From contig NZ_JAAAMG010000005.1 in assembly GCF_010500815.1 (NCBI RefSeq), positions 124,001-188,000 on the forward strand: a DNA stretch of 64,000 nucleotides. The letters are read 5' to 3'. The position numbers were made by a program, and so were the translations under genes. This DNA comes from Jiella pacifica. GTDB taxonomy: Bacteria; Pseudomonadota; Alphaproteobacteria; Rhizobiales; Rhizobiaceae. Of this stretch, positions 1 through 64,000 are shown piece by piece. The notes beneath the pieces are model-generated. The model was not told the origin of the DNA, ran no database searches, and saw only the letters and a program-made list of their open reading frames with translations. Each line of letters begins with the position of its first letter. Within the stretch, counting starts at the first letter, position 1.

Positions 1-1
1 G

Positions 2-148
2 CTATTGCTCGTCGAACAGAACTTCCGCTTCGCCAGAAAGGTCGCCGACCGCTTCTATCTGATGGAGGACGGGCACATCCTGGAAAGCTTCCCGACGGCC
101 GAGCTCGAGAGCAGAATCGACCGGCTGCACGAAGTCGTGGGCGTGTGA
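2..148 (+). CDS. livF: Branched-chain amino acid/amide ABC transporter ATPase, C-terminal end (partial)
   Basis: Only the last 48 codons are present; the gene begins before the window. The fragment contains LLVEQN, the ATPase H-loop neighbourhood typical of LivF/UrtE proteins, followed by a short C-terminal tail with YLMEDG. Proteins of this family hydrolyse ATP at the cytoplasmic face to drive uptake of branched-chain amino acids or amides. The stop is 12 bases before the livH start, and livM follows, so this is the ATPase of a LivFGHM-type operon. Substrate cannot be told from the fragment, and LivG versus LivF is decided mainly by the VEQN wording. Confidence 0.8.
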   Translation, partial: LLLVEQNFRFARKVADRFYLMEDGHILESFPTAELESRIDRLHEVVGV

Positions 149-160
149 GGATTTGACGCG

Positions 161-1048
161 ATGACGATGCTCTTCGGCATTCCCCTCCCCGCCCTCCTCG
201 GCCAGCTCCTGATCGGCTTCATCAACGGGTCGTTCTATGCGCTCCTGTCGCTCGGCCTGGCGGTGATCTTCGGGCTTCTCAGGGTGATCAATTTTGCCCA
301 CGGCGCGCAATACATGCTCGGCGCCTTCACCGCCTACCTGCTGCTGTTCTATACCGGGATCGGCTTCTGGCCTGCGTTGATCATCGCGCCCCTGATCGTC
401 GCGGCGATCTCGGCGCTGATCGAGCGCACCATGCTGTCGCGGCTCTACGACCTCGACCATCTCTACGGCCTGCTCTTCACCTTCGGACTTGCGCTGATCA
501 TCGAGGGCACCTTCCGCTGGTACTACGGCGCGGCGGGGCAGCCCTATGCCGGGCCGGCCCTGCTTTCGGGCGGCACCAATCTCGGCTTCATGTTCCTGCC
601 GAACTATCGCGGCTTCGTCGTCGTCGCCTCGATCGTCATCTGCCTCGCCGTCTGGCTCCTGATCGAAAAGACCCGGCTCGGAGCGTATCTCAGAGCCGCC
701 ACCGAGAACCCGCAGCTCGTCCAGGCCTTCGGCGTCAACGTGCCACTGCTGCTGACGCTGACCTACGCGCTCGGTGCCGGGCTCGCCGGCCTTGCCGGCG
801 TCCTTGCGGCGCCGATCTATCAGGTCTCGCCGCTGATGGGCTCGAACCTCATCATCATCGTCTTCGCCGTCGTCGTCATCGGCGGCATGGGCTCGATCGG
901 CGGGGCGATCGTCACCGGCTACGTGCTCGGCATTCTGGAAGGCCTGACCAAGGTGTTCTATCCTGAAGCCTCCAACATCGTCGTCTTCGTCATCATGGCG
1001 ATCGTCCTGATGCTTCGGCCGGCCGGCCTCTTCGGCAAGGAGATCTGA
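161..1048 (+). CDS. livH: Branched-chain amino acid ABC transporter permease LivH
   Basis: The 295-residue protein is almost entirely hydrophobic, with about eight membrane segments. It has the family signatures FINGSFYALLSLGLAVIFGL and INFAHGAQYMLGAF near the N-terminus and VVVIGGMGSIGGAIVTG near the C-terminus, the coupling region facing the ATPase. Length is normal for LivH (about 290-310). A GAGG element about ten bases upstream supports the ATG. It lies between the ATPase end and livM, in the usual order of a hydrophobic amino-acid or amide importer operon. Confidence 0.93.
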   Translation: MTMLFGIPLPALLGQLLIGFINGSFYALLSLGLAVIFGLLRVINFAHGAQYMLGAFTAYLLLFYTGIGFWPALIIAPLIVAAISALIERTMLSRLYDLDHLYGLLFTFGLALIIEGTFRWYYGAAGQPYAGPALLSGGTNLGFMFLPNYRGFVVVASIVICLAVWLLIEKTRLGAYLRAATENPQLVQAFGVNVPLLLTLTYALGAGLAGLAGVLAAPIYQVSPLMGSNLIIIVFAVVVIGGMGSIGGAIVTGYVLGILEGLTKVFYPEASNIVVFVIMAIVLMLRPAGLFGKEI

Positions 1049-1050
1049 CG

Positions 1051-2046
1051 ATGTCGAGCCTCACCCAATCCGGCGCCGCCGCGCCCGAAGCCACGGACGC
1101 CGAAGCTGGCCATCGGCGGCAGAAGAGCCTTTCGCGGATCGGCCTTGTCGTCGCGGTGATCGCCGTCGCCGGGCTGATCGCGGCGCCCTTCTTCGTCTAT
1201 CCGGTCTTCCTGATGACGGTGCTGTGCTTCGCGCTGTTCGCCACCGCCTTCAACCTTCTCCTCGGCTATGTCGGGCTGTTGTCCTTCGGCCATGCGGCGT
1301 TCTTCGGCGGCGCCGCCTATTTCGCCGCCCATGCCGCCAAGGTCTGGGGTTTCGAGCCGCTCTCGGCGATCCTCGTCGGCGCAGTCGGCGCCGGCGTCAT
1401 GGGCCTTGCCGTCGGCGCCCTCGCGATCCGCCGCCAGGGCATCTACTTCGCCATGGTGACGCTCGCTCTGTCGCAGATGATCTTCTTCATCTTCCTGCAG
1501 GCGCCCTTCACCCATGGCGAGGACGGCATCCAGGGCGTGCCGCGCGGCGATCTCCTCGGCCTCGTCGACCTCAACCGCCCGCTCAACATCTACTACTTCG
1601 TGCTCGCGGTCTTCCTGTTCGGCTTCTTCGCCGTCTGGCGGATCGTCCACTCACCCTTCGGCCACGTGCTCCAGGCGATCCGCGAGAACGAGAACCGGGC
1701 GATCTCCCTCGGCTACCGGGTCGAGCGCTACAAGCTCGCGGCCTTCGTCATGTCGGCGACGATCGCCGGCCTTGCCGGCGCGATGAAGGCGATCGTCCTG
1801 CAGATCGCGACGCTCACCGACGTTGCCTGGCAGATGTCCGGTGAAGTCGTGCTGATGACGCTGCTCGGCGGCATGGGCACGATCTTCGGCCCCTCGCTCG
1901 GCGCGGCGGTGGTGGTGACGATGCAGAATTATTTCGCGACGTCCGACGTGCCGGTGACGGTGATCATCGGCGTCGTCTTCGTGCTCTGCGTGCTGTTGTT
2001 CCGCCGCGGCATCGTCGGCGAGGCGATCCGCCTGATGAAGCGCTGA
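1051..2046 (+). CDS. livM: Branched-chain amino acid ABC transporter permease LivM
   Basis: This is the second permease subunit of the importer (331 residues). It has a polar N-terminal extension of about 30 residues, then membrane segments with the LivM signatures NLLLGYVGLLSFGHAAFFGG, IRENENRAISLGY and MTLLGGMGTIFGPSLGA. It starts two bases after livH stops, and the AAGGAG serving it lies inside the end of livH, so the two permeases are translationally linked. It is the last gene of the operon; the next gene is convergent. No periplasmic binding protein is in the window. Confidence 0.93.
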   Translation: MSSLTQSGAAAPEATDAEAGHRRQKSLSRIGLVVAVIAVAGLIAAPFFVYPVFLMTVLCFALFATAFNLLLGYVGLLSFGHAAFFGGAAYFAAHAAKVWGFEPLSAILVGAVGAGVMGLAVGALAIRRQGIYFAMVTLALSQMIFFIFLQAPFTHGEDGIQGVPRGDLLGLVDLNRPLNIYYFVLAVFLFGFFAVWRIVHSPFGHVLQAIRENENRAISLGYRVERYKLAAFVMSATIAGLAGAMKAIVLQIATLTDVAWQMSGEVVLMTLLGGMGTIFGPSLGAAVVVTMQNYFATSDVPVTVIIGVVFVLCVLLFRRGIVGEAIRLMKR

Positions 2047-2080
2047 GGATCCGAGGCGGCAGCGCCTGCGGCGCCCGCCG

Positions 2081-2584
2081 TCAGCCGAGCGCCGCGGTCA
2101 GCCAGAAGCTGTCGGAATAGACGTAGAGGCCGGCGACGCCGAGCGCGATCCCGTAAGGCACACCGGTCTCTGTCTCCATCAGGCGGTCGACGAACTCGAC
2201 GCCCGTCACCGGCAGGAAGTGGCTGCGTAGGACGAGCAGCGCCACCGTCAGCGCACCGCCGACGAGCGCGGCGAAGAGAATGTACTCCACTGACAGCATG
2301 CTCGGTCCGAACCACAGCGCCGTCGCCGCGATCAGCTTGGCGTCGCCGCCGCCCATCCAGCCGGCCGCGAACATTCCGAAGGTGACGCAGAGGCACAGGA
2401 AGCCGACGAGGAAATGGCTGCCGAGCAGCGGCCATGGTATGCCAACGAGCAATGCCGCCGGAACGAAGGCGACCACGAGCACGATCATCACCCGGTTCTC
2501 GATCTTCATTTCCAGAAGGTCGGTGAGCGCGCTGTAGATCATCGCGAAGGGGAAGACGGTGAGGAGCAGGACTGTGGTGAGCAT
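2081..2584 (-). CDS. cpaA: Prepilin peptidase (type IV leader peptidase, CpaA/TadV family)
   Basis: The 167-residue polytopic membrane protein is of the A24 aspartic prepilin peptidase family. The two catalytic aspartates are visible as D22 in SALTDLLEMKIEN and D81 in the GGGDAKL motif. The short form without a methylase domain is typical of Tad/Flp systems, where it trims the Flp prepilin and TadE-like pseudopilins. I chose the internal ATG because GGTGAAGGAG lies six bases upstream; an upstream in-frame extension lacks hydrophobic character. It lies downstream of the Flp pilin on the same strand. Confidence 0.9.
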   Translation of the reverse strand: MLTTVLLLTVFPFAMIYSALTDLLEMKIENRVMIVLVVAFVPAALLVGIPWPLLGSHFLVGFLCLCVTFGMFAAGWMGGGDAKLIAATALWFGPSMLSVEYILFAALVGGALTVALLVLRSHFLPVTGVEFVDRLMETETGVPYGIALGVAGLYVYSDSFWLTAALG

Positions 2585-2919
2585 GACGTCTCCTTCACCG
2601 CGGCGTGTCGAACCGGCGGACTTGCCACGCTCGGCAAGAAGTGCCGTCCGACGAGACCATGGACGCAAAAGGTGAGCCGTTCGTTTACAGCCTCTCGCCT
2701 ATGGGACGTTGGCCTCAATCCATCGCGCGCCCTGCGCTCGGGCCGGAGGAGCCAGGACGGCGCGATGGATCCGATCGGCAGATGAGCCGGCAAATGCGCC
2801 CAGTTGCAACCGGCGCGGCCGAATGAGCACTTGGGCCAAAGCAATCGTGGGCAGCCGGCAAGTTGCCGGCCGCCCACATTACAATCCGTCGACGCGTCAT
2901 CGTCAGACGATCGCGCTTA
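2585..2919. other. Intergenic stretch between Flp pilin and cpaA
   Basis: These 335 bases separate the pilin stop from the cpaA start. No reading frame here looks like a protein. The spacing suggests that cpaA either has its own promoter or is expressed by read-through from the pilin. I see no clear terminator hairpin with a T-run. Confidence 0.5.
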
Positions 2920-3096
2920 TTACTCTTTGCCGGTCTTCATCTTGTCGCCGATGTTGGTGAGGGCTGCTTCCATCTTCGGCGTGAAGATCGCGAACATGGC
3001 GAGCAGCGCGACGGCCATGATACCGCCGATCAGGCCGTACTCGATGGCGGTGGCGCCGGATTCGTTCTTGGCAAAGCGTGCGATGAGGTTGGACAT
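2920..3096 (-). CDS. flp: Flp family type IVb pilin
   Basis: The 58-residue prepilin has a short basic leader (MSNLIARFAKNESG) followed by ATAIEYGLIGG, which matches the Flp processing site G/ATAIEYGLI with the conserved Glu at +5 and Tyr at +6. A hydrophobic helix and a short hydrophilic tail (KMKTGKE) complete it. It is the major subunit of Tad pili used in surface attachment. Cleavage is expected after G14 by the neighbouring CpaA. The ATG has AAGGAG several bases upstream. Confidence 0.93.
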   Translation of the reverse strand: MSNLIARFAKNESGATAIEYGLIGGIMAVALLAMFAIFTPKMEAALTNIGDKMKTGKE

Positions 3097-3454
3097 GATG
3101 ACTCCTTGAGATCTCGGGGTAGCGCGCCCGTCGACTGTCCCGTCGTTCGGGTGACATGGACCTTAGCCGTGTGCCGTTGCGATGGGCTTAAAGTGATTGG
3201 TTGATTTTTACTTATTTCCCGCCTTTGCCCGCCCCGATCGTTCGGGGCCACCATCCAGCGATGGAGCGGTCGGATGGGCCGGCGATGCGAGATCCGCTCC
3301 GCCATCCGGTCGTCGCGGCCGGAAAGCGCTAGCCCCAAACGGGTTTGGCTGCAGCATCCAGCGCCCCGCCGGCCGGCCGTTAATGCTTCGTTCAGCCTAA
3401 TCGGCGAGATTGACACCCAATCCGCAACCAAGACGATCGATCGGATTTTTTCCC
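3097..3454. promoter_or_regulatory. Divergent promoter region of the pilin and pilus-assembly genes
   Basis: The 358-base gap lies between divergently oriented genes and must hold the promoters for the Flp pilin (leftward) and the secretin N-domain protein (rightward). An A/T-rich patch around 3187-3221 stands out against the GC-rich surroundings and is the likeliest pilin promoter. I could not identify definite -35/-10 boxes or a sigma-54 site. Confidence 0.4.
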
Positions 3455-3922
3455 ATGGTTCTGCGACCAGCCGTCGCCTCCCTGCTGTCGACCATCTTCT
3501 TCCTGGCCGCTTCCCCCGACATGGCAGTGGCCAAGGCCCCCCTCTCCGTTGAGATGGATCAGGCAAAGGTGATCGAGCTGGAAAAGCCGGCCGGCACCGT
3601 CATCGTCGGCAATCCTGCAATCGTCGACGTGCAGGTCCTGTCGTCGAGCCGCCTCGTCCTGACCGGCAAGAGCAGCGGGATCACCAACGTGGTGATCCTC
3701 GGCGAGGACGGCGAGGCCTTCATCGACGAGCAGGTCTCGGTGCAGACTTTCGAGGAGAACACCGTCCGCGTCTATCGGCAGGCAAGCCGTTCGACCTATG
3801 CCTGCACGCCGAAATGCGTCCCCACCGTCACCGTCGGAGACGACATGAGCAGCTTCAGCGCGGTCGTCCAGCAGCAGACCCAGCGTCAGAGCATCGTCGA
3901 GCAGGCCGCCGGGGGCAACTGA
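3455..3922 (+). CDS. Pilus assembly protein with secretin N-terminal-like domain
   Basis: The 155-residue exported protein has a signal peptide ending near AVAKA (about residue 28). It then has the segment VIVGNPAIVDVQVLSSSRLVLTGKSSGITNVVIL, the signature of the small domain at the N-terminus of CpaC/RcpA secretins. There is no secretin barrel, so it is a stand-alone N-domain protein, common beside tadE genes in Rhizobiales. A cysteine pair (CTPKC) lies near residue 117. It probably acts in the periplasm during Tad pilus assembly. An in-frame TTG at 3410 is an alternative start. Confidence 0.75.
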   Translation: MVLRPAVASLLSTIFFLAASPDMAVAKAPLSVEMDQAKVIELEKPAGTVIVGNPAIVDVQVLSSSRLVLTGKSSGITNVVILGEDGEAFIDEQVSVQTFEENTVRVYRQASRSTYACTPKCVPTVTVGDDMSSFSAVVQQQTQRQSIVEQAAGGN

Positions 3923-4323
3923 TCGCGGCCGCGGTGCGCCGCCCGGCCGCTACGCGCCCGTCATTCACCGTCTCCGTGCCGTGGCCCGCGCCGACGGACT
4001 TTCGACCTCGACGACGGTCGCGGGTCCGAACCGAACTCTTCCTAATGCCACCGTCGTGGCCGCTACGGCAATGCGGGCAGTGGGCGGGCGCGAAGACGTC
4101 CCAGCCGGCCGCTTGACGGCACGGCCGTTGCGCGACCGCGCGTAAGGGGCGGCGATCGAACCCCACCGAAATCGTCGCTTTCGATGAAAATCTCTCTCCC
4201 AACGTAACGCTTTTCTAAGCGTTGCCGGTCATTTTCAGGGAGGTGCTCTCGGGCCGCTCGGCCCCGGCGAGACGGCGGCATCCCTTCGAAGACGCCGTTC
4301 AGCATCGATTTTCGGAAAGCGCG
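3923..4323. other. Intergenic stretch with a perfect 7-bp stem-loop
   Basis: These 401 bases contain no convincing gene. At 4206-4223 there is a perfect hairpin, AACGCTT-TTCT-AAGCGTT, without a following T-run. It could be an operator, or an mRNA structure upstream of the tadE pair whose promoter must also lie here. The rest is GC-rich with no recognisable element. Confidence 0.45.
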
Positions 4324-4926
4324 ATGCTCACGATCAAAGACCACGACGACGCCTCCGACCAAAAGCCCTCGCACTGTCGGAAGGCAGAGACCGCCCCGGC
4401 CAGTCACGCGACAGGCAGGCGGAAGATCGCGTCGTTTCTTCGCAACCGCGACGGCGCCGTCGCGATCGAATTCGTCATTCTGGCGTTCCCGTTCCTGATC
4501 CTGATGCTCGTGCTGATCGAAACGGCGACGATCTTCTACGCCGAACTCGTCATGGACCGGGCCGTCGCCAAGATCGGGCGCGAGGTTCGCACGGGCCAGA
4601 TCACCAGCGCCGATCTCACCAAGGACGAATTCAAGGCCAAGCTCTGCAAGGAGGTCAATTTCCTCTTCGACTGCTCGAAGCTGCAGGTCGACCTGAAGAC
4701 CTACGGGTCGTTCGGCGCAGTTCCGACGAGCGCGCCGATCAAGAATGGCGATCTCGACACCACGGGCTTTTCCTACACCAAGCCAACGGGCGAGACGGTC
4801 ACGTCCCTCAAGGCCTATTACAAATGGCCGCTCTACGTCGACGTTCTGCGCAAGATGGCGACCAGCATGAGCGACCATTCCTTCATGGTGGTCGGCAGCG
4901 CAGCCTTCATGACGGAGCCGTACTGA
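4324..4926 (+). CDS. TadE-like pseudopilin / pilus assembly protein
   Basis: The 200-residue protein has a roughly 40-residue polar leader and then RDGAVAIEFVILAFPFLILML, the TadE signature of a pseudopilin-like processing site (A/VAIEFV) at the start of one membrane helix. The remainder is extracytoplasmic. TadE-family proteins are minor pseudopilins of the Tad secretion system. The ATG was preferred over an upstream TTG lying in the hairpin at 4206-4223. Its stop overlaps the start of the next tadE-like gene (TGATG), so the two are co-translated. Confidence 0.85.
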   Translation: MLTIKDHDDASDQKPSHCRKAETAPASHATGRRKIASFLRNRDGAVAIEFVILAFPFLILMLVLIETATIFYAELVMDRAVAKIGREVRTGQITSADLTKDEFKAKLCKEVNFLFDCSKLQVDLKTYGSFGAVPTSAPIKNGDLDTTGFSYTKPTGETVTSLKAYYKWPLYVDVLRKMATSMSDHSFMVVGSAAFMTEPY

Positions 4927-5519
4927 TGATCATCGGCCGCTTCGATTGCCTGCGCTTCGCGATGCAAGACTTCCTGCGCGCGGCAGCCCGTCTCCCGCGC
5001 GACAAGCGCGGCGTCGCCGCCGTCGAATTCGCCATCGTCTTCCCGTTCATCGCGGTGCTGTACATGGGCGGCTCCGACGCCGCCGTCGCCTTGGCGGTCA
5101 ACCGCAAGATCCACAATGCGGCCGGCACGATCGGCGATCTCGTCGGGCAGGTCGAGGTCGCGACGCCCAGCCAGATCAACTCGCTCTTCGACGTCACCGC
5201 CTCGCTGATGCAGCCCTATGACGCATCGAAGGTGTTTCTGCGCGTCACTCAGGTCAAGATCGACGCGAACGGCAAGGCGACCGTCGACTGGACCAGGTCG
5301 CGCAACGCCATCGTCGGCACGAAGCCCCTCGTCGCCGGCCAGAAATACACCCTGCCCGCCGACTTCGCCAAGGAAAAGAGCGCCTACATCATCGTCACCG
5401 ATGCCTATTACGACTACGAGACGCTCGGAGGTTTCGGTCTTCTCGGCACGATCACGATGGGCGAGACGAGCTATCATACCCCGCGCCTCGGCGATAAGGT
5501 GGTCTGCTCGGGCTGCTGA
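4926..5519 (+). CDS. TadE/TadG-like pilus assembly protein
   Basis: The 197-residue protein begins with a basic leader, followed by [22 protein letters not shown], again the pseudopilin-type A/VEF junction leading into one membrane helix. The extracytoplasmic part ends in a CSGC motif at the very C-terminus. The ATG overlaps the stop of the preceding tadE-like gene, so the two products probably act together in Tad pilus assembly. The locus stops here: the ATPase, platform and secretin genes are not in the window. Confidence 0.85.
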
Positions 5520-5614
5520 CCCGGCTGTCGGTTTCAGCAAGCATGCCCGAGATCGCGGGTGACGAGCGCTGGTCCGCCGGCCTTCAGACCGCCCGCAGCA
5601 GGCAGGAGGCGGAC

Positions 5615-6808
5615 ATGGCGCGAGCGATCATCCTGGTGCTCGATTCCTTCGGCATCGGCGCGGCGCCGGATGCCGAGCCATTCGGCGACGCCGGATCGAA
5701 CACCTTCGGCCATATCCTCGACGCCTGCCGGGCCGGCCGTGCAGACGCGGCGGGCCGCCGCGGCGAACTCGACATACCCAATCTCCGACGGCTCGGCCTT
5801 TATGCGGCGGCGGGGCACGGCGAACTCGCCGGGCGGCCCGAAGCCGTCTGGGGCTCGGCCTGCGAGATATCCCATGGCAAGGACACGCCGTCCGGCCATT
5901 GGGAGATCGCCGGCGTCCCGGTGCTGTTCGACTGGGGCTATTTTCCACGGACCGTGCCGACCTTCCCGCCCGAACTGATCCGTCAGATCATGGACGACAC
6001 CGGCCTTCCCGGCATCCTCGGCGATCGGCACGCCTCGGGGACCGAGATCATCCGTGAACTCGGCGAGGAGAGCCTCTCGAGCGGCAAGCCGATCTTCTAC
6101 ACCTCCTCGGACAGCGTCCTGCAGATCGCCGCTCACGAGAGCCGTTTCGGCCTCGATCGGCTCTATGACGTCTGCACGGCCGCCCGCCGCCGCGTCGATC
6201 CGTTGAACATCGGCCGGGTGATCGCCCGGCCTTTCACCGGCGACAGCGCCGAGACCTTCACCCGGACCGCCAATCGCCGCGACTATTCCGTGCCGCCGCC
6301 GGAGCCGACGCTGCTCGACCGGGCCGTCGCCGCCGGACGTGACGTCCATGCCATCGGCAAGATCGCCGACATCTTCGCCCATCGCGGCATTTCCCGCATC
6401 CTGAAGGGCGACGGCGACATGGCCCTGTTCGATCGGACGCTCGAAGCGATGAGCGAGGCGGCGGACGGCGATCTCGTCTTCGCCAATTTCGTCGACTTCG
6501 ATTCCCTCTACGGCCATCGCCGCGACGTTGCGGGCTATGCCGCGGCGCTCGAAGCATTCGATCGGCGGCTGCCGGAACTCGAGGCGATGATGAAGCCCGG
6601 CGACGTCGCGATCCTCACGGCCGATCACGGCTGCGATCCGACCTTCAGGGGCACCGACCATACCCGCGAGATCGTGCCCGTCCTCGCCTTCGGCCCGGAA
6701 ATCGAGCCGAGGCCGATCGGCCGGCGCGAGAGTTTTGCCGACATCGGCGCCTCGGTGGCGGTGCATCTCGGGCTCGACCCCGGCCGCCACGGCAGGAGCT
6801 TCCTGTGA
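5615..6808 (+). CDS. deoB: Phosphopentomutase
   Basis: DeoB interconverts (deoxy)ribose 1-phosphate and 5-phosphate, linking nucleoside phosphorolysis to central metabolism. The 397-residue protein belongs to the alkaline-phosphatase-like metalloenzyme family. Metal-binding signatures are [14 protein letters not shown] at the N-terminus and [18 protein letters not shown] near residue 330. GHWEIAG contributes to the active site. GGCAGGAGG lies five bases before the chosen ATG. The stop overlaps the adenosine deaminase start, so the nucleoside-salvage genes are coupled. Confidence 0.95.
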
Positions 6809-7842
6809 TCGCCTCGCAGCCGATGCGCGGCGCCGGCGCTCCGCGCTTCCCGCTCGCCGAACTCCACTGCCACATCGAAGGCGCCGCGCCGCCTGCCCTC
6901 GTCGAGCGGCTCGGCGCGAAATACGCCGTCGACGTCTCGGCGATCATCCGGGACGGCGCCTATGTCTGGCACGACTTCACCAGCTTTCTCGCCGCCTACG
7001 ACCATGCCGCGACGGTTTTCCGGAGCGAGGAGGACTATGCCGACCTCGCTTATGCCCATCTGTCGGATCTCGCGGCAGAGGGCGCACTTTATGCGGAATT
7101 CTTCATCTCTCCCGATCATGCGCGATCGAGCGGCACGGAGCCGGAGGTCTACGCCCGCGGCCTTGCCGCCGGGATAGTCCGGGCGCGGGACGAGGCCGGG
7201 ATCGAAGCCCGCATGGTGATCGTCGGCGTCCGCCATCTCGGAGCGGAGGCGGTCGAGGCGGCGGCGCGCTTTGCCGCCGGGCCGAGCCGTCCCTTCGTCA
7301 CCGGCTTCAACCTCGCCGGCGACGAACGGATCGGCGCGCCGCGCGATTTCTCCAGGGCCTTCGACGTCGCCCGCGATGCGGGCCTCGGCCTCACCGCCCA
7401 TGCCGGCGAGCTCTGCGGCCCGGAAAGCGTCAGGGCCTCGATCGACTGGCTGAAGCCTTCCCGCATCGGCCATGGCGTGCGCGCGATCGAGGATCCGGAC
7501 CTCGTCCGCGAGATCGCCGAGACGGGGATCGTCCTCGAGGTCTGCCCCGGCTCCAACCTCGCCCTCGGAATCTATCCCGACATCGCCGCCCATCCCCTGA
7601 AGCGGCTGGTCGCGGCGGGCGTCAAGGCGACGCTCGGATCGGACGACCCGCCGTTCTTTCACACCGATCTTGCCCGCGAATACCGGCTCGCGCGGGAAAA
7701 CGGTCTGACCGACGCCGAGCGGATCGCGCTGACCCGCAACGCCATCGAGGCGGCCTTCGTCGAGGAGGACGTCCGGCGCCGGCTGCTCGACCGGTTCCAG
7801 ATCGCCGCGCTTTCGCTTGGCTCGCCCGCCACATCGGACTAG
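6805..7842 (+). CDS. add: Adenosine deaminase
   Basis: The enzyme deaminates adenosine/deoxyadenosine to inosine in purine salvage. The 345-residue protein shows all family motifs: zinc ligands HCH in ELHCHIEG near the N-terminus, catalytic HAGE, GHGVRA, and GSDDPPFF with the zinc-ligand aspartate. It starts at a GTG overlapping the deoB stop (GTGA), and GGCAGGAGC upstream can serve as its ribosome-binding site. Some family members act on adenine or other aminopurines, so substrate is assigned by similarity and by the deoB/upp context. Confidence 0.92.
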
Positions 7843-7934
7843 ACCGGAGAAAGGTCTGATCCGAACCGGCGAGTACGCGCGACGCGACCGCCCACCGAAC
7901 ACGAACGAATGCGCGAGCCGAAAGAGAGGGCATC

Positions 7935-8564
7935 ATGGAGGGCATCACCGTCATCGACCATCCGCTGGTCCAGCACAAGCTGACGATCATGCGCGACAAG
8001 GAGACGTCGACGGCGAGCTTCAGAGGGCTCCTGCGAGAGATCTCGACGCTGCTTTGCTACGAGGTGACCCGCAACCTCCAACTGACGACGGTGCGCATCG
8101 AAACCCCGATGACGACGATCGACGCGCCGACGCTGGAGGGCAAGAAGCTGGTCTTCGCGTCGATCCTCAGAGCCGGCAACGGGCTTCTGGAAGGCATGCT
8201 CGATCTCGTCCCGGCCGCGCGCGTCGCCCATGTCGGCATCTACCGCGATCACGAGACGCTGCAGCCGGTCGAATATTACTTCAAGGCGCCGGAGGATCTC
8301 GCCGATCGTCTGGTCATCGTCGTCGACCCGATGCTGGCGACGGCCAACTCCGCCATCGCCGCCATCGAAAAGCTGAAGGAGCGCGGCGCCCGCAACATCC
8401 GCTTCCTGTGCCTGCTCGCCGCGCCGGAGGGCATCGAGCGCTTCCGCGCCGCCCATCCCGACGTCGAGATATTCACCGCCGCCATCGACAGCCATCTCAA
8501 CGAGAAGGGTTACATCGTGCCGGGCCTCGGCGACGCCGGCGACCGGATGTACGGCACGAAATAG
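7935..8564 (+). CDS. upp: Uracil phosphoribosyltransferase
   Basis: Upp makes UMP from uracil and PRPP in pyrimidine salvage. It has the typical family length (209 residues). The PRPP-binding loop is visible in [14 protein letters not shown], the uracil-binding C-terminus in [18 protein letters not shown], and the N-terminal HPLVQHKLT is characteristic. AGAGAGGG lies upstream of the ATG. It follows add after about 90 bases and completes a deoB-add-upp salvage cluster. Its last 55 bases overlap the 3' end of the convergent GGDEF-EAL gene. Confidence 0.96.
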
Positions 8565-10501
8565 TCCGCTTCGGCGGCCGTCGCATCGATGGAGGCCACA
8601 GGTGCCGGCACCGCCGCTGTACCGCCCCAGCCGTTTCGTTCGATGAACAGCGTCGTCTGCAGCGCGCTCATCGGTCGGGCGAAGAGGTAGCCCTGGCCGA
8701 GCTGGCATCCGGCCTCTCCGACGAGCGACAGGAGCTCCTCGGTTTCGATTCCCTCGGCGACGACGGTGGCGGAAATGTCGCGGGCAAGCCCGCAGATCGC
8801 CCTGACGATCGCGGCGCTCTTGCCCTCGTCGACCATCGTCGAGACGAAGGACTTGTCGATCTTGATCTTGTCGAAGCGGTACTGCCGCAGATAGCCCATC
8901 GAGGCGTAGCCGGTGCCGAAGTCGTCGAGCGCGATGCCGACGCCGAGCGCCCGCAATTCGTCCAGCACCGCCTTGGCATTGCCGTTGCGGATCAGCACCG
9001 TCTCGGTGATCTCGAGGATCAGCCGGTGTGGCGCCACGTCGTGGCGGAGCAGCGATTCATGCACATGGGCGACGAAGGCCTTGTCGCCGAGTTGAACCGC
9101 CGAGACGTTGACGGAAACGGTCAGCGGCTCCGGCCATTTCGCCGCGACCGAAAGCGCCCTGTCGAGGACGAAGCGGCCGATCTCGACGATGGCGCCGGTC
9201 TCCTCGGCGAGCGGAATGAAGAAATCGGGAGAGAGACGGCCGAGATCGGGATGATCCCACCGCAGCAAGGTCTCGAAGCCGTGGGCGCGCAGGGTTCCGA
9301 CCTCGACGATCGGCTGGAACACCGTCTCGAATTCGCCCCGTGACACCGCGGTGGCGAGGTCGCGCTGCAGGAGCCGGCGTTGCTCCAATCCATTGCGGAA
9401 ATCGTCCGAGGCGACGACGATGCAGTCGCCGCCGGCGCTTTTGGCGCAGTACATCGCCGCGTCTGCTTCCAACAGCAGCGCCTCCAGTGTCCGGTCCCCG
9501 TTGCTGGAGGCGGCAAGGCCGATGCTGAACGTCGGCCGCCTGTCATCGCAGCAGATCGTCTGAAGCTCACCCAGGCGGCGCGCCGCCTCGGCGCAGGCAT
9601 GCTCGGCCCGTTCCAGCGCGCCCGGCCCGACGAACAGGAGCCCGAACTCGTCGCCGCCGATGCGGGCGAACTCGTCACGCCTGTCCATCACCGCCCGAAA
9701 GATGCCACCAACCTCGCAAAGCAGCGTATCGCCACGCTGATGGCCACAACTGTCGTTGATCTCCTTGAACAGATCGAGGTCGACGACCGCGACGGCGATG
9801 TCCTTCTTCCCCGCCGTCCGGCGCGACCATTGACGGAAGGAGGCACGGTTGGGCAGGCCCGTGAGCGGATCCGTCAGGGCCTGGTGCCTGAAGCGCAGTT
9901 TCTGGACGGACAAAACGACGAGCAGGACGAGGCCGAGGCCGCACAGAAGCCGCAGATCGAAGCCGAGATCCGCCAGGGCGATCGAAAGGCGATCCCGCCA
10001 GCTGGCGATGAGGTCTCCCTGGATGCCATTGGAGAGGGTCGACAGCCTGGAGAACGTCCCGGCGAGTTGGTCGAGGCGGTCGACCACCTGGCGCGCGATC
10101 TCCGGTTGCCCGATGAGCGGCAGCACCGCTTCGATGTCGTCGCACGCCTCGGCAAGCTCTTCACGGGCGACGAGGGCATCTCGGAACGGCCGACCCGTCA
10201 TGACGAGGGGGATGGCGTCGACGCGCGTACGAACGACTTCGAAGGCGGTGTCGAGCTGATCTGGCGTGACGCGGCCCGCCTCCAATCCCTCGATGGTTCG
10301 GGCGAGCCTCTCGATCTCGATCTGCGCCCGCGCATAGTCGAACGTCGCAATGTGGGAGGACGCATCCAGCAGACCGCGGTGATAGCTCTCGGTCTGGATG
10401 GAGGTCTGGATGGCCGTCAGCCCCAGCATCACCGTCGCCGTCATGAGCACGCCGATGAACCAGCCGGCGCCCGCGAGCCGCCTGAGCGAATACCCCCTCA
10501 T
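8510..10501 (-). CDS. Membrane-bound GGDEF-EAL cyclic-di-GMP protein
   Basis: The 663-residue protein makes and/or degrades c-di-GMP. The N-terminal helix (about 13-30), a periplasmic region of about 150 residues and a second helix ([13 protein letters not shown]) form a sensor. The GGDEF domain has intact RIGGDEFG, but the inhibitory I-site reads DRRD instead of RxxD. The EAL domain keeps QPIV, FETLLRW (E retained), [32 protein letters not shown] and QGYLFARP, so phosphodiesterase activity looks possible. Its ATG overlaps the stop of the upstream oxidoreductase gene, which suggests a functional pair. Confidence 0.92.
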
Positions 10502-11001
10502 GTCAATTCGATCGCGATGAGCTGCCAGACAGCCCGGCTGTAGTATCGCTGCGACTGCAGGCGGGGATCGGCATCGAAGGGAAACATCAGGAAGACCGGC
10601 CCTTTGCGCGCGGCCGGCATGAAGCTACCGTTTTCCTTGATTGCGAGGATCGCGCCGGCCTCGATCAGCATCCGGGCTTCGGCGGTGACGAGATAATCGT
10701 TCAGGGCGAGAAGCCGCAGCCGCTCGCCTTCACCAGGAAAATTCGAGAGGAAGACTTCGACGGACGGGCCTTCGTAGTCCGTCGGCGCGCTGGTCCAAGG
10801 CGTATGGGTCGAAAGCCGCGTCTGCGGCATGGCGGCGAGATCGGCCCGGCTGAATTCAGCAAGCCGCCCGCCATTGCGGCTGACGGTGAGTATCGGGGAG
10901 TGGGGATCGTCGTGAGGGGTGGCCGAACGAGCCGGCAAGGCCATGCCGGTCAGAATCGGCAAGGCGCAGACGCCCAGGAAATTCCGTCGGGTGATTGCCA
11001 T
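10498..11001 (-). CDS. Tat-exported molybdopterin-fold oxidoreductase-like protein
   Basis: The 167-residue protein opens with a twin-arginine leader, RRNFLGVCALPILTGMALPA, pointing to export in folded form. The mature part resembles the small sulfite-oxidase-fold (oxidoreductase molybdopterin-binding) proteins, with the PWTSAPTDYEGPSVEVFL and FPFDADPRLQSQRYYSRAVWQL segments. No conserved cofactor cysteine is visible, so it may bind a ligand rather than catalyse. It overlaps the GGDEF-EAL gene by four bases (ATGA) and probably feeds that protein's periplasmic sensor. Substrate is unknown. Confidence 0.7.
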   Translation of the reverse strand: MAITRRNFLGVCALPILTGMALPARSATPHDDPHSPILTVSRNGGRLAEFSRADLAAMPQTRLSTHTPWTSAPTDYEGPSVEVFLSNFPGEGERLRLLALNDYLVTAEARMLIEAGAILAIKENGSFMPAARKGPVFLMFPFDADPRLQSQRYYSRAVWQLIAIELT

Positions 11002-11379
11002 GGCGGGAGGCCTTCGATCGTGTCGTCATGCCATCTAACGGCCATACCTCATTTCAATTGAGTTACTGGCTGCCACGGAATTTCATGAAACAGCGAACAT
11101 CCTTCGAAATCCATTAATACAAAGGCTGACGATACGAAGTAACTTTTCGATGAACTCAGTAAGTTCATAAACCTGTATCTTGATCCCGTCCCCGCCACCG
11201 TGCCGGCAGGTTTCGTTTAGGCGGACGCGGCGGGGATCGTGGCCGAATGGGCGTTCAGCGGGCGCCATCGAGGTTCTCGCCGAGCTTCGGCGGTCTGAGC
11301 CGCAGAAACCGCTCTGGGCTTTTCACTCTTCGGGCATCGGTCGGAGAGACCAGCCTCGATCCCCAGGAGAGCCCGACAA
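11002..11379. other. Intergenic region upstream of two divergent genes
   Basis: These 378 bases lie between the leftward oxidoreductase gene and a rightward small secreted protein. The stretch 11040-11190 is markedly A/T-rich for this genome and probably carries promoters in both directions. No gene or strong inverted repeat was found. Confidence 0.45.
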
Positions 11380-11598
11380 ATGATCCGCAACACCATCATC
11401 GCCATCGCCACCATCGCCGTCGCCGGCGCCGCCCTTTCGGCCCCGGCCAGCGCCAAAAGCTGGCACAAGCCGCACCACGGCTACGACACCGTCCGCTACG
11501 AAAAGGTCTGCCACGTCGAAAAGCGCAAGGTCTTCGCCGGCTACGACGAGTGCGGCAACAAGCTCTGGGTCTGGAAGCGCGTCCGCTCCTGCCACTGA
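11380..11598 (+). CDS. Small secreted basic Cys/His protein, unknown function
   Basis: The product has 72 residues. A Sec signal peptide ends at APASA (about residue 25). The mature peptide of 47 residues is rich in Lys, His, Tyr and Trp with cysteines at 44, 58 and 71 (VCHVEKRK, DECGNKLW, SCH). CCAGGAGAG precedes the ATG by about seven bases and a terminator hairpin follows, so it looks like a self-contained gene. I do not recognise a characterised family; periplasmic metal binding or an envelope role is only a guess. Confidence 0.7.
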   Translation: MIRNTIIAIATIAVAGAALSAPASAKSWHKPHHGYDTVRYEKVCHVEKRKVFAGYDECGNKLWVWKRVRSCH

Positions 11599-11677
11599 TC
11601 CGTCCTCACGCTGTCCGGCCGTTCTTCGTCACCGGTCCCCCTCCCCCGCCGCTCACGAGCGGCCGGACAGATCAAGG

Positions 11678-11710
11678 AAACCGCTCCGTCCTCCCCGGGG
11701 CGGTTTTCCC
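11678..11710 (+). terminator. Rho-independent terminator after the small secreted protein gene
   Basis: AAACCGC at 11678-11684 pairs with GCGGTTT at 11700-11706 around a GC-rich loop, and the descending arm runs into TTTTCCC. The position, 80 bases after the stop of the 72-residue protein and before the next gene, fits an intrinsic terminator. Confidence 0.65.
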
Positions 11711-11854
11711 GTTTCGCCGTCCTGGAGAACGCCTCTGAATCATCTCGGCGGGAAAAAAGTCGCCGTTCCGCAGCGTCATAAATTGGAACACCCGGTCCGC
11801 CGTTTGGTTTGCCTCTTCCGAAGCGGACATATCGCTGAAATGAGGTACCCTGCC

Positions 11855-12418
11855 ATGAAGAATCGTCACATCCCCCTCGCGCTGGCTGCCGCGACGGCCC
11901 TGTCGCTGCCCCTCTTCGCCATGCCGGCTTCCGCCGCGGTGGAGGCTGGGACGCTGGGCTGCCACAGCAAGGGCTCTACCGGCTTCATTGTCGGCTCCTC
12001 CGAGGAACTGGTCTGCGAGTTCACGCCGGCCGGCGGCGGAGCCCGGGAAGTCTATGCCGGGACGCTCGACACCTTCGGCCTCGACGTTGGCGTGACCGGT
12101 CGGACCGTCATGACCTGGGCGGTGGTCATGGCCGACGGCAATGCCTACAGCCAGAGCGCCCTCGCCGGCACCTATGTCGGCGCGACTGCCGAGGCTTCGG
12201 CACTGGTCGGCGGCGGCGCGAACGTCCTCGTCGGCGGCGCGAACGACAGCTACACGCTGCAGCCGCTCAGCCTGCAGGCCCAGGAAGGGATCAACGCGGC
12301 GCTTGGCGTCTCCAAGCTGACCCTGCAGCCCGCAGTGGCGGTTCCGGCGGCCGTGGCGCCGGTCGCGGTTCCCGCTCAGCCGGTCTCCCCCGACGGCAGC
12401 GTCGTTCGTCCGGAATAA
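11855..12418 (+). CDS. DUF992 family exported protein
   Basis: The 187-residue protein has a signal peptide ending at MPASA (about residue 26) followed by the DUF992 pattern: AGTLGCHSKGSTGFIVGSSEELVCEF, then YAGTLDTFGLDVGVT, TWAVV and a glycine-rich GTYVGATAEASALVGGGANVLVGG. This family is abundant in Rhizobiales and has no assigned function. A proline/valine/alanine-rich tail of about 35 residues is an extension. The inner ATG was chosen because it begins the signal peptide and has GAGG upstream. A terminator hairpin follows. Confidence 0.85.
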   Translation: MKNRHIPLALAAATALSLPLFAMPASAAVEAGTLGCHSKGSTGFIVGSSEELVCEFTPAGGGAREVYAGTLDTFGLDVGVTGRTVMTWAVVMADGNAYSQSALAGTYVGATAEASALVGGGANVLVGGANDSYTLQPLSLQAQEGINAALGVSKLTLQPAVAVPAAVAPVAVPAQPVSPDGSVVRPE

Positions 12419-12443
12419 GGGGTTCGCGAACACCTTCGCGATG

Positions 12444-12475
12444 GGGCGGTGCCTGAAGCGGCGCCGCCCTGTTTC
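12444..12475 (+). terminator. Terminator hairpin after the DUF992 gene
   Basis: GGGCGGTGCC at 12444-12453 pairs with GGCGCCGCCC at 12460-12469 (ten pairs, one G-T) around a six-base loop. TGTTTCG follows. The stem is strong and the T-run short, so it is a probable but imperfect intrinsic terminator. Confidence 0.55.
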
Positions 12476-12601
12476 GATTGCGTCGCCTGTGTTCGGCGAA
12501 GAGGCAGCCGCCGGCAGGCCGCCCGGGACCGCGTCTGCTTTTGGGCTTTCGACCGAAATCCGCTATCGATCTGCAGGATTACGAATCGACAAAGGCAGAT
12601 C

Positions 12602-13219
12602 ATGACCATCCGCGTGCACAAGGGCGACCTTCCCGACCTCTCCCGCTACAACGGCCCCGTCGCCATCGACACCGAAACGCTCGGCCTCGACACGCGGCGC
12701 GACAGGCTCTGCGTCGTCCAACTCTCGCCGGGGGACGGCACCGCGGACGTCGTCCAGATCGCCAAGGGCCAGCGCGAGGCACCGAACATCGCCGCGCTCC
12801 TGAAGGACGCCTCGAAGACCAAGATCTTCCATTATGCCCGCTTCGACGTCGCGGCGCTCTACCACGCCTTCGGCGCCATGACCGCCAACGTCTTCTGCAC
12901 CAAGATCGCCTCGCGCCTGACCCGCACCTATACCGACCGCCACGGGCTCAAGGATCTCGCCCGCGAACTCATCGGCGTCGACCTCTCGAAGCAGCAGCAG
13001 TCCTCCGACTGGGCGGCCGAGACGCTGTCTCAGGCGCAGGTCGAATATGCCGCTTCGGACGTTCTCTATCTCCACGACATCATGGGCGTCCTCTACAAGC
13101 GGCTCGAGCGCGAGGAGCGCATGGATTTCGCCAAGGCCTGCTTCGCCTTCCTGCCGACCCGGGTGAAGCTCGACCTCGCCGGATGGGGGGAAGAGGACAT
13201 CTTTTCGCACTCGGCCTGA
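12602..13219 (+). CDS. RNase D-type 3'-5' exonuclease, short form
   Basis: The 205-residue protein consists of a single DEDDy exonuclease domain. Motif I is AIDTETLGLD, motif II lies in IFHYARFDVAAL, and motif III in YAASDVLYLHDI. It lacks the HRDC domains of full-length RNase D, as is usual for the short alphaproteobacterial paralogue. The role is 3' trimming of RNA (tRNA or structured RNA). The internal ATG matches the start of the domain and gives the normal family length. It stands alone between a terminator and a 20-bp palindrome. Confidence 0.88.
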   Translation: MTIRVHKGDLPDLSRYNGPVAIDTETLGLDTRRDRLCVVQLSPGDGTADVVQIAKGQREAPNIAALLKDASKTKIFHYARFDVAALYHAFGAMTANVFCTKIASRLTRTYTDRHGLKDLARELIGVDLSKQQQSSDWAAETLSQAQVEYAASDVLYLHDIMGVLYKRLEREERMDFAKACFAFLPTRVKLDLAGWGEEDIFSHSA

Positions 13220-13292
13220 GCGCCGGAAGGCGCGTCAAATCCACGGTTGGAAGAGGGGACGCAAAGGAAGCTTGCCGGCGGCTTTCCGAAAA

Positions 13293-13312
13293 ATTCGTCA
13301 TCGATGACGAAT
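13293..13312. promoter_or_regulatory. 20-bp perfect palindrome, candidate operator
   Basis: ATTCGTCATCGATGACGAAT equals its own reverse complement. It lies in a non-coding gap about 75 bases after the exonuclease gene and about 100 bases before a small membrane ORF. Perfect symmetry over 20 bases is unlikely by chance in a gap of this size, and a dimeric regulator site is the simplest reading. The cognate regulator is unknown. Confidence 0.55.
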
Positions 13313-13414
13313 GTGCATGTTGCGTCACGCGATGTCGCAATCCGAATGTCGCGGAGCGATGGAAAAGACCACATGCGGCGCAGAGCGCAACGCCATCACG
13401 AAAGGTTCGCCGCC

Positions 13415-13522
13415 ATGCTCCGCAGCCTGTTCCACACCGAAGCCGTCCAAGCCGTCGCCGTCACCGGTCTCCTGTTCGTGGCCGTCGCCCTGGCCGCCGG
13501 TTTCCTGCATGTCGTCGCCTGA
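13415..13522 (+). CDS. Small single-pass membrane protein, hypothetical
   Basis: The frame encodes 35 residues: a short polar start (MLRSLFHTEA) and one membrane helix (AVAVTGLLFVAVALAAGFL). GAAAGG lies about ten bases before the ATG. An upstream in-frame ATG at 13374 would add a basic leader. Support is limited to the signal-like organisation, the clean hydrophobic helix and the palindrome upstream. It may be a genuine small membrane protein or a chance frame. Confidence 0.35.
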   Translation: MLRSLFHTEAVQAVAVTGLLFVAVALAAGFLHVVA

Positions 13523-13558
13523 ACGACACGACGAATCGAGGGGCCGCGTCGCGGTCCC

Positions 13559-14389
13559 TCAGATCATGATCCGGCGCAGCGCCTCGTCGGGCGCGCGCCG
13601 TCCATGCCACTGTTTGGGGTAGCCGAACGAGACTTCCTCGAAGCGGACCCCGTCGATGATCCGGCTCGACGGCATGTGGAGGTGGCCCGAGACCACCACG
13701 GAAGCATTGAAGCGGCGGTGCCAGTCCTCGGTCCGCGTCGTGCCGCACCACAGCGAAAAGCGCGGGATGCGCGGCGGCCGGGCCAATTCCTCGCGCAGGG
13801 GCCAGTGATTAACGAAAATGCGCGGGACGCTTTCCTCGCCGAGTTCCCGCAGCCGCGCCTCGGTCAGATCGCAGCGCTCCCGGCACCATTCGGAGCGACT
13901 GGCGAAGGGGGCGGGCGAAAGAAACTGCTCGTCGGCGCAGCGCACCCCGCCCCTGCGCGCCCAGGCCAGCGCGTCCTCCGCGGCGACGTCCGGCGGGCGG
14001 AAGGAATAATCATAGAGCAGAAACATCGGCACCAGCCGGAGCGGACTGCCGTCGATCTCGATCAAAGGATAGTCGTCCTCCGGGGTCAGAACGCCGTATT
14101 CGCGGCAGAGATCGACGAAGGCACGATAGCGCGCCTCCCCCCGCCGCGGCGCTTCGCCGGCGGGGGCACCGCGCTCGCCCACCGCCCAGAGCTCGTGATT
14201 GCCGGGCACCCAGACGAGCTGCTTGAACTTCTGCGCCAGGCTCTCGAAGGCAAGGCGCAGATGATTGGTCGTCTCGCCGACGTCGCCGGCCAGAATCAGC
14301 CAGTCGTCCGGGCGTGGCCGGATTTCGGCCAGGGCCTCGCGATTGGCGGCAAATCCCAGATGAAGATCGGCGACGGCGTAGAGTCTCAC
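13559..14389 (-). CDS. Calcineurin-like metallophosphoesterase
   Basis: The 276-residue protein has all five motif blocks of the family: AVADLHLG (D-x-H), ILAGDVGE (GD), VPGNHELW (GNHE), FVNHWPLR and VSGHLHMP (GHxH). These build a two-metal phosphoesterase site. The GTG start overlaps the stop of the phosphopantetheinyl transferase gene (GTGA), so the pair is translationally coupled. The substrate is unknown; coupling makes a role in acting on phosphopantetheine or a related phosphoester conceivable, but this is inference. Confidence 0.88.
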   Translation of the reverse strand: MRLYAVADLHLGFAANREALAEIRPRPDDWLILAGDVGETTNHLRLAFESLAQKFKQLVWVPGNHELWAVGERGAPAGEAPRRGEARYRAFVDLCREYGVLTPEDDYPLIEIDGSPLRLVPMFLLYDYSFRPPDVAAEDALAWARRGGVRCADEQFLSPAPFASRSEWCRERCDLTEARLRELGEESVPRIFVNHWPLREELARPPRIPRFSLWCGTTRTEDWHRRFNASVVVSGHLHMPSSRIIDGVRFEEVSFGYPKQWHGRRAPDEALRRIMI

Positions 14390-15162
14390 GGCGCGCGCTG
14401 CCCGCCATCGAGAGGAAGCACCGTCTCTTCGACCGGCGCGTCGTCTCCAAGCGGCACGACGCGTCCGAACCACAGCCGCATCCCGCCTTGTCGCGAGGAT
14501 ATGGCAAGGGCGAGCCGGTGGCTCGGCCCCATGGTGCGCCTGAGGAAACGCCAGCGGGCCGGATCGTCCGGGCAGCTGGATTTGAAGGCGATGATCGGCG
14601 CATCGCCGGTGATGTCGTAGGCAAAGCCGTCGAGCGGCAGGGCGAGTCCCATGCCGCGCGCCTTGATGTAGGCCTCCTTCAGCGTCCAGAAGGCGAAGAA
14701 GCGTTCCGTCCGTTCCGCCCCCTCGCCGGCCCGGACATGGGCGGCCTCGCTGGGAGCGAAATAGCGGTCGCAGAGCCTGGCGAGTTCGTTGTCCCGGTCG
14801 ATCCATTCGACGTCGACGCCGAGGTCGCAGTCCTGTCCGACGGCGAGCGCGACGAGCCCTCGCGTATGGGAGAGGTTGAAGACGAGGTCCGGCGCGAGAT
14901 GGGCCTGATCCGCCGCGATCGAGGGGCGGCCGTAACGATTGGCCTCGAAGCGCCAGTCCGCCGGATCGACGTCCGCATAGCGCGACAAGGTGGTCCGGAC
15001 CAGCGCCCGGCCGGTCAGATATTCCTGCCGCGCGCCCTCGACCTTGTAGCGCTCGTAGCGGGCGCGCTCGGCCGGATCGAGCAACGGCAGCCAGCCTGTC
15101 TGGCGGTCGTCCGCAAGAGCCGGGTCGGCAAGGTGGACGTCGACGTGGCGGGGGTGGAGCAC
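14386..15162 (-). CDS. 4'-phosphopantetheinyl transferase superfamily protein (Sfp type)
   Basis: The 258-residue enzyme should transfer 4'-phosphopantetheine from CoA to a carrier protein. Sfp-type motifs are NLSHTRGLVALAV, LGVDVEWIDR (metal-binding D/E) and FWTLKEAYIKARGMGL. Pseudo-dimeric length fits Sfp/HetI rather than the shorter AcpS. No polyketide or non-ribosomal peptide gene is in the window, so the carrier target lies elsewhere. The start is a GTG; no nearer ATG fits. It is followed directly by the metallophosphoesterase. Confidence 0.87.
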   Translation of the reverse strand: MLHPRHVDVHLADPALADDRQTGWLPLLDPAERARYERYKVEGARQEYLTGRALVRTTLSRYADVDPADWRFEANRYGRPSIAADQAHLAPDLVFNLSHTRGLVALAVGQDCDLGVDVEWIDRDNELARLCDRYFAPSEAAHVRAGEGAERTERFFAFWTLKEAYIKARGMGLALPLDGFAYDITGDAPIIAFKSSCPDDPARWRFLRRTMGPSHRLALAISSRQGGMRLWFGRVVPLGDDAPVEETVLPLDGGQRAP

Positions 15163-15325
15163 GGCTTCGGGCAGGATGTCCTCTCAGACGGGTGAGGCGC
15201 AGCGACGACGGTCGCGCGCGGCTGGCATGGCCCAAAGATGGGAACGCTTGCCCGGTTTCGCGAGGAGCAGCAACGTCGCCAAGGCCGAAAACCAGCCGGG
15301 TGAGACAATGACGCAGCCCGGCGGC

Positions 15326-16333
15326 TCAGCTCGCGGTAACCGGCATCGACAGCGAGAACAGCGCGGAGAAGATCAGGCCGAAGAAGATGATCCAACCGAA
15401 CACCGTGTTCGACTTGAACAGACCGAGGCACTGATCGGGGTCGTCGATGTCGAGGCTGAGGATCTGCCAGACCATCTGCACCGCACCGACGGCCAGCGCA
15501 GCATAGGCGGGCCAGGACGGGCCTCCGGCCGCGCCCATCGGGGCGGTGGCGAAAGCGGCGAAGAACAGGACGATCGCCCCGAGATAAAGGACTGTCAGGG
15601 CTTCGCGCGTATGCCGTCCGAACAGGCGGGCGGTCGACCTGACGCCGACGAGGGCGTCGTCCTCCTTGTCCTGATGGGCGTAGATCGTGTCGTAGCCGAT
15701 CGTCCAGAGGATCGAGCCAGCGTAAAGCAGCAGCGGCGACAGCGACAAGGAGCCCCAATGGCCGGCCCAGCCCATCAGCGCGCCCCATGAGAAAGCCAGG
15801 CCGAGGCCGAGCTGCGGCCAGTCGGTGAAGCGCTTGAGAAACGGATAGATCGCCACCGTCAGCAGCGAAAGGATACCGAGAAGCACGGCGAAGAGATTGA
15901 ACTGGAGGAGGACGAGAAGGCCGAGCAGCGACTGCAGGACGAGAAACAGCTTCGCCTGCCCGCGGCTCACCCGTCCGGAGGGCAGCGGGCGCGAGCGCGT
16001 TCGCGCCACCTTGTCGTCGATGTCGTGATCAACGAGGTCGTTGTAGGTGCAGCCCGCTCCGCGCATGGCGACGGCGCCAACGAGAAACAGGAACAGATGC
16101 CAGAGGCTCGGCAGGCCCGGATGCACCGCGCTCGGAGCGATCGCCTGGGGCGCTAGCGCCGCCGACCACCAGCACGGCCACAACAGAAGCTGCCAGCCGA
16201 TCGGCCGGTCCCACCGGGCGAGCTGCGCATAGGGCCAAATGGCTCGCGGTAGCCAGCGATACACCCAGTTGTACACTGGCGCGTCGGAGACCCGATCGGT
16301 GGATTCAGCCAGGCTGGTTTTGAGATTCGCCAT
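15326..16333 (-). CDS. ubiA: 4-hydroxybenzoate polyprenyltransferase
   Basis: UbiA attaches the polyprenyl tail to 4-hydroxybenzoate in ubiquinone synthesis at the inner membrane. The 335-residue protein has the first Asp-rich neighbourhood NDLVDHDIDDKVARTRSRPL and the second, DTIYAHQDKEDDALVGVRS, with about eight membrane helices. DRPIGWQLLLWPCWWS precedes the first motif, as in UbiA proteins. It stands alone; the divergent purD begins about 165 bases upstream. Confidence 0.95.
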   Translation of the reverse strand: MANLKTSLAESTDRVSDAPVYNWVYRWLPRAIWPYAQLARWDRPIGWQLLLWPCWWSAALAPQAIAPSAVHPGLPSLWHLFLFLVGAVAMRGAGCTYNDLVDHDIDDKVARTRSRPLPSGRVSRGQAKLFLVLQSLLGLLVLLQFNLFAVLLGILSLLTVAIYPFLKRFTDWPQLGLGLAFSWGALMGWAGHWGSLSLSPLLLYAGSILWTIGYDTIYAHQDKEDDALVGVRSTARLFGRHTREALTVLYLGAIVLFFAAFATAPMGAAGGPSWPAYAALAVGAVQMVWQILSLDIDDPDQCLGLFKSNTVFGWIIFFGLIFSALFSLSMPVTAS

Positions 16334-16498
16334 GGCGACCAGAGTGTGTGCATGATTGCTGCAGTCAAGTGAAAATCACGTTGCAATGCTTCCCGGCGCA
16401 ATTTTTTCGCGGCCCGCCGTTCTTGACCTCCCTGCCCATAGCCCCCTATCGGCACTCTGATGATGAAAAACGACAGTGGCTCGAGCCGGGAAATGCGC

Positions 16499-17770
16499 AT
16501 GGATGTCCTCTTGATCGGCTCCGGCGGCCGCGAACACGCGTTGGCCTGGAAGATCGCCCAGTCGCCGATGCTCAACCGGCTCTATGCGGCGCCGGGAAAT
16601 CCGGGCATCGCCGAATGCGCCGAGATCGTCCCGCTCGACGTCGCCGATCACGAAGCGATCGTCCGGTTCTGCCGCGACAAGGCGGTCGGCCTCGTCGTCG
16701 TCGGCCCGGAGGCACCGCTCGTGGCGGGGCTGGCGGACCGGCTGGAGGAAGCCGGCATCCTCGTCTTCGGGCCATCGGCGGCGGCCGCCCGGCTCGAAGG
16801 CTCGAAGGCCTTCACCAAGGATCTCTGCTCGCGCCACGACATTCCGACCGCCCGCTACAAGCGCTTCACCGACGCCGCCGCGGCCAAGACCTATCTCGAC
16901 GAGACCGGCTATCCCACCGTCATCAAGGCCGACGGGTTGGCGGCCGGCAAAGGCGTGACCATCGCGACCAACCGGGCGGAGGCGATGGCGGCGGTCGACG
17001 GCTGCTTCGAGGGCGACTTCGGCGGGCCCGGCGCCGAGATCGTCATCGAGGAGTTTCTCGAAGGCGAGGAGGCGAGCCTCTTCTGCCTTTGCGACGGCAA
17101 CCGCGCCATCGTCTTCGGCACCGCCCAGGATCACAAGCGTGCCTTCGACCGCGACCGTGGGCCGAACACCGGCGGCATGGGCGCCTATTCGCCCGCTTTG
17201 GTGATGACCGAGCGGCTGGTCGAGCGGGCGATGAAGGAGATCGTCGAACCGACACTGAAGGGCATGGCCGAGATCGGCGCGCCGTTTCGCGGTATCCTCT
17301 ATGCCGGGCTGATGCTGACGGAGACCGGTCCGAAGCTGATCGAATACAACGTCCGCTTCGGTGATCCCGAAGCGCAGGTGCTGATGATGCGGCTCGACGG
17401 CGATCCGCTCGAGGCCTTCCTGGCGGCCGCCAGGGGCGACGTCTCGGCCATCGCGCCGACCTGGTCGCGGGATCGGGCACTGACGGTGGTGATGGCCGCG
17501 GAAGGCTATCCGGGCGCCTACAGCAAGGGCACTGAAATCACCAAGTTGCCGGCAGACGATGCGACGACCCGGATCTTCCACGCCGGCACCAGCCGCGATG
17601 GCGACCGTCTCGTGGCGACCGGCGGCCGGGTGCTCAACGTCACCGCGCGCGGCGCCACGGTACGCGAGGCGGCCGCCCGTGCCTATGCGGCCGTCGAGCA
17701 GGTGGGCTGGGACGACGGGTTCTTCCGCACCGACATCGGCCATCGCGCCATCATGGTCGAGGGCGCCTGA
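16499..17770 (+). CDS. purD: Phosphoribosylamine-glycine ligase (GAR synthetase)
   Basis: PurD catalyses the second step of purine biosynthesis, ATP-dependent ligation of glycine to phosphoribosylamine. The ATP-grasp protein of 423 residues begins [16 protein letters not shown] and carries [43 protein letters not shown] and [13 protein letters not shown] chose the ATG that directly precedes the family N-terminus, with GGGAA six bases upstream. In-frame ATGs at 16493 and 16460 are alternatives. The flanking genes are unrelated. Confidence 0.95.
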
Positions 17771-17873
17771 TCCACGAAAGGCACGTGGCCGCGTCCAGCC
17801 GGAGCCGTCTTACGCTGGGGCGAAGACGGGCGCGCAGCAGAACCGGCCGCTGACGAAGCTTCCGCGGTGAACC

Positions 17874-18386
17874 TTACTTGGCCGGCCAGGCATAGGCGAT
17901 CTTGCGCAGCGCCATGTCGTTGAAGCGCTCCTCGCCTTCGGCGATCACCACGCCGCCGAGCCGTTCGTAGAAGCCCGTGGCCAGCGAATTGTCGGCGAGC
18001 GCCCAGACGGCGTGGCTCGCGAGGTTCCGCTCGCGCAGGAGTTTCTGGCTGGCGCAAAAAAGGCGCCGGCCGAAACCGACGCCCTGATGGGAGGGCTTCA
18101 GGTAGAGTTCGTAGATCTCGCCGTCGACCGCGAGGGCCTTCGTCCGGTTCGGGCCCATGGTGGCGTAGCCGACCGTCTCGCCGCAAAATTCCACGACGAG
18201 AATGCCGGCGCCGTTCTGCACGGCGCGTTGCCACCAGCCGGATTGCCGGCGCTGAAGGATCGAAGTCAGGCAGCCGTGGGGAATGAGGCCGGCATAAGCG
18301 CCCCGCCAGGCCGATTCGTGGACATTCGCAAGGGCGGCAGCGTCCCTCGTTTCGGCAAATCGAATGGCGGTTGTGATCGTCGGCAT
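17874..18386 (-). CDS. GNAT family N-acetyltransferase
   Basis: The 170-residue single-domain GCN5-type acetyltransferase has the acetyl-CoA pyrophosphate loop HQGVGFGRRLF (Q-x-x-G-x-G) after the strand EIYELYLKP, and ALADNSLATGFYERLGG as motif B. The N-terminal IRFAETRDAAALANVHESAWRGAYAGLIP is typical of the subgroup. Substrate is not predictable. The gene is convergent with purD, and its promoter lies in a roughly 150-base gap shared with no other rightward gene. Confidence 0.85.
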   Translation of the reverse strand: MPTITTAIRFAETRDAAALANVHESAWRGAYAGLIPHGCLTSILQRRQSGWWQRAVQNGAGILVVEFCGETVGYATMGPNRTKALAVDGEIYELYLKPSHQGVGFGRRLFCASQKLLRERNLASHAVWALADNSLATGFYERLGGVVIAEGEERFNDMALRKIAYAWPAK

Positions 18387-18545
18387 CGCTTTTCAACTCC
18401 CGAGATCCGATTCCGATCCACGAAGCTTAAAATTTTTCTACCGGACTGACAAAAAACCGTCGCACGACCTCTCCCGGCCGCGGTGATTCAACGGCGGCAT
18501 CGACATGTCCGCTTTCGTCCGGGGCCTGGCGCGGATCTCGCAATG

Positions 18546-18926
18546 CTAGCGCCGTCCGAGCACACCTTCTGCCAGGGCCTTCTGGATGCCGGCGATGTTC
18601 GAGCGCCGCGACAATTCACGGGTGAACGGTGGCTGGCCGCTCACCCAGATCGTCATTTCGGAATCGGCGTCGAACGTGCCCGCCGTCTCGATCGAAAAGG
18701 TGGTGATCGCCCGATAGGGGATCGACTGGATCGTCCGCTTGCGGCCCGTCATGCCCTGCTTGTCGACGATGATCAGCCTGAGATCGGTGAAGACGAGCAT
18801 GTCGCGCACGACCGCGAAGGCGAGGACGATCTCCTCGCCGTCGATCATGATCGGTGCGAGCTCGGCGTGAACTTCGTTCACGTCGACGTCGCTGGTCAGG
18901 CCCATCAGGCCGGATAGAAGTCCCAT
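18546..18926 (-). CDS. PH domain-containing protein (bacterial PH fold)
   Basis: The 126-residue cytoplasmic protein matches the bacterial pleckstrin-homology family by the pattern GEEIVLAFAVVRDMLVFTDLRLIIVDKQGMTGRKRTIQSIPYRAI and by FDADSEMTIWV, a ring of short strands closed by a C-terminal helix. Such small PH proteins form oligomeric rings; their cellular role is largely unknown. The gene is monocistronic, divergent from sgaA across a gap of about 230 bases containing A/T-rich patches. Confidence 0.82.
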   Translation of the reverse strand: MGLLSGLMGLTSDVDVNEVHAELAPIMIDGEEIVLAFAVVRDMLVFTDLRLIIVDKQGMTGRKRTIQSIPYRAITTFSIETAGTFDADSEMTIWVSGQPPFTRELSRRSNIAGIQKALAEGVLGRR

Positions 18927-19158
18927 CGCCGCTGCTTTCTCTTGGTGTTTCCGTCACGGCCGACGCTCGCCGGAACCGTCCCGGCGCAGATAAGGCGAAA
19001 GGGGCAAAAAAAATTCTCGAGACATCCATAAGTTTTTCTATCTCTGGCGGTGAGAAAATAAAAGTTTCATTTATCCTCCGCCTCGCTACCATCGCCGCAA
19101 AAATCCGGGCGCCATGGGTGCCCGAGGACGCCGTGTGCGGCGCGACAGGGAGGACGAC

Positions 19159-20367
19159 GTGAAACACGGCATCAGACAGCTTTTCATTCCGGGACCGACG
19201 AACGTGCCGGACCGGGTGCGGCGCGCCATGAACGTGCCGATGGAGGATCAGCGCTCGCCGGACCTGCCGGAGCTGACGCTGGGCCTCTTTGGCGACCTGA
19301 AGCGCGCCTTCAGAAACGAGAGCGGACGGGTGTTCATGTTCCCCTCTTCGGGCACCGGCGCCTGGGAAGCGGCGATCCAGAACACCCTCGCCAGCGGCGA
19401 CAAGGTGCTGATGGCGCGCTTCGGCCAGTTCTCCCATCTGTGGGTGGAGATGGCCCAGCGTCTCGGCCTCGACGTCGAAGTCATCGACGTCGAATGGGGC
19501 AAGGGCGTCCCCCTCGACGCCTATGAGGCGCGGATCGCCGCCGACGCCGACCACGAGATCCGCGCTGTCTTCGTCACCCACAACGAGACGGCCACGGGCG
19601 TCACCTCCGACATTGCCGGGGTGCGCAAGGTTCTCGACGCCCATTCCCACCCGGCCCTCTTGTTCGTCGACGGCGTCTCGTCGATCGCCTCGATCGAGTT
19701 TCGGCAGGACGAATGGGGCGTCGACCTCGCCGTCGCCGGCTCGCAAAAGGGTTTCATGCTGCCGGCCGGCTTGTCGTTCCTCTCGGTCTCGGAAAAGGCG
19801 CTCGCCGCGAACCATGACAATCGGCCGAAGATGGCCCGCAGCTATTTCGCCTTCGCCGACCAGATCGCCATGAACGATCAGGGCTACTTCCCCTACACGC
19901 CGCCGACGCAGTTCTTCCATGGCCTGCGCGCCGCCCTCGACATGCTGTTCGAGGAGGGTCTGGAGAACGTCTTCGCCCGGCATCACCGCCTTGCCGAAGG
20001 CGTTCGCCGCGGCATCCAGGGCCTCGGCCTGAAGCTCGTCGCCGCCGGGCCGCAATGGTATTCCGACACTGTCTCGGCGATCTACGTGCCCGAGGGTGTC
20101 GACGCCAACCGGGTGATCAAGATCGCCTACGAGCGCTACGACACCTCCTTCGGCGGCGGGCTCGCACGGCTGAACGGCAAGGTCTTCCGGATCGGCCATC
20201 TCGGCGATCTCAACGCGGTGATGTGCCTTTCAGCCCTCGCTGCGGCGGAGATCTCGCTCGCCGATGCCGGCGCGAAGATCACCCCCGGCGCCGGCGTCGC
20301 GGCAGCTCATGCGTATTTCCGTGAGGCGGACGCGCCGGTGCTGGTCGAGCGCCAGGCTGCCGAATAG
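19159..20367 (+). CDS. sgaA: Serine-glyoxylate aminotransferase
   Basis: The class V PLP aminotransferase has 402 residues, the usual SgaA length. It opens with FIPGPTNVPDRVRRAMN, carries FPSSGTGAWEAAIQNTL, VDGVSSIASIEF and the PLP lysine in AGSQKGFMLPAGL, and ends with FRIGHLGDLN. It converts serine and glyoxylate to hydroxypyruvate and glycine, a step of the methylotrophic serine cycle and of glyoxylate disposal. The GTG start has GGGAGG six bases upstream. It is convergent with the pqq operon; no other serine-cycle gene is in the window. Confidence 0.92.
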   Translation: MKHGIRQLFIPGPTNVPDRVRRAMNVPMEDQRSPDLPELTLGLFGDLKRAFRNESGRVFMFPSSGTGAWEAAIQNTLASGDKVLMARFGQFSHLWVEMAQRLGLDVEVIDVEWGKGVPLDAYEARIAADADHEIRAVFVTHNETATGVTSDIAGVRKVLDAHSHPALLFVDGVSSIASIEFRQDEWGVDLAVAGSQKGFMLPAGLSFLSVSEKALAANHDNRPKMARSYFAFADQIAMNDQGYFPYTPPTQFFHGLRAALDMLFEEGLENVFARHHRLAEGVRRGIQGLGLKLVAAGPQWYSDTVSAIYVPEGVDANRVIKIAYERYDTSFGGGLARLNGKVFRIGHLGDLNAVMCLSALAAAEISLADAGAKITPGAGVAAAHAYFREADAPVLVERQAAE

Positions 20368-20384
20368 TCACCAGGCGGAAGCCC

Positions 20385-21521
20385 TTACCCCGCACGAAAA
20401 CCGCGATAGGTGGCGGCGCCCGGCTCGGCAACGGCCGACTCGGTCGTCGCCATTGTCCCGATGCTGTCGTGCAGCGGCGACTTGATGCAGACCGGGTCGG
20501 TGTTCGCCGCATCGCCCGTCAGTGCCAGGGCCTGACACCGGCAGCCGCCGAAATCGACATGCTTGCGCTCGCAGGACAGGCAGGGCTCCTTCATCCAGCT
20601 CGTGCCCCGATAGGCCGTGAAGGCGGGGCCGTCGTACCAGGTCTCGGCCAGAGAGTGGTCGCGGACGTTCCAGAAGTCGAGATGGGTGATCGTCTCGGCG
20701 GCGTGGCAGGGCAGCACCTTGCCGGATGGCGTGACCGAGAAGGTGCGGGTTCCCCAGCCGCCATTGCAGAGTTTCGGATAGCGGGCGTAGTAGTCGGGGA
20801 ACACCGCGTCGATGACCAGCGTACCCTTGAGCCTCGCGCGGGCCGTCTCGACCTCCTCGATGGTCCGGTCGACGTCCTCGCGGACCGGCATCAGCTGCGC
20901 CCGGTTCTTCAGCGCCCATCCGTAATATTGCGTGTGGGCGATCTCCAGGCGCTTGGCGCCGAACTCCACCGCCTTTTCGATCATCTCCGGCACCTGATGG
21001 ATGTTCATCCGGTGGATGACGGCGTTCAACGTCAGCGGTACGCCCCGCTCGACCACGGCCCGGGCGAAGGCCCGCTTCTTCTCATAGCCGCCACGATAGC
21101 CGCCGACCCTTTGGGTGATGCCCTCGTCGGCGCCCTGCATCGACAGCTGGATGTGATCGCAGCCGGCCTCGATGAGTGCGTCGAGCTTGGCGTCGTCGAC
21201 GCCGATGCCCGATGTGATGAGGTTGATATAAAGCCCGACCTCGGCGGCGTGGCGGGTCAGTTCGACGATGTCGCGGCGGGCCGTCGGCTCGCCGCCGGAC
21301 ATGTGGAGATGGATGACGCCGAGTTCGGCGGCTTCGCTGAAGACGCGCTTCCAGGTCTCGGTGTCGAGCTCGGCCGACTTCGGATCCAGCTGCAGCGGGT
21401 TCGAGCAATAGGTGCAGCGCAAGGGACAGCGATGGGTGACCTCGGCGAGGAGGCCGAGGGGCGGCTGCGGCTGCGGCGTGACCGCCCTGTCCGGGCGGTC
21501 GAGGAGGATCGTGTCGCTCAT
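20385..21521 (-). CDS. pqqE: PQQ biosynthesis radical SAM protein PqqE
   Basis: PqqE makes the carbon-carbon bond between the Glu and Tyr of PqqA, the first step of pyrroloquinoline quinone synthesis. The 378-residue protein has the radical-SAM cluster motif C32-x3-C36-x2-C39 (RCPLRCTYC) after [14 protein letters not shown] region with cysteines follows, including [35 protein letters not shown]. The start overlaps the pqqD stop (ATGA). It is the last gene of pqqABCDE. Confidence 0.97.
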
Positions 21522-21805
21522 AGGGTCACCATCTGCTTGTCGGACAGATCCGTCAGGAGTGCCTCGACATCCGGACGGATCGTCGCCTCGTCGGCGGTGA
21601 ACAACTGGGTCAGTTGACCGAGGATCGCCTTGAACGTCGTCTTGCCGTCGATCCGCTTCAAGATCTCGGTGGCGATCGGATCGGCCTCAAAGATCCGCTC
21701 CGGCCCGAGCAGCACGTAGCGGCCGCGGGCCTTGTCCTCGCGAAATTTCACCCCGCGCGGCAGGGCCGGGACGGTCTCGTCGGCAATGCTCCGGGGCGCC
21801 GCCAT
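21518..21805 (-). CDS. pqqD: PQQ biosynthesis peptide chaperone PqqD
   Basis: The 95-residue RiPP recognition element presents PqqA to PqqE. Family features are [27 protein letters not shown], then [15 protein letters not shown] and a C-terminal helix [12 protein letters not shown]. Here PqqD is a separate protein, whereas in some methylotrophs it is fused to PqqC. It overlaps pqqC upstream and pqqE downstream by four bases each, so translation of the three is coupled. Confidence 0.95.
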
Positions 21806-22572
21806 CAGGGCGCCTTCCCGCCGCTTTCCGCTTCGCCCGGCCGCCAGGCATCCGGCGGCGTCAGGGCCGGCTCGACATAGGCGTAGTACAACGCATCGAG
21901 CTGCGCCCAGAGCACCTGGCACTTGAAGCGCAGCGCATCCATCACCGCCTCCTGCTTCTCGCGGGTGTCGGCGTGCTCGAGGCAGTAGTTCAGGGCGAAA
22001 TCGCTGTCGCGCTTGGCCTGCACCGGCCGCTTGTCGAAATAGGCCAGCGTGTCCTGCGAGATGAAGTCGTAATGGGCCAGCATGCCCTTGGTCCGCACGC
22101 CGATGACGTTGGGCGAGAACAATTCGGTGAGCGAGGAGGCGATGGCCTCGAGCAGCGAGCGGTCGCGGACGAAATGGACGTAGGCGTCGACCGCAAAGCG
22201 CGTGCCGGCGAGGATGCCGCGGCCGGACATGACGTAGTCCCGGTCGAGGCCGACACCGTCGGTCAGCGCGATCCACTTCTCGATGCCGCCGCGCTCGGTC
22301 TCCGATCCGTCGTGATCGAGAATGCGCTGACGCCATTCGCGGCGCAATTCGACCGTGCCGAGCCGGGCGAGGATGTAGGAATCCTTCACCGGAATGTTCG
22401 CCTGATAGTAATAGCGGTTCAGCGCCCAGGCCTGAACCTGCGGGCGGTTCAGCCGGCCTTCCTGCAACAGAATCTGGAAGGGATGGAGCGAATGGTAGCG
22501 CGTCTCGCCGATCCGGCGCAACGCGGCCTCGAGTTCCGCCCCACTCATCATCTCGGCTCGGGACTTGGTCAT
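21805..22572 (-). CDS. pqqC: Pyrroloquinoline-quinone synthase PqqC
   Basis: The cofactor-free oxidase performs the last ring closure and eight-electron oxidation to PQQ. It has the typical length, 255 residues. Conserved family segments are RYHSLHPFQILLQEGRLNRPQVQAWALNRYYYQANIPVKD, IDHDGSE-like LDHDGSETERGGIEKW and HYDFISQDTLAYFDKR. The ATG overlaps the pqqB stop by four bases and its own stop overlaps the pqqD start, giving strict order pqqB-C-D. Confidence 0.96.
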   Translation of the reverse strand: MTKSRAEMMSGAELEAALRRIGETRYHSLHPFQILLQEGRLNRPQVQAWALNRYYYQANIPVKDSYILARLGTVELRREWRQRILDHDGSETERGGIEKWIALTDGVGLDRDYVMSGRGILAGTRFAVDAYVHFVRDRSLLEAIASSLTELFSPNVIGVRTKGMLAHYDFISQDTLAYFDKRPVQAKRDSDFALNYCLEHADTREKQEAVMDALRFKCQVLWAQLDALYYAYVEPALTPPDAWRPGEAESGGKAP

Positions 22573-23519
22573 AAGGCGATCTCCATCCCGTCATGGGTGA
22601 CCGTCCAGCCGGCGGCTTCGACGGTCGCGCGTTGGTCGGAACCCTGGACGAGAATGGGGTTCGTGTTGTTGATGTGGATATAGGCGCGGCGGGCGATGTC
22701 GAGCCCCTCGAAGGCGTGAAGGCTGCCGCCCTCGCCCGAGATCGGCATGTGGCCCATGCGCCGGCCGGTCTTTTCCCCGACGCCGGCCTGCCGCATCTCG
22801 TCGTCGGCAAAGAGCGTGCCGTCGAAGAGCAGCGCGTCGGCGTCGCGAATGCGCTCCGCGAGCGTTGCCGGCAAATGGGCGCAGCCGGGAATGTAGAAGG
22901 CGGTCTTTCCGTGCGCCGAAAGCTTCACCCCGACGGTCATCTCGCTTTCCTCGCCGACATCGACCTCGCCCCTCTCCATGAACAGCGGCACCTTGCCGGG
23001 CACGGAGAAGATCTCGACGAAGAGGCCCGGCAAAGGCTCGAAGCCGGCGCCGATCGCCACCGGGCGCTTTTCGACGAAGGCCGGATCGAGCACCTGAAAA
23101 ACCGGGCTCTCGGCGATCATGCCGAGAACGCCGGTCGTTCCGTAGAGCGGGAAGCGCTGCTTTTCGCGCAGTGTCAGGAGCCCGGCGATGTGGTCGACGT
23201 CGCCATTGGTTACGAGCACGGCGGAAATTGGCGTCGCCCGCCTTGCCGCGTCATCGGCATGAGCGCTGGGGGCAAGCCGCGGCGAGGTCAGCACCTGTTG
23301 GCGCAGATCCGGCGAGGCATTCAACAAGAGCCAGTTGCGGCCGTCGGCGGATGCGGCGATCGAGGACTGCGAGCGCGCAACGACCCGCTCGTCGCCGGCC
23401 CAGTAGAGCCGGCAGACGTCGCACAGACAGTTCCACTGCGGGTAGCCGCCGCCGGCAGCAGAGCCCAAAACAAAAAGCCGCAGGCGGTGATCCCGCCCGC
23501 GGCCCATATCGACAGTCAT
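22569..23519 (-). CDS. pqqB: PQQ biosynthesis protein PqqB (metallo-beta-lactamase fold hydroxylase)
   Basis: PqqB is the metallo-beta-lactamase-fold protein of PQQ synthesis, now regarded as a tyrosine hydroxylase acting before PqqC. The 316-residue protein has LGSAAGGGYPQWNCLCDVC, including the conserved zinc-binding cysteines. TNGDVDHIAGLL replaces the canonical HxHxDH, and GHMPISGEGGS and HINNTNPIL lie near the end, as in other PqqB proteins. Six bases separate it from pqqA, so both are on one transcript. Confidence 0.95.
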   Translation of the reverse strand: MTVDMGRGRDHRLRLFVLGSAAGGGYPQWNCLCDVCRLYWAGDERVVARSQSSIAASADGRNWLLLNASPDLRQQVLTSPRLAPSAHADDAARRATPISAVLVTNGDVDHIAGLLTLREKQRFPLYGTTGVLGMIAESPVFQVLDPAFVEKRPVAIGAGFEPLPGLFVEIFSVPGKVPLFMERGEVDVGEESEMTVGVKLSAHGKTAFYIPGCAHLPATLAERIRDADALLFDGTLFADDEMRQAGVGEKTGRRMGHMPISGEGGSLHAFEGLDIARRAYIHINNTNPILVQGSDQRATVEAAGWTVTHDGMEIAL

Positions 23520-23525
23520 GGCCGA

Positions 23526-23603
23526 TTAGAATTCGACGGGCATGTAGCCGTTGATTTCCATCGCCATGCAGATTTCGGTGACAACCGGCTTGTTCCAGGC
23601 CAT
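23526..23603 (-). CDS. pqqA: PQQ precursor peptide PqqA
   Basis: The 25-residue ribosomal precursor of PQQ has the signature E16-x3-Y20 (MEINGYMPVEF), the two residues that become the cofactor. The leader MAWNKPVVTEICMA resembles PqqA of other alphaproteobacteria. GGGAG lies eight bases before the ATG. It is first in pqqABCDE, which is the order expected for high expression of the precursor. The operon promoter must lie in the 300 bases upstream. Confidence 0.95.
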   Translation of the reverse strand: MAWNKPVVTEICMAMEINGYMPVEF

Positions 23604-23906
23604 AGCTTGCTCTCCCATTTGCGTTAAGGGCGCCTTCTCTCCTGCGGCGAACCCGCAGAGCAGGCAGCACCCCGCCACTCCCAATATGCCGCTTCACGCG
23701 CGAAGTATAAACCCGGGCAGCGCCGTTTCTTCAGAATCGGGAAGAGTTCCCACAACCCGCCGGTCGCATCCGCCAAAAGCCGCCAAGCCTTTGCCCGGTC
23801 GTGGCCATCGCGGGCGGTCGGGGGTGTGACGGTCTCCTCATCCATCCCCCAACCTCGCCGAGCGGGCGGGACCGGCGCGACAGCTCGTTCGAACGAGCCG
23901 ATGGGT
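23604..23906. promoter_or_regulatory. Region between pqqA and the acid-sugar kinase, pqq promoter
   Basis: The 303 bases separate two leftward operons. They should hold the pqqA promoter and the end of the upstream transcript. A 73-codon leftward frame (23624-23845) spans much of it but has no supporting start signal or family resemblance. No definite promoter boxes or terminator could be picked out. Confidence 0.4.
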
Positions 23907-25271
23907 TCATCCTCGCGCCGTACCCTCCAGCGCATCGACGAAGAGCGAGGGCTGGCCGAGTTGGCCGCCCTTGAGGACGACTTGCAGGCCGTCGAAACCC
24001 GGCTCGGTGCCGTGGCAGCGGCAGACGGGAGCCCCGCGACCGAGGGGGTGGGCGACTTCCAGCGCCAGGACCGGGATGGTCTCGAGCACCCTGCCCGAGG
24101 TGTCGCCGCCGGCAACCACGATGCGCTTCAGATCGAAGGCCGGAACGGCATTCGCAGCGACGAGACCGAGGGTGCGGCCGATGGCGTCCTGGGCAGCCGA
24201 GAAGCTGGCGTCGGTGCCGGCCCGCTCCTTCAGGGCGACGAAGGCCGGGTCGTCGACGGTCTTCGCGGCAAAGACGACGACGCCCTTGCCGGTCGCGAAG
24301 GCAGCCGTCGCCGCATCCATGATGCGGGCGACCTCACCCTCCTGCCGCGCGGCGTCGACCGCGGCCTCGACGTCGAGACGGACCGCGGCGAAGCCGGCCG
24401 CCTCGGCCGCGGCGATCTGCTCGGCGGTGACCGGCGAGCAGCTTCCCGACAGAACCAGCAGGCGATCCACCGCCGCTGCCGGCGGGAAGGTGGGCGCTTC
24501 CGGCGGCAAGACGCCGGTCTCGCGCCAATGGGCGACGAGGGCGTATTGCAGACCGGAGGAAGAGGCGCTGAAGATCCCCTCTCCCGCCCCCTCCCAGACG
24601 AGGCGGCCGGCCTCGCGCTGGGACGCGTCGTCGGCGACGTCGACGAAGGCCACCGCGCGCTCGGCCCGGGCCTTCTCACGCTCGGCCCCTGCTTCGCCCC
24701 GCGCCAGGCTGGCGAGGTCGATACCGAGAATCGTGCGCCCGGTCTGCTCTTTCAGATGCAGGCGCAGATCGCTCTCCCGCATCGGGGTGACCGGATGGCG
24801 GGACATGGTCGGATGGCGATCGATCCGGTAGCGGGTTCCGCCGGCCGCCGCGAACAGATTGCTGAAGACGAGCCAGCGGCCGAGATGCGGCGCCCCGACG
24901 ATGCTCGGCGACCAGTCGGCCGCAACGAACCGGCTGCCGATGTCGATCGCCTTGCCGATGGAGCCGGTCCGCGGCGAGGAATCGAAGGTCGAGCAGACCT
25001 TGTACTGGATGATCCGCGGCGACAGCTTCGCCAGCGCCTCGAAACAGGCGGGGAGATTCTCCTCCATCCATTCCGGCGACTGGGAGCGCGCCGTCCCGGC
25101 AATGCCGACGACGGGGTAGCCTTCAAAACGCGCAAGATCCTCCGCGCTCGGCACCCCGGTGAAGAGGACGGTCGGCAATCCCGCCAGGGCCGTCACCTCC
25201 AAAGCGTCGGTGGACCCGGTGAAATCGTCGCCGTAAAATGCCAGCATCACGTTTCCGGTGGCAATCGTCAT
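23907..25271 (-). CDS. Four-carbon acid sugar kinase family protein (DUF1537)
   Basis: The 454-residue protein belongs to the DUF1537 kinases, which phosphorylate oxidised acid sugars such as 3-oxo-tetronate or 3-oxo-isoapionate (OtnK, DtnK, OiaK). The substrate-side motif FYGDDFTGSTDAL (14-20) is at the N-terminus. The C-terminal nucleotide domain has LSGSCSPVT and VVAGGDTSG. It is the last gene of the TRAP-SDR-RuBisCO-like operon; its ATG overlaps the RuBisCO-like stop. The pairing suggests the kinase product is the RuBisCO-like substrate. The exact sugar acid cannot be decided from sequence. Confidence 0.9.
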   Translation of the reverse strand: MTIATGNVMLAFYGDDFTGSTDALEVTALAGLPTVLFTGVPSAEDLARFEGYPVVGIAGTARSQSPEWMEENLPACFEALAKLSPRIIQYKVCSTFDSSPRTGSIGKAIDIGSRFVAADWSPSIVGAPHLGRWLVFSNLFAAAGGTRYRIDRHPTMSRHPVTPMRESDLRLHLKEQTGRTILGIDLASLARGEAGAEREKARAERAVAFVDVADDASQREAGRLVWEGAGEGIFSASSSGLQYALVAHWRETGVLPPEAPTFPPAAAVDRLLVLSGSCSPVTAEQIAAAEAAGFAAVRLDVEAAVDAARQEGEVARIMDAATAAFATGKGVVVFAAKTVDDPAFVALKERAGTDASFSAAQDAIGRTLGLVAANAVPAFDLKRIVVAGGDTSGRVLETIPVLALEVAHPLGRGAPVCRCHGTEPGFDGLQVVLKGGQLGQPSLFVDALEGTARG

Positions 25272-26539
25272 GAGAACTTCTCCACGGCCTCGGCCAGTTC
25301 GGGGGAGCGTTTGGCGGCTTCGCCGAGGGGAATTCCGGCGCTCGCGGCATCGAAGGCTTGCCTGAGGGACCTGACACCGGCGGCGATCCCCCTCGGATGG
25401 GCGACGATGCCCCCGCCGGCGCAGAAGATGAAGTCGCTCGAATCGAGGCGCGCCAGAGTGGGCTCGGCCTGCATCACCGTCTGGCCGGAGGAGAACACCG
25501 GCATGACGACGTTCCGATGGCTTTTCGTCATCGGCGTCAGGCAGGCCCGCGCGGAGGCGACGACGCTGTCGTCGGGTTCCCAGAACTTGTTGGCAATGCC
25601 GTTTACATGCATGTGGTCGACACCGGCAAGCCGCCAGATCTTCTGCCAGGCGACGTAGGAGAAGCCATTGTCCACTGACCGGCCGAGATAGCCCCAGCCA
25701 TTGCGGTGGGCATGGATCGGCAGCCGAGCATGGCGCCGCAGGGCGGTGACCCCGGCCGGCCCGACCCCGTTGAGGCTGACCATCACGCAGCTTCCGCCGA
25801 GCTCGGCGACGAGATCGTGGCGCCGCAGCATCTCGTCGATCTCGCCCGTCAGATTGAAAGCGACCATGACGGTCCGGCCGGTTCGCGCCTCGTGGCGCCG
25901 GACCACGTCGAGCACCCGCTTCACGCGCTCGTCGAACGGGCAGCCAGGCCCGTCCGCCTGCAGCTCGTCGTCCTTGACGAAGTCGATGCCGCCCTCGCAG
26001 AGCTGGTCGACGACGGCCGCCGTCTCCGCCGGATCGAGCCCGACGGAGGGCTTGACGATGGTGCCGATCAGGGGACCCTCCGCGACGCCGGCAAGGCGCC
26101 GCGTACCCGCGACGCCGAAGGCCGGCCCGGGATAGGCGGCGTAGAATTCGGCCGGCACGGCGAAGTCGAGCAGCTTCAGCCCGGCAACGTCACGCAGCTC
26201 GTAGAGATTGCCGGCAAGGGCGGCGAGAAGGTTTGGCAGCGAGGCGCCGAGATTGGCGAAGGGCCAGGACAGCTCCATCTCGTAGCTGGCCAACGCGCCG
26301 GGCGATGCACCGGGAAGCGGCGGCAGACCACCATCCTCGACCGGGGCCAGCCGCTCGACACGCGCGGCTGAGCGCTGCTTGAGCGCCTCGCTCTCGCCGG
26401 GAACTGGAAGAAACGTGCCAGATGATTGCTCACCGGCGACGATGGCCGCGACCTTGTCCGCATCGCCCGCAGTGCGCAGAAGATAGGTGGCGCGGATGCG
26501 CCCCGGCCCGGCGGCCGGGGCCTCGGCGGCGACGTTCAC
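25268..26539 (-). CDS. RuBisCO-like protein (form IV), probable acid-sugar phosphate enzyme
   Basis: The 423-residue protein has the RuBisCO large-subunit fold. K163 in TIVKPSVGLDP corresponds to the first active-site lysine. The metal/carbamate motif IDFVKDDE (185-192) is intact. HAHRNGWGY, HVNGIANKFW (with K318 near loop 6) and AGGGIVAHP follow. Sequence differences from true RuBisCO and the kinase/TRAP context indicate a RuBisCO-like protein, of which OiaX (3-oxo-isoapionate-4-phosphate decarboxylase) is a characterised relative. The GTG start overlaps the SDR stop (GTGA), with GGGAGG upstream. The reaction is inferred. Confidence 0.88.
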   Translation of the reverse strand: MNVAAEAPAAGPGRIRATYLLRTAGDADKVAAIVAGEQSSGTFLPVPGESEALKQRSAARVERLAPVEDGGLPPLPGASPGALASYEMELSWPFANLGASLPNLLAALAGNLYELRDVAGLKLLDFAVPAEFYAAYPGPAFGVAGTRRLAGVAEGPLIGTIVKPSVGLDPAETAAVVDQLCEGGIDFVKDDELQADGPGCPFDERVKRVLDVVRRHEARTGRTVMVAFNLTGEIDEMLRRHDLVAELGGSCVMVSLNGVGPAGVTALRRHARLPIHAHRNGWGYLGRSVDNGFSYVAWQKIWRLAGVDHMHVNGIANKFWEPDDSVVASARACLTPMTKSHRNVVMPVFSSGQTVMQAEPTLARLDSSDFIFCAGGGIVAHPRGIAAGVRSLRQAFDAASAGIPLGEAAKRSPELAEAVEKFS

Positions 26540-27498
26540 CTCTTGCCTCCCTGCGCCTCGATCCACCGGGCGTAGTCTTCGATACCGGCATGGATGTCGG
26601 TGAATCGGGGCGAAAAGCCGAGGCGCTGGCGCGCCTTGGTGATGTCGAGCGGCGCGCCGCGCTCGAAGAAGCGCCCCGGCCCCAGGGCCATGCCGCTCCT
26701 GCGACCGGCGATTTCGTCGGACGTCTTCATGATCTCGTCGTGGCGCACGGCGACGCCGGACGAGACGTTGAACGCCTCCCCCGCGACGTCGGACGGAGCG
26801 TCGATGAGCGCGACGATACCCGCCGCCGTGTCGCGCACGTGAGTCCAGTCGAGCGACTGGTCGCCGCCCGACGGCGAGGAGACGTTCTCCAGCCCCTCGA
26901 GCGCCCCGAACATCGCCTGGTAGAGCACGTGCATCCGCGAGGGCATCCGGCCGGGCCCGTAGACGAAGTAGAGGCGAGCGTTGCGCACGTCGAAGCCGTA
27001 GGTGCCGCCATACTGGAGCGCCAGCGCCTCATTGGCCGCCTTGGTCGCGCCGTAGAGGTCGGTGACCTGAACCGGCGTCTCCTCGGTCTGCCCGCCGGGA
27101 TGATTGCCGTAGATCGCACCGGAGGAGAGGTTGACGAACTTCGGCACGCCGAGGATGCGGCAGGCTTCGAGAACGTTCAGCATCCCGACCGTGTTGATCT
27201 GGATGTTGCGGAACGGACGCCTGGCGAAGCTTGGTCCGGCGATGACCGCGACGCCCCAGACGACGCAGTCGATCTTCCCCTCGTAGGCCCGCATGCGCTC
27301 GAAAAGCGTATGGACGTCGAGGACATCGACGTTCTCGAGGGTGATCCGGTCGGCGACGGCTTCGAGATGATCGAGGCCGCGACCTTCCAGCCGGTCGGCG
27401 CCGGCGTCGAAGATCACCACCTCCTCGCCGCGGGCCGCCAGGTCGTGCGCGACCCAGGAACCGACATGACCGAGGCCGCCGAAAACAAGCACAGACAT
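26536..27498 (-). CDS. NAD-dependent epimerase/dehydratase (extended SDR)
   Basis: The 320-residue protein has the Rossmann motif GGLGHVGS (7-14), an aspartate after beta-2 (D31) favouring NAD, serines 125-126, and catalytic Y149-x3-K153 in YGATK. RLYFVYGPGR and NVSSG are typical of the sugar-nucleotide epimerase-like extended SDRs. In this operon it most likely oxidises or epimerises a free sugar acid or lactone before the kinase acts. It sits between the TRAP genes and the RuBisCO-like gene; the substrate is unknown. Confidence 0.88.
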   Translation of the reverse strand: MSVLVFGGLGHVGSWVAHDLAARGEEVVIFDAGADRLEGRGLDHLEAVADRITLENVDVLDVHTLFERMRAYEGKIDCVVWGVAVIAGPSFARRPFRNIQINTVGMLNVLEACRILGVPKFVNLSSGAIYGNHPGGQTEETPVQVTDLYGATKAANEALALQYGGTYGFDVRNARLYFVYGPGRMPSRMHVLYQAMFGALEGLENVSSPSGGDQSLDWTHVRDTAAGIVALIDAPSDVAGEAFNVSSGVAVRHDEIMKTSDEIAGRRSGMALGPGRFFERGAPLDITKARQRLGFSPRFTDIHAGIEDYARWIEAQGGKR

Positions 27499-27529
27499 CG
27501 TCTACTCCGGTGATTCTGACCCGCGCCCG

Positions 27530-28822
27530 TCAGTTCAGCAGCCAGTTCGGCACACCGAGGACGAGCCACGGAATGAAGGTGATCGCGATCAGCATCCCGA
27601 ACAGCGGGATGTAGAAGGGCAGGATCTCGCGCACCAGGCTGCCGAACGGGATGTCGGCGACCTTCTGAACGGTGAACAGAACGGTTCCAACCGGTGGCGT
27701 GACGAGGCCGATCATCAGGTTGAAGATCATGACGACGCCGAAATGGACGGGGTCGATGCCGTAGCTCACGACCAGCGGCGTCAGGATCGGCGTCAGCAGG
27801 AACAGGGCCGGCACGCTGTCGATGAAGCAGCCGACGAGGAGGATGAAGAGGTTGAGAAGCAGCAGCAGCACCCACTTGTCCGCGACGTTGGCGGACAGGA
27901 AGTCGATGATCTGCGATGTCACCTGATAGCGCGCCAGCACCCAGGCGTAGAGGGCCGAGCCGGCAATGATGACGAGCAGCGCCGCCGTGTCCACCGCCGT
28001 TTCGCGGCAGATTGTCCAGAACTCCCGCAGCGAGATCGTCCGGTAGACGAAAAAGGCGATCAGCGCGCAGTAGACGACGGCGATGGCGGACGCCTCGGTG
28101 GGCGTGAAGACCCCCGACAGGATGCCGGCGATAATGATGACCGGGGTCAGGATCGGCAGGAAGCCGCGGCCGCAGGCCCGCAGGATGTCGCGGATCGAAG
28201 CCCGCGTAGCGACGGGGTAGCCGCGCTTGTGAGACATGTAGGCGACGAGGGCCATGAGACCGAGGCCCATCAGGACGCCGGGCACGATCGAGCCGAGAAA
28301 CACCGCGGCGATCGAGACATTGGCCAGGGCGCCGTAGATGACGGCCGGAATGCTCGGTGGGATGATCGGGCCGATGGTCGCCGAACTCGCGGTGACCGCG
28401 GCGCTGAAGCCCCGGTCGTAGCCGTCCTTCTCCATCGCCTTCATCTGGACCGGCCCGAGGCCGCCGGCATCGGCGACGGCGGAGCCGGACATGCCGGCGA
28501 ACAGCATGCTCGACAGGACGTTGACGTGGCCGAGGCCGCCCCGCAGATGCCCCACAAGCGAGCGGGCGATGTCGAAGACCCGGTCCGAGATCCCCGAGGT
28601 GTTCATCAGACGGCCGATCAGGAGGAAGGCCGGGATGGCGAGGAGGGTGAAACTGTTGACGCCGTAAAGCGTGCGCTGCGCCACCATCTCGTAGGGCACC
28701 GAGCCGAGACCTCGGTTCGAGGCGAGGACGGCGATCGACGCGCCGATCATCGCGAAGCCGACCGGAACACCGACGAAGAGCAGCAGCAGCAGCGTGCCGA
28801 ACAGGGCAAAGAAGATCGTCAT
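27530..28822 (-). CDS. dctM: TRAP transporter large permease
   Basis: The 430-residue protein has about twelve membrane helices. DctM family segments are GVPVGFAMIGASI, AIPAFLLIGRLMNTSGIS, GHLRGGLGHVNVLSSMLFAGMSGSAVADAGGLGP and SATIGPIIPPSIPAVIYG, with FNLMIGLVTPPVGTVLF near the end. It is the ion-coupled channel of a TRAP importer. The ATG overlaps the dctQ stop (ATGA). With DctP and DctQ it should import the organic or sugar acid that the downstream enzymes process. Confidence 0.95.
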   Translation of the reverse strand: MTIFFALFGTLLLLLFVGVPVGFAMIGASIAVLASNRGLGSVPYEMVAQRTLYGVNSFTLLAIPAFLLIGRLMNTSGISDRVFDIARSLVGHLRGGLGHVNVLSSMLFAGMSGSAVADAGGLGPVQMKAMEKDGYDRGFSAAVTASSATIGPIIPPSIPAVIYGALANVSIAAVFLGSIVPGVLMGLGLMALVAYMSHKRGYPVATRASIRDILRACGRGFLPILTPVIIIAGILSGVFTPTEASAIAVVYCALIAFFVYRTISLREFWTICRETAVDTAALLVIIAGSALYAWVLARYQVTSQIIDFLSANVADKWVLLLLLNLFILLVGCFIDSVPALFLLTPILTPLVVSYGIDPVHFGVVMIFNLMIGLVTPPVGTVLFTVQKVADIPFGSLVREILPFYIPLFGMLIAITFIPWLVLGVPNWLLN

Positions 28823-29334
28823 GCCGCGCTCTCCGGTGTGGAGCGGCCGAAAAGGGTCAGGACGAGGTCGCGCAGGACGAGCAGCACCAGCATCGCGATC
28901 CCGATCGCCTGGATGAGATAAAGGGTGGAGAAGGACACAGGGATGGTGCTGGCGCTGACGCTGCCGGTCCGCTGCATCATCCCGACGGCGCCCCAGACGA
29001 GGGCGCCCGCGATGGCGACGGTCAAAAGGTCGCCGATGACGTCGAATACCCGGCGCGCAGAGCGCGGCAGCATGTCGAGGAGGATGGTGATGCGGATCTG
29101 CGCCCCGGCCCGCTGCGCGATCGCCGCGCCGAGAAAGATCTCGCCGATGAACAGGAAGCGCGAGGTCTCGTCGGTCCAGGGGACGCCGACCGCGAAGACG
29201 TATCGCGCCGCGACTTGGACGAACATGACGACCAGCATGCCGATGAAGGCGAGGGTCATGACCGTTTCGACGGCAGACCAGAAGACGGCGGCGACGCGCC
29301 AGGCTCCAGCCCCCTCGTTCAATGGACGTTCCAC
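28819..29334 (-). CDS. dctQ: TRAP transporter small permease
   Basis: The 171-residue four-helix membrane protein is the small subunit that pairs with DctM. Typical elements are VAARYVFAVGVPWTDETSRFLFIGEIFLGAAIAQRAGAQIRI, the DctQ signature region. It begins 63 bases after dctP, with a perfect 12-bp stem-loop in between, and overlaps dctM by four bases. Confidence 0.92.
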   Translation of the reverse strand: MERPLNEGAGAWRVAAVFWSAVETVMTLAFIGMLVVMFVQVAARYVFAVGVPWTDETSRFLFIGEIFLGAAIAQRAGAQIRITILLDMLPRSARRVFDVIGDLLTVAIAGALVWGAVGMMQRTGSVSASTIPVSFSTLYLIQAIGIAMLVLLVLRDLVLTLFGRSTPESAA

Positions 29335-29361
29335 GAAGATCCTCCCGACCGACCAACCGTC

Positions 29362-29390
29362 GCGGGAGCGCGCGGTGGGCGCGCTCCCGC
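29362..29390 (-). other. Intercistronic stem-loop between dctP and dctQ
   Basis: The 12-base arms 29362-29373 and 29379-29390 are perfectly complementary around a five-base loop. There is no T-run on the leftward strand. Its position just after the binding-protein gene suggests it protects or partly terminates the transcript, so that dctP is expressed more than the permeases. Confidence 0.6.
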
Positions 29391-29397
29391 TCTCGCC

Positions 29398-30372
29398 TCA
29401 CTCGTCGCCGAGCTTCGAGAGCACGTATTCGCGGACCTCAGGGGCGAAGCCCTCGGCGATGCGGCGGATGGCCGGCGCAGCCTTCTGGCGGAAGGCCGCG
29501 ACGTCCGGCTCGACCACTTCCATGCCCTTTTCCTGGAGCTGCTCGTAGAGCTTGTCCTGGTTGCCGGTGACGAGATCGTCGCCCCAGACGATCGCCTCGT
29601 CGATCGCCGACTGGATCATCGTGCGATCCTCTTCCGGCAGGCCCTGATAGAAGTCCTCGTTCATCAGCCAGTGGAAGAAGGAATAGACGTGCTCGGTGCG
29701 GTTCACATAGGACTGCACTTCGAAGAGCTTGCCCGACCAGATGTAGTCGACGGGGTTTTCCTGCATGTCGATGACGCCCGTCTGGAGCGAGGTGTAGACC
29801 TCCGGCCAGGCGATCGGCGAAGGCAGTGCGCCGATCTCGGTCCAGATCTCTACCCAGGGTGCGATCTCGGGGACGCGCATGCGGACGCCCTCGACGTCCG
29901 CAGGGGTCTTGACCGGCGTCTTCGAGGTCAGGTTGCGCGGATTGCGCACCGACAGGCCGACGAGCCGCAGATGGCCGCTCTCGATGACCTTCTGCCGCAG
30001 GGCTTCGCCCATCTCGCCCTCATACACCTTCCGCGCCTCTTCGCTGGAACCGAAAGTGAAGGGCAGATCGGCCGCCGCATATTCCGGCGCATAGAGGGTC
30101 ATCGGCATCGAGCCCCCGAGAGCGATCTGGTATTCGCCGAAGCTCGCCCCCTCCAGATGGTCGCGCTCGCCGCCAACCTCGGTGCCGAGCAGCGTCACGG
30201 TATAGCGCCCGCCCGACTGCTCCTCGATGTTCTTCTTCAGCCGCTCGCCGACCTGAAACATCTCGTGGCTGGGTTCGACATGCAGCGCGATCGCGATGTC
30301 CTCGGCGAATGCCGGCATCGTCGACACGGTGGTGGCCGCCGCGAGCAGCGCGGCGCGTAGCATCGTTCTCAT
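29398..30372 (-). CDS. dctP: TRAP transporter substrate-binding protein
   Basis: The 324-residue periplasmic solute receptor has a signal peptide ending near MPAFA. DctP features are LHVEPSHEMFQVGERLKKNIEEQSGGRYTV, the carboxylate-binding region RNPRNLTSKTPVKTPADVEGVRMRVPE (with the conserved Arg) and EVYTSLQTGVIDMQENP. The start was set at the ATG preceded by GGGAGG. It leads a six-gene leftward operon and is separated from the GntR regulator by a region with a FadR-type operator. The ligand is expected to be a sugar acid. Confidence 0.93.
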   Translation of the reverse strand: MRTMLRAALLAAATTVSTMPAFAEDIAIALHVEPSHEMFQVGERLKKNIEEQSGGRYTVTLLGTEVGGERDHLEGASFGEYQIALGGSMPMTLYAPEYAAADLPFTFGSSEEARKVYEGEMGEALRQKVIESGHLRLVGLSVRNPRNLTSKTPVKTPADVEGVRMRVPEIAPWVEIWTEIGALPSPIAWPEVYTSLQTGVIDMQENPVDYIWSGKLFEVQSYVNRTEHVYSFFHWLMNEDFYQGLPEEDRTMIQSAIDEAIVWGDDLVTGNQDKLYEQLQEKGMEVVEPDVAAFRQKAAPAIRRIAEGFAPEVREYVLSKLGDE

Positions 30373-30418
30373 AAGAACCTCCCGATTCGGTATGGCCGCT
30401 CCCGTGGCCATTCTCAAC

Positions 30419-30451
30419 TGGTCCGACCATCAGACATTCAGATGAGATGGT
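30419..30451. promoter_or_regulatory. FadR-type GntR operator in the divergent dctP/regulator gap
   Basis: TGGTCCGACCA at 30419-30429 is a perfect TGGT-N3-ACCA palindrome, the classic recognition pattern of FadR-subfamily GntR regulators. A second inverted repeat overlaps it: ACCATC at 30426-30431 with GATGGT at 30446-30451. Both lie 47-80 bases upstream of dctP and about 70-90 bases upstream of the regulator gene, suitable for controlling both directions. Confidence 0.7.
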
Positions 30452-30518
30452 GACTTTCTGGCGTAAACTTGGTAGCCGTGTCAATGGGTGCTCGAACGAA
30501 GCGACAGGATAGGTGGAC

Positions 30519-31289
30519 ATGACAGATCCGGACGGTCCGGCAGCGCCCGCCACGCGGGCCCGCCGCCTGTTGAAGCCGAAACGGATGCACGAGGAGCTCG
30601 TGGAAATACTCGCGACGGAGATCTGCGAGGGCGTCTACGGAACCGACGATCCCCTCCCCTCCGAGCGCGATCTGATGGAAGAGTTCGGTGTCTCGCGGCT
30701 GACGGTGCGCGAGGCGATCGCCGCCCTGCAAAGCCGCGGCATGGTGACGACACGGCCGGGAACGCGGGCGCGCGTCTCGGCGCCGCAGCCGGACTTTCTC
30801 CTGTCCATGCTGTCGCAGGCCGCGACCTATCATCTGGCCCAGCCCGGCGGGCTGCGCTCGCTGATGCAGGTCCGGCTCATCGTGGAAACCGGGACGGCGC
30901 GCATCGCGGCGGAACAGGCCGACGACAGGACCGTCGCCGAACTGAAGGCGACGCTCGAGCGCAATCGCGCCGCGATGGGCGACCTCGAGGCCTTCGGTCG
31001 CACCGACATCGAGTTCCACGCCGCGATCGCGCGGATCGTCGGCAACCCGATGATCGATGCCTTCTTCGCCGCAGTCAGCGAATGGCTGACGGAGGTGCGC
31101 AATACCAGCCTCCAGACACCCGGTCAGACCGAGCGCGCCTTCAAAGCCCATGTGCGGATCTTCGCGGCGATCGAAGCGCGCGATCCGATGCAAGCCAGCG
31201 AAGAAATGTCGCGCCACCTCACCCAGCTCGCCGGGGTCTATCCGCCGGCCCCGACCGCAGTGCCGCGACACGACGAGGACAGACGATGA
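30519..31289 (+). CDS. FadR/GntR-family transcriptional regulator (FCD domain)
   Basis: The 256-residue protein has an N-terminal winged helix-turn-helix, PLPSERDLMEEFGVSRLTVREAIAALQSRGMV, the GntR signature. An all-helical C-terminal domain has the FCD metal-site pattern RLIVETG, DIEFHAAIARIVGNPM and AHVRIFAAIEARD. Such regulators bind organic acids or sugar acids and usually repress neighbouring catabolic genes. It is divergent from dctP and overlaps the aldolase gene by four bases. A GTG at 30513 is an alternative start. Confidence 0.9.
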   Translation: MTDPDGPAAPATRARRLLKPKRMHEELVEILATEICEGVYGTDDPLPSERDLMEEFGVSRLTVREAIAALQSRGMVTTRPGTRARVSAPQPDFLLSMLSQAATYHLAQPGGLRSLMQVRLIVETGTARIAAEQADDRTVAELKATLERNRAAMGDLEAFGRTDIEFHAAIARIVGNPMIDAFFAAVSEWLTEVRNTSLQTPGQTERAFKAHVRIFAAIEARDPMQASEEMSRHLTQLAGVYPPAPTAVPRHDEDRR

Positions 31290-31927
31290 GCGACGAGACC
31301 CGGCTGCGGGAAAAGATCTGCCGGATGGCGCAGTCGCTCTTCGATCGCGGCCTGACCTGCGGCTCGTCGGGCAACATCTCGGCGCGCACGGCAGATGGCG
31401 GCCTTCTGGTGACGCCGACGGGCTCGACCATGGGCGATCTGGATCCGGCGCGGCTGTCGCTCTTCGACGCCGACGGACGATTCGTATCGGGCGACAAGCC
31501 GACGAAGGAAATGCCGCTGCACGAGGCCTTCTACCGCACGCGCGGCACGACGGGCGCGGTCGTCCACCTGCATTCCACCCATTCGGTGGCCTATTCGATG
31601 TTGCCGGACGTCGATCCAGACGACGTCCTGCCGCCGCTCACCGCCTATTCGGTCATGCGCCTGGGAAGGGTGAAGCTGCTTCCCTATTTCATGCCCGGCG
31701 ATCCGGCGATGGGGGCGGCCGTCGCCGAACTCGGCGGCACCCGCCCCGCAGTCATCCTCGCCAATCACGGCCCTGTCGTCGCCGGCAAGGATCTCGACGC
31801 GGCCGTCTTCGCCACCGAGGAACTGGAAGAAACGGCGAAACTTGCCATGCTCCTCAGGAGAGAATCGCCGCGCATGCTCACCGCCGATCAGGTTCGGGCA
31901 CTGCGCGAGCGCTATCCGCTCGACTGA
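31286..31927 (+). CDS. Class II aldolase/decarboxylase family protein (OtnC/FucA-like)
   Basis: The 213-residue zinc enzyme has TCGSSGNISAR, TPTGSTMGDL, E75 in KEMPLHE, zinc-ligand histidines H94 and H96 in VVHLHSTHS, and H161 in LANHGPVV. These match the class II aldolases. In DUF1537 pathways the relative OtnC decarboxylates 3-oxo-tetronate 4-phosphate to dihydroxyacetone phosphate. It overlaps the FadR-type gene (ATGA) and is divergent from the transporter-kinase operon. Either it or the RuBisCO-like protein may cleave the kinase product; this is inference. Confidence 0.87.
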   Translation: MSDETRLREKICRMAQSLFDRGLTCGSSGNISARTADGGLLVTPTGSTMGDLDPARLSLFDADGRFVSGDKPTKEMPLHEAFYRTRGTTGAVVHLHSTHSVAYSMLPDVDPDDVLPPLTAYSVMRLGRVKLLPYFMPGDPAMGAAVAELGGTRPAVILANHGPVVAGKDLDAAVFATEELEETAKLAMLLRRESPRMLTADQVRALRERYPLD

Positions 31928-32078
31928 CCGCGGCGGTGCAATGGCAAGCTGGCGCTGGCACGGCGGCCGGCGACGGGTACCGTGTCCACGGCACGACGCC
32001 GAGCGTGGCCCCGCCGAAGCGCCGGCGCCCGAACAGCGTCGGGCGAACCTTGCGTGGGGAACAGGTATGATTCCCAAT

Positions 32079-32098
32079 TGACAGACGCCGGCCTGTCA
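32079..32098. promoter_or_regulatory. Inverted repeat upstream of the Fnr-type gene
   Basis: TGACAG at 32079-32084 and CTGTCA at 32093-32098 are perfectly complementary across an eight-base spacer, 17 bases before the chosen start of the Fnr-type regulator. It does not match the TTGAT-N4-ATCAA Fnr box. It may be an operator or a 5'-UTR hairpin. Confidence 0.35.
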
Positions 32099-32115
32099 TG
32101 CGGGTTGGCGTGGCC

Positions 32116-32889
32116 ATGAGGAACGATCTGCCGACAGCGGACGCGATAGCCGGGAAGCCGCGCCTCGACGTCCACAATTCCGATGTCCCGGTGGTCTGCC
32201 GCGCCTGCGAGGCGCGCCATCGCGGGATCTGCGGCGCGCTGACGCCGCAAGAGCTGACCCGGCTCAGCCGGCACACCGTCAAACAGACGGTGGCTGGCGA
32301 TGGCGCAATCGTCTCCTCCGGCGAGGACTTCAGGCACTACTCCAACATTCTCGCGGGCGTCGTGAAGCTCACCCGGCTGATGGCGGACGGACGGCAGCAG
32401 ATCGTCGGTCTGCAGTTTGCGCCGGATTTCGTCGGCCGTCCGTTCCGCTCCTTCAGCGAAACGACCGCCGAGGCGGCCACCGACGTAAAGCTCTGCAGTT
32501 TTCCCAAGCAGGTAATGGACGAGATGATCGCCCATTCGCCCGATCTCGAACGCCGGCTCTATCAGCAGGCGCTCGACGAACTCGACGAAGCGCGCGAGTG
32601 GATCTTCGCCCTCGGCCGCAAGACCGCGGCCGAAAAGGTCGCGAGCTTCCTGTTGATGATCGCCGAGAACGTCGATCCCGAGGCGCCAAGCGGCGATCGG
32701 CCGATCCGCTTCGAAATCCCGCTGAAGCGGGCCGACATTGCCGATTTCCTCGGCCTCACCATCGAGACGGTCAGCCGCCAGATCACCAGGTTGCGCAAGG
32801 CCGGTGTCATCGTCGTCGAGAACAACCGGACGGTGACGGTGCCCGACCTGGAACGGCTGAGAGCTCGCTGCGAGGTGGATGCGGCCTAG
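32116..32889 (+). CDS. fnrN: Fnr/FnrN-type Crp-family oxygen-responsive regulator
   Basis: The 257-residue regulator has an N-terminal C28-x2-C31-x7-C39 cluster (VCRACEARHRGICGAL) and a central C127, the set expected to hold an oxygen-labile 4Fe-4S cluster. Next come a cyclic-nucleotide-type beta-roll and a dimer helix. The helix-turn-helix FLGLTIETVSRQITRLRKAG has the E-x2-S-R residues that read TTGAT half-sites. It should activate microaerobic genes; matching boxes lie at 37547 and 57454. An ATG six codons upstream (32098) is an alternative start. Confidence 0.9.
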   Translation: MRNDLPTADAIAGKPRLDVHNSDVPVVCRACEARHRGICGALTPQELTRLSRHTVKQTVAGDGAIVSSGEDFRHYSNILAGVVKLTRLMADGRQQIVGLQFAPDFVGRPFRSFSETTAEAATDVKLCSFPKQVMDEMIAHSPDLERRLYQQALDELDEAREWIFALGRKTAAEKVASFLLMIAENVDPEAPSGDRPIRFEIPLKRADIADFLGLTIETVSRQITRLRKAGVIVVENNRTVTVPDLERLRARCEVDAA

Positions 32890-32929
32890 AAACGAGGCAA
32901 GAGCCGAATGCAGGGCTTTCCGTTTCAGA

Positions 32930-35155
32930 TCAGAACTCTTCCCATTCCTTGGCGTCTGCTTTCAGCGCAGCTCCGCCCGCTCCCAGGACCTTGAGTTGCG
33001 GGACGGATTGAGCGGCCGGGGCCGCGCGTCTCGTCGTGGGCCGAGTGACTGGACGGGCTGCGGATCGATCCGCGTCCGCTGTCCGGGATGTGGCCGTTTT
33101 GAAGCGGCCCGTGAGCTGTGAGAGATGATCCGTCTCTTTTCCCAGAGCCTGGGCGGCGGCCGTCGCTTCTTCGACCATTGCGGCGTTCTGTTGCGTCACC
33201 TTGTCCATCTGGTCTGCAGCGGCCGAGACCTCCTTCAGGCTCGTGCTTTGCTCGCGGGTACCCTTGGCGATCTGCGCAACGATTGCCGACATATCCGCGA
33301 CTTGGGCGACGATTTCGTTCAGCGACTGGCCGGAGGCCGTGACCAGTTGCACACCGCTGTGGACCTCCTCTCCCGAGGCAGAGATCAACGCCTTGATCTC
33401 CTTGGCAGCTTCGGCGGAACGCTGAGCGAGTCCCCGCACTTCCTGTGCGACCACGGCGAAGCCCTTGCCGGCCTCGCCGGCGCGCGCCGCCTCGACGCCC
33501 GCATTGAGGGCAAGGAGGTTGGTCTGGAAGGCGATCTCGTCGATGATTGTGATGATCTGACCGATCTGGTCCGATGACTTCTCGATCTGGGTCATCGCGT
33601 TGACGGCCTGGGCCACGATGCTTCCGCCCTTCTCGGCATTGCGTTGAGCCTGCAGGGCGGACTCCTGAGCCCGTGCGGCTCCGTCGGCCGTCCCATTCAC
33701 CCCTTTCGTCACCTCCGAGAGCGCCGCCACCGTTTCTTCCAGGCTCGCAGCCTGCTGCTCGGTACGCCGCGCCAGATCGTTCGAGGCGGTGTTGATCTCG
33801 TCGAGCCCGACATGGATCGAGCCCGATGCCGAAACGACGGCGCCGATCACCTCCTCCAGGCTCTGGATCGACTCGTTGAACTGATCGCAGATTTCCTCGA
33901 ATCCAACCATCCGGCTCCGTTCCATCCGAGCGGTGAGATCGCCGTTCGAGAGCGCCGTAAAGGCCGGGGAAACGTTCCGGATGAACTCCCGCCGCGCCTC
34001 TTCCGTCGCCGCCAACTCGGCTCGACGCCGCTGTTCGGCCGAGGTGCGGCCTGCCTCCAACGCCTCGGCTTCCATTCGGCGCTTGTCCTCTTCGGCCTGG
34101 CGGAAGACCTGGAGAGCACGAACCATGTCGCCGATCTCATCCTTCCGGCCGGCGTCGGGAAGCGCCGCAGTGGTATCGCCGTCGGCGAATTTGCGCATCG
34201 CCAGGGCCGTCAGGCCCAGGGGGAGCGTGATGGAGCGGCCGACGACGAACAGAATTGTGGCGATGAGCAGGACGAGGAAAACGGCCGAACCGATCATCGC
34301 CTTCAATGCAAGCGATGAAATCCAGGCGCTCTGCGTCTTGGCATCGACACGTGCTTGAGAGACGGCCGTCTTCACGGTCTCGAACGACGGCTCGATCTCG
34401 CTGAACGTCTCGCTGAGCTGCTTGCGGATATCCGCGGCGGCAATCGTCGCCTGCGTGAACGCCAGGAAGCTCGTCTCGTAGCTTTGCAGGTCGTCCATCG
34501 CCGTTCGGTAGGACGCCGGCATGCCGAAACGAAGCGAGGGCAACGCGCGAAGCTCGGAGAGCTGATCCTGCAGCCTGGTGATGTATTTGGGATCGCCGCG
34601 CAGCATGAAGTCCTTCTCGTGCCGGCGCAGCATGAGCATCATCACCTGCAACTCGGGATCGCCGAGTTTGTTCAGGGTCTCTTCCAACGAGTGAACGGCG
34701 GCCCGCAACGCGCCCTGATAGCCGCTCGTCTCGTCGAGACCCAATGCCTGGGTCACCTCGACAGCCTCACCGAATTGCCCGCGGTAATCCTGAAACAGCG
34801 AGTTCATCCGCGTGACATCGCTCGAAAGCGGGCTCAGCCGCTCCGTTTCTGCGACCATGTCCGCCAAGGAGGCAAGGTCCGCCTTCAGCGTCGCGGCGAT
34901 GGTCTCGTGCGCGGTGGCAAAGGCCATGTCCTTGCGAAGAAAGAAGTCCTTTTCGCTTCGCCGCTCCTCCAGGAAGGCAATCTCGACCTGGTCGATCAGC
35001 CGTTCGGTCTCCGCGGCTCGATCCGCCGCATCGTCATAGGCCGACCGAATGCCCCGCTCGACGACGAAGGTCGTGGCCAGACCCAGCATCCCGAGGATCG
35101 AGATGGACGCGACGATACCAATGCGGCGGGATATCTTGAGGTCTGAGAGACGCAC
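32930..35155 (-). CDS. Methyl-accepting chemotaxis protein with HBM-type sensor
   Basis: The 741-residue chemoreceptor has two membrane helices (about 12-32 and 285-306). The periplasmic helical region carries the paired SEKDFFLR (about 68) and HEKDFMLR (about 179) motifs typical of HBM domains. HAMP linkers precede the signalling tip [31 protein letters not shown]. The C-terminus is EWEEF, matching the xWxxF pentapeptide that tethers CheR/CheB. The ligand is unknown; HBM sensors in other bacteria bind organic acids. It is monocistronic, with its promoter in the roughly 260-base gap to hemN. Confidence 0.93.
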
Positions 35156-35415
35156 GTGAACGAACTTTCATCGACGAAGGCTGCCCCGGCGGCGTGCCTT
35201 TGCCGAAGTGGTACCCTCGCCCACTTAATCTCCAGCTAACGCGCAGGAAGACTTTCTCCGAACTCCGCAAATCAAATTCATAAGCAAAACCAATTACCAA
35301 TGACCCGCATTAACTTGCAAGATGCGAGAATTTCGAGCTCGTCGCGCGAAACATGGACTGGCGGTTTCTTGGCCTGATTCAGTGGACCGAACGCGGCGTG
35401 TCGCTTCGTGACACC

Positions 35416-36789
35416 TCACACCGCCTTCGAGTAACGCGCCTCGCCGCTCCGAAGATGGGCGTCGAACCAGGAGGCGACCGTGCGGGCGAGGCTTCTCGCC
35501 TCGGGGCGGATGACGAAGCGACGGCCAGTGACCTCCACAAGCCCGTCCGGATCGATCGCCGCCAGCCGCAGGGCCTCGCGGACATAAGGCTGTGCCGCGA
35601 CGCCGAAGCGGTCGGACAGCGCCCCCAGATCCAGCGCGAAGTCGCACATCAGCCGCTCGACCATATGGCTTCGGATCATGTCGTCCTGGCTCAGCCGGTA
35701 GCCGCGTTCGGCGGCCGGCTCGCTCGCCGCAATCCGGCCTTGATAGAGGCCGGTCGGCACGGTGTTCTGGACATAGCCGCCGGCAAAGCGCGAGATCGCC
35801 GAGGCGCCGAAGCCGATCAGCGTGTCGCAGGGATCGGCGGTGTAGCCCTGGAAGTTGCGGCGCAGCGTGCCTGAGCGCGCCGCCTTGGCGAGTTTGTCGC
35901 CATGCAGTGCGAAATGGTCGATGCCGATCGCCTCGTAGCCGGCGCTCCGAAAGGCCGATGCCGCGCGCGCGGCATCGGCGAACCGCGCCTCTGATCCGGG
36001 CAGGTCTTCGGTCCGGATCATCGTCTGGTGCTTTTTCACATGCGGCACGTGGGCGTAGCCGAACAGCGCCACGCGCTCAGGCTGGAGCGCGATCACCTGT
36101 TCGACGGTCGCGTCGAGCCGCTCCGGCGTCTGCAGCGGCAAGCCGTAGAGCACGTCGATGTTGATCGAGACGAGGCCGGAGGCGCGCAGCGCCGCGATGA
36201 CGTCGCGCGTCTGCTCGAAGCTCTGCGGCCGGTTGATCGCCGCCTGCACCGCCGGGTCGAAATCCTGAACGCCGATCGAAACGCGGGTCACCTCCAGGGC
36301 GCGCAGGCCCGACAGCGTCTCGTCCGTCACATCCGACGGGTCGATCTCGACGCTGATCTCGGCATCCGCGGCAAAGTCGAAGGCGGCGTGCAGCGCCTCG
36401 GACAGGCGCTTCAGGTCGTCCGGGCGGAGGAAGCTCGGCGAGCCGCCGCCGAGATGCAGGGCGCCGAGCTTCGGCGAAAACCCAAGGCGGCGACGAAAGG
36501 CGGCGATCTCCGCAACGACCGAGCCGACATAGGCCTCGACCGGATCGTAGCGGCGGGTCTGCTTGGTGTGGCACCCGCAGAACCAGCACAGCCGGTCGCA
36601 GAACGGAACGTGCATATAGACCGAGACCGGCGCTTCGGGATCGAGCCCGTCGCAAAGCTCGTCCCACAAAGCCCCGCCAGTGCCTGCGGCAAAATGCGGC
36701 GCCGTCGGATAGCTGGTGTAGCGCGGCACCTCGGCGCCGTAGCGGGCAAGCACGGCGCGGTGATCGACCGGAGACTGGAAGGCCGTCAT
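35416..36789 (-). CDS. hemN: Oxygen-independent coproporphyrinogen III dehydrogenase
   Basis: HemN decarboxylates coproporphyrinogen III for haem synthesis under low oxygen. The 457-residue radical-SAM protein has the cluster motif C64-x3-C68-x2-C71 followed by G-C (PFCDRLCWFCGCHTKQ). The N-terminal RYTSYPTAPHF and the region LHLGGGSPSFL identify true HemN rather than the HemW-like homologue. It begins four bases after the hemerythrin gene and is probably driven from the Fnr box at 37547. It would supply haem for the adjacent cbb3 oxidase. Confidence 0.95.
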   Translation of the reverse strand: MTAFQSPVDHRAVLARYGAEVPRYTSYPTAPHFAAGTGGALWDELCDGLDPEAPVSVYMHVPFCDRLCWFCGCHTKQTRRYDPVEAYVGSVVAEIAAFRRRLGFSPKLGALHLGGGSPSFLRPDDLKRLSEALHAAFDFAADAEISVEIDPSDVTDETLSGLRALEVTRVSIGVQDFDPAVQAAINRPQSFEQTRDVIAALRASGLVSINIDVLYGLPLQTPERLDATVEQVIALQPERVALFGYAHVPHVKKHQTMIRTEDLPGSEARFADAARAASAFRSAGYEAIGIDHFALHGDKLAKAARSGTLRRNFQGYTADPCDTLIGFGASAISRFAGGYVQNTVPTGLYQGRIAASEPAAERGYRLSQDDMIRSHMVERLMCDFALDLGALSDRFGVAAQPYVREALRLAAIDPDGLVEVTGRRFVIRPEARSLARTVASWFDAHLRSGEARYSKAV

Positions 36790-36793
36790 CGCC

Positions 36794-37486
36794 TCACCCG
36801 ATCTTCGCCAGAAGTGGAACGAGATGCTCCTCTTCGAAGGCGATGTGCCGCCGGAGCCCTTCGAAGAAGCCGCGCAACATGTAGCCGAGCGCTTCGGCCG
36901 CCGGATTCGCCGACGATCCCGCCGGCTCGGCGGCGACGATACCGAAAGAGCCCATGCGTCGTGGAAAGCCGGCCTGCGATGCCTTGCAGTGCTTCGCCGC
37001 GGCCCGCGTCCTGACGTAGTCGATCAGCTTGTCGGCCAGCTCGTCGCCGAAGCTCTCGTCCTCCCAATGCTCGAAATGCAGGCGCTGCAGCGTCCCGGAG
37101 AGTTCCGGGGACGCGTCGCGGCTCGTCTTGAGAACGGGAAAGACGGTGTCTTCCTCGAAGCGGTGCGCACGACGAATACCCGGTCCGATGGAGCGGGCGA
37201 CATGCAGCGTCTGCTGGGCGTCGAGATCGTCCGGCAAGCCGTCTGCGATCGCCTCCAGCGCATCGCAGAGCCGGCGCTGGGCCGCAAGCTGATGGGACAG
37301 CGCCGCTGCGACCCCAGAACCCGCACCCAAAGGCGCAGCGCCGAAGCCATCTACGCTCGGCACCGACCGCGGCAACTCGCCGCGGGTTGCGGCGGGATGA
37401 AAGACGACGACGGCGCTTGCGACGCCTTGGTACGAAACTTCGGCCGAAAACTCGGCTTCCGACTGGGACCGGGGCTGGAACGTCAT
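36794..37486 (-). CDS. Hemerythrin domain-containing protein
   Basis: The 230-residue protein has a hemerythrin-like four-helix domain in which the diiron ligands are spread over ALSHQLAAQRRLCDAL, RAHRFEEDTVFPVL, LHFEHWEDESFGDEL and RRHIAFEEEHLVPLL. The HxxxE and HxxxD spacings fit. It probably senses, stores or scavenges oxygen or nitric oxide in the cytoplasm. It is directly upstream of hemN and divergent from ccoN with an Fnr box between, so it belongs to the microaerobic response. The N-terminal 50 residues are outside the domain. Confidence 0.85.
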   Translation of the reverse strand: MTFQPRSQSEAEFSAEVSYQGVASAVVVFHPAATRGELPRSVPSVDGFGAAPLGAGSGVAAALSHQLAAQRRLCDALEAIADGLPDDLDAQQTLHVARSIGPGIRRAHRFEEDTVFPVLKTSRDASPELSGTLQRLHFEHWEDESFGDELADKLIDYVRTRAAAKHCKASQAGFPRRMGSFGIVAAEPAGSSANPAAEALGYMLRGFFEGLRRHIAFEEEHLVPLLAKIG

Positions 37487-37546
37487 GGCGCTGCTCCGAT
37501 GGCGTTGATCATGGCATCTGTCTCGCCGATCGAGGCCCGGACTTCC

Positions 37547-37560
37547 TTGATCCAGGTCAA
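37547..37560. promoter_or_regulatory. Fnr/FixK-type box between hemerythrin-hemN and ccoNOQP
   Basis: TTGATCCAGGTCAA matches the TTGAT-N4-ATCAA consensus except for one base and is near-palindromic. Its centre is about 67 bases upstream of the hemerythrin ATG and 110 bases upstream of ccoN. An activator site at -41.5 would leave leader RNAs of about 26 and 69 bases, which is reasonable for both directions. The regulator is probably the Fnr-type protein at 32116. Confidence 0.8.
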
Positions 37561-37663
37561 GGCGCGCGCCTGCGGAAACTGACAAGTGCACTCCCGATCC
37601 CGGCGTTCGGCCCGGCCCTTCCGGCCGCCGCTTGCCGCCGGTTCGAGCGAGGGTGGCAATTTG

Positions 37664-39340
37664 ATGAAATATACGACCGAGACCATGCTCGTCGGTCTCG
37701 CCGCGTTCCTGGCGCTGCTCGGCGCCGGCTTCGCGGCTGACGAGCCATTCAGAGCGCACTCCTATGTGCTGTTCGTCGTGCTGGCGCTGGCGACGATCGT
37801 GCTGATGCGCCGGATCGATTTTTCCGGCGACAAGATGATCCCGTTGCGGGCGGACGGCTCGCAGACGGGGCCGAGGGGCGGCTTGGCGGCGCAAAGCCAG
37901 AGCGCGGCCACCGCGTCGGTGGCCTACATGGACGATGTCGTCCGCTACGGCGTCATTGCGACGGTGTTCTGGGGGATTGTCGGCTTTCTCGTCGGCGTCG
38001 TCATCGCCTCGCAGCTCGCCTGGCCGGATCTCAACATCCAGCCCTGGTTCAATTTCGGCCGCATGCGGCCGCTGCATACGTCGGCGGTGGTCTTCGCCTT
38101 TGGTGGCAATGCGCTGATCGCCACCTCCTTCTACGTCGTCCAGCGCACCTGCCGGGCACGGCTGTGGGGCGGCAACCTCGCCTGGTTCGTCTTCTGGGGC
38201 TATCAGCTGTTCATCGTCATGGCGGCGACCGGCTATCTCCTCGGCATCACCGAAAGCCGGGAATATGCCGAGCCGGAATGGTACGTCGATCTGTGGTTGA
38301 CCGTCGTCTGGGTCGCCTATCTGGCGGTCTTCCTCGGCACGCTGGTGAGGCGCAAGGAACCGCACATCTACGTCGCCAACTGGTTCTACCTCGCCTTCAT
38401 CGTGACCATCGCGATGCTGCACGTGGTCAACAACCTGTCGCTGCCGGTCTCCTTCCTCGGCGCCAAGAGCTACTCGGCCTTCTCCGGCGTCCAGGATGCG
38501 CTGACCCAGTGGTGGTACGGCCACAATGCCGTCGGCTTCTTCCTCACCGCCGGCTTCCTCGGAATGATGTACTACTTCGTTCCCAAGCAGGCGAACCGGC
38601 CGGTCTATTCCTACCGGCTGTCGATCATCCACTTCTGGGCGCTGATCTTCCTCTACATCTGGGCCGGCCCCCATCACCTCCACTACACCGCTTTGCCCGA
38701 CTGGGCGCAGACGCTGGGCATGGTCTTCTCGATCATGCTGTGGATGCCCTCCTGGGGCGGCATGATCAACGGGCTGATGACGCTGTCGGGCGCCTGGGAC
38801 AAGCTTCGCACCGATCCGGTGCTGCGGATGATGGTGATCTCCATCGCCTTCTACGGCATGTCGACCTTCGAGGGCCCGATGATGTCGATCAAGTCGGTGA
38901 ACTCGCTTTCGCACTACACCGACTGGACCATCGGACACGTCCATTCCGGCGCGCTCGGCTGGGTCGGCATGATCTCCTTCGGTGCGGTCTATCATCTGAC
39001 GCCGAAGCTGTGGGGCCGTGAGCGGCTCTACTCGCTCCGCCTCGTCAACTGGCACTTCTGGCTCGCCACCCTCGGCATCGTCGTCTACGCGGCCGTCATG
39101 TGGGTCTCGGGCATCATGCAGGGCCTGATGTGGCGCGAATACGGGGAAGACGGATATCTCGTCTACTCCTTCGCCGAGACCGTCGCCGCCATGCATCCCT
39201 ACTACGTCCTGCGCATGCTGGGCGGGGCGATGTTCCTGGTCGGGGCACTGATCATGGCCTTCAACGTCTACAAGACCATCCGCGGCGACCTCCGTCGGGA
39301 GGTGCCGATGGGCACCCAAACCCTGCAGCCGGCGGAGTGA
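37664..39340 (+). CDS. ccoN: cbb3-type cytochrome c oxidase subunit I
   Basis: CcoN is the catalytic haem b/b3-CuB subunit of the high-affinity oxidase. The 558-residue protein has about fourteen helices with the metal-ligand histidines in [39 protein letters not shown] and [15 protein letters not shown] non-conserved N-terminal stretch of about 50 residues includes an extra helix, as in other alphaproteobacterial CcoN. GAGGG upstream supports the ATG. It heads ccoNOQP behind an Fnr box. Confidence 0.97.
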
Positions 39341-39350
39341 GGAAAATCCG

Positions 39351-40154
39351 ATGACCGACAAGAAAGACGAAAACCTCGCCCTCGACGGGGCGCGGCCGGA
39401 GCTGAAGGCCGACCCTGTCGCCAGAGGCATCCTCGCCCATCACGGCAAGATCGAGCGCAACGCCACGCTGCTCCTCGTCCTGTCGCTCCTGGTGGTGACG
39501 ATCGGCGGCATCGTCGAGATCGCCCCGCTCTTCTACATCGAGAGTACCATCGAGAAGGTGGAAGGCATGCGGCCCTACTCGCCGCTCGAACTGGCCGGCC
39601 GCAACATCTACCTGCGCGAGGGTTGCTACAACTGCCACTCGCAGATGATCCGCCCGTTCCGCGACGAGACCGAGCGCTACGGTCATTATTCGCTGGCGGC
39701 GGAATCGATGTACGATCACCCGTTCCAGTGGGGCTCGAAGCGCACCGGGCCGGATCTCGCCCGGGTGGGCGGCCGCTACTCCGACGAATGGCAGGTGCAG
39801 CACCTCACCGATCCGCGCTCGGTCGTGCCGGAATCGATCATGCCGTCCTACGGCTTCCTGCTGAATGCCGATCTCGACATGAAGGATCCGGCCGGACATC
39901 TGGCGGCGAACAGGGCGGTGGGCGTGCCCTATGACGATGCGATGGTCGAGAACGCCGCGGCCGATCTCAAGGCCCAGGTGAACCCGGACGGCGACACCTC
40001 CGGTCTGCTTGCCCGCTATCCCAAGGCCGTGGTGGCGAATTTCGACGGCAATCCCCAGCGCCTGACCGAGATGGACGCCCTCGTCGCCTATCTCCAGATG
40101 CTCGGCACGCTGGTCGACTTCTCCGTCTACGACCCGCAAGAAAACCAGCGCTGA
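39351..40154 (+). CDS. ccoO: cbb3-type cytochrome c oxidase subunit II
   Basis: The 267-residue membrane-anchored monohaem cytochrome c subunit transfers electrons from CcoP to CcoN. An N-terminal helix (about 39-60) is followed by the haem site C92-YNC-H96 in [15 protein letters not shown]; the axial Met is probably in [10 protein letters not shown]. The N-terminus is about 20 residues longer than in many CcoO proteins. It begins ten bases after ccoN. Confidence 0.96.
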
Positions 40155-40165
40155 GGAGGCCCGAC

Positions 40166-40321
40166 ATGGACTTCGATTACCACACCATGCGCGCCTTCGC
40201 GGATAGCTGGATGCTGCTCGCCATGGCCCTCTTCTTCCTCGGGGTCGTCGGCTTCGTGCTGCGCCCCGGTGCCCGCCGGGCGGCCGACGAGGCCGCCGCC
40301 ATCCCTCTCAAGGACGATTGA
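40166..40321 (+). CDS. ccoQ: cbb3-type oxidase small subunit CcoQ
   Basis: The 51-residue single-helix protein stabilises the assembled cbb3 complex. It starts MDFDYHTMRAFADSWMLL and has one helix (MALFFLGVVGFVLRPG) followed by a charged tail (AIPLKDD). GAGGAGG precedes the ATG. Its position between ccoO (11 bases) and ccoP (3 bases) is the classic location. Confidence 0.93.
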   Translation: MDFDYHTMRAFADSWMLLAMALFFLGVVGFVLRPGARRAADEAAAIPLKDD

Positions 40322-40324
40322 GCC

Positions 40325-41197
40325 ATGGCCGATCACAAGGACGTCGATCAGATCACCGGTGTCGAGACCACGGGCCACTCCTGGGACGGCATCAAGGAGC
40401 TCAACAATCCTCTGCCGCGCTGGTGGCTGTGGACCTTCTACGCGACGATCGCCTTCGCGCTCGTCTATTCGGTGCTCTACCCCGCCTGGCCGCTGGTAAA
40501 TTCCGCCACTTCCGGACTGCTGGGCTGGTCGAGCCGCGGCGAACTCGCCGAAGAGACTGCCACCGCCAACGCAGCACGGGCCGGACAGATCGAGCAGATC
40601 ACCTCGCTCTCCGTCGAGGAGATCAATGCCGATCCCGAGCTTCGCACCGTCGCCATCGCCGGCGGCCGGGCGGCCTTCAAGGTCAATTGCGTCCAATGCC
40701 ACGGCTCGGGCGCGGAAGGCGGGCCGGGCTATCCGAACCTCAACGACGACGCCTGGCTCTGGGGCGGCTCGCTCGACGCCATCCACACGACGCTTCAGCA
40801 CGGCATCCGCTTTGCGAGCGACGACGACACGCGGATCTCGGAGATGCCGGCCTTCGGCCGCGACGGCATCCTCGACCGCGAGCAGATCGGCGACGTCGCC
40901 GAATACGTCCTCTCCTTCGCCGGCAATGCCGACGACAAGGCGGCCGCAGACAAGGGCCAGGCTGTCTTCGCCGACAACTGCGCCGCCTGCCACGGCGAAA
41001 GCGGCGAAGGCGTCAAGGAACTCGGCGCCCCGGCGCTGAACGACGCGATCTGGCTCTTCGGCGGCACGAAGGACGACATCGTCCGGCAGGTCACCGCCCC
41101 CCGCCACGGCGTCATGCCCGCCTGGGAAGAGCGCCTCGGCGAAACCACGGTGAAGGAGCTGACGGTCTACGTCCACAGCCTCGGCGGCGGACAGTAG
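40325..41197 (+). CDS. ccoP: cbb3-type cytochrome c oxidase subunit III (dihaem)
   Basis: The 290-residue dihaem cytochrome c accepts electrons from soluble or bc1-linked cytochromes. The N-terminal cytoplasmic segment contains WDGIKELNNPLPRWW, one helix follows (about 36-53), then the two haem sites CVQCH (122-126) and CAACH (219-223). It is the last gene of ccoNOQP; the maturation genes ccoGHIS are not in the window. A strong hairpin follows. Confidence 0.96.
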   Translation: MADHKDVDQITGVETTGHSWDGIKELNNPLPRWWLWTFYATIAFALVYSVLYPAWPLVNSATSGLLGWSSRGELAEETATANAARAGQIEQITSLSVEEINADPELRTVAIAGGRAAFKVNCVQCHGSGAEGGPGYPNLNDDAWLWGGSLDAIHTTLQHGIRFASDDDTRISEMPAFGRDGILDREQIGDVAEYVLSFAGNADDKAAADKGQAVFADNCAACHGESGEGVKELGAPALNDAIWLFGGTKDDIVRQVTAPRHGVMPAWEERLGETTVKELTVYVHSLGGGQ

Positions 41198-41226
41198 GAC
41201 GAACCAGCGAACCTGCCGACCGCATG

Positions 41227-41262
41227 ATGCGGGCCCCTGCCAGCGATGGCGGGGGCCCGCAT
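41227..41262. terminator. Strong GC-rich hairpin after ccoP
   Basis: The sequence from 41227 to 41262 folds into an almost perfect stem (GCGGGCCCCTGCC with GGCGGGGGCCCGC) around a short AGCGAT loop. It lies between the convergent ccoP and nucleosidase genes. The T-run is weak on both strands, so it may end transcription in both directions or simply stabilise the 3' ends. Confidence 0.6.
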
Positions 41263-41299
41263 TGATTATCTCTTCACTTTCGAGGAACTGGGAAGCTGA

Positions 41300-41956
41300 T
41301 CAGACGAAAGTCGCGCCTCGTTCCATCGCCGCCTCCAGCCGGTCGATTGCCTCGGCGAGCTTTTCGTCGATGACGTGCAGCAGGGTCATCCAGTCGTCGT
41401 AGTGATGGAGCTCGGCGGCTCCGTCCGATATGCCGCGCAGGCCGACGAGCGGGACACCAAAGCGCTGGCAAGCCCTCAGCACCGCGAACGTCTCCATGTC
41501 GACCATGTCGGCGTCGATCGCGTCGTAGCGCGGCCCCGAGACGATGTCGGCGCCCGTCGAGAGGCGGGCGGCAGGAACCCCTTCGATCGGTGTCGGCATC
41601 GGCGTTTCGACGGGATGATCGAGGAAGGGCGTCACGCCTTTCGTAAATCCCAGGAGAGAGGCGTCGATGTCGCGCCAGGACACCGAGGCGACCTGATAGA
41701 CCTCGCCCTGTTCGAGCCTCCGCGAGCCGGCCGAGCCGAGCGAGACGACGAGATCGGGCCGCCCCCTTCGCGTCTCCAGTTGCTGCAGCGCAACGCCGGT
41801 GTGGAGTGCCGCCTCGATCGGCCCGACGCCGGTCATAAGCGGGCGGATGCGGCTTTTGAGCTTTTCGCCATATTCGGCATGGGCGGCCATGACGAAGAGA
41901 ACGCTTCTACCGCCGATGGTTTCGATCGCATGGTCGGTTTCGGGTGGATTGGTCAT
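41300..41956 (-). CDS. mtnN: 5'-methylthioadenosine/S-adenosylhomocysteine nucleosidase
   Basis: The 218-residue nucleoside phosphorylase-fold protein should split MTA/SAH into adenine and the thioribose moiety. Supporting segments are VMAAHAEYG at the N-terminus, GVGPIEAAL, VSLGSAGS, the base-contacting DMVDMETFAV and the catalytic aspartate region LRGISDGA. Length is slightly below the E. coli enzyme. The flanking tspO and rsmB genes are unrelated, so substrate rests on family alone; some relatives act on other nucleosides or futalosine. Confidence 0.85.
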   Translation of the reverse strand: MTNPPETDHAIETIGGRSVLFVMAAHAEYGEKLKSRIRPLMTGVGPIEAALHTGVALQQLETRRGRPDLVVSLGSAGSRRLEQGEVYQVASVSWRDIDASLLGFTKGVTPFLDHPVETPMPTPIEGVPAARLSTGADIVSGPRYDAIDADMVDMETFAVLRACQRFGVPLVGLRGISDGAAELHHYDDWMTLLHVIDEKLAEAIDRLEAAMERGATFV

Positions 41957-41984
41957 GGCGGCCTCGGCGCGTTCGTTGCGGCCG

Positions 41985-42434
41985 CTAGTTCAACCACCAG
42001 AGTGCCGCGTTGAGAAGGCTCGCATAGGCGACCCAGGCGAGATAAGGCAGAAACAGCAACGCCGACACCCGCTCCGTGCGCCAGGCAGCGGCGACGAAGG
42101 CGACGACCGCCGCGTCGAGGGCGAGGATGACGATCAGAGCCGCGCCGAGCATGTGGGCGGAAAAGAACACCGGCGGCCAGGCGACGTTCAACGCCAGCTG
42201 CAGCCACCACAGCTTCTGCGCCGTTCCGATCCCCGCGCGCCAGACGCGCCAGCCGGCAACGCCGATGAGGATGTAGAGCGTTCCCCAGACCGGCGCGAAG
42301 ACCCAATCCGGCGGGTTGAAGCTCGGCTTGGCGAGCTCTGCGTACCAGCCGCCAGTCTCAACGGAGAGCCCGATCAGGGCACCGCCCCCGACGCTCAGGA
42401 GCAGGAACAGCGGCAGGGCGAGATATCGGCTCAT
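41985..42434 (-). CDS. tspO: TspO/MBR family protein
   Basis: The 149-residue five-helix membrane protein has the TspO signatures WYAELAKPSFNPPDWVFAPVWGTLYILIG and LALNVAWPPVFF, with LPYLAWVAYASLLNAALWWLN at the end. TspO binds porphyrins and modulates tetrapyrrole or stress responses in alphaproteobacteria, for example repressing photopigment genes at high oxygen in Rhodobacter. Its start overlaps the stop of the upstream small gene (ATGA). Confidence 0.93.
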   Translation of the reverse strand: MSRYLALPLFLLLSVGGGALIGLSVETGGWYAELAKPSFNPPDWVFAPVWGTLYILIGVAGWRVWRAGIGTAQKLWWLQLALNVAWPPVFFSAHMLGAALIVILALDAAVVAFVAAAWRTERVSALLFLPYLAWVAYASLLNAALWWLN

Positions 42435-42772
42435 CGTTCGTCCTCGGCCCGCCACCGGCGCGCGACGTACATGCTTTCGTCGCCGTCCCTGAGTGAAATC
42501 TCGCCTTCGATCAGCCCGTCCTCCCGCAGTTCCGCAAAGCCGTCTCCCGAAATCTCCATTCCCTCGTCCGAGCCGTGGAAATCGAAGTGGACCATGGTGT
42601 TCGAGAATCCGCAGTCGAGGGAGAGCTCCATCACGATCAGCCGGGCCTCGCCCTCCCGCTCGCCGAACAGGAAATAGGCCGGGCCGCAGCTGTCGAGCGC
42701 CTCGCGATCCCACATCTCGGTCGAGAGGATGCGCCACTTCCCGACGAGCGGCCAATTCGGGCCGCCGTTCAT
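42431..42772 (-). CDS. Small conserved-looking hypothetical protein
   Basis: The 113-residue soluble acidic protein begins NWPLVGKWRILSTEMWDREALD and contains GPAYFLFGEREGEARLIVMEL, VHFDFHGSDEGMEISGDGFAEL and GEISLRDGDESMYVARRW. The alternation suggests a small beta-barrel or sandwich; I do not recognise a characterised family. It is tightly coupled: the ATG overlaps the rsmB stop and its stop overlaps the tspO start. That gapless arrangement is the main evidence that it is expressed. Confidence 0.75.
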   Translation of the reverse strand: MNGGPNWPLVGKWRILSTEMWDREALDSCGPAYFLFGEREGEARLIVMELSLDCGFSNTMVHFDFHGSDEGMEISGDGFAELREDGLIEGEISLRDGDESMYVARRWRAEDER

Positions 42773-44073
42773 CCTGCCCGCTCAAGCAGCGCGAAGAAGA
42801 AACCGTCCGTGCCGGTGAGTTTCGGCGTCATGGTGATCACGCTCCCTCCGGCAAGGTCCCTGACGCGGCAGCGCTCGATCGCTTCCGGCAGCATCGCGGC
42901 CCAGCGCGCACCGGTGTCGGCCACCGCGAACCCCTCCCCGGCATGCCGCTCCAGGAAGGCGGCGATGCGGGCGGCGTTCTCGTCGGCGATGAGCGAGCAG
43001 GTGACGTAGGCGAGCCGGCCACCGGGGCGCACGAAGCGCGCAGCGCGATCGAGCACCGCATCCTGCTCCTCGATCCGCTTGGCGAGCGCGTTTTCGGACA
43101 GGCGCCATTTGGCGTCCGGCCGCCGCCGCCAGGTGCCGGAGCCCGTGCAGGGCGCGTCGACGAGGGTCAGGTCCATGGAGCCGATGAGACCGGCCATGTC
43201 CTCGCGCGGATCGTGGACCTGAACGTTGCGGCTGCCGGCGCGGGCGAGCCGCTCGTGAATCGGAGCGAGACGGTGGCGGTCCGAGTCGGCGGCATGGATC
43301 TGGCCGGTGTTCTCCATCATGGCGGCCAGAGCCAGGGACTTGCCCCCTGCCCCGGCGCACAGATCGAGCACCTGTTCGCCGGGAGCGGCGCCGGAGAGCA
43401 GCGCGGCGAGCTGCGAGCCCTCGTCCTGCACCTCGAACCAGCCTTTCTGGAAGCCCGCCTCCACCTGTACGTTCGGATGGCGGCCGGCCCCTTCGATCGC
43501 GGCGATGCGGATGCCCTCCGGGGCGAGATCGCTCGCGGTGGCGTCGAAAGGCGCGAGCGCCTTCACCACCTTGTCGCGATCGGCCTTCAGCGTGTTGACG
43601 CGCAGATCGAGCGGCGGACGCGTCGAAAGCGCCGCGGCCTCCTCCACCCAGCCGTCGCCGAGGGATGCTTCGAGACGGGCGGCGATCCAGTCCGGCACGT
43701 CGGCGCGCACGGCATCGGGCGCTTCGGAGAGATCGGCGCCGCCAAAGCGCCCGACCTGGTCGTCTCCCGGCATCGCTGGCGCGAAACGGTCGCCGTCCAG
43801 CGCGGCGGCCAGTTCCGCCGTCTCCATTCCGAGCCCATCGAGCACCGCGGCAAAGCCCAGCGCCGCAGCGCCCTCGTCGCCCATGCGAAAACCGTAGGAG
43901 CGCTTCTTGCGCAAGGCGTCGTAGACGATGTTGCCGATCGCCGCCCGGTCGCCGGAGCCGGCGAAGCGGTGGGCGAGGCCCCAGTCCTTGAGCGCGTCGG
44001 CGACCGGCCGCCGCCGCGCCTCGACGTCGGATAGCACTTCGATCGCCGCGGCCAGACGCCCGCCTAGACGCAT
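42769..44073 (-). CDS. rsmB: 16S rRNA m5C967 methyltransferase RsmB-type
   Basis: The 434-residue RNA cytosine-C5 methyltransferase has an N-terminal NusB-like helical region (about 1-140). The catalytic domain has VLDLCAGAGGKSLALAA (SAM motif I), LVDAPCTGSGTWRRRPDAKW (motif IV Cys) and YVTCSLIADENA (motif VI catalytic Cys). It methylates cytosine in 16S rRNA; RsmF or another family member remains possible. It is first of a four-base-overlapping chain rsmB-hypothetical-tspO. Confidence 0.9.
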   Translation of the reverse strand: MRLGGRLAAAIEVLSDVEARRRPVADALKDWGLAHRFAGSGDRAAIGNIVYDALRKKRSYGFRMGDEGAAALGFAAVLDGLGMETAELAAALDGDRFAPAMPGDDQVGRFGGADLSEAPDAVRADVPDWIAARLEASLGDGWVEEAAALSTRPPLDLRVNTLKADRDKVVKALAPFDATASDLAPEGIRIAAIEGAGRHPNVQVEAGFQKGWFEVQDEGSQLAALLSGAAPGEQVLDLCAGAGGKSLALAAMMENTGQIHAADSDRHRLAPIHERLARAGSRNVQVHDPREDMAGLIGSMDLTLVDAPCTGSGTWRRRPDAKWRLSENALAKRIEEQDAVLDRAARFVRPGGRLAYVTCSLIADENAARIAAFLERHAGEGFAVADTGARWAAMLPEAIERCRVRDLAGGSVITMTPKLTGTDGFFFALLERAG

Positions 44074-44341
44074 GACGAGACCTTTTCACGGATGATGGGC
44101 GATGCGGTGGTCATGGGCATCCTGACAAGGGTTCGACGAGTCGCGTTCGAAGGGCGCCGAAACGGCAGCGTCTATCACTGCCGCTGCCGGCGGGGCAAAT
44201 GCGGCCGGCGGATGGGATCATCCAGCGCGGTCGGCTTCCGGCATGGGACCGCTGACGGAGGAACGGTGTCGCTGGGCGCATCTCACCTCCGCTGCCTCGC
44301 CGAAGAGTCCCGGACGACGACGAGCCAACGGTCCTCGCCCG

Positions 44342-45079
44342 TCAGCGGCTCAGGAACGCCGCAAAGGCCGCCCGCGCCTCGTCGGAGCGGAGCCGTCCGG
44401 CGAAGATCTCGAGTTCCTCGTCCATGCGGGCGAGCACGTCCTCGCGGCGGCCGCGCAGCAGGCCTCGGGCGATCCGCAGCGCTTCGGGCGGCTTCGCGGC
44501 GAGTTGGACCGCGGCGCTCGATGCCGCCTCTTCCGGGGCGTCGACCAGCTTGTAGACCAGCCCCGCCTGCCGCGCCGCCTCGGCGTCGAAGCTCTCGCCG
44601 AGGACGAGCAGGGCAAAGGCCCGCTGGTCGCCCATCATGCGCGGAGCGATCAGGCTGGAGGCCGCTTCCGGCGTGACGCCGAGGTCGAGGAAGGGGGTTT
44701 TGAACATCGATCGCGGGCTCGCATAGACGAGGTCGCAATGCATCAGCAGCGTCGTGCCGATGCCGATGGCCAGCCCGTCCACCGCGGCGATCATCGGCTT
44801 GTCGAAGCCAGCGACGAGATGCAGGAAATCGCCCGTCTCGGCCGGCAGCGAGCCGCCCTCGGCGATCGCCAGGAAGTCCTTGATGTCGTTGCCGGCCGAA
44901 AACGCCCCCGGCACCCCGGCGAAGACGACCGCGCGGATGGCCTCGTCGGACGACGCCGCCTGCAATGCTTCGAGCATCGCGCGGTACATTTCGCGATTGA
45001 GGGCGTTCTTCTTGTCCGGACGGTTCATCCGGAGGGTCATGACGCCGTCCCTTACGCCGGTTTCGATCAGCTCGGACAT
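44342..45079 (-). CDS. Enoyl-CoA hydratase/isomerase family protein
   Basis: The 245-residue crotonase-fold protein has MNRPDKKNALNREMY, the oxyanion-hole segments GAFSAGNDIKDF and VDGLAIGIGTTLLMHCDLVYA, and the C-terminal trimerisation helix. Absence of the usual glutamate pair at the hydratase position suggests it might be an isomerase, but I cannot settle this. It overlaps the upstream acyl-CoA dehydrogenase gene (ATGA), giving a two-gene beta-oxidation module. Confidence 0.87.
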   Translation of the reverse strand: MSELIETGVRDGVMTLRMNRPDKKNALNREMYRAMLEALQAASSDEAIRAVVFAGVPGAFSAGNDIKDFLAIAEGGSLPAETGDFLHLVAGFDKPMIAAVDGLAIGIGTTLLMHCDLVYASPRSMFKTPFLDLGVTPEAASSLIAPRMMGDQRAFALLVLGESFDAEAARQAGLVYKLVDAPEEAASSAAVQLAAKPPEALRIARGLLRGRREDVLARMDEELEIFAGRLRSDEARAAFAAFLSR

Positions 45080-46887
45080 CACGATGCCGCCTCGACGAGA
45101 AGATCGTGGGCGGCCGCAAGGCTCGCTGCCCCTGCCACCACCTTGTGCCTGAGGGACGACGACTCGGTCACCAGATTCTCGGCGACGAACCGGCAAAGCG
45201 CGATCCGCTGATCGTTCGGCCCGGCCAGTGCGCCCTTGGCAAGCCATATGCCGCCTGATGCAAGGGCGAAGAGCCTGAGATACGGAGCAGCGCCCGCGAG
45301 CGCCGCGTCGGTCTCCTTCGATCGCAACAGGCCGAGGAGATGGTCCGTCGCGGCCCGAAGATCGGCCATTCCGGCTTCGAGACAGGCGGCCGTCTCGCCG
45401 AATTCCGGCGCATTTCGCCGCGACAGTTCGGCAAGCGTCGACGAGAGTTCGGCAAACAGGCCGGACACCGCCTCGCCACCCGACTGGCCGATCTTGCGGG
45501 TGACGAGGTCGATCGCCTGGATGCCGTTGGTGCCTTCGTAGATCGGCGTGATGCGGGCGTTCCGCAGCAGCCTTGCGGCGCCGGTCTCCTCGACGAAGCC
45601 CATGCCGCCATGAACCTGGATCCCGAGCGAGGCGACCTCGCAGGCGACGTCGGTTGCAAAGGCTTTCGCGACCGGGGTCAGGAGATTGGCCCGCTCCTGC
45701 CAGAGGCCGGCCTTTTCCGCATCACTCGTCGCATGGGCCCGCGCCCGGTCGGTGGCGATGGCGCAGTTGAAGGCGATGGCGCGGGCAGCGTCGGTCAGGC
45801 CCTTCATCGTCAGAAGCGTACGGGCGACATCCGGGTGAGCGAGGATCGGGCTCATCGAGCCGGCCTTCTCGGCGTCGGGCGCCAGCCGCGTCGCCCGGCC
45901 CTGGCGGCGCTCGCGCGCATAGGCGAGCGCCTTGTCATAGGCGGCATCGGCGAGGCCGACGCCTTCCATCCCGACCATCAGCCGGGCGTTGTTCATCATC
46001 GTGAACATGCAGGCGAGGCCGCGATTTTCGTCGCCGATGAGGAAGCCGACCGCACCCGGCTCCTCGCCCTCGACCGTGCCTTCGCCGTAGAGCATGGTGC
46101 AGGTCGGCGAGGCATGGATGCCGAGCTTGTGCTCGATCGAATGACAGACCACGTCGTTGCGCCGGCCCGGCGCGCCGCTCTCGTCCGGCAGGAATTTCGG
46201 TACGAGGAACAACGAGATGCCCTTCACGCCCGCTGGCGCGTCCGGCAGCCGGGCAAGCACCAGATGGACGATGTTGTCGGTCAGGTCGTGCTCGCCATAG
46301 GTGATGTAGATCTTCTGGCCGAAGATCCGGTAGCTGCCGTCGCTCCGGCGCTCGGCCCGCGAACGAAGAGCCGAGAGATCCGAGCCCGCCTGCGGCTCGG
46401 TGAGGTTCATCGTGCCCATCCATTCGCCGGAGACGAGCTTTTCCAGATAGATGCGCTTCAGCTCTTCGGAGCCGTGCTTTTCCACCGCCTCGACCGCGCC
46501 GATGGTGAGCAGCGGGCCGAGGGCGAAGGGCATGGAGGCGTGGTTCCACATCTCGGCAACTGCCGCGGCGAGCGCCGTCGGCAGCGCCTGCCCGCCATAT
46601 TCGGCAGGGCCGGACAAGGCGTTCCAACCGCCCGCCGTCCAGTCCCGGTAAAGCTCCTTCCAGCCCGACGGCATGGTGACGCCGCCGTTCTCGAAACAGG
46701 CCCCCACCTCGTCACCGATCCGGTCGAGCGGCGCCATGCGCTCATCCGCAAAGCGCGCCGCTTCCGCCAGAACCGCCTCGACGAGGTCCGGCGAAAGATC
46801 CGGGAGAAGCCCCTCTGCCATCGCCCCGTCGAGACCCGCTATGGTCCGCAAGGTGAAGGCGATGTCCTCGACTGGTGGCCGTGGCAT
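45079..46887 (-). CDS. Acyl-CoA dehydrogenase (about 600-residue FadE12/AcdA-like group)
   Basis: The 602-residue flavoprotein oxidises acyl-CoA to trans-2-enoyl-CoA. Family motifs are EWMGTMNLTEPQAGSDLSALRSRA, IYITYGEHDL, MFTMMNNARLMVGMEGVGLADAAYDKALAYARERRQGR and GIQVHGGMGFVEETGAARLLRNARITPIYEGTNGIQAIDLVTRK; the glutamate in IYEGT is the predicted base. A C-terminal extension of about 120 residues is normal for this group. GGAGGAG precedes the ATG. Confidence 0.93.
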   Translation of the reverse strand: MPRPPVEDIAFTLRTIAGLDGAMAEGLLPDLSPDLVEAVLAEAARFADERMAPLDRIGDEVGACFENGGVTMPSGWKELYRDWTAGGWNALSGPAEYGGQALPTALAAAVAEMWNHASMPFALGPLLTIGAVEAVEKHGSEELKRIYLEKLVSGEWMGTMNLTEPQAGSDLSALRSRAERRSDGSYRIFGQKIYITYGEHDLTDNIVHLVLARLPDAPAGVKGISLFLVPKFLPDESGAPGRRNDVVCHSIEHKLGIHASPTCTMLYGEGTVEGEEPGAVGFLIGDENRGLACMFTMMNNARLMVGMEGVGLADAAYDKALAYARERRQGRATRLAPDAEKAGSMSPILAHPDVARTLLTMKGLTDAARAIAFNCAIATDRARAHATSDAEKAGLWQERANLLTPVAKAFATDVACEVASLGIQVHGGMGFVEETGAARLLRNARITPIYEGTNGIQAIDLVTRKIGQSGGEAVSGLFAELSSTLAELSRRNAPEFGETAACLEAGMADLRAATDHLLGLLRSKETDAALAGAAPYLRLFALASGGIWLAKGALAGPNDQRIALCRFVAENLVTESSSLRHKVVAGAASLAAAHDLLVEAAS

Positions 46888-46951
46888 TGTTTGATCTCCT
46901 CCGTCGCTCCGCGCGGCGAAGTCGATCGCCGGCTGTGCAATATCATCAATT

Positions 46952-46968
46952 ATTCGAACTGTTTCGAT
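46952..46968. promoter_or_regulatory. Imperfect inverted repeat upstream of the acyl-CoA dehydrogenase
   Basis: ATTCGAACTGTTTCGAT is a near-palindrome (TTCGAAC against GTTTCGA) in an A/T-richer patch about 65 bases before the start of the acyl-CoA dehydrogenase operon. Its form recalls TetR-type fatty-acid regulators, but this is a weak match without an identified regulator. Confidence 0.3.
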
Positions 46969-47113
46969 TGAAAGCGCGTCGACGCCCGTCCACTTCAACT
47001 CCATATGTCGCGAGTGAAAGCGGACGGCGACCCTTTCTGCAGCGAACCCGCGCCTGCAAGGAACCCGGCCGCCCGTTCAGCCATTTCTTCCACGATACAT
47101 TAGGGAGGTCTCG

Positions 47114-47956
47114 ATGCGGCTTGTTCGGTTTGGCGAGCGTGGTTCGGAGCGCCCGGGCCTCGTCGACGAGGCCGGCGGCATCCGCGATACTTCCGATTAC
47201 GTCGGGACCCTCGACGGCGCGAATCTCGACCCCGACCGGCTGGTGGAGCTTGCGGCGATCGATCCCGAGACGCTTCCGAAGGTCGCGGAAGGCGTTCGCC
47301 TCTGCAAGCCGATCGAACGCATCGGCAAGATCGTCGGCGTCGGGCCGAACTATTCCGACAGCGCCCGGCTCGCGGGCTTCCGGATGAATCCGGAGCCGAC
47401 GCTGTTTCTGAAATCGGCGACGAGCGCCTGCGGCCCGAACGATCCGATCGAGATTCCCCGGCTGGCGAACCGGGTCGACTGGGGCGTCGAGCTCGCCGTC
47501 GTTATCGGCCGCGTCGCCAAATATGCCGGCGTCGAGGATGCCCAGCGCGCGATCGCCGGCTATTGCCTCGCCAACGACATCACCGAGCGCAACTTTCAGC
47601 TGCAGCGCGGCGGGCAGTGGACCAAGGGCAAGTCGCACGACACTTTCTGCCCGCTCGGCCCCTGGCTGGTGACGCCGGACGAGTTGTCCGATCCCGATTC
47701 CGTCGCACTGTGGCTCGACGTCAATGGCGAGCGCCAGCAGATCGGCTCGACGGGCGAGATGATCTTCAAGATCCCCTACCTCGTCTCCTACGTCTCGCGC
47801 TTCATGCGGCTGGAGCCGGGCGACGTCATCCTGACGGGTACGCTGGCGGGCGTCGGCCTGTCCTACGACCCGCCGCGCTTCCTGAAGGCCGGCGATCGGA
47901 TACGCCTCGGCGGCAGCGGCCTCGGCGAGCAGGAAAATCTCTGCGTCGCGATCTGA
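47114..47956 (+). CDS. Fumarylacetoacetate hydrolase family protein
   Basis: The 280-residue protein has a short N-terminal domain and the FAH catalytic fold: KIVGVGPNYSDSA, PTLFLKSATSACGPNDPIEIP, VDWGVELAVVIGRVAKYAGVEDA (metal ligands E/D), YCLANDITERNFQL, GKSHDTFCPLGPWLVTPDEL and GDVILTGTLAGVGLSYDPPRFLKAGD. It may hydrolyse or decarboxylate an acyl-pyruvate or 2-keto-3-deoxy acid. It is divergent from the acyl-CoA dehydrogenase operon; the substrate is not clear. Confidence 0.87.
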   Translation: MRLVRFGERGSERPGLVDEAGGIRDTSDYVGTLDGANLDPDRLVELAAIDPETLPKVAEGVRLCKPIERIGKIVGVGPNYSDSARLAGFRMNPEPTLFLKSATSACGPNDPIEIPRLANRVDWGVELAVVIGRVAKYAGVEDAQRAIAGYCLANDITERNFQLQRGGQWTKGKSHDTFCPLGPWLVTPDELSDPDSVALWLDVNGERQQIGSTGEMIFKIPYLVSYVSRFMRLEPGDVILTGTLAGVGLSYDPPRFLKAGDRIRLGGSGLGEQENLCVAI

Positions 47957-47991
47957 TGTGAAGCCCGGCGCGCCTTGTCGCGGTGCGGCGT

Positions 47992-49860
47992 TCATCCGCC
48001 CGCGTCCTTGGCGCGATCACTCTCGGCCCGCAGCGCGCCGAGGACAAGGACCCGGGTCATTCGATCGGCGAGGCTGCGCGGCCTTGCGAGGTCCAGCCTG
48101 CCCAGCGCGGCGGCGTGAGCGGAAGAGGGTTCGCCGCCCAGCCCGCGCCTGAAGAGCCGCGCCATCGCCGGCCAGTTGCCCTCGTGCTCCTTCAATCGGC
48201 GCAGCGCCGGGGCCAGCTGCCGCTCCTCCGCGGTGAGGTCGGTGCCAAAGGGATAGGTCGGCAGAACGTCGGCAAAGGGTCTCAGCGCGTCTTCCAGCTC
48301 CCGCCTGGAATTCCACCGCTTCGGCCGGTGCCCGATTTCGAGCTTTCGCGCCGCAACGGCTTGCCCGATCAGCGAGCCTTGCGCACTCTCGTCGGCAATG
48401 GCGATCATCGCCGCGGCGGTGTCGCGGTCGACGCGGCCCCGAAGGTCGGCGACGCCGTATTCGGTGACGACGACGTCCTTCATGTGCCGCGGCACGGTGG
48501 TGTGGCCGTAGCTCCAGCGGATGTTCGACTGGCGCCCGCCATTGCGGGTGGAAGCGAGCATCAGCATCGAGCGTGCGCCTTCGAGCGCGAAGGCCTGATT
48601 GACGAAGTTGAACTGCCCGCCGACGCCAGACACCACCCGCCCGTCTTCCAGTTGATCGGAACAGACGTCGCCGAGGGCGGTGGCGATCATCGCCGAGTTG
48701 AAGAAGCGCGCGTCGCGCCGGTCTGCGGCATGGCGGGCGCGATCATGGGCGGGCAGGTCGTTGATGAAGGAGATTTCGCGCATGGCGATCTTTTCCTTCA
48801 GTTCGAGGTCCATTTCCCGCAGCCGGCGATAGAAGCTCTCCGGCCCGACGAAGAAACCGCCATGGAGGATCTTGCCGTCCGATGCCTCTCGCCGGACGAT
48901 GCCCGCGTCGATCAGTTGCATCAGCGGGTCGACGAACATTTCCGACAGCGCATAGAGGCCTTCCTCGAAGGGGCGGGTCTCGAGCTCGATCGTCTCCGGC
49001 CAGTTTCCGAGCGCCGCGAGCACAGCCTTGAAACGGACCGGGTCGCGGTGCCGGAGGATCAGCGCATTGGCGATGGCGTCGCCCATGCCGCCGATGCCGA
49101 TTTGGATCGTCCCGCCGTCCTTCACCAGCGCTGCCGCATAGAGCCCGATGGCGTGGTCGGTCAGGGAAATCGGCTGCTTCGGCACGGAGAAGAGCCGGGC
49201 CTCCTCGGCCCTGCCACCTTCGAGGATCATGTCGAAGCGCGACACATCAAGAGCGGCCGCACTGCCCATGAAGGGCATCTCCCGGTTCGCCTCGCCGACG
49301 AGGAGAACCTCTCGCCCCGCGCCCTTCATCGCCTCCATCACCGGCAGGAGGTCGAGCGTCATGTCGGTATTCGAGCCGAGGGAATAATGCTCCCGGTCCT
49401 CGGAGGGCGCCACCATCTGGGCGACGACGTTGACGCCGCTTTCGACCACATAGCGGGCGGCATGGGTGTAGTTCGCCGAGACGTAGTTCTCCTGCGCCGC
49501 CCGGTTGGACAGGAGCGATCCGGCCTGCAGGAAGAACTCGATCACCCGGACATTCGGCGGCAGCTGCCCCTTCTTGCGGGCGTCGACATAGTCGAGCCGC
49601 GTCACCCCGTCATAGAGCCGTTCGGCGAGCGGGCCGGCGAAACGGCCGGCAAGGCCGCTGCCCCCCGAGGGAGGATCAAGCGACAGGGCGGTGAAGATCG
49701 TCAAAACGATGGACGGATCTCCCGCTGCCAGGCGATAGAGCGCATTGGCGACGTGGTTGCCCTTGCCGAGGCCGAGCGGCAAGGCGAGCACGATCTTCCT
49801 GCCGACCCTTTCGACGATGGCGCGGGCGAGTTCGTCCTCGTCGGCGAAGCGTCGCACCAT
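47992..49860 (-). CDS. Acetyl-CoA hydrolase/transferase family protein
   Basis: The 622-residue protein of the class I CoA-transferase fold has RKIVLALPLGLGKGNHVANAL at the N-terminus, FFLQAGSLLSNRAAQENYVSANYTHAARYV, then GIGGMGDAIANALILRHRD and the C-terminal block VSGVGGQFNFVNQAFAL with STRNGGRQSNIRW. ATEYGVA-like VTEYGVADLRG closes the domain. It should move or hydrolyse CoA from an acyl-CoA. It is the last gene of the fadE-thiolase-fadJ operon, with a TGATG overlap to fadJ, so it may recycle CoA during beta-oxidation. Confidence 0.88.
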   Translation of the reverse strand: MVRRFADEDELARAIVERVGRKIVLALPLGLGKGNHVANALYRLAAGDPSIVLTIFTALSLDPPSGGSGLAGRFAGPLAERLYDGVTRLDYVDARKKGQLPPNVRVIEFFLQAGSLLSNRAAQENYVSANYTHAARYVVESGVNVVAQMVAPSEDREHYSLGSNTDMTLDLLPVMEAMKGAGREVLLVGEANREMPFMGSAAALDVSRFDMILEGGRAEEARLFSVPKQPISLTDHAIGLYAAALVKDGGTIQIGIGGMGDAIANALILRHRDPVRFKAVLAALGNWPETIELETRPFEEGLYALSEMFVDPLMQLIDAGIVRREASDGKILHGGFFVGPESFYRRLREMDLELKEKIAMREISFINDLPAHDRARHAADRRDARFFNSAMIATALGDVCSDQLEDGRVVSGVGGQFNFVNQAFALEGARSMLMLASTRNGGRQSNIRWSYGHTTVPRHMKDVVVTEYGVADLRGRVDRDTAAAMIAIADESAQGSLIGQAVAARKLEIGHRPKRWNSRRELEDALRPFADVLPTYPFGTDLTAEERQLAPALRRLKEHEGNWPAMARLFRRGLGGEPSSAHAAALGRLDLARPRSLADRMTRVLVLGALRAESDRAKDAGG

Positions 49861-51962
49861 CAGCCCTTGAGCCGCTCCCAGCCCGGATGCGGCTCGAAGC
49901 GAGGCCCGTGCTTGGCCGCCAGATCCTTCATCCGCTGGACGATCCCGTCGATGCCGCGCTGGCGCGCATAGTGGACGGGGCCGCCGCGGTAGGGCGCAAA
50001 GCCCGTGCCGAAGATCATCGCGCCGTCGACGATCTCCTCGTCGGTGATGACGCCCTCGTCGATGCAGGCGACGACGGCGTTCAGCATCGGCAGGATCAGC
50101 CGGTCGATCATGTCCGGATCGTCCTTGGAATTGTCCGGCAGCGCTTCGGGGGCGATCTTCTTCGGCTTGCCCTCGTCGTCATAGTCGTAAAGGCCGCGCC
50201 CGGTCTTGCGGCCGAGACGCTTCTCCTCGACCATCTTCGTCAGCCAGTCGGGGGCCGGCGGCAGCGTGTTTTCGCCGAGCCGTTCCCGCAGCGAGGTGGC
50301 GACGTCGAGGGCGATGTCGAGCCCGACCTGATCGGTCAGTTCGATCGGCCCCATCGGCATGCCGAATTCCTCGGCCCGCAGGTCGATGCGCTCCTTCGGG
50401 ATGCCTTCGTCGAGCAGCACGAGCGCCTCGGCCATGTACGGCGTCAGCGCGCGGTTGACGAGGAAGCCGGGCGCCGAGCCGACCGGAGCCGGCAGCCGCG
50501 AGATCTCGGCGGCAAAGGCGGTGGCGCGGCGCGCCGTCTCAGAGGAGATCCGATCGTGCGAGACGATCTCGACGAGTTGCATGCGCGAGACCGGGTTGAA
50601 GAAGTGCAGGCCGACGAAGCGTGACGGGTCCTTGAGGCCGGCGGCGAGATCGGCGAGCGGCAAGGCCGAAGTGTTGGTGGCGAGCAGAGCGCCTTCCTTC
50701 AGCTGCGGCTCGATCGCCGCGTAGATCTTGTGCTTCAGCTCGATCTTTTCCGGCACCGCCTCGATGACGAGATCGGCATGGGAGATGCCGAGGCCGTCCG
50801 GGTCGGGGATCAGCCGGTCGAGGGCGTCGCGAACCTTCAGCGGGTCCTTCAGCACCTTCTCCAGCATCTTCGCCGCCTTCTTCACGGCGCCGCCGATCGG
50901 CTCGAGCTTGATGTCGCCGAGCGTCACCTTGAAGCCCTGCCCCGCCGCCCAGGCGGCGATCTCGCCGCCCATCGCGCCGGCGCCGACGACATGGAGATGT
51001 TTCACGCCTGAGGAGCCGTCCTTCAGGCCTTTCATCTTCTCGCGCAGGAAGAACACCCGCACGAGGTTCTTCGAGGTCTCGGTCTCGATCAGCTCGGCGA
51101 AGCTATCGATCTCGGCGCGCTGCATGGCCCTGGGGTTGCCGCCATGCTCCTCCCAGAGGTCGATCAGCTTGAAGGGCGCCGGATAGTTCTCCTGCCGCGC
51201 CTTTTCAGCCGTCTTCTTGCGCATCTGCCGCGCGGCGAACTGACGGCCAGGCTTGTAGCCCATGGCCCGTGCCTGGAGCGACGGGGACTTCTTGCGCAGG
51301 TCGCCATAGAACGCCGCCTCGACGGCCGCCGCGACATGGCGCTCCTCGACGACGGCGTCGACGAGACCGATCGACCGGGCACGCTTGGCCGGCATTGCTC
51401 GGCCGGTCAGCATCATCGTCATCGCCTCGACGGGATCGGCGATGGAGGGCGCCCGGAAGGTGCCGCCGAGGCCGGGGTGAAGGCCGAGCATCACCTCGGG
51501 AAAGCCGAGCGAGGCGTCGGAGACGGCGATGCGGCGGTCGCAGGCGAGCGCCAGTTCCAGGCCGGCGCCGAGGCAGTGGCCGTGAACGACGGCGATCGTC
51601 CGGCATGGCAGCGCCGCCAGACGATCCAGCACCTGGTGCCCCTGATCGAGGGCTGCCTTGATCTCGGCGGTCGAGGCGCCGACGAACTGGTTGATGTCGG
51701 CGCCGGCCGCAAAGCCGGCCGCCTTGCCGGAGCGGATGACGATCGCCGCCGGCCGCTCTTTCTCGAAGCGCTCGATATGGCCGGCAAGCTCTTCCAGCAC
51801 CGGACGGTCGATGGTGTTGACGCGCTTGTCGGTGCGGTCGAGCACCATCCAGACGACGCCGTTGTCGTCCTTCGCGACCCGGAAATGTCCGGTCGGCTCG
51901 ACGTCTCGTGCCGGCCCCAGTTCGAGATCGCGCTGCGAAAGCGCGTTCAGCATCCTGCCCAT
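49860..51962 (-). CDS. fadJ: Bifunctional enoyl-CoA hydratase / 3-hydroxyacyl-CoA dehydrogenase (FadJ/FadB-like)
   Basis: The 700-residue multifunctional protein of beta-oxidation. Residues about 25-215 form a crotonase domain with FAAGADINQF and HGHCLGAGLELALACDRRIA. From about residue 325 the NAD-binding domain has LHVVGAGAMGGEIAAWAAGQG, GLHFFNPVSRMQLVEIVSH (catalytic His) and two C-terminal HAD domains with FLVNRALTPYMAEA and FGTGFAPYRGGPVHYA. It lies 63 bases after the thiolase gene and overlaps the CoA hydrolase gene, so the operon covers the whole cycle. Confidence 0.95.
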   Translation of the reverse strand: MGRMLNALSQRDLELGPARDVEPTGHFRVAKDDNGVVWMVLDRTDKRVNTIDRPVLEELAGHIERFEKERPAAIVIRSGKAAGFAAGADINQFVGASTAEIKAALDQGHQVLDRLAALPCRTIAVVHGHCLGAGLELALACDRRIAVSDASLGFPEVMLGLHPGLGGTFRAPSIADPVEAMTMMLTGRAMPAKRARSIGLVDAVVEERHVAAAVEAAFYGDLRKKSPSLQARAMGYKPGRQFAARQMRKKTAEKARQENYPAPFKLIDLWEEHGGNPRAMQRAEIDSFAELIETETSKNLVRVFFLREKMKGLKDGSSGVKHLHVVGAGAMGGEIAAWAAGQGFKVTLGDIKLEPIGGAVKKAAKMLEKVLKDPLKVRDALDRLIPDPDGLGISHADLVIEAVPEKIELKHKIYAAIEPQLKEGALLATNTSALPLADLAAGLKDPSRFVGLHFFNPVSRMQLVEIVSHDRISSETARRATAFAAEISRLPAPVGSAPGFLVNRALTPYMAEALVLLDEGIPKERIDLRAEEFGMPMGPIELTDQVGLDIALDVATSLRERLGENTLPPAPDWLTKMVEEKRLGRKTGRGLYDYDDEGKPKKIAPEALPDNSKDDPDMIDRLILPMLNAVVACIDEGVITDEEIVDGAMIFGTGFAPYRGGPVHYARQRGIDGIVQRMKDLAAKHGPRFEPHPGWERLKG

Positions 51963-52025
51963 ATCGTCCGTTTCCGTCCGCTGTCGCCGCGTTTCTTGTC
52001 GATTGGAATTCGCCCGAGCAAACGC

Positions 52026-53312
52026 TCAGGCGGCTTCGAGCAGCATCGCCCCGCCGAGGCCGCCGCCGATGCATTCGGTGGCGATGCCGCGCTTCTTGCC
52101 GAGCCGCTTCATGGCATTGGCGAGATGAAGCGTGATGCGGTTGCCGGAGGTGCCGACCGGATGGCCGAGCGCGATCGCCCCGCCGTCGACATTGAGCCTG
52201 TCGTGGCCGATCCTGCCGCCGCGTCCTTCGAGGCCGAGGACGCCGTCGGTGACGTCAGGCTGGTCGAAGGCGGCGACGCAGGAGAGCACCTGCGCGGCGA
52301 AGGCCTCGTTCAGCTCCCACAGATCGATATCCGCAACCGAGATGTTCTGGCGCTTCAGGATCGGCGCTGTCGACGTGACCGGGCCGAGGCCCATGATCGA
52401 GGGATCGAGGCCCGCCCAGTCGGAATCGACGATGCGGGCCAGCGGCTTCAGCCCGTATTTCTCCACCGCCGCTTCCGAGGCGAGGATCGTCCAGGAGGCG
52501 CCGTCGGTGATCTGCGAGGAATTGCCGGGCGTTACCTTGCCATAGGGCTTCTCGAAGGCCGGCCTCAGCTTGCCGAGATCCTTGACCGTGGTTCCCGGCC
52601 GGATGCCGTCGTCATGGTCGTAGACCTTGCCGTCCCTTGCGACAGCGGGCAGCATCTCGTCCTTCAGCCAGCCGTTCTTTGTCGCCTCGCCCAACCGGCG
52701 ATGGCTCTCGATGGCATAGGCGTCGGCATTGCGGCGGGAGACGTCGAAGAGATGGGCGAGGATCTCGGCCGTCTGGCCCATGTTGAGATCGGTGATCGGA
52801 TCGGTCAGGCCGCGCTCCAGCCCGATGACGGGCTTGAGGTAGTCCGGCTTCAGCTTGGCGAACATCCCCGCCCGCTCGCCAACGGACTTCGCCCGGTTGA
52901 GCGCCGCGAACCACTCGACGGCGCCGCGCCGCAGAACCAGCGGCGAATGGCTGAGCGCCTCGGCTCCGCCGGCGAGCACGATCTCATGGGTGCCGCGCTC
53001 GATGTAGCGGAAGGCCGTGTCGACCGACTGCATGCCGGAGCCGCAATTGATCTGCACGGTGAAGGCCGGGATCTCGTCGGAGATGCCGAGCCTCAGCGAT
53101 GCCACCCGCGCCGGGTTCATCTCGTCGGCGACGACGTTGACGCAGCCGAGGACGACGAGGTCGATCGCCGCGACCGGAAAACCCTGCCGCAACAAGAGCG
53201 GCCGGCCGCACTGGACGGCGAGATCGACGGGGGTGAAGGGGCCGGGGCGCCCGCGCGCCTTGATGAAGGGCGTGCGGGCACCGTCGACGAGATAGACGGG
53301 GCGTGAATTCAC
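52026..53312 (-). CDS. fadI: Acetyl-CoA C-acyltransferase (thiolase, FadI-like)
   Basis: The 428-residue thiolase cleaves 3-ketoacyl-CoA. Catalytic residues are C90 in VQINCGSGMQSVD, the histidine in ALGHPVGTSGNRI and the second cysteine in ATECIGGGLGGAMLL. GNSSQITDGASWTIL and LNEAFAAQVL are also typical. Length exceeds the biosynthetic thiolases (about 390) and fits the FadI group. The GTG start overlaps the fadE stop (GTGA). Confidence 0.94.
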   Translation of the reverse strand: MNSRPVYLVDGARTPFIKARGRPGPFTPVDLAVQCGRPLLLRQGFPVAAIDLVVLGCVNVVADEMNPARVASLRLGISDEIPAFTVQINCGSGMQSVDTAFRYIERGTHEIVLAGGAEALSHSPLVLRRGAVEWFAALNRAKSVGERAGMFAKLKPDYLKPVIGLERGLTDPITDLNMGQTAEILAHLFDVSRRNADAYAIESHRRLGEATKNGWLKDEMLPAVARDGKVYDHDDGIRPGTTVKDLGKLRPAFEKPYGKVTPGNSSQITDGASWTILASEAAVEKYGLKPLARIVDSDWAGLDPSIMGLGPVTSTAPILKRQNISVADIDLWELNEAFAAQVLSCVAAFDQPDVTDGVLGLEGRGGRIGHDRLNVDGGAIALGHPVGTSGNRITLHLANAMKRLGKKRGIATECIGGGLGGAMLLEAA

Positions 53313-55588
53313 TCGGCGGCCTCGCGCGGCTCGATTTGTTCGTTGCCGGCCTTGCGCCGCTGGGTGGCGTGCTGGTCGGCGAGCGGCGACACGTCGTGCG
53401 CGTGATAGGCGTCGACCGCGACCACCTTGGCGACCGCTTCCTTCACCGTCATGAGGCGCACGTACTCGTCCGAGGTGATAACGCCCGCATCCCGCGCGGC
53501 AAGGGGATCCTTCACCTTCTTTTCGCGCATCTTCTTCTCGATCGGCGCCGCGTCGCAGACCAGCTCGAAGGCATGTTCGAGGTCCTTGACAGGGTGCGAT
53601 GCATGGCGCTCGCCGAGATAGACGTCCGGCGTCAGCCTGTCGCGCTGGGACGACGGGCGCATCACCATGTTCGCCACCTCGGTGGTCAGTTCGTCCGACG
53701 GCTCCTCGTAGGGAACGCCGAGCGGGAAGGCGAGGAAGCGCACCAAGACGGCGGCCCAGCGAGCCGGCAGATTGTCGAGCACGCCGTTGAAGGCGATGCC
53801 GAGGCGGCAGTAGCCCTTCTCCATGATGTACTCGATCAGCGGCTTGTCGGCCTCCGGGCGTCCCTCGACCTCGAAGCGCTTCAGCACCGCGCCGAGGAGA
53901 TAGAGTTCCGACAGGATGTCGCCGAGCCGAGCCGAGAGCATCTCCTTGCGCTTCAGCGCTCCGCCAAGGGTGAGCAGCGACAGGTCGGAGAGCAGCGAGA
54001 AGGCGGCGGCATAGCGCGACAGCTGCCGCCAGTGGCCGGTGAAGGCGGCGTTCTTCGGCGCCGGGGCGGCGAGGCCGCCGGTCCAGCCGCGCGCGAAGGA
54101 GCGCCAGGCGGTCTTCATCGAATGGCCGACATGGGCCCAGAAATGCTCGTCGAAATCGGCGAGGCCCTTCTCCCGGTCCTCCTCCGACAGCGCCATCATC
54201 TCCTTCAGCATGTAGGGATGGGCCCTGATTGCCCCCTGGCCGAAGATCATCAGATTGCGGGTGAGGATGTTGGCGCCCTCGACGGTGATGCCGATGGGCA
54301 CCGACATGTACATCGGCGCGAGATAGTTCTTCTCGCCCTCGATGATCGCCTTGCCGCCATGGATGTCCATCGCCCGCTCGACGCATTCGCGCATCCGGTA
54401 GGTGGCGTGAGCCTTCATGATCGCCGACAGCACCGAGGGCCTGTGCCCCTCGTCGAGGGCGGCGACCGTCAGCCGCCGGGCGGCGTCGATCGTGTAGGCA
54501 TTGGCGACGATCTCGGCGAGCGGCTGCTGGATGCCCTCGAACATGCCGATCGGCACGCCGAACTGGGTGCGCACCCGGGCGTATGCGCCGGTGACGCGGG
54601 CGCAATAGGCAGCGGCGGCTGCGGCCTGCGACGGCAGCGAGATCGAGCGGCCGGCGGCCAGCGCCGTCATCAGCATCGTCCAGCCCTGGCCGATCTGCTT
54701 CTCGCCGCCGAGGATCCAGTCGAGCGGGATGAACACGTCCTCGCCGGAGAGCGGGCCGTTCTGGAAATAGCTGTGCAGCGGGATGTGCCGCTCGCCGTGA
54801 GAGACCCCCGGATGCGAGGTCGGCAAGAGCGCCACGGTGATGCCGAGTTCCTCGCCGCGGCCAAGATGGTTCTGCGGATCGAACATCTTGAAGGCGAGGC
54901 CCATGACCGTCGCCACCGGGCCGAGGGTGATGTAGCGCTTGTGGAAGTTGAGGCGGATGCCGAGGACGCGCTCGCCCTCATGCTCGCCATATTCCACGAT
55001 ACCGGTGTCGGTCATCGCCGCGGCGTCCGAGCCGGCATCCTGCGAAGTCAGGCCGAAGCAGGGAATGTCGCGGCCGTCGGCAAGGCGCGGCAGCCAGTAG
55101 TCCCGCTCTTCCTTGCGGCCGAAATGCAGGAGCAGTTCGCCGGGTCCGAGCGAGTTCGGCACCATGACGGTGACGCCGGCGACCACCGAAACCGACGAGA
55201 CCTTGCGGACGATCTCCGAATGGGCGGTGTTGGAAAAGCCGAGGCCGCCATATTCCTTCGGAATGATCATGCCGAAGAATTTCTTCTCGCGCAGGAATGC
55301 CCAGACTTCCTGGGGAAGGTCGTGATCCTGCGAGGCGATCTTCCAGTCGTCGATCATCCCGCAGAGCTCGTTCACCGGCCCGTCCATGAAGGCCTGCTCT
55401 TCCGGCGAAAGCCGCGCCGGCGGGGTCTTGATCAATTCGTCCCAGTCCGGATTGCCGGAGAACAGCTGGCCGTCCCACCAGACGGTGCCGGCGCCGATGG
55501 CCTCCTGCTCGGTCTTCGAGATGGACGGCATGACGCCCTTGGCCCATTTGAAGATCGGGCGGGTGATCTTGTCCTTGCGAAACGACAT
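53309..55588 (-). CDS. fadE: Acyl-CoA dehydrogenase FadE type
   Basis: The 759-residue membrane-associated acyl-CoA dehydrogenase is close to E. coli FadE in organisation. GTVWWDGQLFSGNPDWDEL lies near the N-terminus; MIIPKEYGGLGFSNTAHSEIV, PCFGLTSQDAGSDAAAM and RYITLGPVATVMGLAFKMFDP form the middle domain. RVRTQFGVPIGMFEGIQ, AIIEGEKNYLAPMYMSVPIGITVEGANILTRNLMIFGQGAIRAHP and a long C-terminal extension follow. It heads the fadE-fadI-fadJ-hydrolase operon behind a MerR-type operator candidate. Confidence 0.94.
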   Translation of the reverse strand: MSFRKDKITRPIFKWAKGVMPSISKTEQEAIGAGTVWWDGQLFSGNPDWDELIKTPPARLSPEEQAFMDGPVNELCGMIDDWKIASQDHDLPQEVWAFLREKKFFGMIIPKEYGGLGFSNTAHSEIVRKVSSVSVVAGVTVMVPNSLGPGELLLHFGRKEERDYWLPRLADGRDIPCFGLTSQDAGSDAAAMTDTGIVEYGEHEGERVLGIRLNFHKRYITLGPVATVMGLAFKMFDPQNHLGRGEELGITVALLPTSHPGVSHGERHIPLHSYFQNGPLSGEDVFIPLDWILGGEKQIGQGWTMLMTALAAGRSISLPSQAAAAAAYCARVTGAYARVRTQFGVPIGMFEGIQQPLAEIVANAYTIDAARRLTVAALDEGHRPSVLSAIMKAHATYRMRECVERAMDIHGGKAIIEGEKNYLAPMYMSVPIGITVEGANILTRNLMIFGQGAIRAHPYMLKEMMALSEEDREKGLADFDEHFWAHVGHSMKTAWRSFARGWTGGLAAPAPKNAAFTGHWRQLSRYAAAFSLLSDLSLLTLGGALKRKEMLSARLGDILSELYLLGAVLKRFEVEGRPEADKPLIEYIMEKGYCRLGIAFNGVLDNLPARWAAVLVRFLAFPLGVPYEEPSDELTTEVANMVMRPSSQRDRLTPDVYLGERHASHPVKDLEHAFELVCDAAPIEKKMREKKVKDPLAARDAGVITSDEYVRLMTVKEAVAKVVAVDAYHAHDVSPLADQHATQRRKAGNEQIEPREAAE

Positions 55589-55951
55589 GGAACGGCTCCC
55601 TTTCGGTTCCTTGCCTGGGGCGAATGCCGAAGCTGCCCCGAGTGCTGCCTAGCTGGCGGCCTGATACGCTACTTTTACGTAAACGTCAAAATCGTTCCTG
55701 TAGCGACACCGCCGCGAGACACGCGACAAGCCCCCCAAATAGGGGTCGAACGAGCGGGGTGAATGCCATCGATGGCCGCATGCCTCCATGTGCCGGTCCT
55801 GCCGGCCGTCAGGATCGCACGTGGCGCCCGGAAAGGCGGACAGCCATGGCCCAGCCCGCCCTGGCGCACTAGTTCGTGATGGGAAAGACCGACGAGCGCC
55901 GGAAGGCGTCCTGACGGCCGCCCCTTTTCCCTCGCCCTCCGGAGTGCGCCC
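55589..55951. promoter_or_regulatory. fadE upstream region with a MerR/LiuR-like operator
   Basis: The 363-base gap between divergent fadE and the glutathione transferase holds TTTACGTAAACGTCAAA at 55674-55690. It contains the 10-bp palindrome TTTACGTAAA and resembles the TTACGT-containing operators of MerR-family acyl-CoA catabolism regulators (LiuR group). It is about 86 bases before the fadE start. The rest shows no gene. Confidence 0.5.
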
Positions 55952-56611
55952 TTGCTCACCGTCCACCATCTGAACAACTCGCGCTCCCAGCGGGTGCTCT
56001 GGCTGCTCGAAGAACTCGGCGCCCCCTACGAGGTCAAGCGTTACGAGCGGACCAAGGACCTGCAGGCCCCGCCGGAGCTCAAGAAGGTGCATCCGCTCGG
56101 CAAGTCGCCGGTGGTCACCGACGAGGGCCGCACCATCGCCGAAACCGGCGCCATCGTCGAATACATTCTCTCGCGGTATGGCGAGGGACGGCTGATGCCG
56201 CCGGAGGGCAGCGACGACTACTGGCAGGCGCGGCACTTCCTGCATTACGCGGAAGGCTCCGCGATGCCGCCTTTGTTCCTGATGCTCGTCCTGCAGATGA
56301 TCCCGGATCGGGCGCCGTTCTTCGCCAAGCCGATCCTCAAGACCGCGATGGAAAAGGTCGACGAGATGCTGGTGAAGCCGCAGATGGCGCTGCATCTCGA
56401 CCATTGGGAGCGCTCGATCGAAAAGACCGGCTGGTTCGCCGGCGCCGAGCTTTCCGTCGCCGACATCATGATGAGCTTTCCCGTCGAGGCGGCAGCCCAG
56501 CGTTTCGGCTACGAATACCATCCGCGGCTGCGCGACTTCCTCCTGCGCATCCATGCGCGGCCCGCCTATCGCCAGGGGCTGAAGCGCGGCGGGCCCTATG
56601 CCTATGCCTAG
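55952..56611 (+). CDS. Glutathione S-transferase family protein
   Basis: The 219-residue cytosolic-type glutathione transferase has an N-terminal thioredoxin fold with HHLNNSRSQRVLWLLEELGAPYEV (catalytic Ser in the SRSQR motif), the cis-proline segment HPLGKSPVV and the glutathione-binding EETGAI-like AETGAIVEYIL. The C-terminal all-alpha domain ends ELSVADIMMSFPVEAAAQRFG. The predicted start is TTG; no suitable ATG exists nearby. It is divergent from fadE. Substrate is unknown. Confidence 0.88.
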   Translation: MLTVHHLNNSRSQRVLWLLEELGAPYEVKRYERTKDLQAPPELKKVHPLGKSPVVTDEGRTIAETGAIVEYILSRYGEGRLMPPEGSDDYWQARHFLHYAEGSAMPPLFLMLVLQMIPDRAPFFAKPILKTAMEKVDEMLVKPQMALHLDHWERSIEKTGWFAGAELSVADIMMSFPVEAAAQRFGYEYHPRLRDFLLRIHARPAYRQGLKRGGPYAYA

Positions 56612-56710
56612 AACGCAATCGGGGCGCCAGCCTTAAGCCTGTGCCCCGACCCCGCCTCACGATGCAAGGTCCCCGTCCGGTCCCGGCATCGTCCCCGTTC
56701 GGAATATCGC

Positions 56711-57385
56711 TCAGAAGCGATAGGTGACGCCCGTGCCGATCAGCCAGGGATTGAGCTTGGCCTTGCCGGACAATTTGCTGCCGCCGACGACGACATCGAA
56801 ATCCGGCTCGAGGAAGATTTTCTTGACGTCGACGTTCCAGCCCCAGTGATCGTCGATCATGTAGTCGAAGCCGACCTGCAAGGCCGCGCCGAAGGTGTTC
56901 TCGATATCGAGGTCGGAGGCGGCGTCGCCGTCTTGGTTGTAGAAGATCGCATAGGTCGCGCCGGCGCCGACATAGGGCTTGAACTTGCCGAAATCGGTGA
57001 AGTGATACTGGAGCGTCAGGGTCGGCGGCAGCAGCCAGGTCTTGCCGACGCGGCCGAGGCCGGCGATCGACCCCTCGCCATTCACATTCGCATAGGTCGT
57101 GCCGAGGATGAGTTCGGCGGCGATGTTGTCGGTGAAGTAGTAGCTGATGTCGAGTTCGGGGATCACCGTGTTCGAATAGGACAGGTCCGATCCATTGACA
57201 CCGTCGACATATCCTTCGTCCTCGGTGAGGACGCCGAGGCCGCGCAGGCGGATCTGCCAGGGGCTCTGATATTCGACAGGCGCGGCAATGCCGGTGAGAT
57301 CCGCGGCAGCGGCGGGCCCGCTCAAGGTGACGGCGGCAAGGGCTGCGCCGGCGAGGAGCGCGGCGGTCTGATGGTGGATGGGCAT
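56711..57385 (-). CDS. ompW: OmpW family outer membrane protein
   Basis: The 224-residue eight-stranded beta-barrel has a signal peptide ending at AAAAD (about residue 28) and the OmpW pattern: PWQIRLRGLGVLTEDEGYV, NTVIPELDISYYFTDNIAAELILGTTY, LLPPTLTLQYHFTDFGKFKPYVGAGATY and GWNVDVKKIFLEPDF. The C-terminal aromatic TYRF suits BAM insertion. OmpW proteins pass small hydrophobic or charged compounds and are often Fnr-controlled; a perfect copy of the Fnr-type box lies 69 bases upstream. Confidence 0.93.
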   Translation of the reverse strand: MPIHHQTAALLAGAALAAVTLSGPAAAADLTGIAAPVEYQSPWQIRLRGLGVLTEDEGYVDGVNGSDLSYSNTVIPELDISYYFTDNIAAELILGTTYANVNGEGSIAGLGRVGKTWLLPPTLTLQYHFTDFGKFKPYVGAGATYAIFYNQDGDAASDLDIENTFGAALQVGFDYMIDDHWGWNVDVKKIFLEPDFDVVVGGSKLSGKAKLNPWLIGTGVTYRF

Positions 57386-57453
57386 GGAATGATCTCTGCT
57401 GGGATTGGCGATTGGGACCGCCCCAGGATTAGTCAGTCTGACATGCGACCGAC

Positions 57454-57467
57454 TTGATCCAGGTCAA
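57454..57467. promoter_or_regulatory. Fnr/FixK-type box upstream of ompW
   Basis: TTGATCCAGGTCAA here is identical in all 14 bases to the box at 37547. The centre is about 75 bases before the ompW ATG, so an activator at -41.5 would give a leader of about 34 bases. A TAATCC stretch at 57426-57431 on the leftward strand is a possible -10. It could also act on the divergent FMN reductase gene, 103 bases away. Confidence 0.75.
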
Positions 57468-57569
57468 ACTCCCGCCACAATCGGCCAAGCCCCTTCCCCT
57501 GACCGAAAGCTGGCTCATTTGGCCGTCCGGGCGCCTGCGCCCGGTTCACGACAACGGAGGCTCGGCGGC

Positions 57570-58154
57570 ATGAAATTCCTGGTGTTCTACGGCTCCTATC
57601 GCCGCGACCGGATGGGCATCCGCCTCGCGGACTTCGTGGTCGACGGCTTCAAGGCGCGCGGCGACGACTGCGAACTCATCGACGCCAAGGCGCTCGACCT
57701 GCCGATGCTCGATCGGATGTACAAGGAATACGCCCCAGGCACGGCTCCGGCGGCGCTCGAAGCGCTTGCCGCGAAGATCAAGGCGGCGGACGGCTTCGTC
57801 TTCGTCACCGGCGAATACAATTGGGGTGTGCAGCCGGGGCTGAAGAACCTCACCGACCATTTTCTCGAAGAGTGGTTCTGGCGACCGGCGGCGATCGCCA
57901 GCTATTCGGCCGGGCGCTTTTCGGGCGTACGAGCGGCGCTCGCCTGGCACGGCACCCTGTCCGAGATGGGCATGGTGGTGATCTCCTCCGCCCTGTCGGT
58001 CGGGCCGATATCGGCGACACTCGACGAGAGCGGGCGGCCGACAGGCGAGCCTGGCGCCCGGCTGGAAAAGGCGTTTCCCCGCTTTGCGGCCGACCTCGAA
58101 TGGTGGGCCGAGGCGGCGAAGGGCCAGAAGGCGAAGACACTGCCGCCTTATTGA
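57570..58154 (+). CDS. NADPH-dependent FMN reductase family flavoprotein
   Basis: The 194-residue flavodoxin-fold protein has the FMN phosphate loop FYGSYRRDRMGIRLAD at the N-terminus and VTGEYNWGVQPGLKNLTDHF as the isoalloxazine-contact loop, the signature of SsuE/ArsH/WrbA-related NAD(P)H:FMN reductases. GSGRxGS is replaced by GSYRRDRMG. ACGGAGG lies upstream of the ATG. It is divergent from ompW with the Fnr box between them. Substrate (quinone, chromate, FMN) is unknown. Confidence 0.87.
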   Translation: MKFLVFYGSYRRDRMGIRLADFVVDGFKARGDDCELIDAKALDLPMLDRMYKEYAPGTAPAALEALAAKIKAADGFVFVTGEYNWGVQPGLKNLTDHFLEEWFWRPAAIASYSAGRFSGVRAALAWHGTLSEMGMVVISSALSVGPISATLDESGRPTGEPGARLEKAFPRFAADLEWWAEAAKGQKAKTLPPY

Positions 58155-58208
58155 GGCCCGATCCCCTATTGGTCCTACCGAGGGGTGCATCCGACCGCGA
58201 GCCGCCTT

Positions 58209-58229
58209 ATGATGACGCTACGTCATCAT
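58209..58229. promoter_or_regulatory. Perfect 9-bp inverted repeat upstream of the ClpP-fold gene
   Basis: ATGATGACG (58209-58217) and CGTCATCAT (58221-58229) are perfectly complementary around CTA. It ends 18 bases before the ATG of the periplasmic ClpP-like protein. It could be a repressor site or a hairpin that masks the ribosome-binding site. No regulator gene is adjacent. Confidence 0.55.
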
Positions 58230-58247
58230 CGATCCGCGGTCCCTCCG

Positions 58248-59282
58248 ATGAAACCTTTCCTCTCCGCCCTGTTGCTCTGCCTTCTGCCGACGCTGGCTTT
58301 CTCCATGGAGTTCCGCATCGAGGGCGAGACGATCCACGCCACCGGCCCGATCGAGAAGGGCGATGCCGACCGTTTCACCACCACCGTCGCGCCGCGGATC
58401 GACGGCCCCCTCTTCGCCGTCTCCTTCGATTCGCCGGGCGGCAGCCTCCTCGAAGGCATGCGGCTCGGCGAGGCGATCCACACGGCCTATGCTGGCACGA
58501 TCGTCGAGCGCGGCAAGAATTGTCTTAGCGCCTGCGCCATCGCCTTTCTCGGCGGCAAGGCCTTCGGCAGCTACGCCCATCAGGTGCGCCGCGAGGTCGA
58601 ACCGGGCGCCCGGCTCGGCTATCACGGCTTCTTCTCGGGCCGCGCCGATCAGGTCGAGTTGGTCAACGAGGTCCTCGACCAGTCGCGCCTCGTGAATGCG
58701 CTGCTGCTCGACTATGCGACGCGCATGCGGTCGGTGGATGGCGGGCTGTTGTCGAAGCTGCTGACGACGGCCCCGGCAAAGATGGAAATAATCGACACTC
58801 CGGCGGAAATCGCCGGCCTCGGCATCGGCCTCGTCGGCGACCCCCTGCCCTTGCCGAGAGACTGGCCCACCATTGCCTGCCGCAACGCCGTCCAGCGGAT
58901 GATCGGCGCCTTTGCCGATGCCAAGCCGCGCGTCGGCTCCGACGCGAGAACGATGGCGAGCCTCGAAGGCCTGCGCCGGCAGATGCTCGACGACAAGTAT
59001 CCGGCGGACGCAAACGCCGAGGCGGTGAGAGTGGCTCTTACGAGGCTCGATCCCTCCGATGCAATCGACCTGATGGTCGGCGAGCCGGTCTATGCCGACC
59101 CCGAAAATCCGCCCGTTCGCGTGACCCTGAACCAGGGCGGCGGGTTTCTCGGCAATGCCTGCTACGCGATGGCCGATGCGGGCTTCGTCACCACCATCGT
59201 CGTCGACGGCATCGACAGCAAGGCGACCTTGCGCCGGGACGATACGCTGTTCGCCAACGATCCAGACCGGCCGCTCTGGTAG
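58248..59282 (+). CDS. Periplasmic ClpP-fold serine protease-like protein
   Basis: The 344-residue exported protein has a signal peptide ending near LAFS (about 17). The N-terminal domain has the ClpP/crotonase pattern FDSPGGSLLEGMRLGEAI, KNCLSACAIAFLGGKAF (nucleophile Ser before ACA) and LGYHGFFSG (His), as in the large family of exported ClpP-like proteins found in alphaproteobacteria. The C-terminal 140 residues (about 205-344) are of unknown fold. ATG at the inner position fits the signal peptide. No function has been assigned to this group. Confidence 0.8.
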   Translation: MKPFLSALLLCLLPTLAFSMEFRIEGETIHATGPIEKGDADRFTTTVAPRIDGPLFAVSFDSPGGSLLEGMRLGEAIHTAYAGTIVERGKNCLSACAIAFLGGKAFGSYAHQVRREVEPGARLGYHGFFSGRADQVELVNEVLDQSRLVNALLLDYATRMRSVDGGLLSKLLTTAPAKMEIIDTPAEIAGLGIGLVGDPLPLPRDWPTIACRNAVQRMIGAFADAKPRVGSDARTMASLEGLRRQMLDDKYPADANAEAVRVALTRLDPSDAIDLMVGEPVYADPENPPVRVTLNQGGGFLGNACYAMADAGFVTTIVVDGIDSKATLRRDDTLFANDPDRPLW

Positions 59283-59298
59283 CGGACCGGATGGTCGC

Positions 59299-59943
59299 TC
59301 AGCGCCCCTGTGTCATGAGGATCTTCACCGCGAAGGCCGAGAAGATGCTGGCGAAGAGATAGTCGATCGCCCGGGTGATCTTCGGCCGGCGCTTCAGCGC
59401 GCTCGCGAGCTTGTCGGCCGCGACGATCATCGCGAGGGAAAACGGCGTCGCGAAGACGATGAAATAGACGCCGAGGAAGAACAGCTTCTGCCCCGCATGG
59501 GGATCGCCGGCATGGACGAATTGCGGCAGGAAGGTCACGAAGAACAGGATGATCTTCGGATTGGAGAGGTTGATGCCGATTCCCGTCAGCCAGCTGCCCT
59601 TGAGCGAGGGCTGCTTCTTCTCGCCATTGGCATCCAGCTTGAAGGTCGAGCCGGTGCGGATCGCCTGAACGGCGAGAAAGATGAGATAGCCGGCGCCGAA
59701 GATCTTCAGAACGAAGAATGCCTCGGGCGAGGCGGCGATCAGCGCCGACAGGCCGACTGCGGCAAGCGTCGTATGGATCAGCGAGCCTGTCGAGGCGCCG
59801 GCATACGCGGCGATCCCCGACGCGCGGCCGCCGGCGAGGGTGCGGCCGAGGAACAGCGTCATGTCCGGCCCCGGCGTGATCGTCAGGACGAAACAGGCGA
59901 CGGAGAAGGCGAGGATGGTCGAGAGGTCGGGAATGAAGGTCAT
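59299..59943 (-). CDS. LysE family amino acid exporter
   Basis: The 214-residue inner-membrane protein has six helices and the LysE/RhtB signatures FVLTITPGPDMTLFLGRTLAGGRASGIAAYAGASTGSLIHT and LTGIGINLSNPKIILFFVTFLPQF. It should export amino acids or homoserine-like compounds by proton antiport. An upstream extension of the frame was rejected because the family begins at the chosen ATG. It is convergent with the ClpP-fold gene. Confidence 0.92.
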   Translation of the reverse strand: MTFIPDLSTILAFSVACFVLTITPGPDMTLFLGRTLAGGRASGIAAYAGASTGSLIHTTLAAVGLSALIAASPEAFFVLKIFGAGYLIFLAVQAIRTGSTFKLDANGEKKQPSLKGSWLTGIGINLSNPKIILFFVTFLPQFVHAGDPHAGQKLFFLGVYFIVFATPFSLAMIVAADKLASALKRRPKITRAIDYLFASIFSAFAVKILMTQGR

Positions 59944-60085
59944 GATGGCCGCATGGTTGGCGAGGCTGCCGACCTCTTTACGCCATTCGCTTCTCGCCCA
60001 CCAGACGCAACGCCGGGCGCGCTTTGACAGGCGATGCAGAAGCCAATTATACAACCTTTACGATTATTCGAGATGGCGGACCCGC

Positions 60086-61147
60086 ATGAGCATCGGCTTT
60101 TATCAGGTGCGCCCAGGCGACGAACTCTATCGCATCCTGCGAGCACATTACGGCGACGCCGCCTTCCTTCGAGATAGAGAGGCCGTCGTCCGGCTCATTC
60201 TCGAGAGCAATCCTGACATCAAGGACCCGGATCGGATCTATCCGGGCCAGATCGTCGTGCTGCCGCCTTCCGCGAATAGGGGCATTCACTCGCACTCCAA
60301 TGCCCCTTCAGCCAGTGCCGGGATGCAAAAGGCGGCGCCCTTTCAATTCCCGTCGACTGGATCTTCGAAAGGCGTCGATGGGGAATTGCCACGTCTGGCG
60401 CCAAGCGCGAAAAGCGCATGCGGGATCATCAAATCAAAGCTCACCACCGTACAGGCACCGGAGCAGGATTTCATCGGCTCCATCAACATGTACGACGCCG
60501 CCCTGACCGGCTCAGGAAACTATTTCGATTTCGTCAAAAAGACCGCTCATGCGGCACAGGAGCCGATCCGCGAAATCATCGGCCTGCACGGAATGAAAAG
60601 CGCCGGGATTCTCAACAAGGGTCAATATGACTACCAGCGGTCGAAACGGATCAAGGCGGTCGAATCCAAGCTGGGCCCGCTGCATCGCCTCATCAACCCT
60701 TCGCGCAAGCCGGGCGAAGTGCTGCGCGTCGCACCGCACGCTGCGGATAAGCTCGCTGCGCATAGCGACCAGATTCGAACCCTCGGCCGCATCGGCAGAG
60801 CGGCGAGCCGCGGCAATGTCGTGCTCGGAGTGATCGATCTCGGTGTCACAGCGACGGCAATCAGAACCGCGGAATCCGACAAGGAGCGCACGATCATCGT
60901 CGCGGAGAAAGCTGGTGGGCTTGCCGGTTCTGCGGCTGTCGCCGGCATTGCCCTGATGGTCGTTTCCGGGCCTCTGGGTTGGGTCGGCCTGTTGACCATC
61001 GCGACTGCCAGCACCGTAATGGGCGTGGCTGGCGGGATGGCAGCCAAACACTATGCGGAAGGCAAACTCTATGACGACGAATGCACGGATTTCGACCTGA
61101 AATCCGACAAGGCCTGGCAGTGGATTCATCGGCGGCTCGCGCGTTAG
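60086..61147 (+). CDS. LysM-domain protein with glycine-rich hydrophobic tail, unknown function
   Basis: The 353-residue protein starts with one LysM domain (about 5-61, VRPGDELYRILRAHYGD and NPDIKDPDRIYPGQIVVLP) but no signal peptide. A Ser/Pro-rich linker (65-125) follows, then a polar helical region and a hydrophobic Gly/Ala-rich segment (277-322) with AGGLAGSAAVAGIALMVVSG. The tail resembles pore-forming or membrane-inserting regions of secreted toxins. No obvious immunity gene lies next to it, and composition is less GC-rich than its neighbours. The function is unassigned. Confidence 0.72.
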   Translation: MSIGFYQVRPGDELYRILRAHYGDAAFLRDREAVVRLILESNPDIKDPDRIYPGQIVVLPPSANRGIHSHSNAPSASAGMQKAAPFQFPSTGSSKGVDGELPRLAPSAKSACGIIKSKLTTVQAPEQDFIGSINMYDAALTGSGNYFDFVKKTAHAAQEPIREIIGLHGMKSAGILNKGQYDYQRSKRIKAVESKLGPLHRLINPSRKPGEVLRVAPHAADKLAAHSDQIRTLGRIGRAASRGNVVLGVIDLGVTATAIRTAESDKERTIIVAEKAGGLAGSAAVAGIALMVVSGPLGWVGLLTIATASTVMGVAGGMAAKHYAEGKLYDDECTDFDLKSDKAWQWIHRRLAR

Positions 61148-61229
61148 CTGGCCTCCCCGTGTTCCCTTCGCCGCCGCTTTTGTGTAGACGCCCGATGACG
61201 CAAATCTTCAGCGGGCACACGCAAACATC

Positions 61230-62450
61230 ATGGCCACCAAACGCGACGTCAAAAAGGTCGTCCTCGCCTATTCGGGCGGGCTCGACACCTCGATCATCCT
61301 GAAATGGCTGCAAACCGAGTTCGGCGCCGAGGTGGTGACCTTCACCGCCGATCTCGGCCAGGGCGAGGAGCTGACCCCGGCTCGCGAAAAGGCCGAGCGG
61401 GCCGGCGTCAAGGACATCCGGATCGTCGACGTGCGCGAGGAGTTCTGCCGCGACTTCGTCTTCCCGATGTTCCGGGCGAACGCCGTCTACGAGGGCACCT
61501 ATCTCCTCGGCACCTCGATCGCCCGGCCGCTGATCTCCAAACATCTCGTCGACATCGCCAGAGAGACCGGCGCCGACGCGATCGCCCATGGCGCGACGGG
61601 CAAGGGCAACGATCAGGTCCGCTTCGAGCTTTCGGCATACGCGCTCAACCCGGACATCAAGGTCATCGCCCCCTGGCGCGACTGGGAGTTCAAGTCGCGC
61701 ACCGACCTGATCGACTTTGCCGAGAAGAACCAGATCCTCGTCACCAAGGACAAGCGCGGCGAGGCGCCCTTCTCGGTCGATGCCAACCTCCTGCACTCCT
61801 CCTCCGAGGGCAAGGTGCTGGAGGACCCCGCCGAGACGCCGCCGCCCTACGTCTTCATGCGCACGGTCAGCCCCGAGGAGGCGCCGGACAAGCCGACCGT
61901 CATCATCATCGGCTTCAAGAACGGCGATCCGGTCTCGATCGACGGCAAGGCGATGAAGCCGCACGAGCTGCTCGCCGCGCTCAACGATCTCGGCCGTGAC
62001 AACGGCATCGGCCGGCTGGATCTCGTCGAGAACCGCTTCGTCGGCATGAAGTCCCGGGGCATCTACGAGACGCCGGGCGGCACGATCCTCCTCGTCGCCC
62101 ACCGGGCGATCGAGTCGATCACGCTCGATCGCGGCGCGGCACATCTGAAGGACGAGCTAATGCCGCGCTATGCCGAGCTGATCTACAACGGCTTCTGGTT
62201 CTCCCCCGAGCGCGAGATGCTGCAGGCGGCGATCGATCTCAGCCAGCGCAACGTCGAGGGCGAGGTTCGCCTCAAGCTCTACAAGGGCAACGTCATCGTC
62301 GAGGGCCGCTCCTCACCGAAGTCGCTCTATTCGGATGCCCTCGTCACCTTCGAGGACGACCACGGCGCCTACGACCAGAAGGACGCGGCCGGCTTCATCA
62401 AGCTGAACGCGCTTCGGCTCAGGACGCTGGCAAAGCGCGACGGACGCTGA
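61230..62450 (+). CDS. argG: Argininosuccinate synthase
   Basis: ArgG ligates citrulline and aspartate in arginine biosynthesis. The 406-residue protein has the ATP pyrophosphatase P-loop [39 protein letters not shown] and the region SREMLQ-like [26 protein letters not shown] is conserved. It is full length and normal for the family. It begins about 80 bases after the LysM-protein gene on the same strand. Confidence 0.97.
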
Positions 62451-62569
62451 GCCGGGCCGAACGCCCGCCGACACAAACGGACGGTGCCGCGGCTTCCACG
62501 ACCACCCCATGAAGGGCGGCGCAGCGGCCCGCCCTCATCCGCCCCTCCGGCAAGCCCCACGGGCCACGG

Positions 62570-63076
62570 TCAGGCTGCGGGTTCACGGCGCGGCGGGTTT
62601 TCGCCGCGCATGTCCTCGTGCAGCCAGACCATGCGGTCGCAGAACCACAGCTTGCCGCCCATCGCGAGAACAAGGCCGAAGAGGGTCGGCCAGACCTGCA
62701 GGACGGCAAGACCGTAGACGAGCGGCACCACGCCGGCGGCCGACACGCTTGTCAGGAGCAGCGCCACGCGCCGGTGGTGCGGCGGGACGGCGCGCTCCCG
62801 CCTCGCGAGGAACAGCCGCTCGCCATAGGTCGCCCGCGCCGCCCAGCTGTCCTGCCGGGCGGGCGGCGCGAACAGCCGCGGATTGACGAAGACGAAGATC
62901 ACGACGGCGGCGACGGGCAAGAGACACCACCAGCCGATCCAGGCCCGCGTCCAGAAGGCCAGGACGAGCAGCGGCAGCGTCGCCACCCGGCTCCAGACGC
63001 TGAGCGGGTTGGCGTGACGCGCCCAGGCCGCGTCGTCCATGCGCATCAGCCGCTCAGTGAGGGCGAAGACGTCCAT
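62570..63076 (-). CDS. DUF6653-type membrane protein
   Basis: The 168-residue protein starts MDVFALTERLMRMDDAAWARHANPLSVWSR, a wording I associate with the DUF6653 family, and has four membrane helices (LPLLVLAFWT, WCLLPVAAVVIFVFV, LLLTSVSAAGVVPLVYGLAV, WPTLFGLVLAMGGKLWF). The ATG was preferred because GAGGAG lies nine bases upstream; a TTG start at 63100 also exists. It is downstream of cysK and convergent with argG. Function is unknown. Confidence 0.75.
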   Translation of the reverse strand: MDVFALTERLMRMDDAAWARHANPLSVWSRVATLPLLVLAFWTRAWIGWWCLLPVAAVVIFVFVNPRLFAPPARQDSWAARATYGERLFLARRERAVPPHHRRVALLLTSVSAAGVVPLVYGLAVLQVWPTLFGLVLAMGGKLWFCDRMVWLHEDMRGENPPRREPAA

Positions 63077-63105
63077 CGCCTTGCGCTCCTCGCCGGCCAA
63101 CGGCG

Positions 63106-64000
<895 letters not shown>

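Follow-up and report, generated by a model that had tools for sequence, protein, structure and literature searches.

An RLP-kinase pair in place of, or beside, a tetronate module in a probable sugar-acid cassette of Jiella pacifica

Gene content and organization of the locus

The 64-kb window analysed here, a contiguous stretch of the Jiella pacifica genome, contains a compact set of eight intact genes, six on the minus strand and two on the plus strand, whose protein families were checked against Pfam and NCBIfam profiles. The minus-strand genes encode, in order of transcription, the TRAP solute-binding protein DctP (29398..30372; PF03480), the small permease DctQ (28819..29334; PF04290), the large permease DctM (27530..28822; TIGR00786, 426.7 bits against a cut-off of 268.45), an extended SDR proposed as the 3-dehydrogenase of the imported acid (26536..27498; Pfam Epimerase), a RuBisCO-like protein (RLP) of 423 aa with a GTG start (25268..26539; Pfam RuBisCO_large) and an OiaK-like DUF1537 kinase of 454 aa (23907..25271). 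Divergent from them, on the plus strand, are a NanR-like GntR-type regulator with an FCD domain (30513..31289; PF00392 and PF07729) and OtnC, a 3-oxo-tetronate 4-phosphate decarboxylase with a class II aldolase fold (31286..31927). The genes are tightly packed: the SDR stop and the RLP start share the bases GTGA, and 4-base overlaps join the RLP stop to the kinase, dctQ to dctM and the regulator to the class II enzyme. Gene order, coordinates and tight packing agree with the first-pass annotation, and its view of an acid-sugar locus, in which the two enzymes that might cleave C-C bonds are encoded on either side of one divergent promoter, is supported.

A putative operator, a 19-bp near-palindrome with 5-bp arms (TGGTC/GACCA), lies in the divergent promoter region between the regulator and dctP (30416..30434). 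It is identical in two recurring loci (L072 and L073), carries one mismatch in L075 and two in L077, and has no match with up to five mismatches in the same region of L074, L076, L083, L160, L183 and L044, which leaves 6 of the 11 cassettes described below lacking such a site. Its 16-bp core occurs exactly once in the 5.77-Mb genome, the next best match having two mismatches. The site was not reported by a repeat scan with an 8-bp minimum. Scans of the sequence returned two promoter-like sites (0.6 expected) and two terminator-like sites (4.0 expected). The TRAP-SDR-RLP-kinase set recurs in eight further loci, two of which share the near-palindrome of the window letter for letter, so the gene set is not a chance assembly. 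It very probably forms one co-regulated sugar-acid cassette.

Family assignment of the enzymes

The RLP scored 435.4 bits against the NCBIfam OiaX model (NF042437), below the cut-off of 700; across 397 genomes, members of this family scored 758–791 bits and every other match at most 488. In a tree of 137 distinct rows, built from the window and 144 loci in which the match spanned 80% or more of the query, it falls outside the OiaX clade and inside a supported clade of SDR-linked RLPs, near which no ApnO or ApnL was found. Aligned to the RuBisCO motifs, it retains all 14 catalytic positions checked (E60, T65, N123, K175, K201, D203, E204, H294, R295, H327, K334, S379, G403 and G404), and it deviates at W66 (F) and K177 (S) in RuBisCO numbering. 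The residues noted previously in the protein itself, K163, IDFVKDDE (185–192) and K318, are numbered exactly from the 423-aa start (161, 183 and 316 in a 421-aa version). Among 136 rows compared, from which L152 was left out as a second copy of the window, E60, N123 and H327 were present together in 119 of 119 non-OiaX RLPs and in none of the 17 OiaX proteins, all of which carry D, G and Q. Score, tree and catalytic residues therefore all rule out an OiaX identity, and simple decarboxylation should not be assumed by default; the balance tilts towards an enzyme other than a plain OiaX-type decarboxylase.

The gene neighbourhoods divide similarly: considering loci over 12 kb, LerI-like neighbours were found in 7 of the 17 OiaX loci and in 0 of the 103 others, the remaining 10 OiaX loci having no LerI in the stretch examined. 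The SDR-linked clade (15 rows) and the ApnO/ApnL-linked RLPs (67 rows) are separated by a single column at 80% conservation in both sets, and this column is not among the catalytic positions checked. The chemistry proposed below for the SDR-linked clade is read from residues and neighbours. No NCBIfam model for OiaT (3-oxo-isoapionate-4-phosphate transcarboxylase/hydrolase) appeared among the RLP matches.

The kinase scored below the cut-offs of both OiaK (NF042436; 554.7 of 700 bits) and OtnK (171.5 of 350 bits), and it is the single PF07005 match found in the whole genome, which is 97.2% complete and in which profile searches detected no OtnK. We defined 45 columns that distinguish OiaK (61 ApnO/ApnL-linked and 16 OiaX-linked kinases) from OtnK (four proteins), and the window kinase matches OiaK at 40 of them; ApnO/ApnL-linked kinases average 42.5, with a minimum of 30. 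It probably accepts 3-oxo-isoapionate.

The SDR is rare, fits no named family and reaches no NCBIfam cut-off; a score of 40.7 bits against the D-erythronate dehydrogenase model (DenD, NF043036; cut-off 325) rules out that it is DenD. Residues S125, Y149 and K153, the SDR catalytic triad, and D31 are invariant in 11 of 11 homologues, and from D31 one might guess a preference for NAD+. The predicted structure has a pLDDT of 71.3. This enzyme probably supplies the 3-oxo acid on which the kinase acts.

The class II enzyme exceeds the OtnC cut-off (NF043034; 307.4 against 250 bits), is 72% identical to the OtnC of Paroceanicella and contains E75, H94, H96 and H161, residues with a zinc role in such enzymes; the first-pass annotation had noted its zinc histidines. 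The closest solved relatives of DctP by sequence are 4pc9, 4nq8, 4xeq, 4pdh, 4pdd and 4p9k; erythronate and pantoate are reportedly the ligands of 4pdh, 4pdd, 4p9k and 4pak. The predicted DctP structure is poor (pLDDT 44.7). The regulator scored 209.5 bits against the NanR model, below its cut-off of 260.

Distribution of the cassette and exchange of its modules

Gene context was surveyed in 120 loci, a few places being counted twice under two identifiers (six sets named); how a locus is labelled varies with how long its stretch is, and L079, L082 and L085 span less than 8 kb. Eleven loci were found to carry the SDR-TRAP cassette; nine of them combine it with an RLP and an OiaK-like kinase, and two with OtnK and OtnC in the absence of an RLP. 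SDR-centred searches alone gave five loci, divided three to two between these kinds, the three with an RLP including J. pacifica itself and Seohaeicola, the chosen centre. The RLP-bearing set also occurs in Aurantimonas, Fulvimarina, three Rhodobacterales loci and one further genome. The OtnK-OtnC cassettes belong to Paroceanicella profunda, where both proteins are above cut-off, and to one Rhodobacteraceae genome, where OtnC is above cut-off and OtnK is 93% identical to that of Paroceanicella. About 115 SDR positions, catalytic motifs included, are invariant across both kinds of cassette. From this distribution, the RLP and kinase replace, or run beside, the tetronate module.

OtnC was detected in four of the nine RLP cassettes and was absent from the stretch examined in the other five. 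The RLP of L044 grouped with ApnO-linked RLPs in the first tree, but its placement with the window clade was not rejected by an AU test (56 rows, p 0.644); the idea that RLP and SDR-TRAP genes came together independently in this locus is not supported. An OtnI-like gene that scores below cut-off adjoins the RLP in Fulvimarina endophytica, and OtnI-like genes, also below cut-off, were found elsewhere in seven of seven genomes searched, J. pacifica included, which makes a route through OtnI possible.

Elsewhere in the J. pacifica genome, a second RLP locus includes ApnO, but the stretch examined contains no kinase. At the syntenic position in Jiella avicenniae, the kinase is intact (91% identity, dN/dS 0.16), but the SDR, TRAP, regulator and OtnC genes have been lost together with most of the RLP; that genome also has an ApnO-RLP locus without a kinase of its own.

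Comparison with known pathways

Four-carbon acid-sugar (tetronate) catabolism reportedly proceeds through OtnI, OtnK and OtnC, as described by Zhang et al. in 2016, and the D-apionate pathway, said to have been described by Carter et al. in 2018, uses ApnO, OiaK and an RLP. One source gives the RLP of the D-apionate pathway as either the OiaX decarboxylase or a transcarboxylase/hydrolase (PMC6302742). The window resembles the D-apionate pathway in its pairing of a DUF1537 kinase with an RLP, in the OiaK diagnostic residues of the former and in the catalytic residues that the latter shares with ApnO-linked non-OiaX RLPs. It differs in that the SDR and TRAP stand in place of ApnO, ApnL and the Gfo/Idh dehydrogenase, and in an RLP outside the OiaX equivalog. 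ApnO (PF16896) had no match in the 64-kb window or in any of the eight other SDR-RLP loci, and neither ApnL nor an apionate-type Gfo/Idh dehydrogenase was found in the window or in any of the nine RLP cassettes. The likeness to the tetronate pathway lies in the above-cut-off OtnC and in the OtnK and OtnC carried by the same SDR-TRAP-regulator cassette in Paroceanicella and the Rhodobacteraceae genome, whereas no OtnK was found in the genome, the kinase is of OiaK type, an RLP has been added and the only OtnI-like gene, below cut-off, lies outside the window. The set thus matches neither pathway as tested, and its proteins do not all fall within one characterised pathway with the same genes. 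In keeping with the earlier suggestion of a variant or undescribed pathway, none of the open-access papers listed in our searches describes such a gene set.

Proposed pathway and alternatives

From gene content, conservation, the exchange of modules and the residues, all observed directly, we infer every reaction and substrate that follows. Our preferred reading, held tentatively, is that the cassette is dedicated to the breakdown of a tetronate-type sugar acid, for which a C2-branched compound is the likeliest candidate (2-C-hydroxymethyl-tetronate, 'isoapionate', or something closely similar); for the branched substrate as such, the chance falls slightly short of even. The TRAP system would import the acid, and the SDR would convert it to a 3-oxo acid by direct oxidation of the hydroxyl at C3, thereby replacing either ApnO or the pair of a C2-dehydrogenase and OtnI. 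The OiaK-type kinase would then phosphorylate the terminal hydroxyl, and the RLP, with its full RuBisCO catalytic set, would attack the beta-keto acid phosphate. Decarboxylation, recarboxylation and hydrolysis may be expected at this step, giving 3-phosphoglycerate and glycolate from a branched substrate, as opposed to the simple decarboxylation by OiaX. OtnC would provide a second outlet, converting linear 3-oxo-tetronate 4-phosphate to dihydroxyacetone phosphate. The order proposed in the first-pass annotation, oxidation, phosphorylation and then decarboxylation or cleavage, is plausible. Its two cleaving enzymes, however, look like alternatives or parallel outlets and not like steps in series: five of the nine RLP cassettes have no OtnC in the stretch examined, and two of the 11 cassettes carry OtnK-OtnC instead of an RLP.

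This reading is supported by the nine-to-two division of the cassettes, by the SDR positions invariant across both kinds, by the OiaK-type columns of the kinase, the RLP residues at 60, 123 and 327, the LerI split and the single column between SDR-linked and ApnO/ApnL-linked RLPs, and by the two Jiella genomes, in J. pacifica through a single DUF1537 kinase beside a second, ApnO-bearing RLP locus that lacks one, and in J. avicenniae through the kinase kept intact in a genome with a kinase-less ApnO-RLP locus. Counted against it are the OtnI-like genes, all below cut-off, the six cassettes without an operator-like site and the 10 OiaX loci without LerI.

A linear tetronate, rather unlikely in our estimate, would dispense with the branched acid: the SDR would oxidise erythronate or threonate to 3-oxo-tetronate, the kinase would form the 4-phosphate, and the RLP would stand in for OtnC, yielding dihydroxyacetone phosphate and CO2, or 3-phosphoglycerate and formate. 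The OtnK-OtnC pair of two cassettes and the OtnC of four others argue for it and against the branched reading. It is also favoured by the OtnI-like neighbour in F. endophytica, the one above-cut-off OtnC in each of six cassette genomes tested (a count without a base rate for comparison) and the finding of no further DUF1537 kinase that could feed OtnC in J. pacifica or F. pelagi. However, the residues of the kinase and RLP match D-apionate loci and not OtnK, and the J. avicenniae kinase has outlasted its neighbours in a genome that also contains an ApnO locus. It is doubtful, though conceivable, that an RLP with the full set entered straight-chain four-carbon acid catabolism in this way, replacing OtnC behind a one-step, 3-oxo-tetronate-forming SDR without OtnI and cleaving by RuBisCO-type CO2 transfer and hydrolysis.

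Kim et al. are said to have reported in 2018 a D-hamamelose pathway in Ochrobactrum anthropi that involves an RLP oxygenase, a work also cited in PMC10173188 and PMC8319343. D-hamamelonate (2-C-hydroxymethyl-D-ribonate) could similarly be the acid that the SDR oxidises, with phosphorylation and then cleavage by an oxygenase activity of the RLP to follow. The likeness, taken from the published description, lies in a branched sugar acid with an RLP final step: an RLP is reported for the last step of a hamamelose pathway, linked to 3-phosphoglycerate and glycolate (PMC8914248), and is cited as an oxygenase (PMC10176493). The OtnK-OtnC variants of the cassette do not suit a six-carbon acid, and we regard this reading as improbable. 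It is very improbable that the RLP and kinase serve only the other, ApnO-bearing locus, their adjacency to the SDR and TRAP being meaningless; the kinase is the sole survivor in J. avicenniae, as such passive assembly would allow, but the genes overlap and the set recurs across the genera and loci listed above. A second D-apionate pathway, with the SDR as a non-homologous oxidoisomerase replacing ApnO, would account for an RLP-kinase module that is the same as in D-apionate loci, but it is the least probable of these readings, as carbon migration is not expected of SDR enzymes, searches of the RLP cassettes yielded no ApnO, ApnL or Gfo/Idh dehydrogenase, and the genome already has an ApnO locus.

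The cassette is rare in bacteria, and in it the RLP and its kinase occupy the position of the tetronate kinase and decarboxylase in two related cassettes. It amounts to a natural exchange experiment, in which an importer and a dehydrogenase that are closely alike in all loci precede either OtnK-OtnC or an OiaK-like kinase and RLP, and it could reveal whether RLPs act on linear tetronates and what a fully equipped RuBisCO relative does. The residue split between non-OiaX RLPs and OiaX offers a sequence test for acid-sugar RLPs that might do more than decarboxylate, and it bears on the relation of RuBisCO chemistry to its catabolic relatives.

The SDR-TRAP cassette and its distribution

All eight genes of the cassette (window 23907-31927) are intact and lie where the first-pass annotation had placed them, and their families were confirmed with Pfam and NCBIfam models. 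The minus-strand genes run dctP-dctQ-dctM-SDR-RLP-kinase (SDR, extended short-chain dehydrogenase; RLP, RuBisCO-like protein); dctQ and dctM, SDR and RLP, and RLP and kinase each overlap by 4 bases. The plus strand carries the gene of the divergent GntR/FCD regulator, which overlaps that of the class II enzyme. The class II enzyme is therefore most likely part of one unit with the regulator. With NCBIfam models, the class II enzyme was identified as OtnC (307.4 bits, cut-off 250), while the kinase and the RLP came near the 700-bit cut-offs of OiaK and OiaX without reaching them (554.7 and 435.4 bits, respectively). The SDR matched no named equivalog among these models, and its identification as the D-erythronate dehydrogenase DenD was rejected (40.7 bits, cut-off 325). 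A putative PQQ biosynthesis cluster, with pqqB-, pqqC- and pqqE-like genes recognised by eye, adjoins the cassette at 20385-23519.

The SDR is rare, being found in 2 of 397 genomes of the order (Jiella pacifica included), 2 of 345 genomes of the Seohaeicola family (the search centre itself included), 1 of 385 genomes of the class (J. pacifica) and 1 of 72,556 plasmid records. All 11 distinct SDR loci carry TRAP genes and 10 carry the regulator, for which locus L044 gave no match. Nine contain an RLP and an OiaK-like kinase: the window and loci from Aurantimonas manganoxydans (L072), a MAG labelled A. coralicida (L073), Fulvimarina endophytica (L074), Seohaeicola (L075), F. pelagi (L076), Oceaniovalibus (L077), an uncultured Rhodobacteraceae (L083) and genome G159 (L044). 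The remaining two, on Paroceanicella profunda plasmid pD4M1C (L160) and in genome G665 (L183), carry OtnK and OtnC of the tetronate pathway, with no RLP in the fetched stretch. The 9:2 ratio is biased, as most RLP loci came from RLP-centred searches; SDR-centred searches alone gave 3:2, with J. pacifica and the chosen centre among the three.

The catalytic motifs of the SDR are invariant across both kinds of cassette, and its product is therefore taken to be of one type; with one product type and two kinds of module, the RLP and OiaK-like kinase replace, or work alongside, OtnK and OtnC. The cassette, conserved and rare, represents a novel version of RLP-DUF1537 acid-sugar catabolism. The general acid-sugar reading of the first-pass annotation holds as far as it is testable, except for an OiaX-like RLP and for two cleaving enzymes acting in series. 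The latter is unsupported, given that OtnC is present in four of the nine RLP cassettes (window, L074, L075 and L076) and that 2 of the 11 cassettes have OtnK and OtnC without RLP.

A 19-bp site in the regulator-dctP gap, a putative operator, shows no difference between the window, L072 and L073, has one mismatch in L075 and two in L077, and gave no match at up to five mismatches in the regulator-dctP region of the other six cassettes. Its 16-bp core occurs exactly once in the J. pacifica genome, with eight further sites at two mismatches; at up to three mismatches there were 95 matches versus 67 for the reversed control, so only the regulator-dctP site stands out.

The RLP is distinct from OiaX

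Score, tree position and catalytic residues rule out the window RLP as OiaX. Across the 397 genomes of the order, members above the cut-off of the OiaX model scored 758-791 bits and all remaining matches at most 488. A quick tree of 137 RLP rows, with SH-aLRT values as branch support and no bootstrap, has the 17 OiaX rows on one side of a branch with support of 100. The window RLP, outside this group, falls within a 16-row set (support 99) made up of nine SDR-cassette rows, two of which are the window (once as L152), and seven rows linked to a classical SDR. The window RLP keeps fourteen RuBisCO catalytic positions; E60, N123 and H327 are kept in all 119 non-OiaX RLPs, versus D, G and Q in all 17 OiaX proteins. 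ApnO, ApnL and Gfo/Idh gave no match in the window or in the stretches of 14 other loci of the 16-row set, three of which are shorter than 8 kb. Among loci longer than 12 kb, LerI-like genes (so labelled from their place beside DerI and a TPI-like start, not from a model) lay within the retrieved sequence in 7 of 17 OiaX loci versus 0 of 103 others, and DerI in 5 of 17 versus 1 of 103. We infer that OiaX is a simplified decarboxylase and that the large RLP group holding the window protein retained the apparatus needed to transfer CO2 and to carry out hydrolysis. The RLP transcarboxylase/hydrolase of the apiose pathway yields 3-phosphoglycerate and glycolate.

Two RLPs (L064 and L065), the only ones of the 119 altered at any of the 14 catalytic positions, have lost T65, E204, H294, K334 and S379, and their stretches gave no DUF1537 kinase match; judging by sequence, they are perhaps not catalytic. 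In five Betaproteobacterial MAG loci (L080, L081, L082, L084 and L085), a classical SDR precedes an RLP that belongs to the same clade as that of the window, and the DUF1537 kinase is divergent, with 30-32 of the 45 columns diagnostic of OiaK; ApnO was not found, and this arrangement is another variant. A separate RLP clade in the tree (L067, L068, L177, L200, L201, L202 and L203), with divergent DUF1537 kinases (18-29 of 45 columns) and no ApnO match in these loci, possibly represents a further substrate class. Twelve RLP-kinase loci without an ApnO match, most from Sphingomonadales, contain a GH127 glycosidase (L116, L121, L123, L124, L126, L127, L129, L132, L135, L139, L146 and L149), and several of them also include a gene from a cluster represented by a sequence with an apiosidase-like domain.

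The kinase and a decayed locus in Jiella avicenniae

The 45 diagnostic columns separate OiaK (61 ApnO/ApnL-linked and 16 OiaX-linked) from four OtnK, and the window kinase agrees with OiaK in 40. It is the sole DUF1537 kinase found in the J. pacifica genome (97.2% complete), where a second RLP locus (L032, G000:C12:372000-391000) has a 60% identical RLP with ApnO and TRAP genes and no DUF1537 kinase in its 19-kb stretch. In the syntenic, decayed locus of J. avicenniae (L173, G397:C12, 8778-10583), the kinase is intact (91% identity), with a dN/dS of 0.16, compared with 0.19 and 0.14 for two genes flanking it. Of the RLP, only C-terminal pieces are left there, and the regulator, OtnC, TRAP and SDR genes are missing from the stretch; the SDR was not found in the genome either. 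J. avicenniae also has an ApnO-RLP locus without a kinase (L097) and two other DUF1537 proteins, an OtnK beside OtnC and another with only weak likeness to OtnK. Given the sole kinase, the kinase-less ApnO loci and kinase retention in J. avicenniae, the window kinase probably serves 3-oxo-isoapionate. J. pacifica and F. pelagi both have OtnC, and the searches found no further DUF1537 kinase in either. The OiaK-like kinase is therefore likely to supply OtnC as well, which speaks for two outlets from one branch point.

Candidate substrates

A branched acid is suggested by the kinase and RLP residues of the window, which equal those of D-apionate loci, and by the single column (80% threshold) separating SDR-linked from ApnO/ApnL-linked RLPs, which lies outside the checked catalytic positions. 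The OtnK-OtnC variants and the OtnC of four RLP cassettes suggest a linear tetronate, as do the OtnI-like gene adjoining the RLP in F. endophytica (239.9 of 325 bits for OtnI and 255.3 of 353 for hydroxypyruvate isomerase, both below cut-off) and OtnI-like genes, below cut-off, in all seven genomes searched. At L074 7141-8822, the F. endophytica gene stands directly ahead of the RLP, together with a gene resembling the Asp/Glu racemase-like genes of the Sphingomonadales loci. The best solved relatives of DctP presumably include entries bound to erythronate or pantoate. Hamamelonate is suggested by the RLP of Ochrobactrum anthropi, which is reported to complete hamamelose assimilation, a step tied to 3-phosphoglycerate and glycolate (PMC8914248) and cited elsewhere as an oxygenation (PMC10176493). 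The cassette offers a direct setting in which to test RLP-DUF1537 acid-sugar catabolism.
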